Source of the DNA: Deltaproteobacteria bacterium
Lineage (GTDB): Bacteria > Desulfobacterota > Dissulfuribacteria > Dissulfuribacterales > DYLC01
Assembly: GCA_028695735.1 (NCBI GenBank)
Contig: JAQVIJ010000003.1
Coordinates: 186,001 to 250,000, forward strand
Reading direction: 5' to 3'
DNA length: 64,000 nt
The notes beneath the pieces are model-generated. The model did no database searches. It was not told the origin of the DNA and saw only the letters and a list, made by a program, of their open reading frames with translations. Both the position numbers and the translations under genes were made by a program. Positions 1 through 64,000 of the stretch are shown here, piece after piece (within the stretch, counting starts at the first letter, position 1; the number at the start of each line of letters is the position of its first letter).

Positions 1-831
1 TTTGCCATGATAGTTGGCGGGCCCGAAGAGCCGAATGCCGAGGCTGTGCGCAAAGGCCGCTTCGCTCAGGCCTGAATTGGGACTTGCGTGTTTGCCTGCA
101 TCCTGTCTGACGCCTCTCAATACCTGAAATGGGTCTCGCATGCGCAGAAGCCATGCAGAAACAGCTATGAAGATCACGGTCAGTCGGGCTGGAATGTAGT
201 TGGCTATGTCGTCCATTCGTGCCGACGCTGTGCCGAATTCCATGTAACGTTCGTTTTTATAGCCCACCATGGAATCCAGTGTGCTGATGGCCTTGAAGCC
301 CACCGCAGCCACCGGTCCTGCCGCTGCTGCGTAAAAAAAGGGCGAAATCACTCCATCCACCAGGTTTTCCGCGCAGGATTCTATGGCCGCCATGACAATC
401 CCTTTTTCATCGAGACTGCTCACATTCCGGCCCACTATGCGGGCAAGCCGCAGTCTTCCCGCCTCCAGCCCCTGTTCCTCCAGGGCGGTTCCAACCCCCT
501 TTACCTCGTCCGCCAGACAGCGCAGGGAGACCGCCTGATAGATCAGAAACGTGCTCAAAAGCCAATAGGCGGGTTCGGAAAGATATTTGCAGAAGGAGAT
601 GGCCGCCCATGCAGTTGTGCAGGAGATCAGGACGATGGCGCTTGCAAAAAGTCCGCCCTGAATGCGTGGGGGTAGGCTGAGCCTGCGAAATGCGGGCTCA
701 CACCGGCTGATTAGAAGGCCCATGTAGCGCACCATGTGTGGCATGTATTCTGGATCGCCTGCAAGCAGGTCCAGAGTAACAGCGGCAAGTATAGGCCAGG
801 CGTTTCCGTTTTCCAGTAGAAATGGCTTCAT
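1..831 (-). CDS. cbiB: Adenosylcobinamide-phosphate synthase CbiB/CobD (3' end outside window)
   Basis: Integral membrane enzyme that attaches aminopropanol (or its phosphate) to adenosylcobyric acid, making the cobinamide side chain late in cobalamin synthesis. The reading frame is open from the window edge to an ATG at 831. Seen in the translation: N-terminal MKPFLLENGNAWPILAAV with the family-typical LDLLAGDPEYMPHMVRYMG segment, a central stretch reading SLDEKGIVMAAIESCAENLVDGVISP, and near the edge SPNSGLSEAAFAHSLGIRLFGP, the CbiB glycine/proline signature. Hydrophobic segments are spread through the protein as expected for a multi-pass protein. About 277 residues are present; the family is usually 300-330, so only the C-terminus is missing. 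It lies 31 bp downstream of cobQ on the same strand, so the two probably form an operon. No strong ribosome site is seen before the ATG. Confidence 0.93.
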   Translation of the reverse strand, partial: MKPFLLENGNAWPILAAVTLDLLAGDPEYMPHMVRYMGLLISRCEPAFRRLSLPPRIQGGLFASAIVLISCTTAWAAISFCKYLSEPAYWLLSTFLIYQAVSLRCLADEVKGVGTALEEQGLEAGRLRLARIVGRNVSSLDEKGIVMAAIESCAENLVDGVISPFFYAAAAGPVAAVGFKAISTLDSMVGYKNERYMEFGTASARMDDIANYIPARLTVIFIAVSAWLLRMRDPFQVLRGVRQDAGKHASPNSGLSEAAFAHSLGIRLFGPANYHGK

Positions 832-862
832 GTGGGCAGTTTTTCTGATGCCATGGCCCCTT

Positions 863-2353
863 TCAGAGCCCCTTGTTCAGCACCGACATAATCTTGTCCA
901 TATCTGCATTAGTCTTCATCCATTCAGCCAGTTTGTCCATGTTCTGTTCCTTGAAGGCCTTGTAGCAGATGGTTTCCCGTCTTTCGCAAAGCCCTTTCCG
1001 TCTGCGAAGGAGGTTCAAAAATGCCAGCCTGACCTCATCGTTTTCGAAGATTCCGTGGAGATATGTGCCCAACACAAGGCCGTCATCTGCCATGGCGCCC
1101 AGTTCCTCTCCCTTTTCAGGGCTTATGTGCTGGACAGGGCCGCTGGCAGAGGTCTTCCCCATGTGTATCTCATAGCCGGTTGCACGGCCATCGAGCCCAA
1201 GGGCTGGAATTTCCAGAGGGATCTCCGTCTGCTCCAGCCATTTGTCGAAGGTCATGACGGTCTCCACGGGCAAGAGTCCCAGGCCTGGCGTGGCGCCGGA
1301 AGGGCCTTCTACGCCAAGTGGATCGCTTACTGTCAGGCCCAGCATCTGATAGCCGCCGCAGATGCCCCAAATGGGTTTTCCTGCGGCCCTGGCGGCGTGT
1401 ATTGCCTCTGACAGGCCGTTTTCATGGAGAAATTGTAGGTCAGCACGGGTATTTTTGGTCCCTGGTATCAGAATGCAGTCACTTTTTTTCAGGCGATCCG
1501 GAGCGCTTGTGAAGGTGATGGATATGTCCTCTTCCACATCGAAGGGAGTGAAATCCGTAAAATTGCTGATGCGCGGCAGTTTTACCACTGCTATCTGAAG
1601 GGATGCCCCTGACCTGAATCTGGCGCTTTCGTGCAGATGCACTCCGTCTTCCTGGTCAACCGTGATGTCCTGAAACCATGGCAGCACACCCATGCAGGGT
1701 AGGGGCAGTATTCGGGCGAACTGGTCGATCCCAGGCTGCAATAGGCCCCTGTCACCTCTGAATTTATTGATGAGATAGCCGCGCAGAAGGGGTTTGTGGA
1801 GGTCTTGAATCAGGTCATAAGTGCCCTTGAGCCAGGCAAAGACGCCCCCCCTGTCGATGTCTCCTATGAGGATGACAGGTGCCCCTGCATATTCGGCCAT
1901 CTTCATGTTAACGAGGTCTCGGTGCTGGAGATTGATCTCGGCAGGGCTGCCGGCACCCTCGATGACGATCACATCGAATTCCCCTGCAAGGGAATCGTAG
2001 GCGGATTGTGCGATTTGCAGGTGTTTCTGATGATGGGCATAATAGTCCCTGCCTGACAGGGTGGCTGCTGGTTTACCCAGGAGGATCACCTGTGAACGCA
2101 TCTCTCCTGTGGGTTTCAGCAGAATTGGGTTCATGCGCACATCCGGCCGAAGACCGCATGCCTCGGCTTGATATACCTGAGCCCGTCCCATCTCCTTGCC
2201 GTCTGCTGTGACAAAGGAGTTGAGGGCCATGTTTTGCGCCTTGAAAGGGGCGACACGAAGACCATTCTGGTGTAAAATACGGCAGAATGCGGCTGTAAGC
2301 AGGCTTTTCCCCACCCCTGAGCCGGTCCCCTGAAACATGATAGCCTTTGTCAT
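863..2353 (-). CDS. cobQ: Cobyric acid synthase CobQ/CbiP
   Basis: Glutamine- and ATP-dependent amidase that amidates carboxylates b, d, e and g of adenosylcobyrinic acid a,c-diamide to give cobyric acid. The 496 residues fit the family (about 480-510). The N-terminus carries the dethiobiotin-synthetase-like P-loop (GTGSGVGKSLLTAAFCR) followed by the CobQ-typical APFKAQNMALNS. The C-terminal half is a class I glutamine amidotransferase domain with the nucleophile in GICGGYQMLG and a late His in GTYLHGIFEN. It heads the leftward cobQ-cbiB pair. Two further cobalamin genes (cbiA, cbiC) sit about 42 kb away, so the pathway is split between at least two loci. No cobalamin riboswitch was recognised upstream. 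Confidence 0.96.
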   Translation of the reverse strand: MTKAIMFQGTGSGVGKSLLTAAFCRILHQNGLRVAPFKAQNMALNSFVTADGKEMGRAQVYQAEACGLRPDVRMNPILLKPTGEMRSQVILLGKPAATLSGRDYYAHHQKHLQIAQSAYDSLAGEFDVIVIEGAGSPAEINLQHRDLVNMKMAEYAGAPVILIGDIDRGGVFAWLKGTYDLIQDLHKPLLRGYLINKFRGDRGLLQPGIDQFARILPLPCMGVLPWFQDITVDQEDGVHLHESARFRSGASLQIAVVKLPRISNFTDFTPFDVEEDISITFTSAPDRLKKSDCILIPGTKNTRADLQFLHENGLSEAIHAARAAGKPIWGICGGYQMLGLTVSDPLGVEGPSGATPGLGLLPVETVMTFDKWLEQTEIPLEIPALGLDGRATGYEIHMGKTSASGPVQHISPEKGEELGAMADDGLVLGTYLHGIFENDEVRLAFLNLLRRRKGLCERRETICYKAFKEQNMDKLAEWMKTNADMDKIMSVLNKGL

Positions 2354-2393
2354 AAAGATATTGAACGCCCTTTTTTGTAAAATTTATTGTGTG

Positions 2394-2422
2394 TTGCATA
2401 AGATCGCAAAGGGTAGTATAAA
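2394..2422 (+). promoter_or_regulatory. Predicted sigma-70-type promoter of rpsU
   Basis: TTGCAT at 2394-2399 and TATAAA at 2417-2422 are separated by exactly 17 bp in the gap between the divergent cobQ and rpsU genes. The promoter would start transcription about 60 bp before the rpsU start codon. Prediction from consensus only. Confidence 0.55.
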
Positions 2423-2490
2423 TAACCTCTGTTTTTGTTGGCGGCATGATTTTATGCCACTTGATTCTAAAAAGAAAGGGGTGATTTCCC

Positions 2491-2691
2491 TTGTCAATTA
2501 TAGTGGATGTGCAGGATGACAACATAGAAAAGGCATTGAAGGTTCTGAAGAAAAAGATGCAGATCGATGGACTTCAGCGCGAGATTAAGAACCGCCGTTT
2601 CTATGAAAAACCCAGCGAGAAAAAACGTCGCAAGATGCAGGACGCCGAGCGCAGAAGGCGTAAGGTCAGAAGGAAGCGTTACGAGGCTTGA
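2491..2691 (+). CDS. rpsU: 30S ribosomal protein S21
   Basis: Small basic protein of the 30S subunit, involved in initiation and base pairing of the 16S rRNA 3' end. The 66 residues match the family in length (about 60-71). Visible features are an N-terminal acidic/hydrophobic segment (SIIVDVQDDNIEKALKVLKK) and the arginine/lysine-rich tail with KKRRKMQDAERRRRKVRRKRY. The start is a TTG at 2491 preceded by an AAAGAAAGGGG purine run about 9 nt upstream; a GTG at 2481 is in another frame. A single-gene unit with its own promoter, followed by an initiator tRNA gene. Confidence 0.95.
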   Translation: MSIIVDVQDDNIEKALKVLKKKMQIDGLQREIKNRRFYEKPSEKKRRKMQDAERRRRKVRRKRYEA

Positions 2692-2712
2692 TGTATGCCT
2701 TTGGGCCCTGGC

Positions 2713-2741
2713 TTGACAGTTTAAGGCCAAGGCATTATCGT
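2713..2741 (+). promoter_or_regulatory. Possible promoter of the initiator tRNA gene
   Basis: A perfect TTGACA at 2713-2718 is followed after 17 bp by a weak TATCGT at 2736-2741, about 27 bp before the tRNA. The -35 is convincing, the -10 is not. Confidence 0.4.
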
Positions 2742-2767
2742 AAATAGTATTCATAAAACTTTTCAGG

Positions 2768-2844
<77 letters not shown>

Positions 2845-2853
2845 AATAAAATT

Positions 2854-2894
2854 AAACGGCCATTTGTGAAAAACAAAATGGCCGTTTTTATTTT
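2854..2894 (+). terminator. Rho-independent terminator after tRNA-fMet
   Basis: A 12-bp perfect stem (AAACGGCCATTT at 2854-2865 with AAATGGCCGTTT at 2876-2887) is followed by TTATTTT. It lies 10 nt after the tRNA CCA end. Confidence 0.85.
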
Positions 2895-3159
2895 GTGTAA
2901 CATCCTGTGCACCTCTTTTCAGAAGTTACCTTCTTGCCAATTCCTTGACACCCCTAAAACCCTTGGCCGGTGGCTCATTCCGTCGTAACTCCTTGGCTTG
3001 GGCCTGAATGGTCATTTTTTGCCATTATTATTGTTTGACAGTGAGGCAATTTCATGATTTTTTTATAAAATCTGTAAGCCAGATAAGAAGTAATGTTATG
3101 CCGATTAACCACCATCGTAGCTGAACGAGGAGCCTGAGTGTCTGAGAAAGAAGCCACAG

Positions 3160-3298
3160 CCCTCTGTGCCAGTTTACTGACCTGGCTACCAACCCCGTGT
3201 TCTCGACTCGCGACTACAAAGCCGTGCCCGAGCAGTTCCGCACGCTCGTGCCGGAGTATATCAAGGACTATGTCTCCTTGAATCAGTTTGCTACATAG
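3160..3298 (+). pseudogene. C-terminal remnant of an unidentified gene in a broken restriction-modification island
   Basis: A frame without a usable start is open from 3146 to a TAG at 3296-3298 and reads QFTDLATNPVFSTRDYKAV, then PEQFRTLVPEYIKDYVSLNQ. The composition is much more protein-like and GC-rich than the AT-rich sequence before about 3150, so this looks like the 3' end of a gene whose front part was deleted. I do not recognise the family. It ends 8 bp before the four-helix-bundle gene, and a 12-bp sequence at its left edge (3160-3171, CCCTCTGTGCCA) recurs at 4055-4066, inside the next broken gene. Confidence 0.45.
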
Positions 3299-3306
3299 GA
3301 AACGTT

Positions 3307-3969
3307 ATGACCGAACCCCTCATCACAAAACATGGAGGCTATCGTCACCTCAAAAGTTTTCAGCTGGCACAGCTCATCTACGATGTGACCGTCCGCTTCT
3401 GCAACCGTTATGTCGATAAGCGCAGCCGTACTCACGATCAGATGGTACAGGCCGCGCGCTCTGGCGTGCAGAATATCGCGGAAGGCAGTCAAGCCTCCGG
3501 AACATCAAAAAAGACCGAACTCAAACTGACCAATGTTGCGCGGGCCAGCCTGGAGGAACTCCGCCTTGACTACGAAGATTTCCTGCGCCAGCGTGGCCTG
3601 CAAATCTGGGAGCGTGAAGACCCTCGCCGACAGAACCTGATCGACCGCAGGTGCGCCACTGCTGACGATGTGGCGCGTTGGGTGCTGGATCAGCATGATC
3701 GTGGAATTGGTGGACGAGGTGGACAAAATAGTAGACAGAAGAACGAGTCAACCACGTCCACGTTGTCCGCTCAGCCCACCTTTCCGGAGCTTGCCGCCAA
3801 CGCTGCATTGGTGCTGCTGAAGGTTGCCTGTAGCCTGCTCGATCGCCAGATCGCTGCCCAGGCTGCCGTCTTTGAGAAGGAAGGCGGCTTTACCGAGCGC
3901 CTCTACCGCGTCCGTTCGCAGTCACGGTCCAATCAATCCACAAAGTCCACCCCGTCAACCAAGGAGTAG
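3307..3969 (+). CDS. Four-helix-bundle protein (23S rRNA intervening-sequence-like family)
   Basis: The N-terminal half (about residues 14-105) has the family's marks: helices around LKSFQLAQLIYDVTVRFCNRY, the QMVQAARSGVQNIAEG signature and a KTELKLTNVARASLEEL helix. A C-terminal suffix containing VLLKVACSLLDRQIAAQAAVF is typical of the longer variant found beside type I restriction-modification genes. Biochemical role not established. The 220-residue frame is intact, but its left and right neighbours are both remnants, so it is probably the only undamaged gene of an eroded hsd locus. Codon choice is visibly more GC-rich than in the flanking core genes. Confidence 0.8.
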   Translation: MTEPLITKHGGYRHLKSFQLAQLIYDVTVRFCNRYVDKRSRTHDQMVQAARSGVQNIAEGSQASGTSKKTELKLTNVARASLEELRLDYEDFLRQRGLQIWEREDPRRQNLIDRRCATADDVARWVLDQHDRGIGGRGGQNSRQKNESTTSTLSAQPTFPELAANAALVLLKVACSLLDRQIAAQAAVFEKEGGFTERLYRVRSQSRSNQSTKSTPSTKE

Positions 3970-3971
3970 CC

Positions 3972-4295
3972 ATGCTCGACACCGACACTAAACGCCGCAT
4001 CGACACCGCCCGCGATATCCTAGTGGGCAAAGTGCCCGACCCCAAGAGCCAGGTCCCTCTGTGCCATGGAAGAAGCCGCCGAAATGGGCAACTACCTGCC
4101 GCTCTCCTTGACCCAGCCGACCAGATTCGTGAGGTCCTCATCCACGAAAACTATCTGTCGCAGAAGGACATTGAGATCTGCCTCGGCTTTGATGTCGAGA
4201 GTTTGAAGGACCATGAGGGTGTCGACGAAATCAGAGCGCTCCACCGGGCGTTCACAACGGAATACAAGACCGATGATCCAAGCGGCGCGGCATAA
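3972..4295 (+). pseudogene. HsdM N-terminal remnant joined to another broken reading frame
   Basis: The first ~28 residues (MLDTDTKRRIDTARDILVGK, then VPDPKSQV) match the start of type I DNA methyltransferase subunits (HsdM) as I remember that family. The expected continuation is absent. At about 4055 the sequence changes: a segment reading MEEAAEMGNYLPLS appears in another frame from 4064, and then DQIREVLIHENYLSQKDIEICLGFD resumes in the first frame. This looks like hsdM fused by deletion to a neighbouring gene that itself has an internal deletion or frameshift. The 107-residue frame is open, but as a composite it is unlikely to have methyltransferase activity, having none of the catalytic motifs (such as NPPF). 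It lies 2 bp after the four-helix-bundle gene. Confidence 0.65.
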
Positions 4296-4305
4296 CAACC
4301 GGATG

Positions 4306-5601
4306 TTATTTCCCGGACCCGTTTACCTTGAAAAGGTGTGAGGCGGCATCCATCAGGGCCAATGCCTGTTCTTCCCCTTCGCTGTGGCTCTTTCTCAGGG
4401 AGACTATGGGGTCGTGCAATAATTTTTGCACCAGAGAGCGGGTGAGGGTATCTATGGCCTTGAGTTGTTCGGGGGTGAGTCCTTTCAGGGCGGATTGCGA
4501 GCGGGAGAGTTCTTTTAGCCGTGTCTCTTCCGCCTTGTTCTGAATGCCCTGAATCAGGGGCACGATGTCCAGGCACTTGAGCCAGGAGATAAACTTGATT
4601 ACCTCAGCCTCCACTATGCGTTCCGCCTTCAAAGCCTCCTTCTCACGCTCCGCCTTGTTGGTCTCCACGATGCCGCTCAGGTCGTCTATATCATAAAGAT
4701 AGACATTTTCGATGTTGTTTACATTGGGTTCTATGTCGCGGGGCACGGCTATGTCGATAAGGAACAACAGGTTGTGTTTACGCGGGCGCATCGCCTTTTT
4801 GACCTGTTCTGCGGTGATCACATAGCCAGGAGCGCCTGTGGAACTGATGACGATGTCCACTTCGTGCAAGGCATCGGGGATCTCGTCCAGTGAGACGGCC
4901 TTGCCATGCAGTTTGTCGGCCAGCTCTACTGCTCGCGCAAGGGTGCGGTTGGCCACGATCAATTTGCTCACGCCGTTTGCCATTAGATGTTGGGCTGCAA
5001 GCTCGGCCATCTCTCCGGCGCCGATCAGCATGGCCCGTTTGCCCTTGAGCTCGCCGAATATTTTTTTGGCCAGCTCCACGGCCGCATAGCTGATGGACAC
5101 GGCGTTGCTGGCGATACGGGTTTCTGTGCGAATGGTCTTGGCTACAGAAAAGGCCTTGTGCATCAGGCGATTCAGAATGGTGCCTGTGGTTTTGGCTTCG
5201 TCGGCCTTTTTGTAGGCATCCTTCAACTGCCCCAATATCTGCGGTTCACCCACCACCATGGAATCCAGGCTCGAGGCCACCCTGAACAGGTGTCGAATGG
5301 CGTCATCTGCCTTGTGTTCATAGAGGTTTGAGGCATCTTTCAGAGAAAGGCCGCTTTTTTCAAGCCAGTGCAGTTTTATTTTCGCCACGGCATTCTCTAT
5401 GGAGGGTGCCACGGCAATGACCTCCACGCGATTGCAGGTGGACAAAAACACCACTTCATCACACACATTCAGCGATGAAAAGAATTGAAGAGGAGGGATA
5501 TCGCTGTTTACCATGGCCAGGCGTTCGCGAATCCCGACTTCTGCTGTCTTGTGGTTGACCCCTAAAAGGAGTATCCCGGGTTTACTGGAGTCTTGTGGCA
5601 T
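4306..5601 (-). CDS. hemA: Glutamyl-tRNA reductase
   Basis: NADPH-dependent reduction of glutamyl-tRNA to glutamate-1-semialdehyde, the committed step of C5-type tetrapyrrole synthesis. The 431 residues are of family length. Visible motifs: LGVNHKTAEVGIRERLA, the catalytic-cysteine segment LSTCNRVEVIAV, the MVVGEPQILGQLKDAYKKA substrate loop, and a Rossmann motif AMLIGAGEMAELAAQHL. The C-terminal dimerisation domain ends with SLRKSHSEGEEQALALMDAA. Its start overlaps the end of the ccsA-like gene by 20 bp, and with the precorrin-2 dehydrogenase gene these three form one leftward tetrapyrrole/cytochrome operon. Confidence 0.97.
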   Translation of the reverse strand: MPQDSSKPGILLLGVNHKTAEVGIRERLAMVNSDIPPLQFFSSLNVCDEVVFLSTCNRVEVIAVAPSIENAVAKIKLHWLEKSGLSLKDASNLYEHKADDAIRHLFRVASSLDSMVVGEPQILGQLKDAYKKADEAKTTGTILNRLMHKAFSVAKTIRTETRIASNAVSISYAAVELAKKIFGELKGKRAMLIGAGEMAELAAQHLMANGVSKLIVANRTLARAVELADKLHGKAVSLDEIPDALHEVDIVISSTGAPGYVITAEQVKKAMRPRKHNLLFLIDIAVPRDIEPNVNNIENVYLYDIDDLSGIVETNKAEREKEALKAERIVEAEVIKFISWLKCLDIVPLIQGIQNKAEETRLKELSRSQSALKGLTPEQLKAIDTLTRSLVQKLLHDPIVSLRKSHSEGEEQALALMDAASHLFKVNGSGK

Positions 5602-6421
5602 AGCTGTGCTCTCCGGGGATCAGGAGATTGACGCCCAAAAAGGTGAAGATCAAGACAAGAAATGCGATGATGGTCATGGTGGCCGCCCTGCGCCCGCGCC
5701 ATCCGATGGTGAAGCGCTGATGCAGAATGGCCGCATACAGAAGCCAGGTAACAAGGGACCATGTCTCTTTCGGGTCCCAGCTCCAGTAGGCGCCCCAGGC
5801 CTCTTCGGCCCAGATGGAGCCTGTGATGATGCCCAGCGTCAGTATGGCAAATCCAAGGGCAAGGGTCCTGCCTAAAATGGCATCCAGGCCATCCAGGGAG
5901 GGAAGCCTCTGAAAGATACCGCCCAGTTTCTTGGTCTTTATCTGCCGTTCCTGTATCAGATACATGACGGCTATCAGGAATGAAATGGTGAAGATGGCAT
6001 AGGCAACAATTGATATGGTGGCGTGAATCGGCAGCCATATACTTTGAAGCGCTGGAGGTAGAGGTACTATTGTACGTTCTTGAGTCAAGGCGCATGCCAG
6101 AAGTATGGAAGCAAGGGGGGTCACGAAGGCCCCCAGCGATTTGAGCCTGTTTTTGATCTGGGCCAGAAGAAAACCAGCAACTATGACAATGCTTAAAAAG
6201 GACAGGCTTTCATGCATATGCACAAGGGGTATGTGGCCTGCTTGCGCCCACCTGACTGCTATTGCTGATGTGTGAAACAGCAGTCCTGCGCACAAAATGC
6301 CTGTGGCCGCCTTCTCCATGCGTTTTTTGAGGGTGATGAACTGCACCAGAAAGATTACTGTGGCCAGTGTGTAAAAACACAGGGCGCCTGTCAAGAGGAG
6401 TTCGTAAAGGGTCTTAATCAT
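5582..6421 (-). CDS. CcsA/HemX-type cytochrome c assembly membrane protein
   Basis: Multi-pass membrane protein of 279 residues with about eight hydrophobic segments. The diagnostic tryptophan-rich stretch is WGAYWSWDPKETWSLVTWL, the heme-handling WWD-type motif of CcsA/CcmC proteins. Conserved histidines sit in the membrane loops (VHMHESLSFLS, LPIHATISIVAYAIF). Genes of this kind directly beside hemA are often called hemX, where a role in heme export or in limiting HemA has been proposed; here it could equally serve system II cytochrome c maturation, which would suit the multiheme cytochrome at 60-61 kb. It overlaps both neighbours, so translation is probably coupled. Confidence 0.88.
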   Translation of the reverse strand: MIKTLYELLLTGALCFYTLATVIFLVQFITLKKRMEKAATGILCAGLLFHTSAIAVRWAQAGHIPLVHMHESLSFLSIVIVAGFLLAQIKNRLKSLGAFVTPLASILLACALTQERTIVPLPPALQSIWLPIHATISIVAYAIFTISFLIAVMYLIQERQIKTKKLGGIFQRLPSLDGLDAILGRTLALGFAILTLGIITGSIWAEEAWGAYWSWDPKETWSLVTWLLYAAILHQRFTIGWRGRRAATMTIIAFLVLIFTFLGVNLLIPGEHSYATRLQ

Positions 6422-7088
6422 GGTTTTGTGTGTGTTTTTTTACAATATGTCTGGCATTATCGCCATAGTTTTTTTGAACCCATTCTGCTATGTCCCGCCA
6501 TTGGCCGTGCTTGAAATACCCCTCTATTTGCGCATTGTCCAGGTTTGAGAGCAGTTCCCTGCGCCTTTTTTCGTCCTTTTCCGTGGCGATCAGCCATGTC
6601 CGCATCTCCTCCAGAAAGACAGCATAGCCGTTTGCATGGCCGGTGACAACCGGCAATAGCTCCTGTTTCAGGCGTTTTGCCAGGACAGGACTGCTGCCGG
6701 AGGTGGAGATCGCCACCTGTATGGGGCCGTGTTCTATTACAGCGGGCGTGATGAAGCTGCCGGTGTCCGGCGCGTTGACCACATTGCAGAAGATACGCTG
6801 TGATGAGGCTGATTCCGCGATGAATCTTTGAGTAGCTGAGTCGTTGGTGGCGGCTATCACCAGCCAGGCATCCTGAAGGTCATGGGCCTGAAATCCCCGT
6901 TTGTGCCAGATGATCCGTCCGGTTTTGGCCAGTTCCTGCAGGCATTCGGTGAGGTTAGGGCTTACCACATGGATCACAGCCTGCTTGTCCAACAGGCCTT
7001 TTATCTTTCTTTCAGCGACCCCTCCTCCGCCTGCTACAAGCACCTTTTTGCCCACAAGGGATATGAAAATGGAATAATATTTTTGCAT
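6414..7088 (-). CDS. Precorrin-2 dehydrogenase / sirohydrochlorin ferrochelatase (CysG N-terminal type)
   Basis: The 224-residue protein starts with a Rossmann fold (LVGKKVLVAGGGGVAERKI) and carries the NVVNAPDTGSFITPAVIEHG segment of the Met8/CysG-N family, then AISTSGSSPVLAKRL. It would oxidise precorrin-2 to sirohydrochlorin with NAD+ and perhaps insert iron to give siroheme, the cofactor of dissimilatory and assimilatory sulfite reductases. No SUMT methyltransferase domain is fused. It is the first gene of the leftward tetrapyrrole operon and overlaps the ccsA-like gene by 8 bp. Confidence 0.93.
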   Translation of the reverse strand: MQKYYSIFISLVGKKVLVAGGGGVAERKIKGLLDKQAVIHVVSPNLTECLQELAKTGRIIWHKRGFQAHDLQDAWLVIAATNDSATQRFIAESASSQRIFCNVVNAPDTGSFITPAVIEHGPIQVAISTSGSSPVLAKRLKQELLPVVTGHANGYAVFLEEMRTWLIATEKDEKRRRELLSNLDNAQIEGYFKHGQWRDIAEWVQKNYGDNARHIVKKHTQNHD

Positions 7089-7112
7089 TTTTTTACAAAG
7101 GTTGTAATTTAC

Positions 7113-7205
7113 GGGTGCCTTAAAAAATCGTTTTTTTTGTCCGTTGGCAAGTTTTCGAGGTTTCCTTTAATATAAGATGATAATGGTTTATTTTTCAAGG
7201 AATCC
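7113..7205. repeat. Degenerate copy of the MITE-like repeat family (copy G)
   Basis: The left end GGGTGCCTTAAAAAATCG resembles the family left end GGGAGCCTTGAAAAATTG. The right end TAATGGTTTATTTTTCA (7179-7195) is identical to the right part of copy C at 34283-34427. It fills most of the gap between the divergent precorrin-2 dehydrogenase and galU genes. Confidence 0.45.
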
Positions 7206-7245
7206 ATAAAAAATACTGCGCCAGGCGCATGGAAAGGAGAATCAT

Positions 7246-8118
7246 ATGCAGATCAAAAAGGCCGTAGTGCCTGTGGCAGGGCTCGGAACCCGTTTTTTGC
7301 CGGCTACCAAGGCCATTCCCAAGGAGATGCTCACCATAGTGGACAGGCCCACCATTCAATACATAGTTGAGGAGATTGTGGCGTCGGGCATAAAAGAGGT
7401 GGTCTTGATCACATCTGCAGGCAAGGCTGCCATAGAAAACCACTTCGACTATTCCTTTGAACTGGAGACCTTTCTCGCCCAGAAGGGCAAAAGGGACCTG
7501 CTCAGAGAGGTTAGGAATATCTCCCGGCTGATAGACGTTGTTTCTGTTCGGCAGAAGGAGCCGTTGGGCCTTGGGCATGCGGTCATGATGGCCGAGACGG
7601 TCATAGGCGATCAGCCGTTTTTTGTGGTGCTGGGGGATGACCTGGTGGTCTCAGAGGTGCCTTGTGTATATCAAATGAAGAAGCTGTTTGAGGAGCTGGA
7701 TGAGAGCATCGTGGCGGTGCAGCGTGTCCCTGAAAACGAGGTTCACAGATATGGCATAGTGGAAGGTGAGGAGGTGTCGCCCGGGGTTTACAAGGTCAAC
7801 AGACTCATCGAAAAACCTTCGCCCGGCAGTACATCCTCGAATCTGGCCATTATAGGCCGTTATTGCCTGAGACCTGAGATATTCGGTTGCCTGCATCGCA
7901 CCCTGCCCGGCGTGGGTGGAGAGATACAGTTGACGGATGCGCTTTCCACCCTGAAAAACGAGCGGGCGCTTTATGCCTATGAATTTCAGGGAAGCCGTTT
8001 CGATGCCGGGGATAAACTGGGATATCTGGAGGCCACCGTGCATTTCGCCCTGGAACACCCGGAGCTGGGTGGGCCTTTCAGGCTCTTTTTGCAGGATATG
8101 ATCTCAAAGCTTTCCTGA
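7246..8118 (+). CDS. galU: UTP-glucose-1-phosphate uridylyltransferase
   Basis: Makes UDP-glucose from UTP and glucose-1-phosphate for envelope polysaccharides. The 290 residues match family length. The nucleotide-binding start KAVVPVAGLGTRFLPATKAIPKEML is textbook GalU; further on are VRQKEPLGLGHAVMMAE, the metal/sugar site VVLGDDLVV, and GGEIQLTDALSTL. ATG at 7246 is preceded by GGAAAGGAG at 8-nt distance. Three bases separate it from priA. Confidence 0.96.
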   Translation: MQIKKAVVPVAGLGTRFLPATKAIPKEMLTIVDRPTIQYIVEEIVASGIKEVVLITSAGKAAIENHFDYSFELETFLAQKGKRDLLREVRNISRLIDVVSVRQKEPLGLGHAVMMAETVIGDQPFFVVLGDDLVVSEVPCVYQMKKLFEELDESIVAVQRVPENEVHRYGIVEGEEVSPGVYKVNRLIEKPSPGSTSSNLAIIGRYCLRPEIFGCLHRTLPGVGGEIQLTDALSTLKNERALYAYEFQGSRFDAGDKLGYLEATVHFALEHPELGGPFRLFLQDMISKLS

Positions 8119-8121
8119 TAT

Positions 8122-10239
8122 ATGCTTTTGAAGATTGCTCTGCCGGTGCCGTTGGGCGACGGCTGTCTGGTCTATTCCCTGCCTGAGGGCATGTCCATGC
8201 CCAAACGGGGCGCCCGTGTGCTGGTTCCGCTTCAAAAACGGGAGACAGTGGGTATTTTCACAGCCCAGTGTACTGATGAACCTGAATTTGAGATTCGGGA
8301 CATAAAAGAGATATGGGACGATTCCTCCTTTCTGCCGCCCCATCTGCTGGATTGTCTGGAATGGGCCAGCCGCTATTATATGTATCCATTGGGGCATGTC
8401 ATAGATGAGGCCATACCTGGCGGGCTGCTTTCTGAAAGGACGCCCAGGACCGGCCGGCATCGAAGGGTCATGACAGAATCCGGCGGGTCAGGCCGGGCGT
8501 ATGAGAGGCCTTGTCTCAATTCCGAGCAGACTGTGGCCGTAGAGGCCATAGAAACCGCCATAACTCGCGGTGAATATGCCCCGTTTTTGCTGTATGGCGT
8601 GACAGGCAGCGGAAAGACCGAGGTCTATCTGCACTCGTGTGAGCGCGCTTTGGCCATGGGCAGACAGGCCTTGATCCTGGTGCCTGAGATAGCCATGACC
8701 GCCCAAACAATAGCCCGCTTTCAGGCCCGGTTTGGAGAGGTGGTCTCGGCCGTTCACAGCGGTCTCACTCCGGCACAGCGCAAAAACGAGTGGCGCCGCA
8801 TTTTGAAGGGGGATGCAAAGGTGGTGGTGGGAGCGAGGTCCGCTGTCTTTGCCCCTGTGTGGAACCTCGGCCTCATCGTGGTGGATGAGGAGCACGACTC
8901 CTCTTACAAACAGGAGGAGAAATTCCGTTACAGCGCCCGGGACATAGCCGTGATGCGCGCCCGTATCTCTTCGGCTGTGGTGGTGCTGGGCTCAGCCACC
9001 CCTTCCCTGAGCAGTTATAGAAACGCCGTGTCGAAAAGATACAGACTTCTTACCCTGACCAAACGAGTGGAGGAGCGTGCGCTGCCCGTGGTGAGCCTTG
9101 TGAATATGCGCGAGGATATACAGAACAAACGGGAGAAGAAACGGCGTAAAAGAAGGGAAGGCGTTGATACTACGCATGATTCCAATAATCTTTCATGGTT
9201 GAGCCAGGAGCTTGATGCGGCCATTCTGCAGACCCTGGAACGAAAGGAACAGGCGCTGCTTTTTTTGAACCGCAGGGGATACGCCTCTCATATCTTTTGT
9301 GCGGATTGCGGCCATGTCTTTTCCTGCGAGCATTGCAGCGTAAGCCTTTCGTGGCACAGAAAGACGCGCAGGGTGAAAGGGTCATCAGAGGATGAAACCG
9401 GCATGCAGGGTTTTCTTCTGTGTCATTACTGCGGAAAGAGTCTGCCTGCCATGCCGGTATGTCCCAAATGTGAGGGAACCAACATCAAGACCCTCGGATG
9501 CGGTACAGAAAGAGTGGTGGATGATTTGCGCTCCCGATATTCAGGGGCGAGGGTGGCCCAATTAGACAGGGACGTTGCCTCTGCCAAGGGGTATGTGGAG
9601 GAGTTGCTGGCCGCCTTTCGCGATCGGGAGATCGACATTCTTGTGGGCACACAGATGGTCACCAAGGGCCATGACTTTCCATATCTGACTCTGGTGGGCG
9701 TATTGTTTGCGGATCTGGGCCTGAATCTGCCGGAATACAATGCAGGGGAGCGCACATATCAACTGCTTTCACAGGTGGCGGGAAGGGCGGGAAGGGCAGG
9801 GCTTGAAGGTCATGTAATCGTTCAGACCTGGCTGCCTGAACACTATGTGATGGAATATGTGGCGCGACATGACTATGCCGGTTTTTACGAAACGGAGATG
9901 TCCTTTCGAAGTCGTATGAACTATCCACCCTTTACCCGCATGATAAATCTGCTTTTTAACAGCCCGAATGAAAAGGATGTGCAGAGGGCCGCTGATTATG
10001 TGAGAGGGCATGCAGAGGCGTTACGGACGGCTAAAGGGCCTCATTACGCCTCGATGGAGATACTCGGGCCTGCACCGTCTCCCATCTCTCGACTGAAAAA
10101 ACAGTATCGCTGGCAGTTGCTGCTCAAGGGCGTCAAAGGCCTTCACGCCTTTTGCGAAGAGTTGCTTGCCGGCCTTGACATGAAGCGAATGCAGGGCGTG
10201 AGATTACAGATTGACGTGGATCCCCTCAGCTTCATGTGA
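8122..10239 (+). CDS. priA: Primosomal replication restart helicase PriA
   Basis: Superfamily 2 3'-5' DNA helicase that recognises stalled or repaired forks and reloads the replicative helicase. In order: an N-terminal 3'-DNA binding region (LVPLQKRETVGIF), helicase motif I LLYGVTGSGKTEVYL, motif II VVDEEHDSSYKQEE, motif III VLGSATPSLSS, a zinc-binding insert with paired cysteines (CADCGHVFSCEHC, then CHYCGKSLP and CPKCEGTN), and motifs V-VI (VGTQMVTKGHDFP, QVAGRAGRAG). At 705 residues it is slightly shorter than E. coli PriA (732). A 14-residue Lys/Arg-rich insert (NKREKKRRKRREG) precedes the zinc region and is not typical. The 3' end overlaps the convergent pseudouridine synthase gene by 8 bp. 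Confidence 0.96.
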   Translation: MLLKIALPVPLGDGCLVYSLPEGMSMPKRGARVLVPLQKRETVGIFTAQCTDEPEFEIRDIKEIWDDSSFLPPHLLDCLEWASRYYMYPLGHVIDEAIPGGLLSERTPRTGRHRRVMTESGGSGRAYERPCLNSEQTVAVEAIETAITRGEYAPFLLYGVTGSGKTEVYLHSCERALAMGRQALILVPEIAMTAQTIARFQARFGEVVSAVHSGLTPAQRKNEWRRILKGDAKVVVGARSAVFAPVWNLGLIVVDEEHDSSYKQEEKFRYSARDIAVMRARISSAVVVLGSATPSLSSYRNAVSKRYRLLTLTKRVEERALPVVSLVNMREDIQNKREKKRRKRREGVDTTHDSNNLSWLSQELDAAILQTLERKEQALLFLNRRGYASHIFCADCGHVFSCEHCSVSLSWHRKTRRVKGSSEDETGMQGFLLCHYCGKSLPAMPVCPKCEGTNIKTLGCGTERVVDDLRSRYSGARVAQLDRDVASAKGYVEELLAAFRDREIDILVGTQMVTKGHDFPYLTLVGVLFADLGLNLPEYNAGERTYQLLSQVAGRAGRAGLEGHVIVQTWLPEHYVMEYVARHDYAGFYETEMSFRSRMNYPPFTRMINLLFNSPNEKDVQRAADYVRGHAEALRTAKGPHYASMEILGPAPSPISRLKKQYRWQLLLKGVKGLHAFCEELLAGLDMKRMQGVRLQIDVDPLSFM

Positions 10240-10975
10240 GGCATTCACGGAAAGCCCCAGAACTACTTTTGTCAGGCCATGTTCTCCACGCCTCTGTTTC
10301 AGGCGGAGGCACAGTAAATTCCATTCCTTCCTTGCGAGTGGGGTGAACCAGGGTCAATCTCCAGGCATGAAGGCAGATGGAGCCATCGGGCAGTGCAGGA
10401 CCTGGTCCGTATTTCACGTCTCCAACTATGGGGCAGCCCAGTTCAGCGCAATGCACGCGCAACTGATGTGGTCTGCCTGTAATGGGTGTGAGAGATAAAA
10501 GTGAAAGGCCGTTTTGTGTGTGTAAAACCTGCCAGTGTGAGTGGGCGAGAAGGCCGTTTTTGATATGTGTGTCTGCGGAATATGAAGTTACCTTGTTTTT
10601 TTGAGTGTCCTTGAGCAATACACTCTTATATTCGCCTTGAGCAGTAGTTGGTGCGCCTTGTACCACCGCGAGATATGTCTTTTGCATGAGGCCTTGTTGC
10701 ATCTGTGTAAAGAGCCTGGAGGCGGCCTTGGATGTCTTGGCAAAGCAGATAATGCCTGACACCGGTCTGTCGAGGCGGTGCACCACCCCCAAAAAGACAT
10801 TGCCGGGCTTGTTGTAAGCATCCTTGAGATATGTCCTGGCCCATTCCAGAATGGATTGGTCATGAGTGGCGTCCGGCACCGAAGGCATGCACGACGGCTT
10901 GCAGAGAACCAGCAAGTGGTTGTCTTCATGAAGGATTTGGGGTTGTGTTTTCATATAGGCACTGTTTGTCCGCAA
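10232..10975 (-). CDS. RluA-family RNA pseudouridine synthase
   Basis: Isomerises selected uridines in rRNA or tRNA to pseudouridine. The catalytic signature GVVHRLDRPVSGIICFAKT contains the invariant Asp after HRL. Also visible are ILHEDNHLLVLCKPSCMPSV at the N-terminus and LTPITGRPHQLRVHCAELG near the C-terminus. No S4 domain is present and the length (247) fits the short RluA/TruC-like subgroup, so the target cannot be assigned. It is convergent with priA and divergent from rpmH. Confidence 0.9.
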   Translation of the reverse strand: MRTNSAYMKTQPQILHEDNHLLVLCKPSCMPSVPDATHDQSILEWARTYLKDAYNKPGNVFLGVVHRLDRPVSGIICFAKTSKAASRLFTQMQQGLMQKTYLAVVQGAPTTAQGEYKSVLLKDTQKNKVTSYSADTHIKNGLLAHSHWQVLHTQNGLSLLSLTPITGRPHQLRVHCAELGCPIVGDVKYGPGPALPDGSICLHAWRLTLVHPTRKEGMEFTVPPPETEAWRTWPDKSSSGAFRECLT

Positions 10976-10996
10976 AATATGTGACTGTCAAATGGC

Positions 10997-11025
10997 TTGA
11001 CACGGGCATCTTGTTATATTATTAA
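10997..11025 (+). promoter_or_regulatory. Predicted promoter of the rpmH-rnpA operon
   Basis: Perfect TTGACA at 10997-11002, 17-bp spacer, TATTAA at 11020-11025, about 150 bp before rpmH. The leader between promoter and gene is unusually long for so small a gene. Confidence 0.6.
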
Positions 11026-11176
11026 ACATTGTTTCAAGGGTTTTTGAATGGCATCATCTTAACTGATTTGAATCCTTGCAGGCAAGGTGTAATTAAACCA
11101 TCGGTTTTTGAAAAATACGCCTGCGCCATTCATGCACCCGCTGAAATGCAAAAAAAATAAAAGGAGAAGATGCAAT

Positions 11177-11311
11177 ATGAAAATGACCTATCAGCCCAAT
11201 ACACTCAAAAGAAGCAGAACGCACGGTTTTCTCAAACGTATGAGCACAAAAAATGGTCGAAAGGTGCTGGCGCGTCGCAGGGCAAAGGGCAGATACAGAC
11301 TGTCGGCCTGA
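11177..11311 (+). CDS. rpmH: 50S ribosomal protein L34
   Basis: 44-residue, extremely basic protein of the large subunit. [20 protein letters not shown] and the [19 protein letters not shown] tail are diagnostic. Start chosen at ATG 11177 because AAAAGGAGAAG lies just upstream and the family begins here; an upstream in-frame start at 11108 would add a non-conserved extension. First gene of the conserved rpmH-rnpA-yidD-yidC-jag-mnmE block. Confidence 0.97.
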
Positions 11312-11357
11312 TTTTGTCCCTGGGAAAGACTGGAACGGACAGGGGTGAAGGGACAAT

Positions 11358-11807
11358 TTGAAAACCTGTTTGAAACCTTGGGGGGAGGCCCTTACACGTA
11401 ATGAGCGTCTGAGGCGGCAGGGAGATTTTACCAATATCTTCAAAAATGGAAAACGTATCAAACTGCCAGGGCTAACTCTCATATATGTGGCCAACGGCCT
11501 GAAATGGCATCGAATAGGTATAGGAATAGGCCGTAAATTCGGCAAGGCAGTGCAAAGAAACAGGGCTAAACGGGTGTTGCGGGAATTTTACAGGCGGAAT
11601 AAAGAGATGTTCAGTGAGTTGTTGTGTCTGCATACTGATAACATGCTTACGGAAAACACTCGAACCGGTTACGACATCGTATTTCTGCCATACAGGGACT
11701 TTCCCGGCCATTCCATCTTGTTCTATAAAACAGCTCTGCAAAAAAAGCTGAGCGGATTTGAATTCATTCAGCCGGACGCCCTGCGTATTGCCCTGCCCAA
11801 GGGGTGA
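11358..11807 (+). CDS. rnpA: Ribonuclease P protein component
   Basis: Protein subunit that helps the RNase P RNA bind pre-tRNA and trim 5' leaders. The 149-residue frame contains the family's RNR helix AVQRNRAKRVLREFYRRN and the N-terminal ERLRRQGDFTNIFKNGKR. Translation probably starts at the TTG at 11358, preceded by GAAGGGA. The C-terminus is about 25-30 residues longer than in E. coli. The TGA stop (11805-11807) is in the same frame as the following yidD sequence. Confidence 0.94.
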   Translation: MKTCLKPWGEALTRNERLRRQGDFTNIFKNGKRIKLPGLTLIYVANGLKWHRIGIGIGRKFGKAVQRNRAKRVLREFYRRNKEMFSELLCLHTDNMLTENTRTGYDIVFLPYRDFPGHSILFYKTALQKKLSGFEFIQPDALRIALPKG

Positions 11808-11897
11808 TGTGCCATAAAAATCAATCGGATATGCACCGTTATCAGTGAGGGGGTTGTTTCAGGTTTTGTCTGCCTCATCAGATGTTACAGGCTGTTT

Positions 11898-12128
11898 TTG
11901 GCCCCCATTCTGCCTCGTTCCTGTCGTTTTTATCCCAGTTGTTCCCATTATGCGGAAGAGGCTCTTCGGACACACGGTCCTTTCAGGGGATTGTGGCTGT
12001 CCGTGGTACGTCTCTGCAAGTGTCATCCCTGGCATTCAGGTGGATATGACCCGGTACCGCCCGGGATTTCATGTTATACTGAAGCAAAGCAAAAAGAACG
12101 AATAGAGAGTGATTATCATGGACAATAG
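11898..12128 (+). CDS. yidD: Membrane protein insertion efficiency factor YidD (true start unclear)
   Basis: Small membrane-associated protein that assists YidC/Sec-dependent insertion. Diagnostic sequence: [45 protein letters not shown]. The only canonical in-frame start is TTG 11898, but recognisable YidD sequence ([15 protein letters not shown]) begins about nine codons earlier, and no ATG, GTG or TTG occurs in that frame between the rnpA stop and 11898. A GAGGGGG purine run at 11847-11853 would fit a start near 11860, so a non-standard start codon (ATT/ATC/CTG type) or a sequence error is likely. The coordinates given are therefore a minimum. It overlaps yidC by 11 bp. Confidence 0.8.
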
Positions 12129-13755
12129 AACCATTTTAGCCATAGCCCTTTCCATAGGAGTGCTGCTGGCCTTTCAGTTTTTTATCAGTCCCCTTGTGAC
12201 CCCGCCCAAAAAAAACAACACGCAGACATCACAACCTGTTTCTGCTGAAAACAGGACGCCGGCTGCTGCAAAGACAGACGCAGCCCAACCGGTCCAATCT
12301 GCCACAGCTCAGGAAAAGACGGTTGCAGCCATGGAGTCCGAGACAAGCAGGGCCGCGCGGGATGTGGTGGTGGACACGCCCCTTTATTCCATGGTGCTGA
12401 GCGAAAAGGGTGCGGTGATTCGCTCTCTGGCCCTCAAAAAATATCTTACATCCCAGAAGGATGGCAAGCCCATCGAGATCATACATGACGATTCGGCCCT
12501 GCTTTTGAAGCTGGACAACAAAGACACCTCAAATTGTGTGTTTGATGCGTCTTCCACCCTGCTCAAGCTGAATGAGAAAAATTCAAACGCCGAACTCTCT
12601 TTCACCTGCGGAATGCCGGGCGGCGGCCGGGTTGTAAAGACATTCGGCCTGCATGCAAACAGCTATTGGATTGACATAGCCATTCGAGTCAGTGGCATGG
12701 AAGCCCAGTCCATATCCCTGGGCTTTCAAAACGACCCGCTCGAGAAGGCCGGCCAGGTCTTTGCAGGGCCTGTTTATTACAGCAAGGGCAGCATCAACGA
12801 ACTGGAGCTCAAAAAGTCCGGTGAGCGTAAGGAACTGGTGGAGCCTGTGGAGTGGATGGGTTACAGCGACCACTATTTCCTCACCAGCCTTGTGACCAAG
12901 ACGCGGGATGTGCCATGGAGAGTGGCCTTTGAGCGTATAAACGATGCGGGCGCCTTCAAAAGCGAGCTTTCCACAGCGTCCGGCCAGCTCAAGCAGGCGC
13001 AGGGAGAGACCATTGTTGACCTGGGGGCATATATCGGTCCCAAGGAATATTCACAGCTCAAGGCGGTGAATTACGACCTCACCAACGCACTGTATTTCGG
13101 CTGGTTCGACGTGATAGCCAAGCCCCTTCTGCTGTTTCTGAACTTCATTCACGATTATATTCCGAATTATGGTGTGGCCATCATTCTGATCACCGTGATC
13201 ATAAAGATATTGTTTTGGCCTCTTGCCCACAAGAGCGCCAAGTCCATGAAGACATTGCAAAAGATTCAGCCAAAACTGGCCAAGCTGAAGGAAAAATACG
13301 GGGATGACAAGGAAAAACTCAACAAGGAGCTGATGCAGCTCTACAAGACCTACAATGTAAATCCCATGGGCGGATGTCTGCCCATGCTGCTTCAGATACC
13401 TGTGTTTTTTGCGCTTTACAAGGTGCTGTTGCAGTCCATAGAGATTCGGCACGCCCCATTCGCCTTGTGGATTACCGATCTCTCAGCTCCGGATCGCCTG
13501 ATGATTCCAGGTGTGGAACTGCCGTGGATCGGCGGCATTCCGGTGCTGACGCTCCTGATGGGCGCCTCCATGTATCTGCAGCAGCGTCTGACGCCCACCG
13601 CAGGTGATCCGACTCAGGCCATGATGATGCGTTTCCTGCCCCTTGTTTTTACATTCATGTTCATCAATTTTCCATCAGGTCTTGTGCTGTATTGGTTCGT
13701 AAACAATGTTTTGTCCATTGTACAACAATATTATACCAATAAAACAGTAGATTGA
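12118..13755 (+). CDS. yidC: Membrane protein insertase YidC
   Basis: Inserts and folds inner-membrane proteins, alone or with SecYEG. N-terminal transmembrane anchor ([19 protein letters not shown]), a low-complexity linker, then the large periplasmic beta domain (about 60-340) that marks Gram-negative YidC. The C-terminal insertase core has [46 protein letters not shown] and [16 protein letters not shown]. Length 546 fits. ATG 12118 is preferred over GTG 12109 because of the GAGAG purine stretch 9 nt upstream. Confidence 0.97.
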
Positions 13756-13765
13756 GAGAGAGATT

Positions 13766-14734
13766 ATGGCTAATGATTTTTTAGAGTTCGAGGGGAAAAC
13801 CGTAGATTACGCCATCGAGGCGGCCTGTAAACACTTCAATATTTCAAAAGAGGAACTGAAATACGAGATAATCACTCGGGGATCCACTGGTCTTTTCGGC
13901 CTCGGCAGCAAAAAGGCCAGGATAAAGGCGTTTAAGCCGGTTATTCAACCTGTGCACAAAGGGCTCGAGCAACCTGAGATCACAGAGATACAGGCTGACA
14001 CCGCAAAGGAAGTGGAGGTGCAAAAGGCAGATGAACCCGTAAAAGAGACGCAGCGAGGCCGCCAAAGACGGGCGGAGTCCGCTGGCCGTGCACCCAGGCC
14101 GGAGAGGCCCAGAAGAGGCGCCCCGAAGGCGCAGACCTTGGATATGATGGCAGAAGGCCCTTCAAAAAGAACGGAACTGGACGACACCGCCGCCTTCAGT
14201 GCCGTTGCCTCAGACAGGGAGGAAACTCCGGAGATAAGACACCCTGACGAGGCCACTTTGACCGAGGCATTGAACATAGCGCGGCAGATCCTGACATTGT
14301 CTGCCTTTGACTGCGAGGTGTCTGTGCAGAAACAGAACGAACAGACATCGCTGGTCTTCGAGGGAGCTGATATCCCTCTGGTCATAGGAAGAGACGGTCA
14401 GACCCTTGAATCCATCGAATACATCATAAACCGCATACTGACGCATAAAATGGGTTCCATTGTGCCGGTGACCCTCGATGCCGGTACATACAGGGCCAAC
14501 AGGGATGAAAAACTCATATCCCTTGCCAGACACAAGGCTGAGACAGTCAAAAAGACGGGTAAAAGCATGGCATTGGCCCCAATGAATCCTCGGGACAGGA
14601 GGCTTGTTCACCTGAGTCTGAGGGGTGTCCCAGGTATCCGGACGAGCAGTGTGGGGGATGGGGAGAGGCGTAAGGTCGTGATAATTCCATTGAACAGGCC
14701 CAGACGGGAACCTGTGCCGGTCAACCCCGAATAG
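13766..14734 (+). CDS. jag: Jag/KhpB RNA-binding protein (Jag-N, KH, R3H)
   Basis: Single-stranded RNA-binding protein that follows yidC in many genomes. The Jag N-terminal domain is seen at residues 1-52 (FEGKTVDYAIEAACKHFNIS ... TGLFGLGSKKARIKAF). A long charged linker rich in Arg/Glu/Pro follows (about 55-145). The KH domain has IGRDGQTLESIEYIINRIL and the C-terminal R3H-type stretch reads MNPRDRRLVHLSLRG. At 322 residues it is longer than most because of the linker. Ten bases separate it from yidC, so it is co-transcribed. Confidence 0.92.
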   Translation: MANDFLEFEGKTVDYAIEAACKHFNISKEELKYEIITRGSTGLFGLGSKKARIKAFKPVIQPVHKGLEQPEITEIQADTAKEVEVQKADEPVKETQRGRQRRAESAGRAPRPERPRRGAPKAQTLDMMAEGPSKRTELDDTAAFSAVASDREETPEIRHPDEATLTEALNIARQILTLSAFDCEVSVQKQNEQTSLVFEGADIPLVIGRDGQTLESIEYIINRILTHKMGSIVPVTLDAGTYRANRDEKLISLARHKAETVKKTGKSMALAPMNPRDRRLVHLSLRGVPGIRTSSVGDGERRKVVIIPLNRPRREPVPVNPE

Positions 14735-14749
14735 AAGCAGTCAAGCAGA

Positions 14750-16207
14750 GTGAGCGGTCTTGCCCGTGAAGATCAGACCATAGCCGCCATTGCCACTGCC
14801 CCTGTTTCCGCTGCTATCGGCATTGTGAGGGTCAGTGGAATGAGTGCGAAGGAGATCGCTATGCGTATCTTTCGGCCTAAACGCCCGGTGCATTGCCTGG
14901 AGTCCCACAGGGTATATTATGGTCTCATTTATGCCCCAGTGTCAGGTGTCTTTATTGATGAGGCACTCGTCATGCTCATGCAGGCCCCTCATTCCTATAC
15001 AAGGGAAGATGTGCTGGAGATACAGTGTCATGGCGGGCCTGCTGTTACAAGAAGGATTCTGGAGGCCGTTCTGGCCTGCGGGGCCCGCGAGGCTGACCCT
15101 GGAGAATTTACGCGCAGGGCATTTCTGAACGGCCGTATTGATCTGGCCCAGGCCGAGGCCGTAATGGAACTGGTGACAGCCGCCACTGACCTGCAAAGAC
15201 AGGCGGCCATAGGCGCCTTGAGCGGAAATATGAGCCGTTCCATTCATGGTGTGAGAGAAGAGGTGGTGGATGTGCTGGCCCGAATCGAGGCAGAACTGGA
15301 TTTTCCTGAAGACGGTCTGGAATTCCACTCAGCCACAGCCCTGTGCCGCTCCATTTCTGAAAAGATTCTTCATCCAATTCATGCCCTGCTCGCATCCTAT
15401 GACACCAGACACATAGTGCGGGATGGCGTGAGGGTGGTCATGGCCGGCAGACCTAACACAGGGAAATCCAGTCTTTTCAATGGGATATTGGGCACAAGCC
15501 GCGTCCTGGTAAGCCCTGTTCCTGGCACTACGCGAGACAGCATTGAGGAGAACCTGGATATAAACGGTCTGCTGGTCACCCTGGTGGATACGGCAGGTAT
15601 TCGACAGGAGACATCCGATACCATAGAATCCATGGGAATGGACATTGCGCAAAGGGAGATGGAAAGGGCGAACCATCTGCTGGTCTTGATTGATTGCAGC
15701 CTGCCCCTGACCCATGAAGACCTGCATCTTCTGGGAAGCATTCATCCAGGCCGGCCTGTGACCGTGGTGTTGAACAAGATTGATCTCCTGAAGGGCCCTT
15801 TTGCAGAGCCTTCCTGTCTTCAGGACGGGCTGAATGTATTGCCGGTGACAGCGCAGATTCAGGCTGTCCTGCTGGAGAAAGGCATTTCCGAGGCTGTTTT
15901 CCTACCTGTTTCCGCAAAGACAGGGTTCGGTCTGGACAGATTGAAGGAACGCATTGCCAATGCCGCTCTGTCGGACCGGGCAGTGAATTGCGATTTTCCC
16001 ATTCCGACCTTGCGTCAGAGGGATATACTGATGAAGGCCGCCGAGTCTTTTGAATCGGCGCAAGACCTGTTGAAGAATGGAAAGGCGCTTGAAATCGTGG
16101 CCATAGAGCTCAGAAACGGGCTTTCCGGACTGAATGAGATGCTTGGCCTGGAAGCAAACGAGGATGTGTTGAATAGAATCTTCAGCAGATTCTGCATCGG
16201 GAAATAG
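14750..16207 (+). CDS. mnmE: tRNA modification GTPase MnmE
   Basis: With MnmG it installs cmnm5/nm5 groups on the wobble uridine of several tRNAs. Start is GTG at 14750. N-terminal folate-binding domain (DQTIAAIATAPVSAAIGIVRVSG; HSYTREDVLEIQCHGG; GEFTRRAFLNGRIDL), a helical domain interrupted by a G domain with AGRPNTGKSSLFNGI, the DTAGIRQ switch and NKID, and the invariant C-terminal CIGK whose cysteine is needed for modification. No mnmG follows in this window. Confidence 0.97.
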   Translation: MSGLAREDQTIAAIATAPVSAAIGIVRVSGMSAKEIAMRIFRPKRPVHCLESHRVYYGLIYAPVSGVFIDEALVMLMQAPHSYTREDVLEIQCHGGPAVTRRILEAVLACGAREADPGEFTRRAFLNGRIDLAQAEAVMELVTAATDLQRQAAIGALSGNMSRSIHGVREEVVDVLARIEAELDFPEDGLEFHSATALCRSISEKILHPIHALLASYDTRHIVRDGVRVVMAGRPNTGKSSLFNGILGTSRVLVSPVPGTTRDSIEENLDINGLLVTLVDTAGIRQETSDTIESMGMDIAQREMERANHLLVLIDCSLPLTHEDLHLLGSIHPGRPVTVVLNKIDLLKGPFAEPSCLQDGLNVLPVTAQIQAVLLEKGISEAVFLPVSAKTGFGLDRLKERIANAALSDRAVNCDFPIPTLRQRDILMKAAESFESAQDLLKNGKALEIVAIELRNGLSGLNEMLGLEANEDVLNRIFSRFCIGK

Positions 16208-16217
16208 GGGGCGATAT

Positions 16218-17096
16218 ATGGCTACCGGCAATTATTCATTTGATGCGTCTCATTACCTGTTTCCATTACATGACAGACATTGTGAACCTGAAATGGTTTT
16301 ACGGTTGCATTCAGCCATTGACGCTGCACTGCGGGCTGGAGAGACCCTGCGGGCCTTTTATGCAGACCATCGTTTCGGTGTCTATCACAAGGGCGAAATA
16401 GATATGGTGACAGATGCAGACCTCGCCTCTGAAAAGATCATTCTGGAGACCATACACAGGGATTATTCAAATGCGGTATTCCTCTCCGAAGAGACCCATG
16501 CCTCGTTGAGCCATGAGACCGGTGAGTTCTGGGTGATCGACCCCCTGGATGGCACCACCAATTTCGCCCATGGCTTTCCGTGGTTTGGAATCTCAATAGC
16601 ATGTGTGATGCAGGGAGAGGTAGCGGCGGGTCTGGTCTATCTGCCTCTTCAGAATGAATTGTTTTATGCCGTAAAGGGGGGCGGCGCCTGGTTGAATGGC
16701 ACTCGCATAACGGTTTCAGGTATTGAAAACCTTGCGGATGCCTTGCTCGCTACTGGTTTCCCCTATGATGTGCATCAGGAGTATGAACGGGTAATTGCTG
16801 CGTTGCAGGCCGTGCTGGTGAATGTCCAGGGTGTCAGAAGGGCAGGGGCGGCCGCCCTTGACCTGGTCTATGTGGCCTGTGGCAGGCTGGATGGTTTTTG
16901 GGAGATCAAGCTCAAACCATGGGATACTGCGGCAGGGGTCTTGATCCTGAAAGAGTCGGGCGGCCGGGTATCCCTGTTCGGCGGAGAGCCCTACTCCATA
17001 TTTTCCAAGGAGATTTTGGCCACAAACAGCCTGTTACATGAGCAGCTTTCCCATATATTAAGGGATTTCAGGGCATATGACACATTTAGAAGATGA
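16218..17096 (+). CDS. Inositol monophosphatase family protein (SuhB-like)
   Basis: Mg2+/Li+-sensitive sugar-phosphate phosphatase fold. All family metal-site motifs are visible: DMVTDADLASEKII, the EE of FLSEETH, WVIDPLDGTTNFAHGFP and KPWDTAAGVLILKESGG. Residues 1-30 form a short extension compared with E. coli SuhB. The substrate could be inositol phosphate, fructose-1,6-bisphosphate or PAP, and cannot be told from sequence alone. Ten bases after mnmE and overlapping yacG by 20 bp. Confidence 0.9.
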   Translation: MATGNYSFDASHYLFPLHDRHCEPEMVLRLHSAIDAALRAGETLRAFYADHRFGVYHKGEIDMVTDADLASEKIILETIHRDYSNAVFLSEETHASLSHETGEFWVIDPLDGTTNFAHGFPWFGISIACVMQGEVAAGLVYLPLQNELFYAVKGGGAWLNGTRITVSGIENLADALLATGFPYDVHQEYERVIAALQAVLVNVQGVRRAGAAALDLVYVACGRLDGFWEIKLKPWDTAAGVLILKESGGRVSLFGGEPYSIFSKEILATNSLLHEQLSHILRDFRAYDTFRR

Positions 17097-17310
17097 GCTT
17101 GTGCAGACAGGACGAATGGTTGCTGAAAGGGTGCGGCCCTGCCCTGTGTGCAAAAAGCCTGTAATTTTCAGAGAGAATCCCCATAGACCTTTCTGCAGCA
17201 GACGCTGCAAGCTCCTGGACCTCTCGGCATGGCTTACCGGAGAATATTTCGGGTTGACTGAACAGGAGATGCAGGCATTAGAGGGAGACACAACACGGCA
17301 AGGAGATTGA
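17077..17310 (+). CDS. yacG: DNA gyrase inhibitor YacG-type zinc protein
   Basis: 77 residues with a four-cysteine zinc ribbon: CPVCKKP and, 20 residues on, FCSRRCKLLDLSAWL, the YacG signature. In E. coli YacG binds GyrB and blocks DNA binding. Compared with the usual ~65 residues there is a short N-terminal extension (MTHLEDELVQTGRMVAERV), so translation could start slightly inside. It overlaps the IMPase gene by 20 bp and is followed after 4 bp by the MBL gene. Confidence 0.87.
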   Translation: MTHLEDELVQTGRMVAERVRPCPVCKKPVIFRENPHRPFCSRRCKLLDLSAWLTGEYFGLTEQEMQALEGDTTRQGD

Positions 17311-17314
17311 TGTT

Positions 17315-17983
17315 ATGTCTGATACCATCATGACAGGCAAGGACGGCGCGCCGTTGATTCGCGCCTATACAGTGGGTCAGTTGTCGGTGAGATGTTACCT
17401 TGTGGTGTGTCTGAAGACCCGGCAGGCCATGCTTATAGACCCGGCGGGCAGCGAACGGCTGCTTGTGGATGATTTGAAGCGGGACGGCCTGCGCCTTGTT
17501 TACATACTGAACACCCATGGCCACCCAGACCATACCTCCGGCAACGATACCATTAAAAAGATGACCGGCGCACAAGTGCTGATGCACGAAGAGGATGACA
17601 GGCTTTTTAACACCCCCTCCATAGTGGGCATGTTCAAGGCATGGGGCTTTCATGCCACGCCTGCCGTGGATGCCCATGTCCTGCATGGTGAGACATTGCA
17701 GTTGGGAGAGCTCTCCTTTCAGGTGATTCACACACCAGGCCATACACCTGGTTCAGTGTGTCTTTATGGGCACGGCGTGCTTTTCACGGGGGATACCCTT
17801 TTTGTGGGTGCGGTGGGCCGTACTGATCTGCCTGGTGGTTCCATGGAGGTGCTGAACCGGTCTTTGAAAGAACGGCTGGCCGTGCTGCCCGATGAGACCA
17901 TTGTGCTTCCGGGACATGACTATGGCGACACGCCCACCTCCACCATCGGCCACGAAAAGCTCTACAATCCATATCTGAAATAA
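17315..17983 (+). CDS. MBL-fold hydrolase (glyoxalase II-like)
   Basis: Metallo-beta-lactamase fold protein of 222 residues with the dinuclear metal motif NTHGHPDHTSG, a downstream metal histidine in HTPGHTPGSVCLY and the bridging Asp region FTGDTLFVGAVGRTDL. The C-terminal PGHDYGDTPTSTIGHEK resembles glyoxalase II-type thioesterases and persulfide dioxygenases. It lacks the full C-terminal substrate domain of GloB, so the substrate is open. Probably last gene of the mnmE-IMPase-yacG run; hrpA begins 11 bp later. Confidence 0.85.
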   Translation: MSDTIMTGKDGAPLIRAYTVGQLSVRCYLVVCLKTRQAMLIDPAGSERLLVDDLKRDGLRLVYILNTHGHPDHTSGNDTIKKMTGAQVLMHEEDDRLFNTPSIVGMFKAWGFHATPAVDAHVLHGETLQLGELSFQVIHTPGHTPGSVCLYGHGVLFTGDTLFVGAVGRTDLPGGSMEVLNRSLKERLAVLPDETIVLPGHDYGDTPTSTIGHEKLYNPYLK

Positions 17984-17994
17984 CCGTTTCCTTC

Positions 17995-20900
17995 ATGCTC
18001 AAGGCCACCTGTCCCGTAAATCTCCCTGTTTTACAGAAATGGGATCAGCTGGTGGACGCCGTCCGCACCTCCCAGGTGGTCATAGTGACCGGAGAGACAG
18101 GCTGCGGCAAGACAACCCAGCTTGCCAAGATATGCCTTGAGGCAGGGCAGGGCGGTAAAAGGCGTATTGTCTGCACTCAGCCCCGGCGTGTAGCGGCCAT
18201 ATCCATCGCGCGTCGAGTGCAGGAAGAGCTCTCGCCGCTTGGCATTCCAGACCTGGTGGGGTACAAGGTCAGGTTCAGGGACAAGACATCCTTCGGGACA
18301 CGCATCAAATTCGTGACAGACGGCATCCTGCTGGCTGAATTGCAGGGTGACCCGCTGCTCAGAGAATATGACACCATCATCGTGGATGAGGCCCATGAGC
18401 GCAGTCTGAACATAGATATACTGCTGGGCTCGGTGCGGTTGCTGCTGAAGAAAAGGCCTGAATTGCGCTTGGTCATCACATCCGCCACCATGAATGTGGA
18501 GGTCTTTCAGAAGGCCTTTCCCGATGCGCCGTTTATTCAGATTCAGGGCCGGAGCTATCCGGTTCAGGTATTCTATTATTCAGACATGCTTGCACAGCAG
18601 GGGCTTTCTGCGGCCTCACTTGAGGAGCAGACGCCGGTGGATATGGCTTTACGTGCCATTCGTATGATTCGTGAACAGGACAGAATGGGTCATATCCTCG
18701 TATTTATGCCCACTGAACTGGATATCCGCCGCCTTATAAAGGCGATCAGGGATGAGATGCCGGCTGACACCATGCCCCTTCCCATGTTTGGAAGGCTCAC
18801 CTCTGCGGAGCAGGACCGTATCTTTCAGGACACCACCCTTCAGAAGATCGTCTGCGCCACGAATATAGCCGAGACCTCCATTACCGTGCCTGGAATCCGT
18901 TATGTGGTGGATTCAGGTCTGGCCCGCATCTCCCGCTATAATGTGCGTTCGCGGCTCAAGATATTGCCTGTGTCGCCCATCTCCCGTTCCAGCGCCGAAC
19001 AGCGCGCCGGCAGGGCGGGCAGGGTATCTTCCGGCATCTGTATCCGGCTTTACAGCAGAGAGGAATTTGAGGCCAGGCAGCCTTTTGATACGCCCGAGAT
19101 ACTGCGTTCCAACCTGTCGGAGACCATTTTGAAGCTCCTTGCCATGGGGATTAGGGATATACATCATTTCCCGTTTCTGGAAGCCCCTTCTCTTCGCGCC
19201 TTTTCCGAGGGAATCGAGACCCTGAAGGAGGTGATGGCCTTGAATCGGCACAAGGAGTTGACTCCTATGGGCCGTATCATGGCCAGACTTCCTTTGGATC
19301 CCAGGATTTCCCGCATGATTCTGGAGGCAAAGGCATTGAATGCCCTGAAAGAGGTGGTGATTCTGGCTGCGGCATTGAGTATTCAGGACCCACGAGAGAG
19401 GCCGTCTCAAAAGGAAGGACAGGCGGATCAGCTTCACAGCGTTTTTAAAAATCCTTCGTCGGATTTCGTAACCCTTTTGAATATCTGGAATTTTGTGGAT
19501 GAATTTCGAAAAGAGCGTCAGAGTAGGACTGCCATCAAGCGGCTCTGTGCCACAAATTTTCTGTCATTCACCCGCATGGAGGAGTGGCGGGATGTCTATG
19601 ACCAGATACTTGCCATACTCTCCGATATGGGGGGCTTTTCATTGAACCAGACCCCTGCCTCCTACGACGCCATTCACAAGGCGGTGATCGCAGGCTTTCC
19701 GTGTCATGTCGCTATGCAGAAAGAAGGGGTGCATTACACAGGCGCCAGGGGCAGGCAGTTGGTGCTTTTTCCTGGTTCTGCGGTGTACCGGAAACGGCCT
19801 AAATGGATCGTGTCAGCGGAACAGGTCAAGACCTCTCAGCTCTTTGCACGGGTAGCAGCAGAGATCAAGCCGGAGTGGGTGGAGGAGGTGGCGGCTGACC
19901 TGGTGACTCGTAGTTATTCTGAGCCTCGATGGGACAGGGATAGAGGGGATGTGATGGCATGGGAGAAGGTCTCTCTTTTCGGGCTGACTTTGGTGGAAAG
20001 ACGCCGTGTGTCCTATTCAGGCATAGCGCCTGAGCAGGCTGAGGACATATTTGTGCGGGAGGCCCTGGTTTCCGGGGCACTGAAGGGGGGTTACGCCTTT
20101 CTGAAACACAATATGCAGGTGCTGGAGGAGCTTGTTTCCCTGGAAGACAAGACCAGACGCGCTGATCTGGTGGTGGACGAGGGGTTTATGGCAGAGGAGT
20201 TGAAACTGGGGCTGCAAATCCTGAAGAAAGATGCACAAATGACCACCATCTCCAGGGAAAGCCAGCTTAAAAAGGCCATAAGACTTGCGGAGACAGGGGA
20301 CAGGCCCCTTTTTTTGAGCAAAGAGAGGCTTCTCAAGAATGCAGTGGAGGAGAGCGAACTCAGCCTCTTTCCAGGGCATCTGGAGGTAAACGGTCACATA
20401 CTTCAGCTTGTCTATAGCTTTTCTCCCGGCTCGGAGAATGATGGTGTTACGGTTCAGATTCAACTGGAGCATTTGTTCGAACTGGATGCAAGGGTGTTTC
20501 AGTGGCTGGTGCCGGGTTTTCTCCAGAATAAAATTGAGGCGATTTTACAGAAACTGCCTAAAAACATTCGCAAGGACCTGTTTCCTATGCAGGACACAGC
20601 CCGTGAGATATTCCAGCAGGTGCGAAAGGATGCCGGTCAAATACCCCTGTTCGAGGCCCTGGAGCAGGCGGTTTACCGGCTCAAGGGCGTCAGGATTTCC
20701 AGGGAGACATGGCCTTCCGAGAATGAATTGCCTCATCATCTTCAAATGCGTTTTGAGATATTCGGCAGGGCGAGGGAAGGAAGGCGTGAGATACTGGCCT
20801 CAGGCAGGGACCTTGGCCTGTTGCAGAGACAGCTTGGCCTGACCATTCAGGAGCGCCTGTGCCACGCGCCGGAGTTTCTGCGCCTGAGTGAGCAGTGGAA

Positions 20901-21795
20901 TGGGAGGGCCGTGTCCTTGATGAATGTGTGCGGTCTGCCCGAGGTCTTCAGGGTCGTCGGCGCCGCTGCCGAGTCTGATGTATTTCTGGGGTTTGAGTTT
21001 GAAAACGGCCTGAAGACCAGGCTGTTTTGGGACCGGAACGAGGCCAGCCAAAGGACCGTGGCAGCCCTGGCGAGGGCATTGGAGGAGGTATTTGACAAGG
21101 AAATCCGCTGGTTGAAGGCCCAATTTTCCTCTGGAGGCATGACCCCCCAGGAATCGGTGTTTCTGGGGCTGGGCCGTATGGCGGATAATGCCGTAAGACA
21201 TGTGCTGACTGCCGTGATTGAGGAGCGGCTTGGAGAAATCCGCAGAGTGGAGATGGGAAATCTGCTCCCCGGACTGCGGGAAGGGTTTGTGTCTCAAGGG
21301 CTTCGGGAGATGAAGGCGTTGAATGCCGTACTGAAGGAATTCAGGGTGGTTTGGCAGGAACTGAAGCGCATGGAGGCAGGTTCAAAGGGCAAACCAGTGG
21401 CACAAAAGGTCATGGAATGCCTGAAACAGGAGCTGAATGAGCTCATTCCCACGCATTTCCCTTTGAATTGTGATGAACAATGGTTAGCCGAGATACCGCG
21501 TCACCTGAACGCCCTGACCGTGCGCGCCAGGCGTGCCAGCGAAAATCCCATGAAGGACCTGGCCAAATTAGAGGGCATCAGACCAGTGCTGGAGGGTTAT
21601 GAAGCCATTTGTGAAATGGCGGTGTCGAAGGCCATGAATGGGTCTGCTGCAAAGGAATGGGAAGAATTGCGGGCGATGCTTTGGGAATACAAGCTCTCCG
21701 TGTTTGCGCCTGAGCTGGGTGTGCGAAGGGGTATCTCCACCAAAAGGATCCTGGAGGCCATGGAGGCATTGAAATACAGACTCAGGAACGGTTAA
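17995..21795 (+). CDS. hrpA: ATP-dependent RNA helicase HrpA
   Basis: DEAH-box RNA helicase; in E. coli it rescues or splits stalled ribosomes. The 1266 residues match the long HrpA form. In order: motif I VTGETGCGKTTQLAKIC, motif Ia TQPRRVAA, DEAH motif VDEAHERSLNIDILLG, SAT in ITSATMNVE, motif V ATNIAETSITVPGIRYVVDSG, motif VI QRAGRAGRVSSG, then helicase-associated and OB domains (AIHKAVIAGFPCHVAM) and a long C-terminal DUF3418-like region with EDIFVREALVSG and LPHHLQMRFEIFG. Start ATG 17995. Confidence 0.95.
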   Translation: MLKATCPVNLPVLQKWDQLVDAVRTSQVVIVTGETGCGKTTQLAKICLEAGQGGKRRIVCTQPRRVAAISIARRVQEELSPLGIPDLVGYKVRFRDKTSFGTRIKFVTDGILLAELQGDPLLREYDTIIVDEAHERSLNIDILLGSVRLLLKKRPELRLVITSATMNVEVFQKAFPDAPFIQIQGRSYPVQVFYYSDMLAQQGLSAASLEEQTPVDMALRAIRMIREQDRMGHILVFMPTELDIRRLIKAIRDEMPADTMPLPMFGRLTSAEQDRIFQDTTLQKIVCATNIAETSITVPGIRYVVDSGLARISRYNVRSRLKILPVSPISRSSAEQRAGRAGRVSSGICIRLYSREEFEARQPFDTPEILRSNLSETILKLLAMGIRDIHHFPFLEAPSLRAFSEGIETLKEVMALNRHKELTPMGRIMARLPLDPRISRMILEAKALNALKEVVILAAALSIQDPRERPSQKEGQADQLHSVFKNPSSDFVTLLNIWNFVDEFRKERQSRTAIKRLCATNFLSFTRMEEWRDVYDQILAILSDMGGFSLNQTPASYDAIHKAVIAGFPCHVAMQKEGVHYTGARGRQLVLFPGSAVYRKRPKWIVSAEQVKTSQLFARVAAEIKPEWVEEVAADLVTRSYSEPRWDRDRGDVMAWEKVSLFGLTLVERRRVSYSGIAPEQAEDIFVREALVSGALKGGYAFLKHNMQVLEELVSLEDKTRRADLVVDEGFMAEELKLGLQILKKDAQMTTISRESQLKKAIRLAETGDRPLFLSKERLLKNAVEESELSLFPGHLEVNGHILQLVYSFSPGSENDGVTVQIQLEHLFELDARVFQWLVPGFLQNKIEAILQKLPKNIRKDLFPMQDTAREIFQQVRKDAGQIPLFEALEQAVYRLKGVRISRETWPSENELPHHLQMRFEIFGRAREGRREILASGRDLGLLQRQLGLTIQERLCHAPEFLRLSEQWNGRAVSLMNVCGLPEVFRVVGAAAESDVFLGFEFENGLKTRLFWDRNEASQRTVAALARALEEVFDKEIRWLKAQFSSGGMTPQESVFLGLGRMADNAVRHVLTAVIEERLGEIRRVEMGNLLPGLREGFVSQGLREMKALNAVLKEFRVVWQELKRMEAGSKGKPVAQKVMECLKQELNELIPTHFPLNCDEQWLAEIPRHLNALTVRARRASENPMKDLAKLEGIRPVLEGYEAICEMAVSKAMNGSAAKEWEELRAMLWEYKLSVFAPELGVRRGISTKRILEAMEALKYRLRNG

Positions 21796-21899
21796 GGCAG
21801 CCGCTACGCTTTCTGTAAGGTACTTGCAAAATGTTCCGCTATATGCTATTTTGCCCTCCCAATAAAGCATCACTCTGTTTTTCTTCCTTTTCAAACTGT

Positions 21900-21975
21900 G
21901 GTCCCATCGTCTAGTGGTCTAGGACGCTGGCCTCTCACGCCGGAAACAGGGGTTCGAACCCCCTTGGGACCGCCA
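21900..21975 (+). tRNA. tRNA-Glu (anticodon CTC)
   Basis: 76-nt cloverleaf with 7-bp acceptor stem GGTCCCA/TGGGACC, anticodon loop CTCTCAC (anticodon CTC), T-arm AGGGGTTCGAACCCCCT and encoded GCCA end. It is placed between hrpA and the rRNA methyltransferase gene on the same strand. Confidence 0.95.
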
Positions 21976-22015
21976 CAGTCTTTTCATTTTTTTCTCGCTT
22001 TTCCTGGAATCTGTC

Positions 22016-23368
22016 ATGAGTCATAACGAAACAGTGCGTATAGAAAAACTGGTGCACGGCGGCTACGGCCTTGGCAGGCTCGCAAGCGGATTCGTGGCGC
22101 TGGTGGACGGCGGCGTCTTGCCCAATGAACTGGTTGAGGCGGAACCCGTCAGGCTGAAGCGGGATATGGGCTTTTTCCGGGCCATACGTATTCTGGAACC
22201 CGAGGCCGAAAGGGTGACGCCTGTGTGTGTGCATTTTCAAGACTGTGGCGGATGTCAGCTTCAGCACATGCCTTACGAATATCAGCTTCAGGCCAAAAAG
22301 GCCATGTTTCTGGACTCCCTGTCACGGCAAAAGGGGTTTGAACAGGATGCCATTCGTCTGGTCTCGAATGTGCTGCCTGCCCATAACCCATTGGAATACC
22401 GGCACTTCATGCGCTTTCACTGCGCCCACACAGGTGAGTCACGTCCGTTTCTCGGTCTTGCCAGACGCTGGTCCAATGAGGTGACGCCCACGCCTCGTTG
22501 CCGTATCGCTGACCCACTCATTCTTGAGTGCATGAATGCCATACAGTCCTCGGGCGCATGGTCTGAACTCGCTTGCAGCCTTCAGGAGATATCCCTGGGT
22601 ATCTCACTTACGGAACGGCTGGTGGTGGCCGTCCTTTTTTTGAAAAATGGTGTAGCCGGGGTTGCAGATGCGCTCATTCGTGAAATATTCGAGCGTTGTG
22701 AGGGGATAAAGGCCTGCCTTGTGCAGGATTCCAGCACAAGACGGTTGAAAACATCATTTCTGAGACACGGCTGCGATGTCATCAGGCGTTTTCCGTTGCC
22801 GGATTCCGGTGTCTCCACCGTATCTGCTTGCCTCCTGGCTTCTCCGGGTGTCTTTGTGCAGAACAACTGGTCCATAAATCTGGCCATTCAGGACCTGATC
22901 CGCCAGAAGGGCGAGGCCTGTGACTGTCGTTCCATCCTGGACCTCCACTGCGGCATGGGTAACTTTTTGCTCTCCTGCGGCAGGGCTGACATGCGGCTCT
23001 GCGGTTCCGATGTCTCTTGCGAGGCCGTCTCTGATGCCGGGAAAAATGCCGCGGCCCTCGGTCTGAGCGCTGAATTGGCCTGCCAAACCGCAAAAAAACA
23101 GGCGGAGATACTGTCAAAGCACCGCCAAAGATTCGATCTGCTTATTCTTGATCCGGCCCGCGGGGGCTGTCCGGAACTGATACCCCTTTTGCCATATCTC
23201 TCTTTACGAATCGTATATATCTCCTGTGATCCGCCGGCCCTTGCTCGCGACCTGGTGCTTCTCGGCAAAAAAGGCTATAAAATTCAAGAGATAAGGTTGT
23301 TTGACATGTTTGCCCAGACCCATCATCTGGAAAGTGTCACCACCCTGTATATGGATGAAAGACCGTGA
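22016..23368 (+). CDS. TrmA/RlmD-family RNA uracil-C5 methyltransferase
   Basis: SAM-dependent methyltransferase making m5U in 23S rRNA (RlmD-like) or tRNA. An N-terminal TRAM-like region (VRIEKLVHGGYGLGRLASGF) is followed by the iron-sulfur cysteines CVHFQDCGGCQLQHMPYEYQ. The SAM motif is LDLHCGMGNFLLSC, and the catalytic cysteine sits in RIVYISCDPPALARDLVLL. The C-terminal TTLYMDERP is close to the family ending. Length 450 fits. RlmD and RlmC/TrmA-like relatives cannot be told apart by eye. ATG 22016, 41 bp after tRNA-Glu. Confidence 0.92.
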   Translation: MSHNETVRIEKLVHGGYGLGRLASGFVALVDGGVLPNELVEAEPVRLKRDMGFFRAIRILEPEAERVTPVCVHFQDCGGCQLQHMPYEYQLQAKKAMFLDSLSRQKGFEQDAIRLVSNVLPAHNPLEYRHFMRFHCAHTGESRPFLGLARRWSNEVTPTPRCRIADPLILECMNAIQSSGAWSELACSLQEISLGISLTERLVVAVLFLKNGVAGVADALIREIFERCEGIKACLVQDSSTRRLKTSFLRHGCDVIRRFPLPDSGVSTVSACLLASPGVFVQNNWSINLAIQDLIRQKGEACDCRSILDLHCGMGNFLLSCGRADMRLCGSDVSCEAVSDAGKNAAALGLSAELACQTAKKQAEILSKHRQRFDLLILDPARGGCPELIPLLPYLSLRIVYISCDPPALARDLVLLGKKGYKIQEIRLFDMFAQTHHLESVTTLYMDERP

Positions 23369-23404
23369 GGCCGGTATTCCGTAAACAACACGAGCGGTGA
23401 GCGC

Positions 23405-24136
23405 ATGAACGAGCTCCTGGCGTTGGCGGTGGTCTTTGTCTCTACCCTGGTGCATGCTGTCTTCGGGTTTGGGAGTGCGCTCGTGGCCATGCCCCTTTTG
23501 GCCGTGTCCCTCGGCCTTTCCTTTGCCACACCCTTTGTCGCCCTCATGTGCAGCGCCATAAATCTAATCCTTGCAGTGCGCTACTGGAAAGACGTCTATT
23601 GGAGGGCAGCCATTCAAATGGTGCTTGGCTCGTTTGCGGGCATTCCATTGGGTCTGTGGCTGCTCAAAGGGCTGAACGAGGACCTGCTTCGTTTCATTCT
23701 GGGGCTGGTGATAGCTGGGAATTCCCTTTACGCCCTTGTCAAAATCGAAATGCCGCGGCTCAAAGGCGATGGACTTGCCTGGCTTTTCGGCCTGATCTCA
23801 GGGACTTTGGGTGGCGCATACAACACCAACGGCCCACCTGTTGTCATCTACGGGCTTATGAGGCGCTGGCCGGTCCTGAACTTCATAGCTACGATGCAGT
23901 GCTATTTTCTGATCACAGGCCTTCTGGTGTTGGCGTGGCACGGAATGAGCGGGCTCTGGACACACGGAGTGCTTTTGTTGTTCGTGAAATCCTTGCCGGT
24001 TATTCTGGCGGCCCTCTGGTTTGGCAGGCGGGTGCGGCACGGGCTGTCCAATGCAGGCCGCGTGCGTTACATCCATTTCTTTCTCATTGCCAGTGGTACG
24101 CTCCTGATGGTGCGTCAGCTTTTGAGCATGTTTTAA
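23405..24136 (+). CDS. TauE/SafE-family sulfite/organosulfur anion exporter
   Basis: Eight-segment membrane protein of 243 residues with the family's N-terminal repeat (LALAVVFVSTLVHAVFGFGSAL) and the second-half repeat SGTLGGAYNTNGPPVVIYGL. Members export sulfite, sulfoacetate or similar anions, which would fit sulfur metabolism, but substrates are not predictable. It is convergent with the ICMT-like membrane protein gene; a partial MITE-like repeat lies between the two. Confidence 0.88.
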   Translation: MNELLALAVVFVSTLVHAVFGFGSALVAMPLLAVSLGLSFATPFVALMCSAINLILAVRYWKDVYWRAAIQMVLGSFAGIPLGLWLLKGLNEDLLRFILGLVIAGNSLYALVKIEMPRLKGDGLAWLFGLISGTLGGAYNTNGPPVVIYGLMRRWPVLNFIATMQCYFLITGLLVLAWHGMSGLWTHGVLLLFVKSLPVILAALWFGRRVRHGLSNAGRVRYIHFFLIASGTLLMVRQLLSMF

Positions 24137-24140
24137 GGTA

Positions 24141-24195
24141 GCATTTCCTCGTGCCTTGTTCTCGAACGAAAATTCTAATTTTTCGAGGCTCCCTT
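24141..24195. repeat. MITE-like repeat, right half only (copy A)
   Basis: Starts in the middle of the family sequence (GTGCCTTGTTCTCGAACG) and ends with the right terminal repeat TAATTTTTCGAGGCTCCCTT. It occupies the gap between the convergent TauE and ICMT-like genes. Confidence 0.7.
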
Positions 24196-24202
24196 AATAG
24201 TT

Positions 24203-26041
24203 TCATAAAATCAGTGGAATGCACCACCATTTGACCTTTTTTCTGTATTCAGTGTAGTCATGGTCCCTCATCAGATGTCTTTCTTCCGTCCAGGCCCGAA
24301 GGCCATAGATGACCGTAAAGCCAATGAGCATGGAAAGCCCGTATTTTGCGAAGAATATGCCTTCCAGCCACCAGACCAGCACCTTTGCCGTGTATGCAGG
24401 GTGCCTGCAAAAGCGATATGGTCCTGAGCCTATGATGCCGCGATTGGTGAGGTTTGAGCCCTTGAACCCCAAGGCCACGGAACCCCACACAAAGATACCC
24501 CAGAGGCCTGTGATGAGACAGAGAATCAGCCCTTCCAGCCACTCAGGACGGCTGGAAAGGGCGATTTTGAAAAACGGCAGGTCAAATGGCCTGAAGGAAA
24601 AGGCATTGAAGGGTGGATAGCACCACAGGCAGACCGCCCAGCCCAGAAGGGTAGGTTCCACAGACTTTATGACATTTTTGAGGTATCTGCTTTCGATGGT
24701 GTAGCCAAAGGCAAAGATACTCGTATCCAGAAGTATGAGGCAGTCAACGATAAAACTATTGATAGTTTTGAGATTCCAGAGGGTCTGCGTATGAATGAGG
24801 TTGTTAATATGCAGGACATTGTTTATGGCCCATGAGACGAGCATTGGCGCAAAGAAGAGCTTTACGCAAAGGGTCAAAATGCCTAATCTGGACAACTCGT
24901 TAAAGTATGGCCTTTTGAATAACAGCAGGCGATGTAATGTCAAAAGCGTTCGAATGGTATTTACATATTTATCGTCAAATGCCGAAATATGTTTGTCTGT
25001 GTAGTAAAGATATGGAAAAAGTAACAGCAGGGAAAGCCAGTAATAGATATCTACGAAGTATTGAAAGAAATACTCGTAGTTTCTGCCCACAAGATGCTCT
25101 ATGAGAAGCTGAGCAGGCTCAATGGGCCAGGCCGCATGAAAGAGCCTCACCACGCCATTTGAAAGCCATGAGACCAGCATGGGCGCATCTTTCAGCGTCA
25201 AATAGGCCAGGGAGAGCAGAATACCCCTGCTGGTATATTTCAAAAGGCCATGCAGGGCCTGGGCGGCCTGTTCCGCTCTGTTGTTCAATCGTGCCTGTGC
25301 AGTCCACCAGCCCATCAAAAACAAAAGCGCCATTGCCGCCAGTAATGGGTTGGCCGTCTTACCTCTGGTTTCGGCCTCGGCGTTTAGGACATGAAGCCTT
25401 GCCTGTAGAATCTCTGTCCAGTGCCTGCCTGATTCCTCGCCTTCCGCCACTGCAAATATGGGATAGGAGTTGTTCAGCCCCCTTGTCTTTGTGTTAATGC
25501 CGTATATGGCAAACCCGTTTTTGTGCAGCTCTTCTGTCACCTGTATTTCATTGGGCGTTATCAAGCGCCATGCCTGTGTGTTCAAGGCCTTTAATGCCAC
25601 AGTGCCTTTTTGCACCATGCTTGTGCCATAGAGCCTGCCTGTGAGAGGCGGTTTTGGCCCAGGGCCCTTGTTTATGACCACGCCCACATGCACAAGGGAG
25701 ATGTGTTGGCCCTCGTTGGTATAGTGTAGCCTTGCCAAAACGGGATAACTCCCTGGCGTGGAAGGCATCTCCACGAAAAGGGTGTGTGTATAGCTGTTGT
25801 GAGCAGGAATGACCTTGCCTGCCATGGAATAACTGCGTTCAAACACCGTAACCTCCAGGCCATCGAGGGTTACAGGGCTGAAGGAGCGATTGATGACAGT
25901 GGTATGTATCTCATTGCCTTCTTGGGATATGGAAAGGGAGAGGTCTATAATTGCGGCATTGGCAGAAGTGATGAGAGGAGTATTCAGCAGGGTAAGACAT
26001 GCAATACAGCAAATGAAGAGAGTGAGTCTCAGAAATGCCAT
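24203..26041 (-). CDS. Exported/membrane protein with C-terminal isoprenylcysteine-methyltransferase-like domain
   Basis: Composite membrane protein of about 612 residues. ATG 26041 is preferred over an upstream TTG at 26065 because that TTG lies in a hairpin and ATG gives a clean signal sequence (MAFLRLTLFICCIACLTLL). A periplasmic beta-rich domain of about 200 residues follows, then at least eight membrane segments. The last ~100 residues (GPYRFCRHPAYTAKVLVWW, then RAWTEERHLMRDHDYTEYRK) match the ICMT/PEMT-type methyltransferase family with its RHPxY and EExxL signatures. I do not recognise the N-terminal domain, and the substrate is unknown. It follows the pilin-like gene on the same strand. 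Confidence 0.75.
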   Translation of the reverse strand: MAFLRLTLFICCIACLTLLNTPLITSANAAIIDLSLSISQEGNEIHTTVINRSFSPVTLDGLEVTVFERSYSMAGKVIPAHNSYTHTLFVEMPSTPGSYPVLARLHYTNEGQHISLVHVGVVINKGPGPKPPLTGRLYGTSMVQKGTVALKALNTQAWRLITPNEIQVTEELHKNGFAIYGINTKTRGLNNSYPIFAVAEGEESGRHWTEILQARLHVLNAEAETRGKTANPLLAAMALLFLMGWWTAQARLNNRAEQAAQALHGLLKYTSRGILLSLAYLTLKDAPMLVSWLSNGVVRLFHAAWPIEPAQLLIEHLVGRNYEYFFQYFVDIYYWLSLLLLFPYLYYTDKHISAFDDKYVNTIRTLLTLHRLLLFKRPYFNELSRLGILTLCVKLFFAPMLVSWAINNVLHINNLIHTQTLWNLKTINSFIVDCLILLDTSIFAFGYTIESRYLKNVIKSVEPTLLGWAVCLWCYPPFNAFSFRPFDLPFFKIALSSRPEWLEGLILCLITGLWGIFVWGSVALGFKGSNLTNRGIIGSGPYRFCRHPAYTAKVLVWWLEGIFFAKYGLSMLIGFTVIYGLRAWTEERHLMRDHDYTEYRKKVKWWCIPLIL

Positions 26042-26062
26042 GCGCAAGGAAGAAAGACTATA

Positions 26063-26091
26063 CAACGGGCAGACTCAAAGGCCTGCCCGTT
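26063..26091. other. Intergenic hairpin with 10-bp perfect arms
   Basis: CAACGGGCAG (26063-26072) and CTGCCCGTTG (26082-26091) flank a 9-nt loop. On the minus strand it lies between the pilin-like gene and the start of the membrane methyltransferase-like gene and lacks a clear following T-run, so it may be an attenuator, an mRNA stabiliser or simply a processing site. Confidence 0.45.
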
Positions 26092-26144
26092 GAAAGGCGA
26101 AAAGAACGAGGCGCCTTCGAATGCGTTTTGGCTGTCAACGATCT

Positions 26145-26165
26145 AAAAATGCCCAAGGGTAGGGC
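26145..26165 (-). terminator. Weak rho-independent terminator after the pilin-like gene
   Basis: Read on the minus strand: TGCCC, 7-nt loop, GGGCA followed by TTTTT, 25 bp after the stop codon. The stem is only 5 bp. Confidence 0.45.
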
Positions 26166-26190
26166 AGTATGCCACCGATGACTTAGTTTG

Positions 26191-28185
26191 TTACCTGTCA
26201 CTCGTTGAGCCATCAGCATTATAATTTATCCAGCCATCGCCATCATCATCAGTACAAGCCGCCTGGTTATAATCCACAGAACTAATAATTGTTCCGTTGC
26301 AGTGACCATTTGCACTCGTATAACCAGTTACCGTTTTGCCGGATGTAATACGATTATTATTGTTTTGTGTTGTTATTTCTTGGCCATTATTGACCCATCT
26401 ACAGTTTCCATTAGGGGTTTTAAAATCCCTTCTTTGACCTGTTGTATTCCAGATACGATAAGCTGTATTTTTTAAGACACATATCTTTTGTGAACAAGAA
26501 TTTCCGCTTGATAATTGTGCAAATAAAGATGTATTGGATGTTAATGACGCTGTTTGACAATTGACCTGATTGACATTTGTGAAGATGGTGCAGGTACCGG
26601 TTGTGGGTGAAAATACCATGGTTGTTGGCCCATTTGAGATAGAGACAGTAACAGTAGCATTGGCACCGGAACTAATAGGATTGGGACTGACCGTCATGGT
26701 ACAGGTCGCTGACCCTCCTGAGCTACTGGAGCTGCTGGAGGAGGTTGAAGTGGTGCTCGAGCTGCTGGAACTGCTGTTCCACCCCTGTGGATACACGGTA
26801 ATGGACAGTGTCTTGGTGTAGAAGTCGCCGCTGGAATCCGTGGCAGTAAATGAGACAGAGTATGTGCCGTCAGCCGTTGGAGTGTCTGAGATGGTGGCAT
26901 TGGCTGCATTGAACGACAGACCTGGCGGCAGAGAGCCTGACATGGCCCAGGTATAACCGCCGCTTCCACCAGTGGCGCTCAGGGTGGTGGAAGGATATGG
27001 AGAATTCACTGTGCCGATGGGTAAAAACTCCGTGGTGATGCGAGGTTTATTGGGCATGATGGTCAAGGCCAATGTCTTGGATTGAGATTGACGGGCAGGT
27101 GAGCCGCTGTCAGTAACGGTGCAGGTTATGTTGTAGTTGCCGTCTGCATGGGGTGTTCCGGAGAGGGTGTTTCCTGATATGCTGATGCCTCCTGGGAGTG
27201 AAGGAGAGGAAGAACAGCTCCAGGTATAGGGTGGTTTGCCGCCGGTTGCTGTTAAAGTGGTGTTATATGCCTGCTCTTCAGTGGCTTGAGGCAGAAACTC
27301 CGTGGTGATTACAGGTGAATTGGGGTTTGTGGTGATGGACAGGCTTTTGGTGGCGGTGCGATGCTGGGGTGTGTCGCTGTCCGTGACCTGTAGCGTAAAA
27401 CTAAAGCTTCCGGCCTGGTTTGGGGTGCCTGAGATACAGCCACAGGGGTTGGCTGAAGTGCAGGTGATGGTGCCGCATGTGCCGGATGTGAGGTTGGAAA
27501 GGCTTAAACCTGGCGGTAATGAGCCATTGGTAATGCTCCATGTGTAAGGCAGGGTGCCGTCTGTGGCCTGAAGGACTGTGGTGGAATAGGCCTGTTCCTC
27601 TGTGCCAGAAGGCAGGGAGTCAGTGGTGATGCGAAAGGTGTTGCAGATATTTTGTCGAATGGTGTCGATGTCGGCATACATGACTATGTCGTCATAGTCG
27701 TCTCCGGCAGGGCATGTGCCTGGGTTGACCTGTTGACCCTGAGGAAAAATGTTAAATGGAGATGCGGAACCGGTCTGATTGCAACGGTTCTCGCCCCTTG
27801 CAATCAGAATAAAGGCGACATTGTTTTTGGTGATGGAAGTGCCGCTGGAGGAATCGTTGACCGTGAGATACGTGCCGGTGGTCGTGCAGAGGTTGGTGCC
27901 TGTCCAGAGGTAATAATCTATGGGATTGCCGTATGCGTCGGTGGTCTTGACGCCAATGGCTGATGTATCGGCGGGAAGCTGTTTGTTTTGTGCTGCAAAG
28001 CCGCGAATCGCCTCATAGAGTGTTTTTACGGTCTCTCTATCTTCTATGAGCTTTGCCCGCTTTGTAAGCGGCCCTATGAGGCTCGCGCCTGCTCCAAGAA
28101 GCAGCCCGAGAATCACCAGCACTATGGCCATCTCTATCAGAGTGAAACCATTGGACCTTTTGCCAATCAGTTGAGAGCGGTTCAT
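26191..28185 (-). CDS. Pseudopilin-like protein with three Ig-type (He_PIG) repeats
   Basis: Starts with a class III prepilin signal: MNRSQLIGKRSNG cleaved before FTLIEMAIVLVILGLLLGAG, with Glu at +5, so it should be processed by prepilin peptidase and assembled by a type II secretion or type IV pilus system. Start set at ATG 28185 because AAGGGGAAGG lies just upstream; the next in-frame start adds 18 unconserved residues. After the pilin helix and a ~130-residue head come three repeats with the putative-Ig pattern (YTWSITNGSLPPGLSLS, YTWSCSSSPSLPGGISISG, YTWAMSGSLPPGLSF), a polyserine linker, a fourth beta-rich segment (TMTVSPNPISSGANATVTVS) and a C-terminus rich in Cys, Asn and Asp (TDDDGDGWINYNADG). 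About 664 residues, against 150-200 for ordinary pilins. No pilus assembly genes are nearby. Confidence 0.8.
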   Translation of the reverse strand: MNRSQLIGKRSNGFTLIEMAIVLVILGLLLGAGASLIGPLTKRAKLIEDRETVKTLYEAIRGFAAQNKQLPADTSAIGVKTTDAYGNPIDYYLWTGTNLCTTTGTYLTVNDSSSGTSITKNNVAFILIARGENRCNQTGSASPFNIFPQGQQVNPGTCPAGDDYDDIVMYADIDTIRQNICNTFRITTDSLPSGTEEQAYSTTVLQATDGTLPYTWSITNGSLPPGLSLSNLTSGTCGTITCTSANPCGCISGTPNQAGSFSFTLQVTDSDTPQHRTATKSLSITTNPNSPVITTEFLPQATEEQAYNTTLTATGGKPPYTWSCSSSPSLPGGISISGNTLSGTPHADGNYNITCTVTDSGSPARQSQSKTLALTIMPNKPRITTEFLPIGTVNSPYPSTTLSATGGSGGYTWAMSGSLPPGLSFNAANATISDTPTADGTYSVSFTATDSSGDFYTKTLSITVYPQGWNSSSSSSSTTSTSSSSSSSSGGSATCTMTVSPNPISSGANATVTVSISNGPTTMVFSPTTGTCTIFTNVNQVNCQTASLTSNTSLFAQLSSGNSCSQKICVLKNTAYRIWNTTGQRRDFKTPNGNCRWVNNGQEITTQNNNNRITSGKTVTGYTSANGHCNGTIISSVDYNQAACTDDDGDGWINYNADGSTSDR

Positions 28186-28363
28186 AAGCCTTCCCCTTGC
28201 CTTTTTGGTTATGTGAAAGATGGATATCGATCTTGTCAAGGCCTGCCCTGTCTTGTGGTATTTGTCAGGCGGTTGTCTTGAATTATTATGGGAATTTGTG
28301 GCATAACCTCGCTTGACGTATTATTATATGGTCAAATCTTTCAAATTAAAAGGAGTATTTCAC

Positions 28364-29242
28364 ATGACACAGCAGCAGAAACCAATGAATAACCCTGTTC
28401 TTTCCGAGCAGGACCAGAAGATAAAGGACACCCTGGGCCAGATAGATCACAAGATCATGGTGATGAGCGGAAAGGGCGGAGTAGGCAAGAGTACTGTGGC
28501 CGTAAATCTCGCCATCGGCCTGTCTCTTGAAAATTTCTATGTGGGGCTTTTGGATGTGGACCTGCACGGCCCCAATGTGCCCAAGATGCTTGGTCTGGAG
28601 GGAGGAGAACTCCAGAGACGTTCCGATGGTACCGTGGGTCCGGTGCATTACTCGCCGAACCTGCAGTTTATGTCGGTGGAGCCCCTGTTACCCAAGAAGG
28701 ATTCGGCGGTCATGTGGCGGGGGCCTATGAAGATGTCGGCCATTCGGCAGTTCATCTATGAGATAGAATGGGGCAAACTGGATTATCTGGTCATAGATTC
28801 GCCGCCGGGTACAGGCGATGAGCCCATGACCATCGCCCAGATGATTCCAGATGCCTATGCAGTGGTGGTCACCACACCTCAGGAGGTCTCACTTCTGGAT
28901 GTGAGAAAGTCCATCAGTTTCTGCAAGCATGTGAATATGCCCATTTTAGGCATCGTTGAAAACATGAGCGGCATGATCTGCCCTCACTGCGGTAAGGCCA
29001 TCGATGTCTTCAAAAAGGGCGGGGGAGAAAAACTGGCAGAGGAACTGGGCATACCGTTTTTGGGCAGGGTGCCGGTGGACCCCCGTATTGTGGTGACAGG
29101 GGATGCTGGAAGGCCTGTGGTGGCGGCCTATCCCAACAGCCATACTGCTGAGGCATTTGAAAAGATCGTAAAAAATGCCATCAATGTAACGCAGATGATG
29201 GCCTTAAAGAAGCAGGAGGCCTCAAAGGATTCCAGTCAATAA
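28364..29242 (+). CDS. Mrp/NBP35-family iron-sulfur cluster carrier ATPase
   Basis: P-loop ATPase that binds and hands over Fe-S clusters. Deviant Walker A motif MSGKGGVGKSTVAVNLAIG, LDVDLHGPNVPKMLGLEG, the VIDSPPGTGDEP switch, and the cluster-binding CxxC in ENMSGMICPHCGKAIDVF. Start at ATG 28364 after AAAAGGAG; an upstream in-frame start at 28313 gives an unconserved leader. 292 residues, no N-terminal MIP18 domain, so it is the short form common in anaerobes. Divergent from the pilin gene; a repeat-rich region follows. Confidence 0.93.
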   Translation: MTQQQKPMNNPVLSEQDQKIKDTLGQIDHKIMVMSGKGGVGKSTVAVNLAIGLSLENFYVGLLDVDLHGPNVPKMLGLEGGELQRRSDGTVGPVHYSPNLQFMSVEPLLPKKDSAVMWRGPMKMSAIRQFIYEIEWGKLDYLVIDSPPGTGDEPMTIAQMIPDAYAVVVTTPQEVSLLDVRKSISFCKHVNMPILGIVENMSGMICPHCGKAIDVFKKGGGEKLAEELGIPFLGRVPVDPRIVVTGDAGRPVVAAYPNSHTAEAFEKIVKNAINVTQMMALKKQEASKDSSQ

Positions 29243-29326
29243 TCAAATATGCTTTTGGGGCGAGAGGCACAGCCTGTTTATGTCGAATTGCGGCAGGTTG
29301 ATTCAATAACATGCTTTTTTGTCTTT

Positions 29327-29446
29327 GGGGCGAGGGCAGCCGGCATTTGTTCCATGCCCCACATAACCGCCCTCCATGGCGGAGATGTGGGGCCGGCGCC
29401 ATCGTGGCGCCTATTCCACAAACACCGGCTACTCATCGCCCCTCCC
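29327..29446 (+). repeat. Multi-hairpin repeat, copy 1
   Basis: About 120 bp made of nested inverted repeats. The outer arms GCCGGCATTTGT and ACAAACACCGGC pair; inside is a stem GCCCCACAT/ATGTGGGGC topped by CCGCC/GGCGG around the loop CTCCAT; then GGCGCCATCGTGGCGCC. Copy 2 at 29816-29936 is nearly identical and in the same direction, copy 3 at 30208-30322 is inverted and diverged in its stems. The open frames across these copies (RHLFHAPHNRPPW-like) are by-products of the repeat, not proteins. Confidence 0.8.
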
Positions 29447-29457
29447 CACAAAAGAAT

Positions 29458-29485
29458 GTAGGGGCGACCGGCCGGTCGCCCCTAC
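29458..29485. repeat. Perfect 28-bp palindrome of the GTAGGGGCG type
   Basis: Two 14-bp arms (GTAGGGGCGACCGG and its complement) with no loop. Related palindromes with the same ends lie at 29643-29671 and, inside a MITE-like copy, at 51182-51212. Confidence 0.75.
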
Positions 29486-29536
29486 TTCGGCGGCTATCGC
29501 CGTCCTGTAATGACGATGAGTCTGTATCGCCCTTCT

Positions 29537-29583
29537 TGGCAGTTATGCGCCGCATGGAACAAATGCTTCACCGCTGCCGCCTC
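29537..29583 (-). repeat. Partial multi-hairpin repeat (end fragment)
   Basis: The 40-odd bases GGCAGTTATGCGCCGCATGG ... CACCGCTGCCGCC match the right end of copy 3 (30279-30320) almost exactly, without the rest of the element. Confidence 0.7.
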
Positions 29584-29642
29584 AAAGAGATTTAATTAAA
29601 AAAGTTGTTCAAGAATGTGTCTGTCCTTTTTCTGTTGTTGTT

Positions 29643-29671
29643 GTAGGGGCAGGCCCCTGTGCCTGCCCCTT
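29643..29671. repeat. GTAGGGGCAGGC-type palindrome
   Basis: Arms GTAGGGGCAGGC and GCCTGCCCCTTAT around CCCTGT; same ends as the palindromes at 29458 and 51182. A further partial copy (GTGCCTGCCC) follows at about 29681. Sequence up to 29815 is low-complexity pyrimidine-rich (CTTTTTCTTTT runs) with no gene seen. Confidence 0.6.
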
Positions 29672-29815
29672 ATGCTTCTGTGCCTGCCCTTATTGCTGTG
29701 CCTGTCCAGATTTAATCCTTTTTCTTTCTTTTTCTTTTGCTTTTTCTTTTGTTGTTTTTGTCTCATCGTGCTTGTTGTTTTTTCAGTTTTAATACATGGT
29801 GATAATTCGATTTCT

Positions 29816-29936
29816 GGGCGAGGGCAGCCGGTATTTGTTCCATGCCCCACATAACCGCCCTCCATGGCGGAGATGTGGGGCCGGCGCCCTCGTGGCGCCT
29901 ATTCCACAAACACCGGCTACTCATCGCCCTCCCCAC
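29816..29936 (+). repeat. Multi-hairpin repeat, copy 2
   Basis: Same orientation as copy 1 and almost identical, with C-to-T (GCCGGTATTTGT) and A-to-C (GGCGCCCTCGTGGCGCC) changes that keep or improve pairing with the opposite arm. Nothing recognisable as a gene lies between 29937 and 30207. Confidence 0.8.
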
Positions 29937-30207
29937 CTCCACATTCTACATCAGAAGCCGCTTAAAAAAGACATAGACCCATTGAACTTTTTTAATACCC
30001 TTCCTGAAACTCCACGCCCAACCGTAAACGATGCTTCAAAGCATCACATCTCCTTTGGACTTTGGTTAACAGCGGGTAAAGACCAATTCCACGTTTTTTA
30101 TTGGCAGAAGTGCCGCTTATTATAAAAAACAGGTCAATCCGAGTGGAATTACATGAGGAATGGATAGGGCACCCGTTATGGATATGGAGTTTTGCAGGGG
30201 CGAAAAG

Positions 30208-30322
30208 GGCGGCAGTGGTGGAGTGTTTGTGGAATAGGCGCCACGAGGGCGCCGGCGGCGCATACTGCCATGGAGGGCAGTTATGCGCCGCATGGAACAA
30301 ATGCTTCACCGCTGCCGCCCCA
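30208..30322 (-). repeat. Multi-hairpin repeat, copy 3 (inverted, diverged stems)
   Basis: On the minus strand it reads GGCAGCGGTGAAGCATTTGT, CCATGCGGCGCATAACTGCC, CTCCATGGCAGTATGCGCCGC, then GGCGCCCTCGTGGCGCCTAT and TCCACAAACACTCCACCACTGCC. The loop and junction segments (ATTTGTTCCATG, CCTCCATGG, CCTATTCCACAAACAC) equal those of copies 1 and 2, while both arms of the stems differ and still pair. Confidence 0.8.
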
Positions 30323-30408
30323 CCTAAAAAATTTAATTTAAAATGGGTCTGTCCTTTTTCCCTTTTCCATGCATTGATTTTCTCCATCTTTCACTCTAAA
30401 TTGGCCTT

Positions 30409-30546
30409 ATGAGTCGCGCCAAATACGATGCATTTTACAAGAAATTTTTCTCGCGGCCTCAAATGGTGGAAGGCCTGCTCAAAAACTTCGTGAAAGGAGA
30501 CTGGTTGAATCACCTGCTCAACCCATTCCAGAATTTCAAGATTTAA
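30409..30546 (+). pseudogene. N-terminal fragment of an Rpn/YhgA-type recombination-promoting nuclease gene
   Basis: 45 codons reading MSRAKYDAFYKKFFSRPQMV, then EGLLKNFVKGDW, resemble the start of the Rpn (transposase_31) PD-(D/E)XK family, in which a 'YKxxFSxPxMVexLL' opening is usual. It ends prematurely (NPFQNFKI-stop), losing the catalytic core. Proteins of this family are usually about 300 residues. Confidence 0.6.
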
Positions 30547-30560
30547 AGGAGGTAACCCCC

Positions 30561-30662
30561 ATGCTTGCTGAGACAGTGACTCACTGGACTCGCGAATGGA
30601 AAAAACAAGGCCTTACGGAAGGCCGCAAGGAAGGCCGCGATGATTCGCGAAGCCTCTATTGA
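30561..30662 (+). pseudogene. C-terminal fragment of the same Rpn-type gene
   Basis: 33 codons reading MLAETVTHWTREWKKQGLTE, then GRKEGRDDSR, resemble the charged C-terminal tail of Rpn proteins (MLAE..xWxxEWxxQG..xGR). An AAGGAGGT sequence precedes the ATG, so it may still be translated as a peptide. The fragment starts 14 bp after the N-terminal fragment, which implies a large internal deletion. Its stop overlaps the extended upstream reading frame of waaA. Confidence 0.55.
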
Positions 30663-30679
30663 TCGACAAAAATCTAATC

Positions 30680-32008
30680 ATGCCAGGATATCATCGAATA
30701 CTTTTACTGTGTTATAAAATATGCTACGTAATCGGCCCTGTTTTGCTGCTTTTTTTGCGTTTATATGCCTGGTTATCCCCAAAGCGGCGCAGCCGCATAT
30801 TGGCACAGTTTTCTCCACCAATTCCTTCTTGGCATGGCGTTTCTTCAAGTGGGCCTGTGTTCTGGATACATGCCTTGTCGGTGGGAGAAGGGAAGGCGGC
30901 CATGCCCCTGGTGGAGGCGGTTTTCAAGAGGTGGCCTGATGCAAGGGTGTTGGTCTCTGCAACTACCCAGACAGGTTTAACCACCTGGAATGCCTGGCTT
31001 GACGGCCCAGCCCGACATCTGAAAAAGGCTGTGTTCAGCATTCCTGCGCCCCTGGATTTTCCCTGTATTATTCGCAGGTTTCGCAGGCTGTACCGGCCTG
31101 ATTGTATGATATTTATCGAGACCGACCTGTGGCCTAATTGGATATGGGATTTTCGAGACAACGGTATTCCTTCCCTGCTGTTAAATGGTGCCATTTCCTC
31201 TAAATCTGCCCGGAGATTGGGCTGTTTTAAGTCATTGGCCATGCTGCTCTATGGCGGGCTTGAGGCCATTAGTATGCAGTCTCAAGAGGACAAGAACAGG
31301 CTTTTAGGCCTTGGCCTGGCTCCAGAGCGCATACTTGTCCTGGGAAATCTGAAGCAGGCCGTAAGACTCAGCGAGTTAAATGAGGAGGAGCGGTCACTGC
31401 TTGAAGGTTCTCTTGGACTGACAGGCAAGCGAGTGTGGGTGGCCGGAAGCACGCATGAAATGGAAGAGGCCGTCTGTCTAAAGGCCCATGCAGGGCTCCT
31501 GAAGTCCATTCCTGGCCTGAAATGCGTCATAGCCCCCAGGGATGTGAAGAGGGCAGGGGAGATTCGGTCGATTGCAGAGGCTAACGGCCTGGTTTCGTGT
31601 CTGCGAAGCGGCCTTCGATCGACAACTGACTATGATGTCTTGATCTTGGATACCTTGGGTGAGTTAGCTGATGTGTATAGTTTGGCAGATGTGGCCTTTG
31701 TGGGGGGTAGCTTGGTGCCGGTGGGTGGCCACAATCTCTTGGAACCTGCTATACATGGAGTCCCAGTGCTCTTTGGAAGGTATGTGGAGAGCTGCCAAGA
31801 GGTGGCCCAAAGGCTTAAGGCAGCGGGCGGGGGCTTTGAGTGTGAAGCAGATTCCTTGGAGTCCGTGTTGTATGAGCTTTTGACGAACGAAGAGAGGCGA
31901 AAGGAGGCTGGGCTTCAGGCCAAGAGGATAGCTGCCTGTGATGCTGATGTGATAGAAAGACACCTGGACCTTATTGAAAGAGTGCTGACACATGCCGGTG
32001 GCCGTTGA
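30680..32008 (+). CDS. waaA: 3-deoxy-D-manno-octulosonic acid (KDO) transferase
   Basis: GT30 glycosyltransferase that adds KDO from CMP-KDO to lipid A precursor at the inner membrane. N-terminal membrane anchor (YKICYVIGPVLLLFLRLYAWL), then VFWIHALSVGEGKAAMPLVE and SATTQTGLTTW. The C-terminal Rossmann half has VWVAGSTHEMEE, CVIAPRDVKRAGEI and the GGSLVPVGGHNLLEPA signature. ATG 30680 was chosen; a TTG at 30659 is also in frame. It overlaps lpxK by 17 bp. Confidence 0.95.
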   Translation: MPGYHRILLLCYKICYVIGPVLLLFLRLYAWLSPKRRSRILAQFSPPIPSWHGVSSSGPVFWIHALSVGEGKAAMPLVEAVFKRWPDARVLVSATTQTGLTTWNAWLDGPARHLKKAVFSIPAPLDFPCIIRRFRRLYRPDCMIFIETDLWPNWIWDFRDNGIPSLLLNGAISSKSARRLGCFKSLAMLLYGGLEAISMQSQEDKNRLLGLGLAPERILVLGNLKQAVRLSELNEEERSLLEGSLGLTGKRVWVAGSTHEMEEAVCLKAHAGLLKSIPGLKCVIAPRDVKRAGEIRSIAEANGLVSCLRSGLRSTTDYDVLILDTLGELADVYSLADVAFVGGSLVPVGGHNLLEPAIHGVPVLFGRYVESCQEVAQRLKAAGGGFECEADSLESVLYELLTNEERRKEAGLQAKRIAACDADVIERHLDLIERVLTHAGGR

Positions 32009-33107
32009 TTCCAGGCTTCTTCCCTTGTTTTTTGCCATTGGAAGGCCGTTTTCGCCCATATATTCAGGTATTATGCGGCTTAGGGCCTTTTTTTACCAAA
32101 AAGGCCTGTTTTCCACTCAAAGATTGCCATGCCCTGTGATCAGTATCGGCAATATCACCATGGGAGGCACAGGAAAGACCCCTCATGTCCTGGCTGTTGC
32201 CTGTCATCTTGCGGAAAAGGGTTTGCGTGTGGCTGTTGTGACACGGGGGTACGGCGCAAAGGGAAAAAAAATGCCTTTTGTGGTGTTCAATGACGGAGAT
32301 GTAAAAGGGACCCCGACCCTTTGCGGTGACGAGGCCTTTATGCTGTCGGAAGCCCTTTCAGGCCGCGGGGTTGGGAATGCCCTGGTCATTGTGGATCATG
32401 ACCGTTACAGGGGAGGCATGTTGGCCTGTGAGCTGGGTGCCCAGGTGATCTTGCTGGACGACGGCTTTCAGCATCTGAGTCTGCGTCGTGACCTGGATAT
32501 CGTGCTGTTTCGTCACAAAAAACCATTGGGAAACGGCCGCGTATTCCCTGGAGGGGACCTCAGAGAGCCCTTGTCCGCCCTGAAACGCGGGCAGATATTC
32601 GTGTTTACAGGGGCAGAGGCCGTGTCAGTGCATGAGGATGGCCTTGAAAGGCAGGATTTGCCCAGGGACGTATTTCACATCATTGAAGGCCGTCCTGTAT
32701 TTTTCAGTCATACCCGTGCCATTGGGCTGCAATTCATGAACGGGCTCAGGACCTCGCCGAGTGAATTGAAGGGCAGGCCTGTCCTGGCCTTTTGCGGCCT
32801 GGCGGATCCGGAATCCTTTTATGGCACATTAAAAAAATTGGGCGCTGATGTGAAAAAAACTGTTTCATTTTCAGACCATTTTGCATATAAAGAAGAAAAC
32901 GTGCGGGAATTGATGAGATTGGCCGAGGTCTTTGAATGCCCACAACTGGTTACCACACGCAAGGATATGGTCAAACTGAGGTCTATTCCATGGGCTATGG
33001 GGGCTGTGGAGAATGCCTCAAGGATTGCATGTCTGGATGTCGATATCGAAATAGATACTGAATTTTGGGAAGTTATAGATCATATTTTAAATATTGGGGA
33101 GCCTTGA
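31992..33107 (+). CDS. lpxK: Tetraacyldisaccharide 4'-kinase
   Basis: Phosphorylates the 4' position of the lipid A disaccharide. Signature P-loop and flanking region ISIGNITMGGTGKTPHVLAV and VVTRGYGAKGKK, then LLDDGFQHLSLRRDLDIVLF, GRVFPGGDLREPL and FCGLADPESFYGTL. Length 371 fits. The last codons (GEP-stop) lie in the left end of a MITE-like repeat, so the native C-terminus was probably replaced when the repeat arrived. Confidence 0.95.
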   Translation: MPVAVDSRLLPLFFAIGRPFSPIYSGIMRLRAFFYQKGLFSTQRLPCPVISIGNITMGGTGKTPHVLAVACHLAEKGLRVAVVTRGYGAKGKKMPFVVFNDGDVKGTPTLCGDEAFMLSEALSGRGVGNALVIVDHDRYRGGMLACELGAQVILLDDGFQHLSLRRDLDIVLFRHKKPLGNGRVFPGGDLREPLSALKRGQIFVFTGAEAVSVHEDGLERQDLPRDVFHIIEGRPVFFSHTRAIGLQFMNGLRTSPSELKGRPVLAFCGLADPESFYGTLKKLGADVKKTVSFSDHFAYKEENVRELMRLAEVFECPQLVTTRKDMVKLRSIPWAMGAVENASRIACLDVDIEIDTEFWEVIDHILNIGEP

Positions 33108-33267
33108 AAAATTGCTTTTCGCCCGATAACTGCGTTGTCCGTCGGCAAAAAATGCTCACATACCTGTCTGCGTGCAACGCACAGGCAGGTATGAAGTATG
33201 CTGCGTTTTTCCGCCTTCATAGCGCCTTGTTATCGAACCAAGATCCTGATTTTTTCAAGACCCCCTA
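33096..33267. repeat. MITE-like repeat, full copy (copy B)
   Basis: Left end GGGGAGCCTTGAAAAATTG (33096-33114), core CCCGATAACTGCGTTG, internal hairpin around ACCTGTCTGCGTG/CGCACAGGCAGGT, and right end TTTTTTCAAGACCCCC. It contains the lpxK stop codon and fills the gap to the M42 peptidase gene. Confidence 0.85.
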
Positions 33268-33284
33268 TTGTATGAGGTATTTTC

Positions 33285-34301
33285 ATGGATATTGAGTTTT
33301 TGAAAAAGCTCACGGGGTTGCCGGGGGTTTCTGGTAACGAAGGTCCTCTGGCGCAGGTGCTGGAGGAGCATTTCAAATCCATGGGGCTTTCTGCCGAAAA
33401 GGACTGCCTTGGAAATCTCGTCGCACACCTGCCTGGAAACGGGCCGCGGCTGCTGCTGGATGCCCATATGGACGAGGTGGGCATGATGGTGCAGTATCTG
33501 GAACCCAATGGTTTTGTGAGGTTCATCCCTGTGGGCGGGTTGAGCCCGGTGGCGCTCTACGGCCAACCGGTGGTCATCTGGGGAAAAGAGGTTGTATGCG
33601 GGGTCATAGGTTCCATGCCGCCGCATTTGAACGGCAAGGACGAAGCGGTAACCATGGAGGAGCTTTTTATTGACACAGGCATTCCGGATCTGATGAACAC
33701 CGGTCTGGTAAGCCCGGGCGATTCCATAACCTTTGCGCACTATTGGCATGAAAACGGCCTGACGATTCAGACAAAGGCGCTGGACAACCGGCTGGGGGTG
33801 TTTGTACTCATGGAGGTATTGTCTGCATTGAGGGGTGAGGCGCTTGCCTTCGATCTCTGGGCGGTTGTTTCCGTTCAGGAGGAAATGGGCTTGAAGGGCG
33901 CTTCCGCCCTTGCCCGGCGCATAAAACCTGATATCGCCGTGGTGCTGGAGGGCACGGTGGCCAATGACCTGCCTGGTGTACCGGGTTGCAAGCGGCTGGC
34001 TTGTCTTGGGGCCGGAGTGGAGATCAGGCTTTCCGACGCCAGATTTATTGCGGACAGACAATTGGCCATGGATCTTGTAAAATTGGCGCAACAGAACGGC
34101 ATTTCCCATCAGGTTATCGTAAAAAAGATAGGGGGCACCAATGCCGCTGCATATCAGGTGGACGGTGTGGGGAGTAGGGCGGCGGCCCTTTCAGTACCTG
34201 TGCGTTATATCCATTCCGCGGTGGGCATGGCGATGAAGCAGGATATCGGTGCGGCTGTGGCCCTGGTATCGGCTTTTCTGAAGGGGACCTCTAAAAATTG
34301 A
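33285..34301 (+). CDS. M42-family metallo-aminopeptidase
   Basis: Dinuclear-metal TET-type aminopeptidase of 338 residues. Metal and catalytic motifs: LLDAHMDEVGMMV (metal His/Asp), KALDNRLGVFVLMEV (bridging Asp), the VQEEMGLKGA Glu pair, and SVPVRYIHSAVGMA near the end with the last metal His. The start ATG at 33285 follows a weak ribosome site. The 3' end (TSKN-stop) lies in the left end of another MITE-like repeat, as with lpxK. Confidence 0.93.
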   Translation: MDIEFLKKLTGLPGVSGNEGPLAQVLEEHFKSMGLSAEKDCLGNLVAHLPGNGPRLLLDAHMDEVGMMVQYLEPNGFVRFIPVGGLSPVALYGQPVVIWGKEVVCGVIGSMPPHLNGKDEAVTMEELFIDTGIPDLMNTGLVSPGDSITFAHYWHENGLTIQTKALDNRLGVFVLMEVLSALRGEALAFDLWAVVSVQEEMGLKGASALARRIKPDIAVVLEGTVANDLPGVPGCKRLACLGAGVEIRLSDARFIADRQLAMDLVKLAQQNGISHQVIVKKIGGTNAAAYQVDGVGSRAAALSVPVRYIHSAVGMAMKQDIGAAVALVSAFLKGTSKN

Positions 34302-34427
34302 CTTTTCGACCGATAACTGCGTTGCCCGTCCCTGCCTGTGCGTTGCACGCAGACAGGCACGCAGACAGGGACGAAAAATGTTCACATGAATGTAATAAGT
34401 TAATGGTTTATTTTTCAGATAACCCTG
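34283..34427. repeat. MITE-like repeat (copy C)
   Basis: Left end GGGGACCTCTAAAAATTG overlaps the peptidase gene and supplies its TGA; core CCGATAACTGCGTTGCCCG; internal palindrome TGCCTGTGCGTTGC/GCACGCAGACAGGCA. The right end differs from copies B, D and E but matches copy G (TAATGGTTTATTTTTCA). Confidence 0.75.
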
Positions 34428-34457
34428 AAATCAGGATGTCGAGTGGAGGTATCACAC

Positions 34458-34859
34458 ATGCAGTCATTGCAATCCATAGTCACTGATGAGGCCCCCAAGG
34501 CCATCGGCCCTTATTCTCAAGGGATTCTGGCAGGGGATTTTTTGTTTGTCTCAGGCCAGATACCCATGAATCCCATGACAGGAACGCTGGTGGAGGGCGA
34601 TATTCAGGCCCAGACTCATCAGGTCCTTCAGAATATTCGGGCCATTTTGAACAAGGCCGGTCTGGACATGCAGCATGTGGTGAGAACCGATGTCTTTTTG
34701 CTGGATTTGAGGGATTTCGCTGCGATGAATCAGGTTTATGAGGGTTATTTCCCGGAGGTGCCTCGGCCGGCCAGGCAGACGGTGCAGGTTGCAGGGCTTC
34801 CGGCAGGCAGCCGTATTGAGATATCGTGCATAGCGTATTGTGGTCTGAATAAAATCTAA
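34458..34859 (+). CDS. ridA: RidA/YjgF-family enamine/imine deaminase
   Basis: 133-residue trimeric deaminase that removes reactive 2-aminoacrylate and related imines. Family marks: APKAIGPYSQGI, FVSGQIPMNPMTG, and the C-terminal PRPARQTVQVAGLPAGSRIEI with the substrate-binding Arg and Glu. ATG 34458 is preceded by GGAGGT at a good distance; a GTG at 34443 is less likely. Confidence 0.95.
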   Translation: MQSLQSIVTDEAPKAIGPYSQGILAGDFLFVSGQIPMNPMTGTLVEGDIQAQTHQVLQNIRAILNKAGLDMQHVVRTDVFLLDLRDFAAMNQVYEGYFPEVPRPARQTVQVAGLPAGSRIEISCIAYCGLNKI

Positions 34860-34870
34860 AGGAGCGGAAA

Positions 34871-35428
34871 ATGGGCAAGAAAATTCATTTGATCGTTACA
34901 ATCGCAGGTCTGTCTTTGGTTATGGCCTTTGGCATGGGCGTCCCTGCCTGGACTGCCTCATGGGAAGACCTTGGGGCCTGTTTCGGTGGGTTGCAGGGCT
35001 GGACTGGAGGCGAGGTGACAGGTCTTACCGTGAGTCAGGATGGCCAGGCAACCACCTATGCCCTGCGTGAATACCGTAGGGCGGATGCGGCTATGGTCAT
35101 CAAGTTTCAGACCGGGCCGTCCCTCACAAAAGACGCCCTGTCCACTACCTTTCCTGATACCCTGCAGCACTGTCTCCTGCAGTGTGCTGTGCCCTGCACA
35201 GGGCCATGTAAGTGTGGGCCTGTGTCCGGAGAGGTGAACGGTTATCGAATGGATACTGTCTTGGACTCGAAGGCCCGTCTGGTGAGCATAGCTGTCATGG
35301 GTGCCGGAGATGCGCGCCCCATTTTGACGATAGAAGGCCGAAATATGACCGAATGTGAAGTGAAAAAGCTGGCCTCTGCCCTGGATTGGGGGTGCTTTTA
35401 CTCCAGGGCACAGGGGTTGATGCGCTAA
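34871..35428 (+). CDS. Exported cysteine-containing protein of unknown function
   Basis: 185 residues with a clear signal sequence (IHLIVTIAGLSLVMAFGMGV, cleavage probably after the alanines of PAWTASW). The mature part has a cluster CLLQCAVPCTGPCKCGP (five cysteines in 16 residues), further single cysteines (GACFG, MTECEV, GCF), and no transmembrane segment. The pattern suggests disulfides or metal binding. No family recognised. An AAAGGAG site precedes the ATG, 11 bp after ridA; it ends within the first in-frame codons of an extended ftsK start. Confidence 0.7.
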   Translation: MGKKIHLIVTIAGLSLVMAFGMGVPAWTASWEDLGACFGGLQGWTGGEVTGLTVSQDGQATTYALREYRRADAAMVIKFQTGPSLTKDALSTTFPDTLQHCLLQCAVPCTGPCKCGPVSGEVNGYRMDTVLDSKARLVSIAVMGAGDARPILTIEGRNMTECEVKKLASALDWGCFYSRAQGLMR

Positions 35429-35433
35429 TACCC

Positions 35434-37629
35434 ATGCAGGAATCCATGAAAGAGACGTCAGGCGGTTCGTCCGCTGAACTACAGGGGCTTTTCCTTTTCG
35501 GCCTGTTTTTCTTTGTGACCATTGCCCTGACCAGTCATGCCATTTTGCTGCATTTCGGGGCCGGCAAGTCCATTGTGGACAGAAATTGGCTTGGAGTTAT
35601 AGGCGGTTATCTCTCACTGTTTCTGTATCAGATGCTGGGAGTGGCCGCCTGGTGGGCGCCGGCTGGCATCGGTTTTGCTGCTGTTTCCCGATTGTTTTCC
35701 AAAAGATTCGTAAGATCGGCAGCCTGGATTATTCCCAGCTGGACAGCGATTCTGGTCTCCAGTGCCGGTCTTTCCGCCCTTTTCGGCGAGGCTGGAACAG
35801 CGGGTGGCGTATGCGGTCTGCTGGTGTCAGACCTTTTGTTGAAGTGGGTGGGGCATGTAGGCGCCTTTCTCGTGCTTTTTGTTGCATTTCTGGCTGGTCT
35901 TGTGGCAGGTACGCCATTTTCTCTTTTTGCTGCATGGAACCGGGTGTTTTCCTTTGCAAGCTGGCTTTGGTCGTCCGTCAAAGCCTTTTTTGAATTCAGC
36001 GGCCCTGTGCCTGCCGCGCCTGTGGAGGCGGCATTCAGGCAGGCCGGGGAGTTGACCGGCCGGGGCTCACCGGCTGCCGATGGGATTCAGCAAACCGGGG
36101 CCTTAGATGCGGTCGTCCAGGGGCATGGAGGGATGAGCGGTGAAAAAAACGAGCCCGTAATCAAGGAGACGGTGGCCAGACAGCCTGTGGATACCAAGGC
36201 CGAGAGGTCTTTCGATGCCGAGATGCGGGCCTATGAAGGCGAGTTCCGGCTTCCGCCCATCTCGTTTCTGAATGATCCAACCTATGATGAACAGGAGACG
36301 GACAAGGCCCAGTACCTGGCCAATGCCCGCACCCTTGAGCAAAAACTCCTGGATTTCGGAGTGGCAGGCAAGGTGGTGGAGATATGCCCTGGCCCTGTGG
36401 TGACCATGTATGAATTTTCACCTGCGCCCGGTATCAAGATCAACAAGGTCTCCGGTCTTACAGATGACCTGGCCCTTGCGCTCAAGACGCAGAGCGTGCG
36501 CATTGTGGCGCCCATTCCAGGCAAGGGTGTGATAGGCATAGAATTGGCCAATAAATACAGACAGGTGGTGTTTTTGAAGGAATTGCTGGCCAGTGAGGCC
36601 TTCAAACAGCATAAAGGTGCCCTGCCTCTGGCCATAGGCCAGGATATAGTGGGGCATCCTGTGGTGACGGACCTGGCAAAAATGCCCCATCTGCTCATCG
36701 CTGGTGCCACAGGTACCGGAAAGAGCGTGGGTTTGAACGCCATGATCCTCTCCCTGCTGTATTGCCAGACCCCAAGGAGTCTGAGGCTGCTGCTCATCGA
36801 TCCCAAACGCATAGAACTGTCCCTTTATGAAGGGATTCCACACCTGCTGCATCCGGTGGTCAGCGCCCCCAAAGACGCCACACGGGCCCTCAAATGGGCT
36901 GTTTTGGAGATGGAGCGCAGGTATCAGCTTCTGGAGGCGGCACAGGCCAGAAATCTGGAGGGTTACAACAAGACCGTGGAGCAGCCCCTTCCATATCTGG
37001 TGATTATTATAGACGAACTGGCCGATCTCATGATGGTCTCTTCCAAGGAGGTGGAGACCTCCATAGCGCGGCTGGCACAGATGGCGCGCGCAGCAGGCAT
37101 TCACCTGCTCATCGCCACGCAAAGGCCCTCTGTGGATGTGCTCACAGGGCTTATAAAGGCCAATTTCCCTGCGCGTATCTCCTTCAAGGTCTCCTCCAAG
37201 GTGGATTCCCGCACCATTCTGGATGTGATGGGCGCAGAAAGGTTGCTGGGCATGGGTGATATGCTTTTTCTGCCTCCAGGCACGGCCAGTCTGCAACGTA
37301 TTCACGGCGCATATGTCTCTGAACAAGAGATAGGCCGTGTGGTGGAGTTTTGGCGCCAGCAGGGAGAGCCGCAATACGACTCGCGTGTTGTAGAGCCGTG
37401 TGACGGAGAAGAAGACGACGAAGACGCCGTTGACACGAGCGATGCAGATGAGAAATATAGAGAGGCGGTGCAGATTGTCAAGGAGACAGGGCAGGCATCC
37501 ATTTCCATGTTGCAACGCCGGTTGAGAGTGGGTTATAACCGTTCTGCCCGCATGATAGAGCAAATGGAACGGGATGGTATAGTTACCCCTGTGGATACCA
37601 TGGGCAGAAGACAGGTGATAATGGATTAG
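35434..37629 (+). CDS. ftsK: DNA translocase FtsK
   Basis: Septum-anchored, ATP-driven DNA pump for chromosome dimer resolution and segregation. About four membrane segments lie in the first 190 residues (LFLFGLFFFVTIALTSHAIL; VGAFLVLFVAFLAGLVAG). A short linker (about 200-270) leads to the motor: VVEICPGPVVTMYEFSPAPG, Walker A IAGATGTGKSVGLNAM, LLLIDPKRIELSLYEGIPHL, Walker B YLVIIIDELADLMMV, and RPSVDVLTGLIKANFPARI. The C-terminal winged-helix gamma domain (ASISMLQRRLRVGYNRSARM) should read KOPS. Start uncertain: ATG 35434 is the first Met after the previous gene, while a TTG at 35386 overlaps it. Confidence 0.95.
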   Translation: MQESMKETSGGSSAELQGLFLFGLFFFVTIALTSHAILLHFGAGKSIVDRNWLGVIGGYLSLFLYQMLGVAAWWAPAGIGFAAVSRLFSKRFVRSAAWIIPSWTAILVSSAGLSALFGEAGTAGGVCGLLVSDLLLKWVGHVGAFLVLFVAFLAGLVAGTPFSLFAAWNRVFSFASWLWSSVKAFFEFSGPVPAAPVEAAFRQAGELTGRGSPAADGIQQTGALDAVVQGHGGMSGEKNEPVIKETVARQPVDTKAERSFDAEMRAYEGEFRLPPISFLNDPTYDEQETDKAQYLANARTLEQKLLDFGVAGKVVEICPGPVVTMYEFSPAPGIKINKVSGLTDDLALALKTQSVRIVAPIPGKGVIGIELANKYRQVVFLKELLASEAFKQHKGALPLAIGQDIVGHPVVTDLAKMPHLLIAGATGTGKSVGLNAMILSLLYCQTPRSLRLLLIDPKRIELSLYEGIPHLLHPVVSAPKDATRALKWAVLEMERRYQLLEAAQARNLEGYNKTVEQPLPYLVIIIDELADLMMVSSKEVETSIARLAQMARAAGIHLLIATQRPSVDVLTGLIKANFPARISFKVSSKVDSRTILDVMGAERLLGMGDMLFLPPGTASLQRIHGAYVSEQEIGRVVEFWRQQGEPQYDSRVVEPCDGEEDDEDAVDTSDADEKYREAVQIVKETGQASISMLQRRLRVGYNRSARMIEQMERDGIVTPVDTMGRRQVIMD

Positions 37630-37636
37630 TCCCGGT

Positions 37637-37909
37637 ATGTCTAACGAAATACATGTGACCATCGAAAACCGTTTGGGGCTTCATGCCAGGCCAGCGGCCC
37701 GTTTTTCACAGTTGGCCAGCCGTTTTGCATCGAATATCAGGCTGATAAAGGATGGCAAACAAGTGGATGCCAAGAGTATCCTGGAGGTATTGACGCTTGC
37801 ATGCCCTACCGGCACCCGTCTTACCATTGCCGCCGAAGGCCCTGATGAACTGGAGGCGCTGACAGCCCTTCAAGTGTTGATAGAGACAGGTTTTGCCGAA
37901 TATGACTGA
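37637..37909 (+). CDS. ptsH: Phosphocarrier protein HPr
   Basis: 90-residue phosphocarrier. The active-site motif LGLHARPAARF puts the phosphohistidine at His16, and DAKSILEVLTLAC keeps a serine (Ser47) at the regulatory HPr-kinase site. It overlaps the start of ptsI by 8 bp. No sugar-specific EII component lies in the window, so this may be a regulatory or partial phosphotransferase system. Confidence 0.95.
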   Translation: MSNEIHVTIENRLGLHARPAARFSQLASRFASNIRLIKDGKQVDAKSILEVLTLACPTGTRLTIAAEGPDELEALTALQVLIETGFAEYD

Positions 37910-39713
37910 AAAAATGACTGAAAAAGATAATGGTGGCATGCTGCACATGAAGGGCATCAGTGCATCACCCGGAGTGGCGATAGGCCGGGTTTTTGTGCTG
38001 GACCGCCGCAACAGACGGATATTCAAGACCTATATAGCCGAGCATGAAGTGGAATCGGAGGTGCAGAGACTTCGTACAGCGGTGCAAAAGGCCGGAGAGC
38101 AGATACAGGCCATGCTGCGGTCGATGCCGGATGAATTGCGTGAACATATCGCTATTCTCGAAACCCATCAGCTCATGCTCAAGGACAGCATGATCCTCGA
38201 CAAGAGCATCGACATGATTCAGCGCAAGATGGTCAATGCGGAATGGGCCCTGGATCACAGCCTGAATCATGTCAGGCGGCTGTTCGGCCATATTCAGGAC
38301 ACCTATATCCGTGAGAGGATTCACGATGTAGAGGATGTTGTGGCACGTATTCAGGATATTCTGAGCGGAACGCAAGGGATACCGATGGAGCAGCATACAA
38401 ACCCTGTGGTCGTCGTTGCCCATGACCTCTCTCCTGCCGACACCATTCAGTTAAACCGTAAAAATGTCCTGGCCTTTGTCACGGAGATGGGCAGCCGTAC
38501 ATCTCATACCGCCATTATCGCCCGCTCCCTTGGCATACCGGCAGTGGTGGCCGTGGCAGGTGTCACCAAATATGTATTTACAGGTGAAGATATCGTGGTG
38601 GATGGTATCACCGGTGATATCTTCATACGACCTGATGAAGACATAATTGCTCACTATACCGACAAGCAGGCCTGTTATATTCAGCATCGTCAGGCCATGT
38701 TGTTACAGTCCCATCTGCCGGCGGTTACCGCGGACGGGTTCTCTGTAAGTGTCCAGGCCAATATAGAACTGGCTGATGAATTGGATGTGGCCATTGCAAG
38801 CGGAGCGGAAGGCGTCGGGCTTCTGCGTACAGAGTTTCTTTATGTGGGAAGAAATGATCTGCCTAGTGAGGATGAGTTGTTTCAGGCATATTTTGAATGT
38901 GTGAAGAGAATGTCTCCCAAACCCGTGACCATTCGCACTCTGGATGTGGGCGGTGACAAGTTCCTGTCCTCACTGCCTGTCAGTCCACAGACCAACCCAG
39001 CCTTAGGCCTCAGGGCTATTCGACTCTGCCTGAAGGAGATAGACCTGTTCTTTACACAGCTCAGGGCTATTTACAGGGTGAGCGCCTTCGGGAAATTACG
39101 CATACTTTTCCCATTGATATCAGGATGCAGCGAGATTCAACAGATTAAAGTGCATCTAAACAGCGTCAAAGAACAATTGAGGGCTGAAGGGATTCCGTTC
39201 GATGAAGATGTGAAACTGGGCGTTATGATCGAGGTGCCTACAGCGGTTATGATGGCGGATCTCCTGGCAAAGGAGGTGGATTTTTTCAGCATAGGCACCA
39301 ATGACCTGATTCAGTACTCCATGGCCATAGATCGCGTAAACGAACATGTGGCGCACCTGTATGACCCGTTGCACCCCGGTATCCTGCGCATGATTCATCG
39401 TTCTGCAGAGGCCGGCCGGCTGCAAGGCATTCAGGTCGGTATGTGCGGTGAGATGGCCGGCGAGCCTGCCTACACCCCTATCATGGTTGGAATGGGACTG
39501 GACGAGATCAGCATGAATGCCGATTCCATTCCAAAGGTCAAACACATCATCAGAAGGTGTAATGCCGGCTTGTGCAGGGAACTGGTGAACAGATTGTTGA
39601 CCGCCTGCACCTCTCAGGAAGCCAGGGAGATATTAGAAGATTTTCTGGGCAGATATCTGCCTGATGAGCGGCAACTGACACATCCCTATCTCTGTGATGC
39701 AGCGCGGCATTGA
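37902..39713 (+). CDS. ptsI: Phosphoenolpyruvate-protein phosphotransferase (Enzyme I)
   Basis: Transfers phosphate from PEP to HPr. N-terminal KGISASPGVAIGRVFVLD, phosphohistidine loop GSRTSHTAIIARSLGIPAVV, PEP-binding barrel with GVGLLRTEFLY, TLDVGGDK, IGTNDLIQYSMAIDR and the C-terminal GMCGEMAGEP with the catalytic cysteine. About 603 residues, normal being 570-590; the start could be ATG 37902, 37914 or 37938. Its 3' end overlaps hemW. Confidence 0.95.
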   Translation: MTEKMTEKDNGGMLHMKGISASPGVAIGRVFVLDRRNRRIFKTYIAEHEVESEVQRLRTAVQKAGEQIQAMLRSMPDELREHIAILETHQLMLKDSMILDKSIDMIQRKMVNAEWALDHSLNHVRRLFGHIQDTYIRERIHDVEDVVARIQDILSGTQGIPMEQHTNPVVVVAHDLSPADTIQLNRKNVLAFVTEMGSRTSHTAIIARSLGIPAVVAVAGVTKYVFTGEDIVVDGITGDIFIRPDEDIIAHYTDKQACYIQHRQAMLLQSHLPAVTADGFSVSVQANIELADELDVAIASGAEGVGLLRTEFLYVGRNDLPSEDELFQAYFECVKRMSPKPVTIRTLDVGGDKFLSSLPVSPQTNPALGLRAIRLCLKEIDLFFTQLRAIYRVSAFGKLRILFPLISGCSEIQQIKVHLNSVKEQLRAEGIPFDEDVKLGVMIEVPTAVMMADLLAKEVDFFSIGTNDLIQYSMAIDRVNEHVAHLYDPLHPGILRMIHRSAEAGRLQGIQVGMCGEMAGEPAYTPIMVGMGLDEISMNADSIPKVKHIIRRCNAGLCRELVNRLLTACTSQEAREILEDFLGRYLPDERQLTHPYLCDAARH

Positions 39714-40860
39714 AACAGGTGGGCGCTGTGATGGGCCCGGCATATATGTCCACATTCCATTTTGCCGGCGGAAATGTCCCTATTGTGATTTTGTTTCAGG
39801 TACTCATGACCAAGGGGTTTGTGCCCCTTACATTCAGGCGGTATGCCGCGAGGCGATGCTGCGCAGCGCCCAGGTTTCTTCACTCTGTTTTCAAACCTTA
39901 TATGTGGGTGGAGGGACTCCGAGTCTGCTTGCCTCTCATGCGCTGAGACCGCTGCTTGAAACGCTCAGGTCTGTTTTTCACTGGCATGAAAGACCGGAAG
40001 CGACCATAGAGGTCAATCCTGATTCAGCCTCTCTGGAATGGATGGGTGCATGTAGGGATATGGGAATAAACCGCATAAGTATCGGCGTGCAATCCCTTTC
40101 CGATGCAGGGCTTCATGTCCTGGGCCGCGTGCACGACACAGTGCAGGCACTCAATGCCTGTGAAATGGCCAGGACCGTTGGTTTCGATGCCGTAAGCGTG
40201 GATATCATATACGGATGGCCCGGTCAGACATTGAAAGAACTGCGGCAGGAGCTGAATATACTTCTTGCTCTGGCCCCGGACCATGTCTCGTGTTATCAGT
40301 TGACCCTGGAACCTGGCACCCCCATGGAGCGCATGTATCGTGACGGCCTCTTGCCTGTCATTGAAGAAGATATTGTTTTACAACTTACTGATTATATGGA
40401 AGATTTTCTGATGAGCCGTGGTTACAATCTCTATGAGATCTCCAATTTTGCAAGACCTGGCTTTGAGTGTCGGCACAACCTGAACTACTGGAGCAATGGG
40501 GAATACCTGGGCCTGGGTTGTGCCGCTGTTTCCTTTATCAAGGGCGAACGCATTTCCAATACAGCCGACTTCACTCAATATCTGAACTCCATAGCCGACG
40601 GCCTATTGCCTGTGGCCGAGGTAGAGTGTCTGAATGAGGAGGCTCATTTTCGAGAGACTATGATGTTGGGGTTGAGACGGGCAAATGGCATCAGTATCTC
40701 AGGGATGGAGACCAAATTTCATATAAATCCCTTAAGGTATTATGGCGATACATTGTATTCATTGATGGATATGGGGTTAGTCACTTTTAAGAATGATAGA
40801 TTGTTTCTCAGCCGCACCGGCAGACGATTGGCTAATCAGGTATTCATGAGATTGATTTGA
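39697..40860 (+). CDS. hemW: Radical SAM heme chaperone HemW (coproporphyrinogen oxidase-like)
   Basis: Begins with GIYVHIPFCRRKCPYCDF, the HemW/HemN radical-SAM cysteine motif CxxxCxxC with the extra aromatic context. LYVGGGTPSLL, SIGVQSLSDAGLHVLGRVHD and SVDIIYGWPGQT follow, and a HemW-type C-terminus (RHNLNYWSNGEYLGLGCAA). At 387 residues it lacks the N-terminal extension of true HemN, so heme insertion is more likely than decarboxylation. GTG 39694 is an alternative start. Convergent with the diguanylate cyclase gene, 5 bp apart. Confidence 0.92.
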   Translation: MQRGIETGGRCDGPGIYVHIPFCRRKCPYCDFVSGTHDQGVCAPYIQAVCREAMLRSAQVSSLCFQTLYVGGGTPSLLASHALRPLLETLRSVFHWHERPEATIEVNPDSASLEWMGACRDMGINRISIGVQSLSDAGLHVLGRVHDTVQALNACEMARTVGFDAVSVDIIYGWPGQTLKELRQELNILLALAPDHVSCYQLTLEPGTPMERMYRDGLLPVIEEDIVLQLTDYMEDFLMSRGYNLYEISNFARPGFECRHNLNYWSNGEYLGLGCAAVSFIKGERISNTADFTQYLNSIADGLLPVAEVECLNEEAHFRETMMLGLRRANGISISGMETKFHINPLRYYGDTLYSLMDMGLVTFKNDRLFLSRTGRRLANQVFMRLI

Positions 40861-40865
40861 GTCTT

Positions 40866-42608
40866 TTATCTCGCCTTTTCATGTGTTTCATAGTATTTGG
40901 CCTTGTCAGCATACATGCGTTCATCAGCTGTTTTTAGAACCTCTTCTGGAGCGACCTCATTCGAAGCGGCATAGCCCATACTCAACGATATATTTATTTC
41001 AGTACCATTCGACAGCAATAATTTTTCATTTTCACATACAGTTTTGATGCGTTCTGCGATGATTGTGGCCTGTTGACTATCGGTTTGTGGAAGCAGGACA
41101 CAAAATTCATCACCTCCCAAGCGGACAGGTATATCATCTGCCCTACATGTCTTTTTAATAAGTGTGGCTGTAGTTATGATAAGCTTGTCTCCTGCCTCAT
41201 GTCCATAGTTATCGTTGACTGGTTTTAGGCCGTTTAAGTCAATCATGATTACAGCGAATGGTGTTTTATATTTTGCAGCATTGATTTGTAATTCTTTTAT
41301 AATAAGCTCATGATATGAACGATTGTAAAGCCCTGTAAGGCCGTCTATATTGGCACGTTCTTCCAGTTGCATGCTCAAGAGTTTATTATTCAAATAACTA
41401 TTTAATACATCTATATATGTAGTAAGAATTGCTTGATAATCTGCTGGTTTGTTTATTGTCTCCAATATCAATATGCCGATCTGTTTGTTTATTGTCTCCA
41501 ATATCAATATGCCGATCTGTTTGTCTATTGTCTTATAAATCGGTATCTGTTCCCAGCTATATCGAGTATCAGGCATTTTATCTATATGTATGAAGATGCT
41601 TTGATGTTTGCGCAGAGGATGTTTTATGAATTCTTCTATAAAAGAATCCACTTGTTCCTGTGACATGTTGATGGCTATTGAGAGCCATGGTGCTCCTTTT
41701 TTTCTGATACCTTCTACCAATAGGATTGCTGAATTAGAATTTAGTAATCTAATGAGTGTTTTTAGAAAATTATATATTATATCTTCTGTTTTAATATTCT
41801 GTTGCATCTCTGTCATAATTTGAGATAGATGCATGAATATATCGCGCTGATGTTCTATGGTATTTTGCTGTTCCTTGATCTTTTCTATCAGTTTAATCTG
41901 TTTGGTGGTATCTTTGAATATAAGGATATAATTGTTACTATCTGGTGAAGCAATACATTCTTCTGTGATATATTTATCCTCTTTTTTATGCCCTATAATT
42001 TCTTTTTTAAGGTCTAATTTGGTATTAGATATAAAAGGACAGTTATCACATTGTCTTTGTTCTCCTATAATTTCGTAACATTTTTTTCTTTTTAAACGTT
42101 CATGGTCATCATTTCTGTTGGATGTATTGGTTTCTATTATGTTTAGATTATTATCAATAATAGCTATGCCATCTGAAAAGGCATGCCATAACAAATCGAG
42201 ATTGCGTTGTAACCGGATTATTTCAGTATCTCGTTTTTGTTTCAGAACCTTTTGGGCCTCTAATTCTTTTTTGAGCAGTATGAATTCCTGTAGAAGTTGT
42301 GCCTCCTTGGTGATGTCCCTGATGGTCAAAAAAAGCAGGGGGCCCACCGAATGCATGGTGATTTTTAGAGTCTGTTGCTCATGGGACCTGCTGGCGAATT
42401 TGATGGTGTGAGTGGCCCCATCTTGTATCTTGCCAGGTTCAACAGGGAGATGGCTGAGTATCTCCTTGAGGCGCTCCAGGGTTTCGGGATGTCTCAAGTC
42501 AAGGAGCCTTGTTGCCTGTTGATTTGAAAAGAAGATTTCGAGGCCATCCATGACAAGAATCGGAATCGAGACGGCATTCAGAATATCTTTTTCAGAATCG
42601 GTCAGCAT
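40866..42608 (-). CDS. Diguanylate cyclase with PAS and GAF-like sensor regions
   Basis: 580-residue cytoplasmic signalling protein with no membrane segment. An N-terminal PAS-like region (about 1-100), a coiled coil (QEFILLKKELEAQKVLKQKRDTEI), a second PAS with the cysteine pattern KCYEIIGEQRQCDNCPF, a GAF-like region (about 255-400) and a C-terminal GGDEF domain: DGLTGLYNRSYHEL, HEAGDKLI, and the active site RLGGDEFCVLLP. Five residues before it is RADD, an RxxD inhibitory c-di-GMP site, so it should be active and product-inhibited. The gene is AT-richer than its neighbours and contains a 36-bp tandem duplication. Confidence 0.9.
   Translation of the reverse strand: MLTDSEKDILNAVSIPILVMDGLEIFFSNQQATRLLDLRHPETLERLKEILSHLPVEPGKIQDGATHTIKFASRSHEQQTLKITMHSVGPLLFLTIRDITKEAQLLQEFILLKKELEAQKVLKQKRDTEIIRLQRNLDLLWHAFSDGIAIIDNNLNIIETNTSNRNDDHERLKRKKCYEIIGEQRQCDNCPFISNTKLDLKKEIIGHKKEDKYITEECIASPDSNNYILIFKDTTKQIKLIEKIKEQQNTIEHQRDIFMHLSQIMTEMQQNIKTEDIIYNFLKTLIRLLNSNSAILLVEGIRKKGAPWLSIAINMSQEQVDSFIEEFIKHPLRKHQSIFIHIDKMPDTRYSWEQIPIYKTIDKQIGILILETINKQIGILILETINKPADYQAILTTYIDVLNSYLNNKLLSMQLEERANIDGLTGLYNRSYHELIIKELQINAAKYKTPFAVIMIDLNGLKPVNDNYGHEAGDKLIITTATLIKKTCRADDIPVRLGGDEFCVLLPQTDSQQATIIAERIKTVCENEKLLLSNGTEINISLSMGYAASNEVAPEEVLKTADERMYADKAKYYETHEKAR
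41451..41522. repeat. 36-bp perfect tandem duplication inside the diguanylate cyclase gene
   Basis: Two exact 36-bp units at 41451-41486 and 41487-41522, with the first bases of an imperfect third unit after them. In the protein this is KQIGILILETIN twice, in frame, in the GAF-like region. Confidence 0.9.
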
Positions 42609-42740
42609 CGCATCACTCCACTGGTTTTTATTTGCATTTTCTGCTATGTTAAAAAACTATGAATTTTGATTTTTGTGCTTGATTTTAACATGTCCTGTGT
42701 TTTATAACAAAAAATAAAAAAACTGAAAGAGTGCAGGGTT

Positions 42741-44324
42741 ATGAAAAAAGAACAAACGTTGGCCATAGACCTTATTGATGCTATTTGTCTGGAAGAGTAC
42801 ATGCAGAAACAGCCTGAACTCCGCTCGATTTATGAGGATGTAAGGGCGTTGTATGCAGGCGAATGGCCTGGTTATGAGGCATGTGACCTGGCCTATCACA
42901 CATTTGAACATGTCCAGGATACAGCCCTGGCCGCCGCCCGTATGATGGCAGGCTGGAATCGCTATCATCCGGACAAAAAATTTCCGATTTCCTATTTCGT
43001 AATGGGTGTCATCGCAGCCCTGTTTCATGACTCCGGTTATCTGAAGGACAAGGGCGATCTGCAAGGCACGGGCGCCAAGCACACCTATATCCATGTGCAG
43101 CGGAGCGTCAAAATCCTTTCCGATTATCTGCAGGACAAGGAGTGGTCGGAGGGGGAAATCGAGGTGATCGCAGCCATGATTCAGGCCACGGAGTTTTATG
43201 GCACAGTGGAAGTGGAGCCTGTGCTCAAGGAGGACAATCTGTTGTTTTTCTTGACACAACTCCTGGTCACCGCAGATATCATGGCCCAGATCGCCGATGT
43301 CTTTTATTTAGAGAGGCTGCCACTCCTGTATGCCGAGTTTTTGGAGGCCTATGAGAGTGTGGGCAAGGATATTTTGAGGGAAAACGGTGTCAGGGTCTAT
43401 AATTCCATACATGAACTTTTCGATGCAACCAGCGATTTTATTGTCAATACTGTCATGCCCAAGCTGGATGAGATGGGGCACATGTATGATTATCTTTCTG
43501 TCTTTTTTGGTACTGAACGCAATCCATATCTGGAGATAGTGGTCACCAATCTGAACCGGATTCATGATAAACAGGTAGCGGCTGTTTCCATGCAGGACCG
43601 CATAGAGCTGAATGCGCAGGCAGCAGGTAAAGAAAAGATCCTTTGTCATCAGGCCATGGCAAAGGCATTGCCTGATATGTTGCAGCAGCTCAAGGTCAGA
43701 ACTACCGGCCATGTAGTCAACAACCTGCTGGTCAGACTGCATGATATGAACCAGGTGGATGCCACAATGCTTTATCTGGAGCGTATGCTGCCTGCTACGC
43801 TCATGGCGCAGCTCTCCAAAAACGACATGATATTTTTTCTGCGTATCGCCTTGTTGCTTCTGGACCCCAAACTCCATGCAAACGTTTTACAGGAGAGCCT
43901 GCGTATGATGTGCGAGCATCTGAGAGTGGAGTCAGCCTCGATACTCGTTGCCGATTGCGACAGGTCCGCTCTGAGGATCATTGTGCCAGTGGGGCCCAAG
44001 GAGGAAGAATTGTTGAACAAAGCTGTGCCATGGGACAAGGGTATGTCCGGATGGGTGTATCAGCACGGCCAGTGCGGTGTTGTAAATGACGCCAGTTATG
44101 ACAATCGGTTTTATGCCGAGATGGACAAAGATGCCGCCTACAGCACAAAATCCATTCTTGCCGTGCCGCTGATCATGGACGGAGTGATTGTGGGGGTGGT
44201 GGAACTCATCAACAAAAAAGGGCTGTTTGATCAGCGAGACATGGCCTGCGCCGCATGTTACTCACATCTGGTGGCGGCGTTTCTGGATACGCTTTTCTGG
44301 CTTTGCAAGGATGCCCTGCATTGA
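42741..44324 (+). CDS. HD-domain phosphohydrolase-like protein with C-terminal GAF domain
   Basis: 527 residues. The N-terminal 260 residues carry an HD-type domain: HTFEHVQDTALAAARMM, then ALFHDSGYLKDKGDLQG (the HD pair), HVQRSVKILSDYL, and ITADIMAQIAD-like VTADIMAQIADVFY, fitting cyclic-nucleotide phosphodiesterase folds. The last 160 residues are a GAF domain (ESLRMMCEHLRVESASILV, GMSGWVYQHGQCGVVND, KSILAVPLIMDGVIVGVVEL). It is not the HD-GYP type. Divergent from the GGDEF gene across 132 bp, so the two may be opposed elements of nucleotide signalling. Confidence 0.82.
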   Translation: MKKEQTLAIDLIDAICLEEYMQKQPELRSIYEDVRALYAGEWPGYEACDLAYHTFEHVQDTALAAARMMAGWNRYHPDKKFPISYFVMGVIAALFHDSGYLKDKGDLQGTGAKHTYIHVQRSVKILSDYLQDKEWSEGEIEVIAAMIQATEFYGTVEVEPVLKEDNLLFFLTQLLVTADIMAQIADVFYLERLPLLYAEFLEAYESVGKDILRENGVRVYNSIHELFDATSDFIVNTVMPKLDEMGHMYDYLSVFFGTERNPYLEIVVTNLNRIHDKQVAAVSMQDRIELNAQAAGKEKILCHQAMAKALPDMLQQLKVRTTGHVVNNLLVRLHDMNQVDATMLYLERMLPATLMAQLSKNDMIFFLRIALLLLDPKLHANVLQESLRMMCEHLRVESASILVADCDRSALRIIVPVGPKEEELLNKAVPWDKGMSGWVYQHGQCGVVNDASYDNRFYAEMDKDAAYSTKSILAVPLIMDGVIVGVVELINKKGLFDQRDMACAACYSHLVAAFLDTLFWLCKDALH

Positions 44325-44390
44325 CCGTTTTTTTCGCGGTGTCTCATGGGATGCCTTTAAAAAAGCAGGATATCTCCCGGTCTTAACCCC

Positions 44391-45818
44391 ATGCCCAATG
44401 CCTTTGTAGTCGCAGGCACTCAAAGCGGGGTGGGCAAGACTACGCTTACATTGGGTCTGCTTGCCGCCTTTACAAGAAGGGGATTGCGGGTCTCCTCCTG
44501 CAAGATCGGGCCGGATTTCATAGACCCCGGCCATCATGCAAACATCACAGGCCGGGCGTCCCCCAACCTGGACGGCTGGATGTTGTCCCCCGAAATGAAT
44601 CGGTTAGTTTTTACGAAACAGGCCATGGACAGCGACCTTGTTGTGATAGAAGGGGCGATGGGGCTCTTTGACGGCGCTGGTTCCGCATGCGAGGGTTCCA
44701 CCGCCCAAATGGCCAAGTGGCTTTCTCTGCCTGTGCTTCTGGTGGTAAATGCCCGTGGTCTGGCTCAAAGCGCTGCTGCCATCGTGCAGGGTTTTTGCGG
44801 ATTCGACCCAGGACTTCATGTAAAATGGGTGGTCTTTAATGGTATCGGAAGCGCAAATCACCTGCGGATCCTTCAGGATTCCCTGACATGTCTGCCGCAA
44901 GTCACCTGTCTTGGCGGTGTGTCGAAGAAAGAGGACATATCTTTGCCACAGCGCCATCTGGGCCTGGTTACTGCGGGTGACACCTCTCTGAATGCGCAGC
45001 AGATTCAGAGTCTGGCGCAGCTCACCGAAAAATCTTTGAACCTCGACCTGCTGTTGCGTGATATTCCAACTGTCTCTTGCGGGGATTTACTGTCCGGCAC
45101 GGCGGTTTTTGGGTCTCGAGGGCGTAATGGCGGTGTTACCATCGCAGTTGCAAAGGACAATGCCTTTTGTTTTTATTATCAGGAGAATCTGGAACTGCTG
45201 CAGAACGCAGGGGCGGAACTGGTCTTTTTTTCTCCGCTCAAAGACGAGCGGTTGCCTGATAACACCTGTGGAATTTATATAGGCGGCGGCTATCCTGAGC
45301 TTCATGCCGCTGAATTGGAAGGCAATGCCGCCATAAAGACGGATATCTACAATGCCTTCAATGCTGGAATGCCCATCTATGCCGAGTGTGGCGGTTTCAT
45401 GTATCTCTGCAAGGCCATCGAATCAGACGGTGTCGCAAGGGAGATGGTGGGGGTGTATCCCTTTTGCACCCGCATGATGCATCGTTTTGAAAGCCTGGGT
45501 TATCGCGAGGTGACCCTCAAGGCCGATTGCCTGTTGGGCAAGGCGGAATCGCGCATTCGCGGGCATGAGTTTCACTATTCCAGGATTGAGCCGGAAGGCG
45601 TGCAAAAGGCGGTTTCCGAGTGTGGGATGGCACAGATGTATGAGGTCGGCAATGCCCGTATGCAATACCTCGGTAACGAGGGTTTTTGTATAAAAAACAC
45701 CCTGGGAAGCTATATCCATCTGCATTTTGCCAGCAATCTTAAAGCGGCCGAGTCCTTTGTGCAGGCATGTAAACGTTTTGCGGACAGGGCTGGGGGTTGG
45801 AAAGGAGCTGTTATATGA
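44391..45818 (+). CDS. cbiA: Cobyrinic acid a,c-diamide synthase
   Basis: Glutamine/ATP-dependent amidation of the a and c carboxylates of cobyrinic acid (or hydrogenobyrinic acid). P-loop VAGTQSGVGKTTLTLGLLAA, KIGPDFIDPGHH, VIEGAMGLFDG, and a C-terminal amidotransferase domain with the nucleophile in PIYAECGGFMYLCKAI and a late SYIHLHFASN. 475 residues fits. It precedes cbiC with a four-base ATGA overlap. Confidence 0.95.
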   Translation: MPNAFVVAGTQSGVGKTTLTLGLLAAFTRRGLRVSSCKIGPDFIDPGHHANITGRASPNLDGWMLSPEMNRLVFTKQAMDSDLVVIEGAMGLFDGAGSACEGSTAQMAKWLSLPVLLVVNARGLAQSAAAIVQGFCGFDPGLHVKWVVFNGIGSANHLRILQDSLTCLPQVTCLGGVSKKEDISLPQRHLGLVTAGDTSLNAQQIQSLAQLTEKSLNLDLLLRDIPTVSCGDLLSGTAVFGSRGRNGGVTIAVAKDNAFCFYYQENLELLQNAGAELVFFSPLKDERLPDNTCGIYIGGGYPELHAAELEGNAAIKTDIYNAFNAGMPIYAECGGFMYLCKAIESDGVAREMVGVYPFCTRMMHRFESLGYREVTLKADCLLGKAESRIRGHEFHYSRIEPEGVQKAVSECGMAQMYEVGNARMQYLGNEGFCIKNTLGSYIHLHFASNLKAAESFVQACKRFADRAGGWKGAVI

Positions 45819-46453
45819 CGTTGCTGCCCGAGCATATCGAGCAAAGGAGTTTTGAGATAATAGATGGTCTGGTATGGGAACACAGCTATCCCTCTAGTGA
45901 GTGGGCCATCGTGCGCCGCATGATTCATGCAGCAGGGGATGTGGAGTTTGCCAGGACCACCCGTTTTCACAAAGATGCAGTGCAAAGAGGGATAAATGCC
46001 TTGAAAAACGGCTGTTATGTCATTACAGATACTCACATGCTCTTGGCTGGCATCACCACAGGAAGGCTTCAAAGATTGAACGCCAAGGCCGTCTGCTACA
46101 TATCAGATGAGGATGTGAGGCTGAAGGCAAAGGCCCATGGCATCACCAGGGCCATGGCTGCCGTGGACAAGGCCCTGCCCATTTTAAACGGCTCCATCGT
46201 GGCCATAGGCAATGCCCCCACCGCCTTGATCAGGCTCATGGAGCATGTGGATAGCGGTCTGGCAACCCCTGCATTGGTCATAGGCCTGCCAGTGGGGTTT
46301 GTCAATTGTGCAGAGTCCAAGGAGATGCTGGCCTCAAAGTCATATCCCTTTATCACATCCCTGGGGCCCAAGGGTGGCTCGGGTCTGGCCGCCAGTGTGG
46401 TGAATGCACTGGCTATAATGGCGCTGCAAGATGAGTCTTTTGTCAATGAATAA
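45815..46453 (+). CDS. cbiC: Precorrin-8X / cobalt-precorrin-8 methylmutase
   Basis: Moves the C-11 methyl to C-12, giving (hydrogeno)cobyrinic acid, the substrate of the neighbouring CbiA. The catalytic histidine region is VRRMIHAAGDVEFA; GCYVITDTHMLLAGI, GIVAIGNAPTALIRL-like GSIVAIGNAPTALIRLME and VIGLPVGFVNCAESKEML are diagnostic. ATG 45815 after GGAAAGGAG is preferred to a GTG-type start at 45797. 212 residues. Confidence 0.94.
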   Translation: MTLLPEHIEQRSFEIIDGLVWEHSYPSSEWAIVRRMIHAAGDVEFARTTRFHKDAVQRGINALKNGCYVITDTHMLLAGITTGRLQRLNAKAVCYISDEDVRLKAKAHGITRAMAAVDKALPILNGSIVAIGNAPTALIRLMEHVDSGLATPALVIGLPVGFVNCAESKEMLASKSYPFITSLGPKGGSGLAASVVNALAIMALQDESFVNE

Positions 46454-47497
46454 AAAAATGGATTTCGCAGGTTGTGGAGCCTTAAATCTCGACATTATAT
46501 ATGAGCTTCAGGTTGCGGATTTTTCGAAGGTTTTAGGCTTTGAGCTTCAGCCTGGGCATGAGGTGGTGCTGCCCAATGAAAGGCTTTCACTCATTTTGCA
46601 GCGCCTTTCAAAACACGGCCGCATGCTCGCCAAAAGCGGAGGCGGTTCTGCCGCCAATACCATCTGCATCCTGTCTGCCTTGGGCCATGAGACCCTGTTT
46701 TTGGGAGTAGCCGGAGCGAATGAGGCGGGGGATGAGGTCCTGGCCTCCATGAAGGGTGTAAATACCGCCCTGGTGCAACGAGTTGGCGAGAATCAGGTGT
46801 GTCTTGTGCTCTTAAGCCCAGGAAGTAGGGACAGGGGGCTTTGTGTGTTTTCCGCCTGCAATGCCCTTTCTTCCCTGCCCGAAACCTGGCCGAATGCCCT
46901 GGTAAATGTGCGCTCTCTGCACCTGTCTTCCTTTTCTGATGTGAGCCAAATATGGTTACAGGAGGCACTTGTCCAGGGTCTTACCAGTCAGCAGCTTTTA
47001 AGTTTAGACCCAGGTGAGATATACGCCTCCTTGGGCATCGAGGGGCTTTTAAGGCTTTTGCGGCGCACCAATTTGTTGTTTATCACAGGCCATGAGGTGA
47101 GTCTTCTGACTGGTAAACCCGTGGAGGAGGGTGTAAAAAGGCTTTTGGCCATGCTTTTTGCGCATAAGCCAGATTTTCACATCTTTGAGGAGGCAGAAGG
47201 GGCCGTGATAGTGGTAAAACAGGGCAAACATGGGGCCACTGCCTTTGGGGCCAATGGCCTTGTGTTGCATGTGCATGCCTGTGAGGTGGCGCAAGTAGTG
47301 GACACCACCGGTGCAGGGGATGCCTTTAATGCAGGGTTTCTCCATGCCATGATGCAAGGCAAATCCCTTGAGGTCTGTATGAAGCAAGGGCATCAAGTGG
47401 CGGCCCTATCCCTTTCGGACTTTGGCAGGAACTGGCTGAATGTCCTTACAGCTTCAAATGGGGTTTTTCAACATCTAAAGGAGATTGGGCCGCTGGT

Positions 47498-47501
<4 letters not shown>
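46446..47501 (+). CDS. PfkB-family sugar/nucleoside kinase
   Basis: Ribokinase-like fold. GGGSAANTICILSALGHETLF and the C-terminal signature VVDTTGAGDAFNAGFLHAM, which contains the catalytic Asp and anion hole, are both intact. The substrate (ribose, adenosine, fructose or other) cannot be assigned. About 351 residues; ATG 46431 and ATG 46458 are alternative starts, all in the overlap with or just after cbiC. It ends with a four-base overlap with the sigma-54 activator. Confidence 0.88.
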
Positions 47502-49647
<2,146 letters not shown>

Positions 49648-49778
49648 TGCCTTTCATGCAAGAGACATTTTTGTTCAACGATTACATGGCATTACAAAAA
49701 TGTAAGTTTTTTGTGGATGCAGCAAGGTCTTACAGATATTTCTTCTGTTAAATCAATATATTACCATCAGCGTTGTCA

Positions 49779-49794
49779 TGGTATGTAATTTGCT
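49779..49794 (+). promoter_or_regulatory. Predicted sigma-54 promoter of amt
   Basis: TGGTATGTAATTTGCT has the GG (-24) and GC (-12) dinucleotides exactly 10 bp apart, the RpoN requirement, 65 bp before amt. It overlaps an inverted repeat (TTACCAT ... ATGGTAT at about 49761-49785). The sigma-54 activator two genes upstream is a natural candidate regulator. Confidence 0.6.
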
Positions 49795-49858
49795 TTTCTG
49801 TTCAAGATGCTTTGTAAACATACAACGCATGAATTTTTGAACAGAAAAGAGTGACCCA

Positions 49859-51088
49859 ATGACACAGATTCAGGCAGGTGATACGGCTTTTATGTTGGTG
49901 GCTGCGGCCTTGGTGCTTTTGATGGTGCCTGGGCTCGCCCTTTTTTATGGTGGAATGGTGAGAAGTAAAAATGTGCTTGGCACCATTATGCAGAGTTTCA
50001 TTCTCATTTCTGTCGTGGGTCTTGAATGGGTTTACCTGGGTTACTCCATGTCTTTTGGTCCGGACCTCAATGGAGTTACAGGCAGTCTTGCCTGGTTGGG
50101 TTTGAGCGGTGTGGGAGCGGCGCCAAATCCTGATTATGCCCCAACCATTCCCCAATCTGTATTTATGATATATCAGTGCATGTTCGCCATCATCACGCCG
50201 GCCTTGATCTCCGGTGCATTTGCCGAGCGCATGCGTTTTGCCCCGTTTTTGGTCTTCAGCCTGTTGTGGGCCGTTCTGGTCTATAATCCGGTCTGCCATT
50301 GGGTTTGGGGAAACGGTGGTTGGCTGAAGGCCATGGGCGTGCTGGATTTTGCAGGCGGTTTGGTGGTGCATTTGAGTTCAGGTGCGGCTGCCTTAGCCGT
50401 AATTCTCGTCATAGGAAGGCGCAAGGGCTATGGAAGGCAGGAGATGCTGCCTCATAACCTGCCCATGACCCTCATGGGAACCGGTCTTTTGTGGTTCGGG
50501 TGGTTCGGCTTCAATGCAGGAAGCGCCCTTGCTGCAGATGGCATAGCCGCGAACGCCTTTGTCTCTACACACCTGGCCGGTATGGCAGGCATGGCCATGT
50601 GGGTCCTGGCGGAGTGGATGCACAGGAGAAAGCCCACCACACTGGGAGCTGCCTCCGGAGCAGTGGCTGGGCTTGCCACAGTGACTCCTGCAGCAGGTTT
50701 TGTCGGGCCTAATGCGGCGGTGTTTATAGGCCTTCTGGCCGGTATGGCCTGTTATTGGGCTGTGGCGCTGAAACCACGCATAGGCTATGACGACAGCCTG
50801 GATGTAGTGGGCATACATGGTTTGAGCGGGGTTGTTGGAACCCTGTGTCTTGGCATGTTTGCGTCGAAGATGGTGAATCCAGCTGGTGCAGACGGTCTTT
50901 TTGCAGGCAATTCAAAATTTTTTATGATTCAACTTACAGGGGTGGTGGCTGTGTTGGTTTATGCCTTTGGGGTCACCTTTGTGCTGGCCAAGGCCATAGA
51001 TGTCATGATGGGGCTCAGGGTGTCCGAGGCAGCCGAGGTGGATGGTCTGGACCTCAGCGAGCATAGCGAGACGGCCTACAGCCATTAG
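49859..51088 (+). CDS. amt: Ammonium transporter Amt
   Basis: 409-residue, eleven-segment membrane channel for ammonium. Seen: DTAFMLVAAALVLLMVPGLAL FYGGMVR near the start, the GAFAERMRF loop, FAGGLVVHLSSGAAAL (first pore His), and DVVGIHGLSGVVGTL (second pore His). The C-terminal tail ends EAAEVDGLDLSEHSETAY, the region that meets P-II. It is paired with glnB 211 bp upstream. A MITE-like repeat begins 10 bp after the stop. Confidence 0.96.
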   Translation: MTQIQAGDTAFMLVAAALVLLMVPGLALFYGGMVRSKNVLGTIMQSFILISVVGLEWVYLGYSMSFGPDLNGVTGSLAWLGLSGVGAAPNPDYAPTIPQSVFMIYQCMFAIITPALISGAFAERMRFAPFLVFSLLWAVLVYNPVCHWVWGNGGWLKAMGVLDFAGGLVVHLSSGAAALAVILVIGRRKGYGRQEMLPHNLPMTLMGTGLLWFGWFGFNAGSALAADGIAANAFVSTHLAGMAGMAMWVLAEWMHRRKPTTLGAASGAVAGLATVTPAAGFVGPNAAVFIGLLAGMACYWAVALKPRIGYDDSLDVVGIHGLSGVVGTLCLGMFASKMVNPAGADGLFAGNSKFFMIQLTGVVAVLVYAFGVTFVLAKAIDVMMGLRVSEAAEVDGLDLSEHSETAYSH

Positions 51089-51097
51089 AAGATCAAC

Positions 51098-51273
51098 GGG
51101 AGCCTCGAAAAATCGCCCTTTTGCTCACAACTGCGTAATGCTCACATAGCTGTCTGTGCGCAACGCACAGGCAGGTATGGAGTAGGGGCGTATTTCATCA
51201 ATACGCCCCTAATGCTTTTTCGTCTTCATTGCGCCTTGTTCTCGAACGAACATTCTAATTTTTCAAGGCCCCC
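51098..51273. repeat. MITE-like repeat with nested palindrome (copy D)
   Basis: Ends GGGAGCCTCGAAAAATCG and CTAATTTTTCAAGGCCCCC are imperfect inverted repeats. The middle has ACAACTGCG, ACGCACAGGCAGGTATG and, at 51182-51212, a GTAGGGGCG-type palindrome like those at 29.5 kb, probably inserted into this copy. Confidence 0.85.
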
Positions 51274-51506
51274 TGACATCATCTTTCCGTTAAGGGATGT
51301 TTCAAATTTTGTGGCCTCCCTTAGATTTTACTGAATAGCTCTATTCGCTCTTTCGGCCATCTTTATCACTCATGCCATGCTGTCAAGATAATTGCAATAA
51401 TATTTCTTGTAATTCATCTGTCTGTCATTTACACCTGATTATAATACCTTCAATGGGCAAAAGCCCTCTGCGATAACCTCATACCCTCAAAGTCTGTGAT
51501 TATGAT

Positions 51507-51680
51507 AGGCGCATATTGCGCCTTAATTTAAGGCCATTTTTATGGCCAATCACTCGTTCTGTACTGCAATACCCCTATTTTTTCAAAAAAATTGCCTGTT
51601 TTGATTTGAAACACCTGAATAAATCAGGTGTTAATGCACAGAGAAGAGGCAATCAAATTTGCGCAAATTGCGCTGTCATT
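51507..51680. other. Cluster of small perfect hairpins in a gene-free stretch
   Basis: Within 175 bp: AGGCGCA-TAT-TGCGCCT (51507-51523), CCTTAATTTAAGG, GGCCAT-TTTT-ATGGCC (51532-51547), ACACCTGA-ATAAA-TCAGGTGT (51611-51631) and GCGCAAATTGCGC, plus AATTGCCT/AGGCAATC arms enclosing the fourth. The region from 51274 to 51987 is AT-rich and holds no gene I can support. The hairpin series could be a structured RNA or a terminator/operator cluster. Confidence 0.4.
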
Positions 51681-51987
51681 GTCTTTAATATTGGCTCAAA
51701 ATTAGCCCATAAATTTATAAATATTGGACTTTATAAAGCTATAGATATCTTGATTGCTATTGTTATATAAAACCTAACAATTTGATTTTATAGATAAAAA
51801 TACCATAAGTAATGCCTGTTGACAATACAAAAAACTGAATTGGCATTCAGATTGCAGTATCTATTTGCAACAGGACAGGCAACGAATCGAAAAGGCAGGA
51901 GTGGTAACGCACGGAAACAATTATGCTGTTCTGGCAGTTATTACAATCGGGTTTTAATAATTTTATTGCAGCAGGTTAATATTTTAA

Positions 51988-52064
51988 GGGGTCTTGAAAG
52001 ATTAGAATTTTCGCCGAAGAGCAACGCAGTTATCGGGCGAAAGGGCAATTTTGCAAGGCGCCCT
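51988..52064. repeat. Short inverted MITE-like repeat (copy F)
   Basis: A 77-bp minimal copy in reverse orientation: ends GGGGTCTTGAAAGATTAG and CAATTTTGCAAGGCGCCC, core CGCAGTTATCGGGCGAAAGGG, the complement of the core of copies B, C and E. It lacks the central palindrome. It lies 21 bp before the small membrane protein gene. Confidence 0.85.
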
Positions 52065-52085
52065 TTATAAGAAAGGAGAAAGGCC

Positions 52086-52322
52086 ATGAGTACTCTCACC
52101 CTCACAAGAAAATATATAGGCAGATTGTCAAACATGAGTTCAAAGCCAGTTTCCGGAACAACATCCAGAGAGCATGGAGTTACATCCATCAGTGAAATCT
52201 GTTTGATGTGTTTCACCTTTGTCCTGTTTTTGGCCATGGGTCCCTTTTCTGCCATAGCAGTGGTACCAAGCCTCATGTCCTTGGCTCCATCGGAAGATAT
52301 GCAGGAACCCCAGCATATGTAG
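52086..52322 (+). CDS. Small putative membrane protein upstream of the NrfD gene
   Basis: 78 residues, ATG preceded by AAAGGAGAAAGG. A single hydrophobic stretch (EICLMCFTFVLFLAMGPFSAI) at residues 37-57 suggests one membrane span; the N-terminal 35 residues are Ser/Thr-rich and the C-terminus ends EDMQEPQHM. No family recognised. It lies 65 bp before the NrfD gene on the same strand and might be a subunit, or a chance open frame with a good ribosome site. Confidence 0.45.
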   Translation: MSTLTLTRKYIGRLSNMSSKPVSGTTSREHGVTSISEICLMCFTFVLFLAMGPFSAIAVVPSLMSLAPSEDMQEPQHM

Positions 52323-52387
52323 TCGATTATAAGGCTGATTTGACCATAACGGTCTGAATTTTAATTCACTCTTAAAGGAGGTTTGTC

Positions 52388-53590
52388 ATGGCAACTAATG
52401 TATCGTCTGTTTTGTCGTCCATTGGCGCGTTGGCCGAGCCGAGGCTGGCCAGTGCAAAGGTTACAGGGTTAACGCTCTTGGCCCTGTTGTTGACAGCCAT
52501 AGGTCTGGGTACCGGTGTTTATAGCTTTATCGTGGGGCATGAGCACCTGTATGCTGTCACAAGAGAGGTCCCGTGGGGCATTCTCATCTCCTCTTATGCC
52601 TATTTCGCCATTATCTCCACGGGGTTGTGTCTCTTGGCCGCTATCAGCCACCTGTTCGGCGGAAATGCCCTGGCTCCTCTGGCCAATCGTGGTGTGTATC
52701 TCTCCATCATCACGATTCTTTCGGCCTTTTCCATCATCGGAATGGAGCTGGAAAGCCCCTGGCGCATGCTGATCTACAATGTGTTGACTCCAAATCTGTC
52801 ATCCAATATCTGGTGGATGGGGACACTTTACGGTTTGGCGGTTGCATGTATGGCAGTGGAGTTTCTGGCCATTTTGATGGGTAGATTCGGCATAGCCGTG
52901 GCTATCGGTTGTGTGGGGGCATTGGCTGAGGTGGGGGCCAACAGCAATCTGGGTGCGGTCTTCGCTACACTTGCGGCCCGTCCCTTCTGGTACGGTGCAC
53001 AGCTTCCAGTCTATTTTCTGGCATCTGCTGTGACCTGCGGTGCGGCGGCCATCATTATGTTCACACACATCGCCTATAAATTGCGCGGGGAAGAGGTGGA
53101 TGCCGAGACCAAGGCAGGGATTAAGAGTGCAGGCAAGATTATGACCATGATGCTCTTTCTCCTGGCGGTTGCCACTGTATGGCGCACCATCGTCTTCTTT
53201 ACGGGTGAGACCGAGCTTTCCAGCGCCGCCGTGGCAAATCTTCTTACAGGCCCTGCATCCATCAACTTCTGGCTGTTTGAGACTCTCATCGGCATGGTTA
53301 TACCCATCGGTCTGTTGCTCTTCAGCAGAATGGAGAATCTGGCGGCCATGTCCGCTGCCGCCTTCATGGTGCTGGTGGGGGCATTTTTTCAGAGATACGA
53401 CCTGGTGACTGTAGGACAGCAGACCCCTGTGTATTATGGGTTGGAGACCAGCCTGCCGAGTTTCATGGGGTATGCGCCATCTGCAGGCGAACTCCTGGTG
53501 GTTATGGGTGGTATTGCCCTCACTTTCCTGGGCTTCCTGGCTGGTGAGAGACTGTTCGGCAAGGTCTTCAGACATAGCGGTCATCATTAA
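52388..53590 (+). CDS. NrfD/PsrC-family quinone-interacting membrane subunit
   Basis: 400 residues with about ten membrane segments. The family start is clear: AIGLGTGVYSFIVGHEHLYA, VTREVPWGILISSYAYFAIISTGL, SAFSIIGMELESPWRMLIY. Such proteins exchange electrons between the menaquinone pool and an Fe-S or heme partner (PsrC, DsrP, QrcD, HmcC). No Fe-S or molybdopterin subunit is adjacent, which is unusual. A strong AAAGGAGG site precedes the ATG. A MerR regulator follows after 126 bp. Confidence 0.88.
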   Translation: MATNVSSVLSSIGALAEPRLASAKVTGLTLLALLLTAIGLGTGVYSFIVGHEHLYAVTREVPWGILISSYAYFAIISTGLCLLAAISHLFGGNALAPLANRGVYLSIITILSAFSIIGMELESPWRMLIYNVLTPNLSSNIWWMGTLYGLAVACMAVEFLAILMGRFGIAVAIGCVGALAEVGANSNLGAVFATLAARPFWYGAQLPVYFLASAVTCGAAAIIMFTHIAYKLRGEEVDAETKAGIKSAGKIMTMMLFLLAVATVWRTIVFFTGETELSSAAVANLLTGPASINFWLFETLIGMVIPIGLLLFSRMENLAAMSAAAFMVLVGAFFQRYDLVTVGQQTPVYYGLETSLPSFMGYAPSAGELLVVMGGIALTFLGFLAGERLFGKVFRHSGHH

Positions 53591-53716
53591 AATTTAAATC
53601 GACTAAAGGGCAGGGGCGGGTAGTGAACCGCTCCTGCAATAACTTCTCTGAACGAACTATTTGAAACAATTAGATAATTTAATTTGTGCCACGCCTTGCA
53701 ACAAGGAGATATGAAT

Positions 53717-54172
53717 ATGACTACTACCATTACTACCAAAAACTACGACAAGACATCTGTTTTGACTCCGGTTGAAGACAATCGCGAGCATGAAGTCGGT
53801 TTGTGGCAGTCTGTTGGAGGCGTAAAGCAGAATGAACCGGTTTTTTCCATAGGGACGGCTGCCGCCATGCTGGAAGTGCATCCCCGCACCCTGCGCATCT
53901 ATGAACAGGAGGAACTCATCCATCCGCTCAGAAAAGGGCAGAGACGTTATTATTCACTAAATGACATTCAATGGGTGGTATGCCTCCGCTCCATGATACA
54001 TGACCACGGCATCAGTGTGGCAGGCATCAAAAAGCTTTTGCGCTACACGGCCTGTTGGAGTATAGTGAATTGCCCTTTGAGCAAGCGCAAGGAGTGTACC
54101 GCATATCAGTCTTACACAAAACAAGGAGAACAGGAGGCCGACGGCTTTAATATGTCGGGCCCTTCCTCTTAA
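53717..54172 (+). CDS. MerR-family regulator with C-terminal cysteine motif
   Basis: About 151 residues. The MerR/HspR-type winged helix is FSIGTAAAMLEVHPRTLRIYEQEEL, then RYYSLNDIQWVVCLRSMIHDHGISVAGIKKLL. The C-terminal part has CWSIVNCPLSKRKECTAY, a Cys-rich motif I remember from deltaproteobacterial relatives, that could bind a metal or Fe-S cluster. Start ATG 53717, nine bases after AAGGAG, is preferred to ATG 53711. Possibly regulates the NrfD gene before it. The first ~40 residues are not conserved. Confidence 0.83.
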   Translation: MTTTITTKNYDKTSVLTPVEDNREHEVGLWQSVGGVKQNEPVFSIGTAAAMLEVHPRTLRIYEQEELIHPLRKGQRRYYSLNDIQWVVCLRSMIHDHGISVAGIKKLLRYTACWSIVNCPLSKRKECTAYQSYTKQGEQEADGFNMSGPSS

Positions 54173-54335
54173 GGGAAGCTTGCAAAATTGCCTTTTCGGC
54201 CGATAACTGCGTTGTCCGTCGGTGAAAAATGCTCACATACCTGTCTGCGTGCACTGCGCAGTCAGTCAGCTCAGCTTTTTCGCCTTCATAGCGCCTTGTT
54301 CTCGAACGAAAATTCTAATTTTTCAAGGCTCCCTT
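54173..54335. repeat. MITE-like repeat, full copy (copy E)
   Basis: Begins one base after the MerR stop: GGGAAGCTTGCAAAATTGCC, core CCGATAACTGCGTTGTCCG, right end TAATTTTTCAAGGCTCCCTT. Very similar to copy B through most of its length. Confidence 0.88.
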
Positions 54336-54399
54336 AAATGAATGATTGTGTGGTGTTCGCTTGTTTGAAGAGGCTATTCGATGTCATGGGATTATATGA

Positions 54400-54489
54400 A
54401 TGGACAGCCTTTTGTTATTGGTATTTTTGATTATTGTCTGGTTCGTTGTTAACAAGTGGCTTTTGCCCAAGCTGGGCATGCCCACCTGA
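54400..54489 (+). CDS. 29-residue single-span membrane peptide
   Basis: ATG GAC AGC ... TGA encodes MDSLLLLVFLIIVWFVVNKW followed by LLPKLGMPT. A clean membrane span with a positive end (NKW ... PK), the topology of a real small membrane protein. The ending LPKLGxPT looks familiar from short conserved proteins of related bacteria, but I cannot name a family. No strong ribosome site precedes it. The only gene-like item between the MITE copy and the next gene at 54582. Confidence 0.5.
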   Translation: MDSLLLLVFLIIVWFVVNKWLLPKLGMPT

Positions 54490-54581
54490 ATGTCACCTGG
54501 GAACGGTCGTTCCTGTGAATTGCCTCAGAGACCTGTTAAAAAACGAAATAACTCCGGTGATTCTGCTTCCGGTAAGAGTGA

Positions 54582-55115
54582 ATGAGCATGGCAGAGACGT
54601 GTAATCCGCCTGTATTTGTCAAGATTCCCTGTTATGTAACGGGCCGTCTGGTGCTGGATACAGATAGGGAGCGTATCCGGCAGAAGCTCGCCCGTTTTCT
54701 GGTAGAGGAACGCAACTATCTCTTAAGTGAGCTCATCCTGGACCGAGAGATAGATCTGGAGGTCATGGGTGAGCGGATCAAGAGTTTTGTGGATATCTCT
54801 GTGGTGATAAACGGCAGGACACTCATGATCCTGCGGGGCGGGCCCGGATCCGTGGTCTCACGAGAAACAGGCACACTGGCCGCAGCCAGGCTCCTGGAAC
54901 CGGATTACATCATTCCATGGGCGGTGCAGGCCAATCTCTTTGACTGTGCCTTCATGGACGTGCTTCACAAAAAGGCCCTGGCCTATGGCTGGGAACACAT
55001 ACCATTCCGTCATAAGCTGCTGGAACTCACCAGGGACTGGGTCCCTGCACCGCTTCCCGCCAACAAGATACACCTGGAGCGCCAACTACTCTATTCTTAC
55101 GATACACACGGCTGA
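54582..55115 (+). CDS. HsdR N-terminal-like (HSDR_N_2) domain protein
   Basis: 177 residues. RERIRQKLARFLVEERNYLLSEL, followed by ILDREIDLEVMGERIKSFVDISVVINGRTLMIL, matches the stand-alone type I restriction enzyme R N-terminal fold as I recall it: an RQ-helix, a conserved Glu region and FVDIxVxxxG. The Lys normally completing the PD-(D/E)XK site (D...ExK) is not obvious; the strand after VDISVV carries no Glu-x-Lys, so nuclease activity is doubtful. It precedes the archease-rtcB pair by 64 bp on the same strand. Confidence 0.65.
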   Translation: MSMAETCNPPVFVKIPCYVTGRLVLDTDRERIRQKLARFLVEERNYLLSELILDREIDLEVMGERIKSFVDISVVINGRTLMILRGGPGSVVSRETGTLAAARLLEPDYIIPWAVQANLFDCAFMDVLHKKALAYGWEHIPFRHKLLELTRDWVPAPLPANKIHLERQLLYSYDTHG

Positions 55116-55179
55116 AAGACTCGACTCCAGACGTCAGGTGGCGTCTTGATCTGTAAGTAGTCTATCGTCTTCCTTCAAA

Positions 55180-55596
55180 ATGAAAAGATTCGAGCTTTTC
55201 GAGCACGGTGCCGACATCGGTGTGAGGGGGTTGGGAAAGACACTGTCTCAAGCCTTTGAAAATGCTGCCTTGGCCATGTTTTCCATAGAGGTGCCCTACA
55301 TAAAAAACATAGTTGCCACCTGCTTCTGGCAGTTTTCCTGTGAATCCTATGATCAAGAAGGACTTCTGACCGCATGGTTGAACACACTGATCTCGTACGC
55401 AGACCTTTATAGAGCGGTATTTTGCAGTTTTGATGTAACCATCGAAGATTGCAGCCTTACAGCAAGAGTAGGCGGTGTCCCTTTGAATGACTTGCAGGGA
55501 GAAAAGGGGGTGGAGGTGAAGGGCGCCACCTTTACCGAGTTGTATGTAGGCCGAAGGGACGGTATCTGGATCGCCCAGTGCGTGGTGGATGTATGA
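55180..55596 (+). CDS. Archease (RtcB activator)
   Basis: 138-residue archease fold: FELFEHGADIGVRGLGKTLSQAFENAALAMFSI with the conserved metal-binding Asp of HGADIG, WLNTLISYADLYRAVF, and the C-terminal GATFTELYV. Archease speeds guanylation of RtcB and lets it turn over. The gene overlaps rtcB by four bases (ATGA), strongly supporting the functional pair. Confidence 0.92.
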   Translation: MKRFELFEHGADIGVRGLGKTLSQAFENAALAMFSIEVPYIKNIVATCFWQFSCESYDQEGLLTAWLNTLISYADLYRAVFCSFDVTIEDCSLTARVGGVPLNDLQGEKGVEVKGATFTELYVGRRDGIWIAQCVVDV

Positions 55597-57020
55597 AAGA
55601 GGGACTTGTTAAAATCAGTGACTGGCAGTGGGAGATGCCCATGCATGGGCCCATGAACTGCCCTGCCTGGTTTTTTGCAGACAGGGGGCTTATGCTGGAA
55701 ATGGACGCCAAGGTCTTCGAGCAGCTGCACAACGTAGCCTGTCTGCCGGGCATCGTTCGAGCCGCCATGGCCATGCCTGACGCCCACTGGGGTTATGGTT
55801 TTCCCATAGGCGGCGTAGCTGCCTTTGACGCAAATGCCGGAGGCGTCATCTCTGTGGGTGGAGTGGGTTATGACATCTCCTGCGGAGTGCGCTGTTTCGC
55901 CACCGGGCTTAGAAGAGAACAGGTGGCGAAGGGGCTTGCCAGTCTCATGGAAGACCTGTTCAGGACAATTCCGGCAGGAGTGGGTTCAGAGGGCAAGATC
56001 CGTCTGACCCCTGAGCGACTGGACGAGGTCCTGGCTGGTGGCGCAAGATGGGCGGTGGAAAATGGCTATGGTTTGAGAGAAGAACTTGAATACATTGAAG
56101 AACATGGCTGTATGCAGGGTGCTGACCCTTCCTGTGTCTCTGCCCTGGCCAAGGAGAGGCAGTACCGCCAGGTGGGGACTTTGGGGTCGGGTAATCATTA
56201 TCTCGAAATACAGTCTGTTGACGAGATATATTGTGAAGACACCGCCGGGGTTTTCGGACTTGAGAAAGATGGGGTGGTCGTCTCCATACACTGCGGTTCC
56301 CGTGCATTAGGGCATCAGATCGGCACTGATTATATTCAGATTCTGGGCAGGGCTGCCAAGAAATACGGTATTCCCATTCGAGAAAGGGAATTGGTCTGCG
56401 CGCCAATCCTTTCTCCTGAAGGCGAGCGGTATTTCAAGGCCATGGCCTGTGGTGTGAACTGCGCCCTGGCCAATCGTCAGGTCTTGGGCCATCTGGTGCG
56501 GGAGGTCTTTTCGCGTCACTTTCCATCTGCATCCCTGCGCCTCATCTACGATGTCAGCCACAACACCTGCAAGGTGGAGGCCCATGAGGTAAGCGGCGTA
56601 TCAAAGCGCCTTTATGTGCATCGCAAGGGTGCCACACGGGCCTTTGGGCCAGGAAGACCTGAATTGCCTGAGGCATATCGAGACGTTGGCCAGCCAGTGT
56701 TTATCGGCGGCACCATGGGTACCTGTTCTTACATACTGGCAGGCACAGAGATGGGCGAGGAACTGGCGTGGGGTTCAGCATGTCACGGGGCAGGCAGGGC
56801 CATGAGCAGAAATGCGGCACTCAAACGCTGGAAGGGCAGGGATGTGGTGGCATCACTGGCTTCCAAGGGCATTATTGTCAAGGCCGTGAGCTGGCAGGGT
56901 GCTGCAGAGGAGGCCCCTGGAGCTTATAAGGACGTGACCGCTGTGGTGAACGCCGCATACAATGCAGGTCTGGTGAAAAAGGTAGCGAAGGTGTTGCCCA
57001 TGGCATGCCTCAAGGGTTAA
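55593..57020 (+). CDS. rtcB: RNA-splicing ligase RtcB
   Basis: GTP- and Mn-dependent ligase joining 2',3'-cyclic phosphate (or 3'-P) and 5'-OH RNA ends. About 475 residues. Metal and active-site motifs: GGVGYDISCGVRC (Asp, Cys), LGSGNHYLEIQ (Asn-His), VSIHCGSRALGHQIG (His), YDVSHNTCKVE (His), and the guanylated histidine in YVHRKGATRAFGPG. All expected residues are present. ATG 55593 is chosen because of its coupling to archease. Confidence 0.95.
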   Translation: MKEGLVKISDWQWEMPMHGPMNCPAWFFADRGLMLEMDAKVFEQLHNVACLPGIVRAAMAMPDAHWGYGFPIGGVAAFDANAGGVISVGGVGYDISCGVRCFATGLRREQVAKGLASLMEDLFRTIPAGVGSEGKIRLTPERLDEVLAGGARWAVENGYGLREELEYIEEHGCMQGADPSCVSALAKERQYRQVGTLGSGNHYLEIQSVDEIYCEDTAGVFGLEKDGVVVSIHCGSRALGHQIGTDYIQILGRAAKKYGIPIRERELVCAPILSPEGERYFKAMACGVNCALANRQVLGHLVREVFSRHFPSASLRLIYDVSHNTCKVEAHEVSGVSKRLYVHRKGATRAFGPGRPELPEAYRDVGQPVFIGGTMGTCSYILAGTEMGEELAWGSACHGAGRAMSRNAALKRWKGRDVVASLASKGIIVKAVSWQGAAEEAPGAYKDVTAVVNAAYNAGLVKKVAKVLPMACLKG

Positions 57021-57043
57021 CGGATTGAGGTTGGTTTAAGACA

Positions 57044-58666
57044 TTGAATCTAAATCTTCGTAAAACAGACGCAGCGTGGTTGTGGGCAGGGCTTTCAGGC
57101 CTTTTGTGTGCCTTGGCCTTTCCGCCGTTTAATCTTGCGCCATTGGCCTGCTGTTTTCTTGCGCCCCTGCTTTGGGCTGTTGCAGGCAAGGGTGTGGCTT
57201 GCGCCTTCAGACTGGGTTTTTTTGCCGCGGTCTGTTTTTTCAGCGCGCTTTTGTGGTGGCTGGTCCCCACACTTTCTCGATTCGGAGCCATGGAGATATG
57301 GGCGGCTGCCCCCATCATAGGGCTTTTGATACTGTACCTCTCGCTTTTTTGGGGAATCTGGGCTGTTTTTTGGGTATTTTTGCAGCAGAAAGGTCTGGCC
57401 TCCTGGCAGATATGTATAGCAGCGTCAGCCTTCTGGGGTGTGCTGGAGTGGTGTCGCGAGATATTTTTTACCGGCTTTCCCTGGGGAAATCCTTTATACG
57501 CACTTTCTGAATTCCCTGTCTTTTTACAACTTGTTGAAATTATAGGTATTCATGGCTTTGTAGCTGTATTGATTCTGCTCAATCTGCTGCTGTGGCATGC
57601 CTTGCAGTCCTTTAGAGAGACCGGTATCAGGCAGGGTGCTTCTGTTGCCTTGCTCTTTTTCGTCCTTGTCGCTGTGCTTTTTTTGCATGGAAGATGGCGC
57701 ATTGAGTCTGTCAGGGCGCAGGATGCAGGTTTTCCTTCCTTGCCTGTGGCGGTGTTGCAAGGCTCCTTCCCCATGGATGTGAAGTGGCGGCCTGAGTTTC
57801 AGGAAGAGACAGTGGATCGTTATACAGATCTGGCTCGGAATGCCTTGAGCGATATGCAGCGAAAGGCCTTACTTCCATTGAAAGACAAGGCCAGAGTTTT
57901 GCCTCTGATGGTACTGCCTGAGACCGCTGCGCCATTTTATTTTCAGGAGCTGGGACCTGCAGCCCAAAGACTTTTGTATGTGGCCTATGACCTGAATATA
58001 TGGATGTTGTTCGGAAGTCTGGCCTATGTACCAGCGCCTGACGGAGGCAAGGCCATGCTTGGGCAGTTGAACAGCGCATACCTCATAGACTCGCAGCCCA
58101 GGGTGTTGGGCCGGTACGACAAGAGACATCTGGTGCCGTTCGGCGAATATCTGCCGTTAAACGGTGCATTGGAGTGGTTGCGGGAGGTATTCCCCACGGC
58201 AGGTGATTTTTTGCCGGGTGTAGCCGATAACATCGTACTGAAGGCGGACGGTCTGCGTATAGGGGTACTCATTTGTTTCGAGAGCATCTTTCCTGAGCTG
58301 TCTGCTGAAATGGCCAGGGCAGGGGCGCGTATCCTGGCGGTCATAACCAACGATGCTTGGTTCGGACGGACCGGCGCTCCGTATCAGCACGAGGCCATGT
58401 CTGTATTTCGGGTTATTGAGACCCGTAGATGGCTTTTAATGTCAGCCAATACGGGTGTGAGCTCCATTTTTACCCCCTGGGGGGAGAGAGTCGGACGGAC
58501 CCGGCTTTTCGAACCGGGTTATTTGACCGCCGATGTCCGTCTTCGGGATGATGTCACCTTCTATGCAAGCAGGGGTTATGTCATTGTGCCGGTCTTTTTG
58601 GCGCTGCTGGCCAGTCTCGGACTTATTGCGGCATTAACCCGCAGGGAAAGGGAAAACACTCATTGA
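57044..58666 (+). CDS. lnt: Apolipoprotein N-acyltransferase
   Basis: Adds the third acyl chain to the N-terminal cysteine of lipoproteins at the inner membrane of Gram-negatives. Six N-terminal membrane segments are followed by a nitrilase-like domain with the catalytic triad visible: Glu in VLPETAAPFY, Lys in RYDKRHLVPFGEYLPL, Cys in GVLICFESIFPEL, then TNDAWFGRTGAPYQHEAM. A last membrane span (VIVPVFLALLASLGLIAAL) closes the protein. The start is the TTG at 57044 with a weak GAGG upstream. 540 residues, usual 500-540. Confidence 0.94.
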   Translation: MNLNLRKTDAAWLWAGLSGLLCALAFPPFNLAPLACCFLAPLLWAVAGKGVACAFRLGFFAAVCFFSALLWWLVPTLSRFGAMEIWAAAPIIGLLILYLSLFWGIWAVFWVFLQQKGLASWQICIAASAFWGVLEWCREIFFTGFPWGNPLYALSEFPVFLQLVEIIGIHGFVAVLILLNLLLWHALQSFRETGIRQGASVALLFFVLVAVLFLHGRWRIESVRAQDAGFPSLPVAVLQGSFPMDVKWRPEFQEETVDRYTDLARNALSDMQRKALLPLKDKARVLPLMVLPETAAPFYFQELGPAAQRLLYVAYDLNIWMLFGSLAYVPAPDGGKAMLGQLNSAYLIDSQPRVLGRYDKRHLVPFGEYLPLNGALEWLREVFPTAGDFLPGVADNIVLKADGLRIGVLICFESIFPELSAEMARAGARILAVITNDAWFGRTGAPYQHEAMSVFRVIETRRWLLMSANTGVSSIFTPWGERVGRTRLFEPGYLTADVRLRDDVTFYASRGYVIVPVFLALLASLGLIAALTRRERENTH

Positions 58667-58715
58667 TTCTTGAAACCATCTCCCTTGCCTGAATATCCAA
58701 GGGTTACCGCTTTGG

Positions 58716-59711
58716 CTATTGTCTGCGAAATTCTATGCGGTGCTCCCTGTTTTCCCTCTCAACGGCTCGAAAGCCGTCTTGGGTCAAATAGGTGTCATAG
58801 CTCTTTTCATCCAAGTGCAGCACACTTCCCTCGAACCAGCCGTCCTGTTTGTAGCCGTGCAGATATGCAGCGACCTTGCCATCCCGGCGGATATCCAACT
58901 GGACTTCGCCGTCATAAAAGGAGCTGTAACCGCTGAATCTGCCGGTTGGAACACTATATCCGAGTGATTTGGTCCCATATCCACTGGTAGAAGGGGCCGA
59001 AGGCGCTGGCTCAACCCGTTTCCAATCATCCGTTTGAGGGGGAGGAGCCGCTTCATTTCCTGATTCAGCCAATGCCCCAAGTAACAGGGCGCCGCCTATG
59101 ACACCAGCCGCTACCAGGGCTGCGTCGTCGGAGTTGTCTTTATGCCGATGTTGTTCTGCGCGGCCTCCATGCAGCCTTGGCCTGATCTCGAACACCGCCC
59201 TGCATCCTCTGTCCACCCAGATGCCGCCGTCGTCGAACCCCCAGCTCTGCCACCTGACACATGGGGCCTTGGACAGCTCCCTTATGAGCCTGACTCCGCC
59301 GCTGGTGTCGGCTGGACAGTAGTTATAGCCCCTGTCGTTGCTTTCACATCGTATTTCTTTAGGATACCCAGGCTCATGTGGGGCCATGGGTGGAGGGGGT
59401 GAGGCATAGGCAGGCGGTGTCGAAGGCCTGTTATATCCATGGGGCGGAATGCCGCCGCCTATTTCAAATTCCGCCCTGCATCCTCTGTCCACCCAGATGC
59501 TGTTTCTATCATAACCCCAGGTACGGCCATAGATACAATCAGCCTCAGATAGCTGATTCACTAAGTGTACAGGCCCTCGAATCTCCGCCGGGCAGCGGTT
59601 ATATCTTTTTTTTTCGCTCTCGCAGATTACGGTGTAGGAGAATGCCTTGAATGGTAGGATTTGTGTGAGAATGGCCAGGATGGCAGCAATTGCAATAGGG
59701 GTACGAGACAT
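58716..59711 (-). CDS. Exported protein with two DUF3011 domains
   Basis: 331 residues with a signal sequence (TPIAIAAILAILTQILPF). Two DUF3011 repeats, each reading CES ... YNxCPA ... L ... QLSxAxC ... WGxDxxxIWVDRGCRAxFEI, occupy about residues 28-80 and 120-173, joined by a proline-rich linker. Behind them are a glycine/alanine hydrophobic stretch (DAALVAAGVIGGALLLGAL) and a C-terminal domain (SFYDGEVQLDIRRDGKVAAY). DUF3011 has no established function; the paired cysteines suggest disulfide-stabilised modules in the periplasm. Leftward, 48 bp after the multiheme cytochrome. Confidence 0.8.
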   Translation of the reverse strand: MSRTPIAIAAILAILTQILPFKAFSYTVICESEKKRYNRCPAEIRGPVHLVNQLSEADCIYGRTWGYDRNSIWVDRGCRAEFEIGGGIPPHGYNRPSTPPAYASPPPPMAPHEPGYPKEIRCESNDRGYNYCPADTSGGVRLIRELSKAPCVRWQSWGFDDGGIWVDRGCRAVFEIRPRLHGGRAEQHRHKDNSDDAALVAAGVIGGALLLGALAESGNEAAPPPQTDDWKRVEPAPSAPSTSGYGTKSLGYSVPTGRFSGYSSFYDGEVQLDIRRDGKVAAYLHGYKQDGWFEGSVLHLDEKSYDTYLTQDGFRAVERENREHRIEFRRQ

Positions 59712-59759
59712 GGCTACACTCCATCTATATATTTTGGCTGTAAAACCATAACAAAATTT

Positions 59760-61571
59760 TTATGGGTTGTCACCTGCTTTTATTTTTCCTTGTCTGCAGG
59801 CAGGCATGGGCTCATTGGGTCTCCAGTTGGCCATCACCGAGTCATTGAAGTCCTTGTGGCAGGAAAGGCAGAGCCCCACATACAAAATGCGGTTCAATTC
59901 CTGGGCATTAAATGGCCTCAGGCCTGGTCTGGAGGTGTGAACCAGTGAGTCCCCCTGAATGTTCACAAAGCTGTCTGTGGCCTGTTTGGGGGTTGAGTTA
60001 GGGAGCTGCATGGCAGGCGTAAAGTGCCACTGGCCGTTTTTGAAACTGAGGTTTCCGGTCCCCAGCCCAAGGGCCCTTGGGTCTATGTGACACTCACTGC
60101 AGGTACGGCCCTTTTTTTGAGTGGTGTGAGGGTCCATTTTGGAGACCGTAAAACGCACAAATTCCTGCTCTTGTCTGCCCCTTTCATCCAGAAAGGAGAC
60201 CAGGTCCTGTCAGCCAGGCACCAATACCACTATCTCCTTGGAGTTGTCTCTTTTTTCCAATACGCCCAATGGCGGGACCTCATGGCGTATGAAGCCTCGA
60301 AACTCCTGCCAAAGCCCGAGGGTGTTTCGTGCGCTTACCTTGTCCAATTGTTCCTCGGCCTTTTTATAGCGCACATGACAGCCATAGCACTGGGGCACCC
60401 ATGTGCTGTGACAGGCCTGACATGAGAGGTTTTTGTGCACCGGCCGTGTGCAGTCCTGGGCTGGTGGCTTGAGTTCATGCCTTTTCTCATTCATTTTTGT
60501 CTTGAGGTACAGGCCGTTTTCGTCCTTTTCAAGGGAGAGACGGGGCCACAGAGGGGTCCTTTTGCCCTTTGGGTAATAGGAATTGTCCTTGGAGGCCTCA
60601 AAAATGAGCTCTAATATGGGGCGCTGAGTGTGACAGTGTTCGCAGCGCACCTCCAATTGTTCCTCCAGATGGGCGTGCCTTTGGCCGTCTCCCATGACCT
60701 CGCGTTGCGTGTGGCAGTCGATACAGACCATGCCTGCCTTGTGATGAATATCCTCCGGAAATTTGCGATAGAACCTGCCGTCCGCCAGGGTGTCTGATTT
60801 GAGTTTGCCTGCCTCAAAGGGCACTCCATACCCCTCGGATTCGTAGATGCCTTGATAGGAGAGCCCGATACGGCCGCTGCGATTGTGACAGCGCACACAG
60901 TTTTCCATGGGGATCTTTTTTATGATCTGCGGATGCCATTCCTCTTTTTTGCCACCCTTTGCCAGAAACTCCTCTTTGGTGCCCGTAAAGTGACAGGCAG
61001 TGCAGCCACCGCCCTTTTGGGCCATAAAGTCAGGTAACTTGCCCTTTTCCACCCATAGGTGACAGCTTCCGCAGAGTTTTCTGAAATAATCCACGGCATG
61101 TGTGTGGGTATTGAATGCCGCTATGGACTCTATGGAGATATCCTCGTTGCGGTCAGGGTATTCGCCCCAATAGTAGCGCAGGGTGGAAAGGATGCCGCGA
61201 TTTGTGGCCATGAGGGAGTTTTTGCTCCATTTGATCTGTCTGGTATGACAGCCGGCTTGTCCGCAGGTGCGTTCCACGAACTTGAGCTCCCCTGGGTTTT
61301 TAACCATGCCGCGATGGGCATCCAACTTGTTCGCGGATAGGGCATTTCCCAAGTGACAGAATGCGCAGCCGAACTCCCTGCCGTGTGCCTTGTCGGGTTT
61401 TTCCTGGTGGCAACCCAAGCACATGTCCACCTGGCCGGGTTTTGTGAGGGTTACGGTCTGAGGGGCCTTTTCAGCCGCATGACTAAATGCAAAAAGGCTT
61501 GAGATTACAAGAAAAATACATACAAAAGGCCCTTTAACCAAAGAAGCATATGAAAGCAGGGCCTTTTGCAT
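59760..61571 (-). CDS. Dodecaheme c-type cytochrome with an in-frame TGA, predicted selenoprotein
   Basis: Exported (FVCIFLVISSLFAFSHAAEK) electron-transfer protein, 603 residues if the TGA at 60210-60212 is read through. Heme sites in order: CLGCH, CAFCH, CGQAGCH (a CX4CH site), CGSCH, CTACH, CVRCH, CIDCH, CEHCH, CQACH, CYGCH, then after the TGA CSECH and CLSCH; eleven CxxCH plus one CX4CH. The frame stays open for 149 more codons after the TGA (codon 454) without a shift, reading ...KEIVVLVPG-TGA-QDLVSFLDERG. An 8-bp hairpin with loop UGGAU starts 11 nt after the TGA. It lies 13 bp after speE. If read as a plain stop, the product would be a 453-residue decaheme protein. The electron partner is unknown. 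Confidence 0.82.
60178..60198 (-). promoter_or_regulatory. Predicted bacterial SECIS hairpin
   Basis: On the coding (minus) strand CTCCTTTC (60198-60191) pairs with GAAAGGGG (60185-60178), including one T-G pair, around the loop TGGAT. The first stem base is exactly 11 nt after the TGA, the spacing of the E. coli fdhF element, and the loop carries a G among its first two bases. The bulged U of fdhF is absent. Confidence 0.7.
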
Positions 61572-61584
61572 GGCATTGTTTCCT

Positions 61585-62433
61585 TCAGCTTACAGCCTGC
61601 TTGAAAAAGGCAGGCAGATCAAAGACGCTGCGCAGAAGCTCGGGAGTCATGTATTTTAGAGGCATCGAGGCCATGCGTTGCTTGGCCTTTTTCAAATTCA
61701 TGTCCGTTAGTGGGTCATATTTTTTGCTGGCCATGACCCAGCTCCACATGCCGCTGGGATAGGTGGGCACAAAGCCCCAGTAGAAACGAACGATGGGGAA
61801 ACCCGCCGCCTTCAGGTTGTTTTGCATGGCCTTCAAAATCTCCATGTCGTAAAACGGGGATTCGGACTGGGCTACCAGAATGCCGTCTTCCTTGAGGCTT
61901 GCAAGGCATTTTTTGTAGAAATCCGCCTGAAACAGGCCTACGGCAGGCCCAATGGGGTCTGTGGAGTCCACCAGAATCACATCAAAGCGAGTCTGATTCT
62001 CCTCCATGAACTGAACCCCGTCTCTTACCTGAACCTCAACCCTTGGATTTCCTGTGAGCTCGCAGGCAATTTGCGGAAAAAAGCGTTTACAGGTCTCTAT
62101 CACCAGGCCGTCTATCTCGCAGAGCACGGCCTTTTTTACTGTATCATGCCTTACCACCTCGCGAATGGCGCCGCCATCCCCTCCGCCTATGACCAGCACC
62201 TGTTCAGGGTTTGAGTGTAAAAACATGGCGGGGTGCACCAGCAGCTCATGGTATGTCCACTCATCCCTGTCCGTGGTCATGAACAGGCCGTCTAACAGCA
62301 GCACTCGGCCAAATGCCTCTGTATCCAGTACCTGAATCCTTTGATACTTGGATTCGCTTACAAACAGGGTCTCTTTTACCTTGAGGCTGAAGCCTATGGT
62401 GTTGTGATGATATTCAGTGAACCAGAGTTCCAT
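61585..62433 (-). CDS. speE: Polyamine aminopropyltransferase (spermidine synthase)
   Basis: 282 residues. Transfers an aminopropyl group from decarboxylated SAM to putrescine (or another diamine). SpeE signatures: [39 protein letters not shown], the SAM-binding [18 protein letters not shown] and the catalytic Asp region [14 protein letters not shown]. No speD in the window. First gene of the leftward group with the multiheme cytochrome. Confidence 0.95.
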
Positions 62434-62487
62434 GAAACAGCTCCTTTGATGATTTTAAGAGGAAGGAATGGCAGAGAAAAAGAAGAA

Positions 62488-62564
62488 TGGTCGGGGCGAG
62501 AGGATTCGAACCTCCGGCCCTCTGCTCCCAAAGCAGATGCGCTACCAGGCTGCGCTACGCCCCG
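62488..62564 (-). tRNA. tRNA-Pro (anticodon TGG)
   Basis: 77-nt cloverleaf: acceptor CGGGGCG/CGCCCCG, anticodon loop TTTGGGA (anticodon TGG), T-arm GGAGGTTCGAATCCTCT, encoded CCA. It lies 54 bp upstream of speE on the same strand. Confidence 0.95.
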
Positions 62565-62803
62565 AACCGAAATATCGAAAAAATCTAACACGAAGATGCC
62601 ATTATTTCAAGATGTTACAGGGAATGAATCTGTAAGGGCCTAACACATAGATTTTGTTAGATTTTAAGGTAAATTTTCCCATTTTTCCAGGGAGAAACGC
62701 CGAAAAGTTATTGGTAGGTTGTCCATGAGCTGGTCAGGGAAATTGGTCGGGCGAGAGGCAATGTTCCAATGCTTCCTCAAGGCTTTCTGAAGAAGAAATC
62801 GTG

Positions 62804-63247
62804 TTACGGCGTTAACAACTTGAAGCCGGTGTAATCCAGCACTCGTGTGGCCGTATTTTCCACCAGCTCCTGAATCACCACCTCCATGACATGCCATACC
62901 TTGACTCCAGCTCGCACGCATCCTGTGATGGAGTGGCCGGTCCTGCCACAACTCATGTGCATGTGCAAAATTGGGGCGCCTGTCTCGCTGTCTGGAAAGA
63001 TGGTCCCCACTCCAAAGGCCTCATGAGTGCCCAATAGGCTGGTTTTCAGAGGAATAAACGGCTGTTTTTCCCCATTTTCAGGCCCGACCACCAATTGACT
63101 GCCATGGTCCGCGCCGCCCAGTGCCCAGACCACCGCCCTTTCTATGTGTTGCTCTTGAGCAAACCTTTCTATGGTTTCATGGAGTATCTCCTCGTGCTCC
63201 AGCCTTAAGACAAAGATTCTACCGCTTTTGGCCTGGGAGTATCTCAT
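62804..63247 (-). CDS. PPC/DUF296 domain protein
   Basis: 147-residue trimeric-fold PPC (plant and prokaryote conserved) protein. Signature: ALGGADHGSQLVVGPENG at the front and APILHMHMSCGRTGHSITGCVRAG with HxH ... GRxxH in the second half; both histidine sets line the trimer interface. In plants the fold occurs in AT-hook DNA-binding proteins, in bacteria its job is mostly unknown. The 170 bp after its end, up to tRNA-Pro, hold nothing recognised. Confidence 0.83.
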   Translation of the reverse strand: MRYSQAKSGRIFVLRLEHEEILHETIERFAQEQHIERAVVWALGGADHGSQLVVGPENGEKQPFIPLKTSLLGTHEAFGVGTIFPDSETGAPILHMHMSCGRTGHSITGCVRAGVKVWHVMEVVIQELVENTATRVLDYTGFKLLTP

Positions 63248-63454
63248 TGCCGTCTCCTTTAGTGTTTATTCACAAGATGTTTATGAAATGTACTATACAA
63301 AAGGCAGTTCATAAATGAAATGCCAGACAGCATTTTGCGATATTGCATTCGTTTTGCCTATAACATTCTCAAAATCCATTGGAATAAACGATTTGAAGCG
63401 CCAAGGATTAACCTGTAACCTTTTGGAAAAAATATAGAAAGGGGGGAATTGTGA

Positions 63455-64000
63455 ATGATTGGGCTGTTTAGAGTTTTTCTGGTGCTCTCTTCGCTTTTGT
63501 TCTCGCATTCACTTTGGGCGAACGAAGCCTGTTTTATCGAGGACGCAGTGGTGGCCGAGTCCAATGCCGATACGCCGCAGCTCTCCACAGCAGAGTTTAA
63601 AAAGGCCATAAAAGACGGCCTGTTGGTGCTGGATAACCGTCCATACAAGGAATGGGCCGTCAGTCATATCCCTGGTGCCATTGTGGTTGCGCCCAAGCCA
63701 GGCGTGAGCAAGGCACTTTACACTTCAGATGTGGCGGAGGTCAAACGCATTGTCAACGAAGATAAGACAAGGCCCATCGTGCTCTATTGTGACGGTATTT
63801 ACTGCGGCAAGAGCAAGCGAGTGGCTCAGGATCTGATAAAAGAAGGCTTTACTCATGTATTCCGCTATCAATTGGGAATACCTATCTGGCGGAGTCTTGG
63901 CAATCTAACTCAGTGCGAATTGGACGGCATTCGATACATCTATCAAAATGATAAGACTGCGTGGTTTATAGACAGCCGAAAGGCGGAGCTTTTTGCCAAG
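63455..64000 (+). CDS. Exported rhodanese-domain protein (3' end outside window)
   Basis: At least 182 residues. Signal sequence MIGLFRVFLVLSSLLFSHSL with likely cleavage in WANEA, then a rhodanese domain: KDGLLVLDNRPYKEWAVSHI, PGAIVV, VLYCDGIYCGKSKRVAQ with the active-site cysteine loop (CDGIYCGKS), LIKEGFTHVFRYQLGIPIW. A second start-like segment (TAWFIDSRKAELFAK) at the edge suggests a tandem second rhodanese domain. Periplasmic rhodaneses of this kind move sulfane sulfur in sulfur-metabolising bacteria; that role here is inferred. A purine-rich AAAGGGGGG precedes the start; a GTG at 63451 is in another frame. Confidence 0.85.
   Translation, partial: MIGLFRVFLVLSSLLFSHSLWANEACFIEDAVVAESNADTPQLSTAEFKKAIKDGLLVLDNRPYKEWAVSHIPGAIVVAPKPGVSKALYTSDVAEVKRIVNEDKTRPIVLYCDGIYCGKSKRVAQDLIKEGFTHVFRYQLGIPIWRSLGNLTQCELDGIRYIYQNDKTAWFIDSRKAELFAK

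Follow-up and report, generated by a model that had tools for sequence, protein, structure and literature searches.

The palindromic repeats in a 64,000-nucleotide stretch of deltaproteobacterial DNA (contig JAQVIJ010000003.1, positions 186,001–250,000; hereafter the window) form the two ends, A and B, of units that are probably non-autonomous, gene-less, MITE-like elements, moved as DNA and with ends that self-fold into a T-shape. The units were assigned to the MITE type because of their size, copy number and absence of genes, and because their relatives in other genomes carry terminal repeats and target duplications. They are short (about 420–560 bp), have no transposase gene, and are bounded by terminal inverted repeats, which are exact in two related genomes (G008 and G015) and consist of the diverged outer arms of A and B in the window's own genome (G000).

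Repeat units within the window

A preliminary description of the window had listed three copies of the repeat, one of them inverted, together with an end fragment, and all were recovered where they had been placed. A complete A-B unit spans positions 29816–30322. Its first end is a subfamily A copy (copy 2; 29816–29936, plus strand, 126.4 bits) and its second, inverted end is a subfamily B copy (copy 3; about 30206–30322, minus strand, 127.0 bits), with a non-coding interior between them (29937–30205, plus strand). A derivative unit occupies positions 29327–29584. It opens with another A end, a three-way-junction palindrome (copy 1; 29327–29446, plus strand, 126.2 bits, E 4.8e-27) to which copy 2 is 97% identical, and runs through a linker of about 88 bp (29447–29536, plus strand), holding a GTAG-tagged palindrome, into fragment b (29537–29584, minus strand), where B is reduced to its outer arm and stops at the first hairpin tip. 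This fragment matches positions 30276–30322 at 98%. Outside the complete unit lies an outer flank module (30323–30360, plus strand; family D4, 81%) that is also present at 29585–29632 and at most B ends genome-wide.

GTAG-tagged palindromes such as those at 29458–29485 and 29641–29700 (GTAGGGGCGACC.., GTAGGGGCAGGCC..) were observed inside or beside many A/B islands. Beyond the B end, positions 30408–30660 hold two pieces, both in frame, that resemble the beginning and end of a nuclease gene, which we take to be of the Rpn/YhgA-like kind; a profile search gave no family match for them, and a second copy of the pieces (86–89% identical at the protein level) follows the b fragment at locus L080. 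Positions 29327–30322 had no match among 72,556 plasmid and 50,697 phage records, nor did the loop-and-junction pattern match viral contigs, and a phage or plasmid origin was accordingly rejected for the collections searched.

Copy number, arrangement and divergence

Copies 1 and 2 of the window represent one subfamily (A) and copy 3 another (B) within G000, whose assembly comprises 2.22 Mb in 9 contigs and is 97% complete. At least 94 near-full copies, defined as covering at least 100 of 121 positions, are present: 45 A and 45 B in the stretches that were fetched, and four matches to the covariance model R1 outside of them (C8:30910, C2:466829, C6:38685 and C6:38263). The fetched stretches contained 118 matches in total, 28 of them partial. 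This genome total is a lower bound, with 89 of 89 scored candidates matching.

Adjacent A and B ends formed 38 convergent pairs (A>...<B), with about 190–320 bp separating the ends, and the resulting units reside in intergenic islands. Pairing was not strict, as shown by a B<A> arrangement at L067 and by runs of like ends (e.g. A>A>B<). The A-linker-b form was found at four places (L077, twice in L076, and L084) and in at least three flank contexts, while a shorter, fused b>a< hairpin occurred at three (L079, L072 and L067); half-copies had their breakpoints close to hairpin tips. At L071 (3070–3978), half A copies were arrayed in tandem with a 196-bp period, adjoining a full A-B unit. The 33 islands flanked on both sides by a long ORF showed no preferred arrangement relative to those genes (11 +I+, 9 -I+, 7 +I- and 6 -I-), and 31 of the 33 had no ORF of 150 aa or longer inside, the other two holding one each (165 aa and 221 aa). 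The flanks of the units were mosaics of other repeats, and a fixed-offset target duplication, sought in G000 for A, for B and for whole units, was not found.

Conservation was concentrated in the ends. Over 38 units, mean pairwise identity was 92.8% for the A end and 91.7% for the B end, as compared to 79.4% (with 21% gaps) for the interior and 44% and 61% for the two outer flanks. Paired sites within the ends differed from the consensus in 2.3% (A) and 1.7% (B) of cases and unpaired sites in 7.9% and 7.3%, respectively.

Structure of the terminal module

Each full copy forms a three-way junction, consisting of a long outer stem (P1) and two hairpins that together give the T-shape. The layout of the module, about 120 bp in the A and B ends and beginning GGGCGA or GGGGCGG, is P1, a hairpin P2 topped by P2a, the loop of which has six bases (NTCCAT), and a hairpin P3 whose loop is frequently CTCGT, all joined by constant junctions. 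Folding z-scores as DNA were -7.2, -7.9 and -7.6 for window copies 1–3 and ranged from -7.2 to -9.2 for five sequences folded as RNA; none of 200 shuffles of each sequence, in either set, was equally stable. Fold energies were about -67 to -83 kcal/mol for either strand as RNA. In P2, an uncompensated T.C mismatch is present in roughly half of all B copies.

Conservation of the fold

That the folded form is conserved, as the preliminary description had held, is supported by covariation controls and by arm swapping; the inference rests on stems whose two arms differ together from one lineage to another, clearly in excess of the controls. Copy 3 displays the pattern within the window, its loops and junctions remaining constant while the inner and outer stems differ on both arms. 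The single differences between copies 1 and 2, said at first to preserve pairing, do not: there are two substitutions (C/T at 29344 versus 29832, and A/C in the second hairpin loop), and on sequence and folds one turns a mismatch into a pair while the other loses a closing pair.

Covariation was scored on 32 sequences, comprising 27 of the 90 own copies (A and B) and five from G008/G015, among which 16 of 35 pairs showed changes on both sides. In this set 97.8% of cells paired, as compared to 85.7% after redealing the 3' letters. The covariation score was 0.343 against 0.133 in shuffles, with none of 500 shuffles reaching it, and sliding the partners by 1–3 columns gave at most 0.099; these controls ignore relatedness, and the structure was taken from the same alignment. 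Independent events are few, because three lineages underlie all 35 pairs. In an arm-swap test on consensus arms taken from the loci of four lineages, including the single copy of G006 with its P3 arm moved by one base, 106 of 112 cells were paired with their own arms and 73–76 after swapping.

Compensation inside one G000 subfamily is weak. Cells changed on one side numbered 72 in A and 57 in B, versus 5 and 2 that were doubly changed and paired (129 versus 7 for both together). A larger sample was available from G008/G015, where 44 copies were drawn from 90 terminal-repeat pairs (160–180 bp, no N, clear orientation; 4 were unorientable). Here, 64 double-change cells stayed Watson-Crick and 6 did not, corresponding to 14 paired versus 6 unpaired double-change alleles (p 0.0009 against a chance of one third), and one-sided cells made up 237 of 307 changes. 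Additional copies lacking compensation had been named as grounds for abandoning the idea of a conserved fold; the copies gave a mixed answer, mostly one-sided within A or B and compensatory across lineages. What did not stand was covariation within one genome as sole proof, as the step from A to B is essentially one concerted divergence and changes within the subfamilies are mostly one-sided. Judged from the sequence comparisons, the proof of fold conservation comes from other genomes and not from G000 alone.

Relatives and mode of transposition

Searching 395 genomes of the phylum with R1 under strict filters matched four (G000, G006, G008 and G358), and a search of 41 genomes of the same order matched five (G000, G006, G008, G015 and, weakly, G035 with E 0.003). 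G006 has one divergent single copy, whereas 150 scored candidates in each of G008 and G015 yielded at least 148 and 50 matches, respectively. In the latter two genomes the T-module sits inside a 174-bp MITE ending in CCTGAATCCGTGAG. Exact duplications of 5 bp flanked 26 of 56 of these MITEs and 6-bp duplications another 8 (34 of 56 combined, counted on those of the 90 pairs that were <200 bp with full flanks), as compared to shuffled means of 0.7 and 0.2. Duplications of the target are a mark of DDE transposition. A Syntrophus MAG contig contained one true copy, again with the CCTGAATCCGTGAG terminus; three of 19 named pattern matches (two Acidobacteria and one Thermoplasmata) were set aside as chance, showing no family fold.

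The CCTGAATCCGTGAG terminus was present in 18 of 297 phylum genomes. In G186 it is found at the ends of a 1,674-bp element that contains an ORF for a PF13701 transposase, and we take the terminus and this transposase to belong to the IS1380 family. In three further genomes (G291, G263 and G303; L199–L203, L208) it bounds MITEs of 162–165 bp with other interiors, some of them long hairpins, so that a single transposon terminus is shared by several fold-back bodies unrelated to one another. No autonomous copy was found between CCTGAATCCGTGAG termini in G008/G015: PF13701 occurs in G008 as fragments only, and the ORFs enclosed by a 1.75-kb CCTGAATCCGTGAG pair on its contig 9 read like ordinary genes. 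PF01609 (DDE_Tnp_1) was found in none of the four genomes G000, G008, G015 and G006. G000 has no PF13701 transposase and, beyond one site with one mismatch, no CCTGAATCCGTGAG terminus, so that transposase cannot explain the G000 fold. Mobilization of the G000 units as DNA would instead have depended on a transposase acting in trans, either lost from the assembly or unrecognized in it.

A third kind of end was found in G358, a single-contig genome of the same phylum, where a T-shaped, 137-bp MITE is present in at least 40 copies (e.g. L222–L261). Its ends are of the GTAACTGTTCA type, unlike CCTGAATCCGTGAG, and 12 of 40 copies had 8-bp duplications with one mismatch allowed, versus 0.34 in shuffles. 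The element has a two-hairpin layout and loop sequences in common with A/B. R1 detected it at E 1e-4 in a genome (395 genomes searched; best 42 bits), and the reverse search with a model of its own (R2, from 20 of the 40 copies) gave a best E of 0.0044, with the hairpin region of that match unaligned. By sequence, the G358 element may be either homologous to A/B or convergent with it.

The preliminary description had also proposed transposition by a REP-type Y1 enzyme and recommended a search for one. G000 does have two RAYT-like ORFs, and A/B, too, are inverted palindromic pairs within intergenic mosaics; however, no A/B copy occurred in the 6–8 kb fetched around each ORF. At L061 (460–3231; C5 of G000) a RAYT-like domain (NF047646, 95.9 bits with a cut-off of 80) forms an in-frame part of a long ORF, the rest of which reads like a DNA methyltransferase. 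The second ORF scored 58.8 bits, under the cut-off, and is surrounded by GTAG palindromes. REPINs have a GTAG or CGTC tag on a short palindrome with a RAYT gene beside the repeat; A and B are about 120 bp without a GTAG tag, and no such gene adjoins them in the fetched stretches. The GTAG palindromes themselves are probably the true REP substrates of a RAYT-like ORF, because they lie in or near A/B islands and around one of the two. With both ORFs away from A/B and target duplications left by relatives of the module, movement by a REP-type enzyme fails as an explanation, and we consider it very unlikely that A/B are REP/BIME-type elements moved by a RAYT.

Possible reasons for the fold

For the MITE-like units preferred here, the T-shape may have been kept because the palindrome serves as folded DNA, either as a cruciform or as a hairpin on the replicating single strand; alternatively, folded transcripts entering from both sides may be better tolerated. 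Both readings predict equal constraint on the two strands, as seen. The B fold is dispensable for the spread of the A-linker-b form, which has no B junction yet occurs at four places; if the fold takes a direct part in transposition, it does not do so generally.

The fold could also act as RNA, made by neighbouring or own transcription, in the capacity of an RNase III target, an mRNA stabilizer, a two-way terminator or a small RNA, roles of the kind described for NEMIS/Correia and ERIC elements; this reading is possible but not the probable one. Folds from either strand are highly stable, and the stems of A/B are far better conserved than the unpaired sites. Folding of MITE transcripts and their cleavage by RNase III have been published, according to the available portions of PMC10969869 and PMC2229807. 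However, islands have no fixed orientation to the adjoining genes, a mechanical ORF overlaps 11 of the 24 copies scored in G008/G015, and neither the window search nor a permissive local scan matched Rfam 15, on which basis a known RNA family was rejected. One-sided G.U alleles numbered 34 for the plus and 19 for the minus strand in G008/G015, versus 8 and 14 in A and B; as the bias differs between the families, neither strand is favoured, a result that fits DNA structure, RNA from both directions, or self-correction of the palindrome. Of the earlier suggestion that the element matters as an RNA, a role of this kind may stand, with no Rfam match and no strand picked by the G.U bias.

A narrower proposal, that minus-strand transcripts serve as decoys for CsrA/RsmA, derives from minus-strand loops that read AUGGA and junctions that hold GGA, the CsrA/RsmA motif. 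GGA recurs in B, G008 and G006 copies, both in the loops and at the junctions, but the C pairs that would provide it vary in A (at one J1 site in at least 40%), the P3 loop is often CTCGT, and unpaired sites vary more than stems. We regard this proposal as highly improbable.

Self-correction requires no function of the fold at all: the stems would only look compensated, their arms having been repaired by template switching during replication, and the fold would be a mutational by-product. The long, near-perfect outer stems are in keeping with it, as are the half-copies that break near hairpin tips, the three fused b>a< hairpins and the matched variants in the A outer stem (TGAG with CTCA in 5, other matched in 31 and mixed in 6 of the 42 scorable among 45 copies; Fisher p 0.0005). 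Such repair should erase mismatches and bulges, yet A, B and G008 all retain asymmetric junctions and many one-sided mismatches remain; among singly occurring changes in G008/G015, 60 one-sided alleles compare with 7 paired doubles. The account could hold, though we doubt it. Overall, reasons related to DNA or mobility may rank first, with RNA and self-correction close behind.

The T-module stands behind at least two end types, A/B and the CCTGAATCCGTGAG IS1380-type with its 5-bp duplications, and with G358 an 8-bp type is added. We put forward tentatively, and as a rather unlikely extension, that the T-junction is a conserved module in transposons with at least three end types, selected on its fold for a job of its own. 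If so, the module might act, for example, as a DNA structure extruded at the replication fork, or as an RNA that insulates in both directions and so lets insertions be tolerated. If selection on the fold is independent of any particular transposase, these genomes offer hundreds of naturally occurring variants whose stems are compensated (at least 94, 148, 50 and 40 copies in G000, G008, G015 and G358, respectively). Such a dataset could separate DNA structure, RNA structure and palindrome self-correction in bacterial palindromic repeats, and bears on why these repeats persist, a question standing since the discovery of REP and ERIC.

Comparison with known systems

REP/BIME/REPIN elements likewise consist of inverted palindromic pairs in mosaics, and GTAG palindromes do lie beside A copy 1; they differ from A/B in size, in the GTAG tag that A/B lack, in the adjoining RAYT, and in the target duplications seen among A/B relatives. 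With IS1380-type insertion sequences the likeness resides in the relatives, as the G008/G015 MITEs end in CCTGAATCCGTGAG like the PF13701 element of G186, whereas both terminus and transposase are absent from G000. The terminal repeats of adeno-associated virus are T-shaped. As in A/B, its T-shaped palindromes stand at both inverted ends, a likeness of outline alone. CIR elements of Caulobacter and Brucella, compared by their description in the accessible part of PMC2229807, share with A/B two hairpin arms and a phylogenetically conserved structure.

A described three-way-junction MITE, compensated MITE stems or Syntrophales MITEs were not found in the literature searched, which lay largely outside subscription journals. 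Relative to that searchable literature, three features appear new: a T-junction compensated across lineages, the pair of diverged T-junctions that bounds one unit, and the return of the junction behind other termini. The closest counterparts are MITEs of the NEMIS/Correia, ERIC/RU-1, RUP and YPAL kind; folded MITE transcripts are described in the available portions of PMC10969869, PMC2229807 and PMC3733652. As far as those portions go, A/B resemble them in being short, gene-less, mostly intergenic and high in copy number with a stable fold, and A/B relatives resemble them in having terminal repeats and target duplications. Unlike the MITEs described there, A/B have as their body a T-shaped three-way junction rather than a single long stem, two diverged T-shapes close one G000 unit, and the same shape recurs behind different termini.

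Follow-up and report, generated by a model that had tools for sequence, protein, structure and literature searches.

A dodecaheme cytochrome gene interrupted by one TGA

The window, that is, the whole 64,000-nucleotide stretch analyzed here, carries on its minus strand a gene for an ExtM-related dodecaheme c-type cytochrome (59760-61571), delimited by translation, NCBIfam matches and comparison with orthologs. The predicted product is 603 residues long when an internal UGA is read as selenocysteine at position 454 (Sec454). The frame (61571-59760) runs from an ATG through 453 codons to a TGA (60212-60210) and then through 149 further codons to a TAA, the TGA being its sole interruption. The product contains eleven CXXCH motifs and one CX4CH motif (C103-C108-H109), which gives 12 predicted c-type hemes, and two of the CXXCH motifs are encoded 3' of the TGA. 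Translation and motif counting confirmed the first-pass annotation, which had described a dodecaheme product and a single TGA splitting a minus-strand frame that continues for 149 codons with two further heme motifs. The unusual motif corresponds to heme 3 (residues 103-109; 61265-61245, minus strand), which is CX4CH in the Sec family and CXXCH in the aligned paralogs.

A putative N-terminal signal peptide of ~32 residues (61476-61571, minus strand; MQKALLSYASLVKGPFVCIFLVISSLFAFSHA) was recognized by eye, with cleavage near SHA-AEK and a predicted helix at residues 3-29, suggesting that the cytochrome is exported to the periplasm. A Shine-Dalgarno-like AAGGA, read from the sequence (61581-61585, minus strand), precedes the ATG by 9 nt and falls at the end of speE (spermidine synthase; 61585-62433, minus strand; NCBIfam PRK00811/TIGR00417 above cut-off), which is located 13 nt upstream of the cytochrome gene. 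The neighbors of the cytochrome gene in the window are speE and a lectin-like gene. Comparison of neighbors across orthologs showed that speE is a neighbor only, outside any conserved cluster, and no conserved operon partner was found among the orthologs, whose neighbors are housekeeping or signaling genes that vary between genomes. At the window edge, a rhodanese gene (63455-64000, plus strand; complete in L183, 1456-2265) encodes a double rhodanese-like protein that is exported and similar to the N-terminal portion of TsoB, a selenoprotein; it was rejected as a TsoB-type selenoprotein, since it contains no in-frame TGA.

The structure model of the cytochrome was of moderate quality (pLDDT 72.7), lacked hemes and matched no solved fold. 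Searches of the PDB by sequence returned just weak NrfA-type matches in the heme region, and the PDB search by fold returned nothing usable because the model was heme-less.

Decoding of the internal TGA

Among 59 relatives searched, homologs with 50-60% identity and one internal TGA were present in 36 genomes of the same order. At the codon level, and with the window included, 37 distinct sequences have TGA at the column of residue 454 (60210-60212, minus strand), in the context VPG-U-QD throughout, save for a single VPG-U-ED. These make up all but two of the 39 distinct orthologs from the window's order; those two have TGT. Another 49 distinct homologs from a named genome collection, mostly from Desulfobulbia and including Desulfobulbus rhabdoformis, D. 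elongatus, Desulfogranum mediterraneum and Candidatus Electronema, all have TGC or TGT. Altogether, the homologs without TGA encode Cys at this column (82/82), and neither TAA nor TAG was seen at codon 454 among the TGA orthologs and Cys homologs inspected. The ExtM proteins above the NF040943 cut-off have PGCQ at the same column, as the first-pass annotation had stated for related cytochromes. The predicted column of Cys or Sec was found in 119 of 119 aligned superfamily members, ExtM included, where it is the sole invariant Cys outside the heme motifs. A sequencing error as the source of the TGA is excluded, because 37 distinct genes in separate genomes all carry it.

Downstream of the TGA, amino acid identity was 66-92% in nine pairs, with dN/dS values of 0.12-0.37 (eight pairs where computable) that were similar to or somewhat above those of the upstream part; judged from these sequences, purifying selection acts on the codons 3' of the TGA. 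By standard annotation the gene would terminate at the TGA, which as a real stop would leave a 453-residue, 10-heme protein followed by a decaying remnant, and the low hairpin score of a single genome (z only -0.74) would fit this. However, the 149 downstream codons are conserved with their two heme motifs and a dN/dS well below 1, 37 genes have retained TGA at a single codon where TAA and TAG are never seen, and the genome has the Sec machinery, so that a real stop is extremely improbable.

In a quick tree with several long branches, the Sec proteins fell in a clade of 39 (SH-aLRT 98) with two Cys members inside, and three changes suffice for the Sec/Cys history, most simply one gain and two losses. 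The genomes of both TGT (Cys) members retain selA, and one of them also retains a Sec-containing ExtKL; loss of the Sec machinery as the cause of these two Cys members is therefore unsupported. Since both members use Cys despite keeping selA, Sec at position 454 is dispensable.

A bacterial SECIS-type hairpin (60178-60198, minus strand) begins 11 nt 3' of the TGA, with an 8-bp stem (60198-60191/60185-60178; CTCCTTTC/GAAAGGGG) and the loop TGGAT (60190-60186), exactly as first described. As evidence for Sec, the hairpin of the single sequence failed, since 41 of 200 dinucleotide shuffles folded as well (z -0.74), but the comparison over the 37 Sec genes upheld it. In these genes the mean number of in-register pairs was 6.68 of 8, versus 5.56 in synonymous-codon shuffles (z 7.7), a conservative control, since its codon weights derive from that same region; in the 49 Cys homologs the values were 2.73 and 2.68 (z 0.6). 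Of the cells for the inner five pairs in the 37 Sec genes, 95.6% were paired, and the stem covaries, with double-sided changes in 15 cells versus 4.7 in shuffles, although the cells are not independent because the sequences are related. Every slid register of the stem was worse than the 11-nt register, and GG was present in the loops of all 37 genes. The 11-nt spacing is not strictly fixed, as the stem of two genes (L037 and L056) pairs about one base out of this register, and 7 of the 37 genes retain only ~5 stem pairs. A hairpin shortly after the UGA with a G in its apical loop is therefore a feature of the 37 genes as a set, and is not significant in the window alone.

All four sel genes that the first-pass annotation proposed to look for (selA, selB, selC and selD) were found in the source genome: selA and selB each scored above cut-off, a canonical tRNA-Sec has the anticodon UCA, and selD (contig C5, 312661-313581; L151) itself contains one in-frame TGA, its product, selenophosphate synthetase, probably being a selenoprotein as well. 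The same genome encodes an ExtKL homolog (contig C2, 606201-607487; L191, 1480-2811, plus strand; NF040886, 581 bits) with one in-frame TGA in the motif DG-U-PTP. Among the genomes of the order searched, ExtKL was found in 17, the source genome included, versus about 40 with the ExtM-related gene; dependence of the Sec cytochrome on ExtKL was rejected on this count, genome G006 of the same order, which has the TGA gene (L021), being one that lacks ExtKL.

A second SelB-like gene (contig C2, 677348-678567; L002, 622-2607, minus strand, and L010) scored 273 bits, above the selB cut-off. It is located directly 3' of a long-arm tRNA-Cys(GCA), which scored 57 bits as tRNA-Sec, and is followed by a TorD-like chaperone gene. 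The SelB-like gene and the long-arm tRNA-Cys fit the selC*/selB* pairs of other Deltaproteobacteria, and a UCA anticodon has been described for some selC* tRNA-Cys of Desulfobacterales (PMC7609411). Such a pair could in principle read the UGA of the cytochrome gene as Cys, the alternative residue in the homologs. However, the anticodon of the selC* tRNA in this genome is GCA, and UCA belongs to the separate canonical tRNA-Sec, which makes decoding as Cys very improbable.

The gene combines an in-frame UGA with conserved coding sequence downstream, Cys in homologs, a SECIS element and sel genes, as expected of bacterial selenoproteins. The findings named beforehand as speaking against Sec454, namely a lack of machinery, no Cys or Sec column in homologs, and a sequencing error, were tested and none was borne out. 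Judged from sequence comparison, selenocysteine is almost certainly inserted at residue 454 of the dodecaheme cytochrome.

Relationship to ExtM and to known selenocytochromes

Pfam yielded only generic cytochrome c7/c3 matches for the product. In NCBIfam it matched ExtM (NF040943) with 276.7 bits, below the 800-bit equivalog cut-off, and gave partial matches to ExtN and ExtO over residues 380-500. Sec-family proteins, Desulfobulbia Cys homologs, paralogs from the same order and ExtM proper can be aligned over the whole length, and the heme motifs are collinear and accompanied by the PGCQ column, which places the protein in the ExtM superfamily. It does not qualify as an ExtM equivalog, given its score under the cut-off and the lack of an ext cluster around the gene; on sequence grounds, the cytochrome is ExtM-related, not ExtM.

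ExtM from the Geobacter selenite/tellurite cluster extHIJKLMNOPQS is likewise a 12-heme cytochrome (PMC5877670), homologous over the whole length and with the PGCQ column. The window protein differs in its low score, in having Sec for Cys and CX4CH at heme 3, in the additional Cys374 and Cys592, and in the missing ext genes. The homologs from Desulfobulbia, including Candidatus Electronema, have 46-50% identity over the whole length and share the CX4CH heme, Cys374 and Cys592, but their residue 454 is Cys (TGC/TGT) and the hairpin is not conserved in them. ExtM homologs have been reported in cable bacteria, with selenocysteine not mentioned (PMC11976967). ExtN (NF040967) shares the module of residues 380-500 and differs in lacking heme motif 10 and the Cys/Sec column.

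Other Sec-containing multiheme proteins are distinct from this one. ExtKL (NF040886), a predicted Sec multiheme cytochrome, is also exported and c-type, but is about 443 aa long with the motif DGUPTP, and the window protein has no match to NF040886 (250-bit cut-off). The octaheme cytochrome of the tetrathionate-reductase family (TIGR04315) and the GSU2204 family (NF041027) are likewise Sec-containing CXXCH proteins (PMC13188914), but the window protein matched neither in the NCBIfam scan.

Cys-containing ExtM-like paralogs with 33-39% identity are present in several genomes of the order (L059-L067; for example L188, 9241-11169). In one genome, such a paralog is located a few genes away from what, by eye, looks like a gene for a molybdoenzyme of the tetrathionate/polysulfide-reductase type. 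A distant ExtM-like multiheme protein, with an uncertain start, is also encoded in the source genome (contig C8, 105989-106744; L184, 1677-3887, plus strand). In the contig search for relatives a single-sequence query found none and an alignment query succeeded. No relatives of the cytochrome were found in viral contigs, plasmids or PHROGs.

The first-pass annotation had been uncertain whether such a selenocytochrome had been described. The kind is known: an inventory from 2026, covering 119 families and subfamilies of prokaryotic selenoproteins, includes ExtKL, the GSU2204-family CXXCH protein and the octaheme cytochrome of the tetrathionate-reductase family, while an ExtM-type protein is absent from it (PMC13188914). 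A full-text search of the open literature for ExtM together with selenoprotein returned only the Geobacter ExtI paper, in which ExtKL, not ExtM, is the selenoprotein (PMC5877670). The ExtM-type Sec cytochrome adds a selenoprotein family absent from the searched catalog and open papers.

Possible role of residue 454

In the 119 aligned sequences, columns 121, 293 and 374 hold Met, His or Cys depending on the subfamily, and column 454 holds only Cys or Sec. The three variable columns are presumed, from this pattern, to be axial heme ligands. In seven of seven ext clusters, ExtN has neither heme motif 10 (EYGTF or a similar sequence stands in place of CYGCH) nor the column-454 Cys. The simplest reading is a joint function of Cys/Sec454 and heme 10, with a reactive selenol or thiol favored over a plain ligand. 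In the window protein, motif 10 (CYGCH, residues 395-399; 60375-60389, minus strand) is hence the proposed partner of Sec454.

In the favored explanation, the UGA is almost certainly decoded by SelB and tRNA-Sec(UCA) with the aid of the hairpin 11 nt downstream, so that selenocysteine replaces the invariant non-heme Cys of the ExtM superfamily (residue 454, PGCQ); sequence comparison strongly supports this step. In the proposed mechanism, the selenol of Sec454 would lie beside heme 10 (C395-C398-H399) and bind the sulfur or selenium atom of a substrate such as polysulfide, thiosulfate, sulfite or a selenite-like compound. The chain of hemes would carry electrons to or from the bound substrate, as periplasmic electron transfer in sulfur metabolism. 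Taken as a whole, the explanation of a Sec-bearing ExtM-superfamily cytochrome is very likely. As to the mechanism, the probability that the selenol beside heme 10 would be a reactive nucleophile or substrate-binding group, and not a plain axial ligand, is put a little short of even, and a sulfur or selenium compound is suggested somewhat more tentatively as the substrate; neither a conserved operon among the orthologs nor a solved relative in the PDB points to one.

Sec454 could instead be an axial ligand of heme iron, forming a selenolate-ligated heme c that tunes the potential, with electron transfer only and no catalysis. The family has only ~7 invariant His outside the motifs for 12 hemes, the sulfur enzymes TsdA, SoxA and DsrJ have a Cys-ligated heme c, and the joint absence of heme motif 10 and Cys454 from ExtN would also fit ligation. 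However, His, Met and Cys replace one another in the other presumed ligand columns and never do so in column 454 across 119 sequences, and plain ligation gives no clear reason for a tolerance restricted to Cys and Sec, which leaves an axial ligand as a somewhat unlikely candidate.

A structural or protective role, in which Sec454 forms a selenenylsulfide redox switch with the C-terminal Cys592, is in turn quite improbable. Cys592 is conserved in 34 of the 37 Sec sequences and in 49 of 50 from Desulfobulbia, but bona fide ExtM and the paralogs have Cys454 and no Cys592, so that residue 454 functions there without it, and the confidence of the model is low near residue 592. Largely confined to the Sec and Desulfobulbia groups and absent from ExtM, Cys592 is not required for the basic chemistry.

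Dissulfurimicrobium hydrothermale Sh68 is an obligate sulfur disproportionator (PMC8780430), and Dissulfuribacterales is used as the order name for Dissulfuribacter and Dissulfurirhabdus (PMC7478628); we infer that the window belongs to the order that holds Dissulfurimicrobium, and read Dissulfuribacterales as its name. In a speculative and rather unlikely extension of the catalytic reading, a Sec-dependent cytochrome would operate across this order with its obligate sulfur disproportionators, the heme-adjacent selenol would perform the initial reaction with elemental sulfur, polysulfide or a different chalcogen, and the invariant Cys of ExtM-type proteins would be the same site.

Annotation that takes the UGA as a stop truncates the ExtM-related Sec genes by about 150 codons. 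The comparison pinpoints the one residue outside the heme motifs that never changes in the ExtM superfamily, where evolution exchanges only Cys and Sec. A fixed Cys or Sec, possibly adjacent to a heme, offers a concrete active-site hypothesis for the ExtM-type cytochromes of Geobacter, cable bacteria and sulfur disproportionators.
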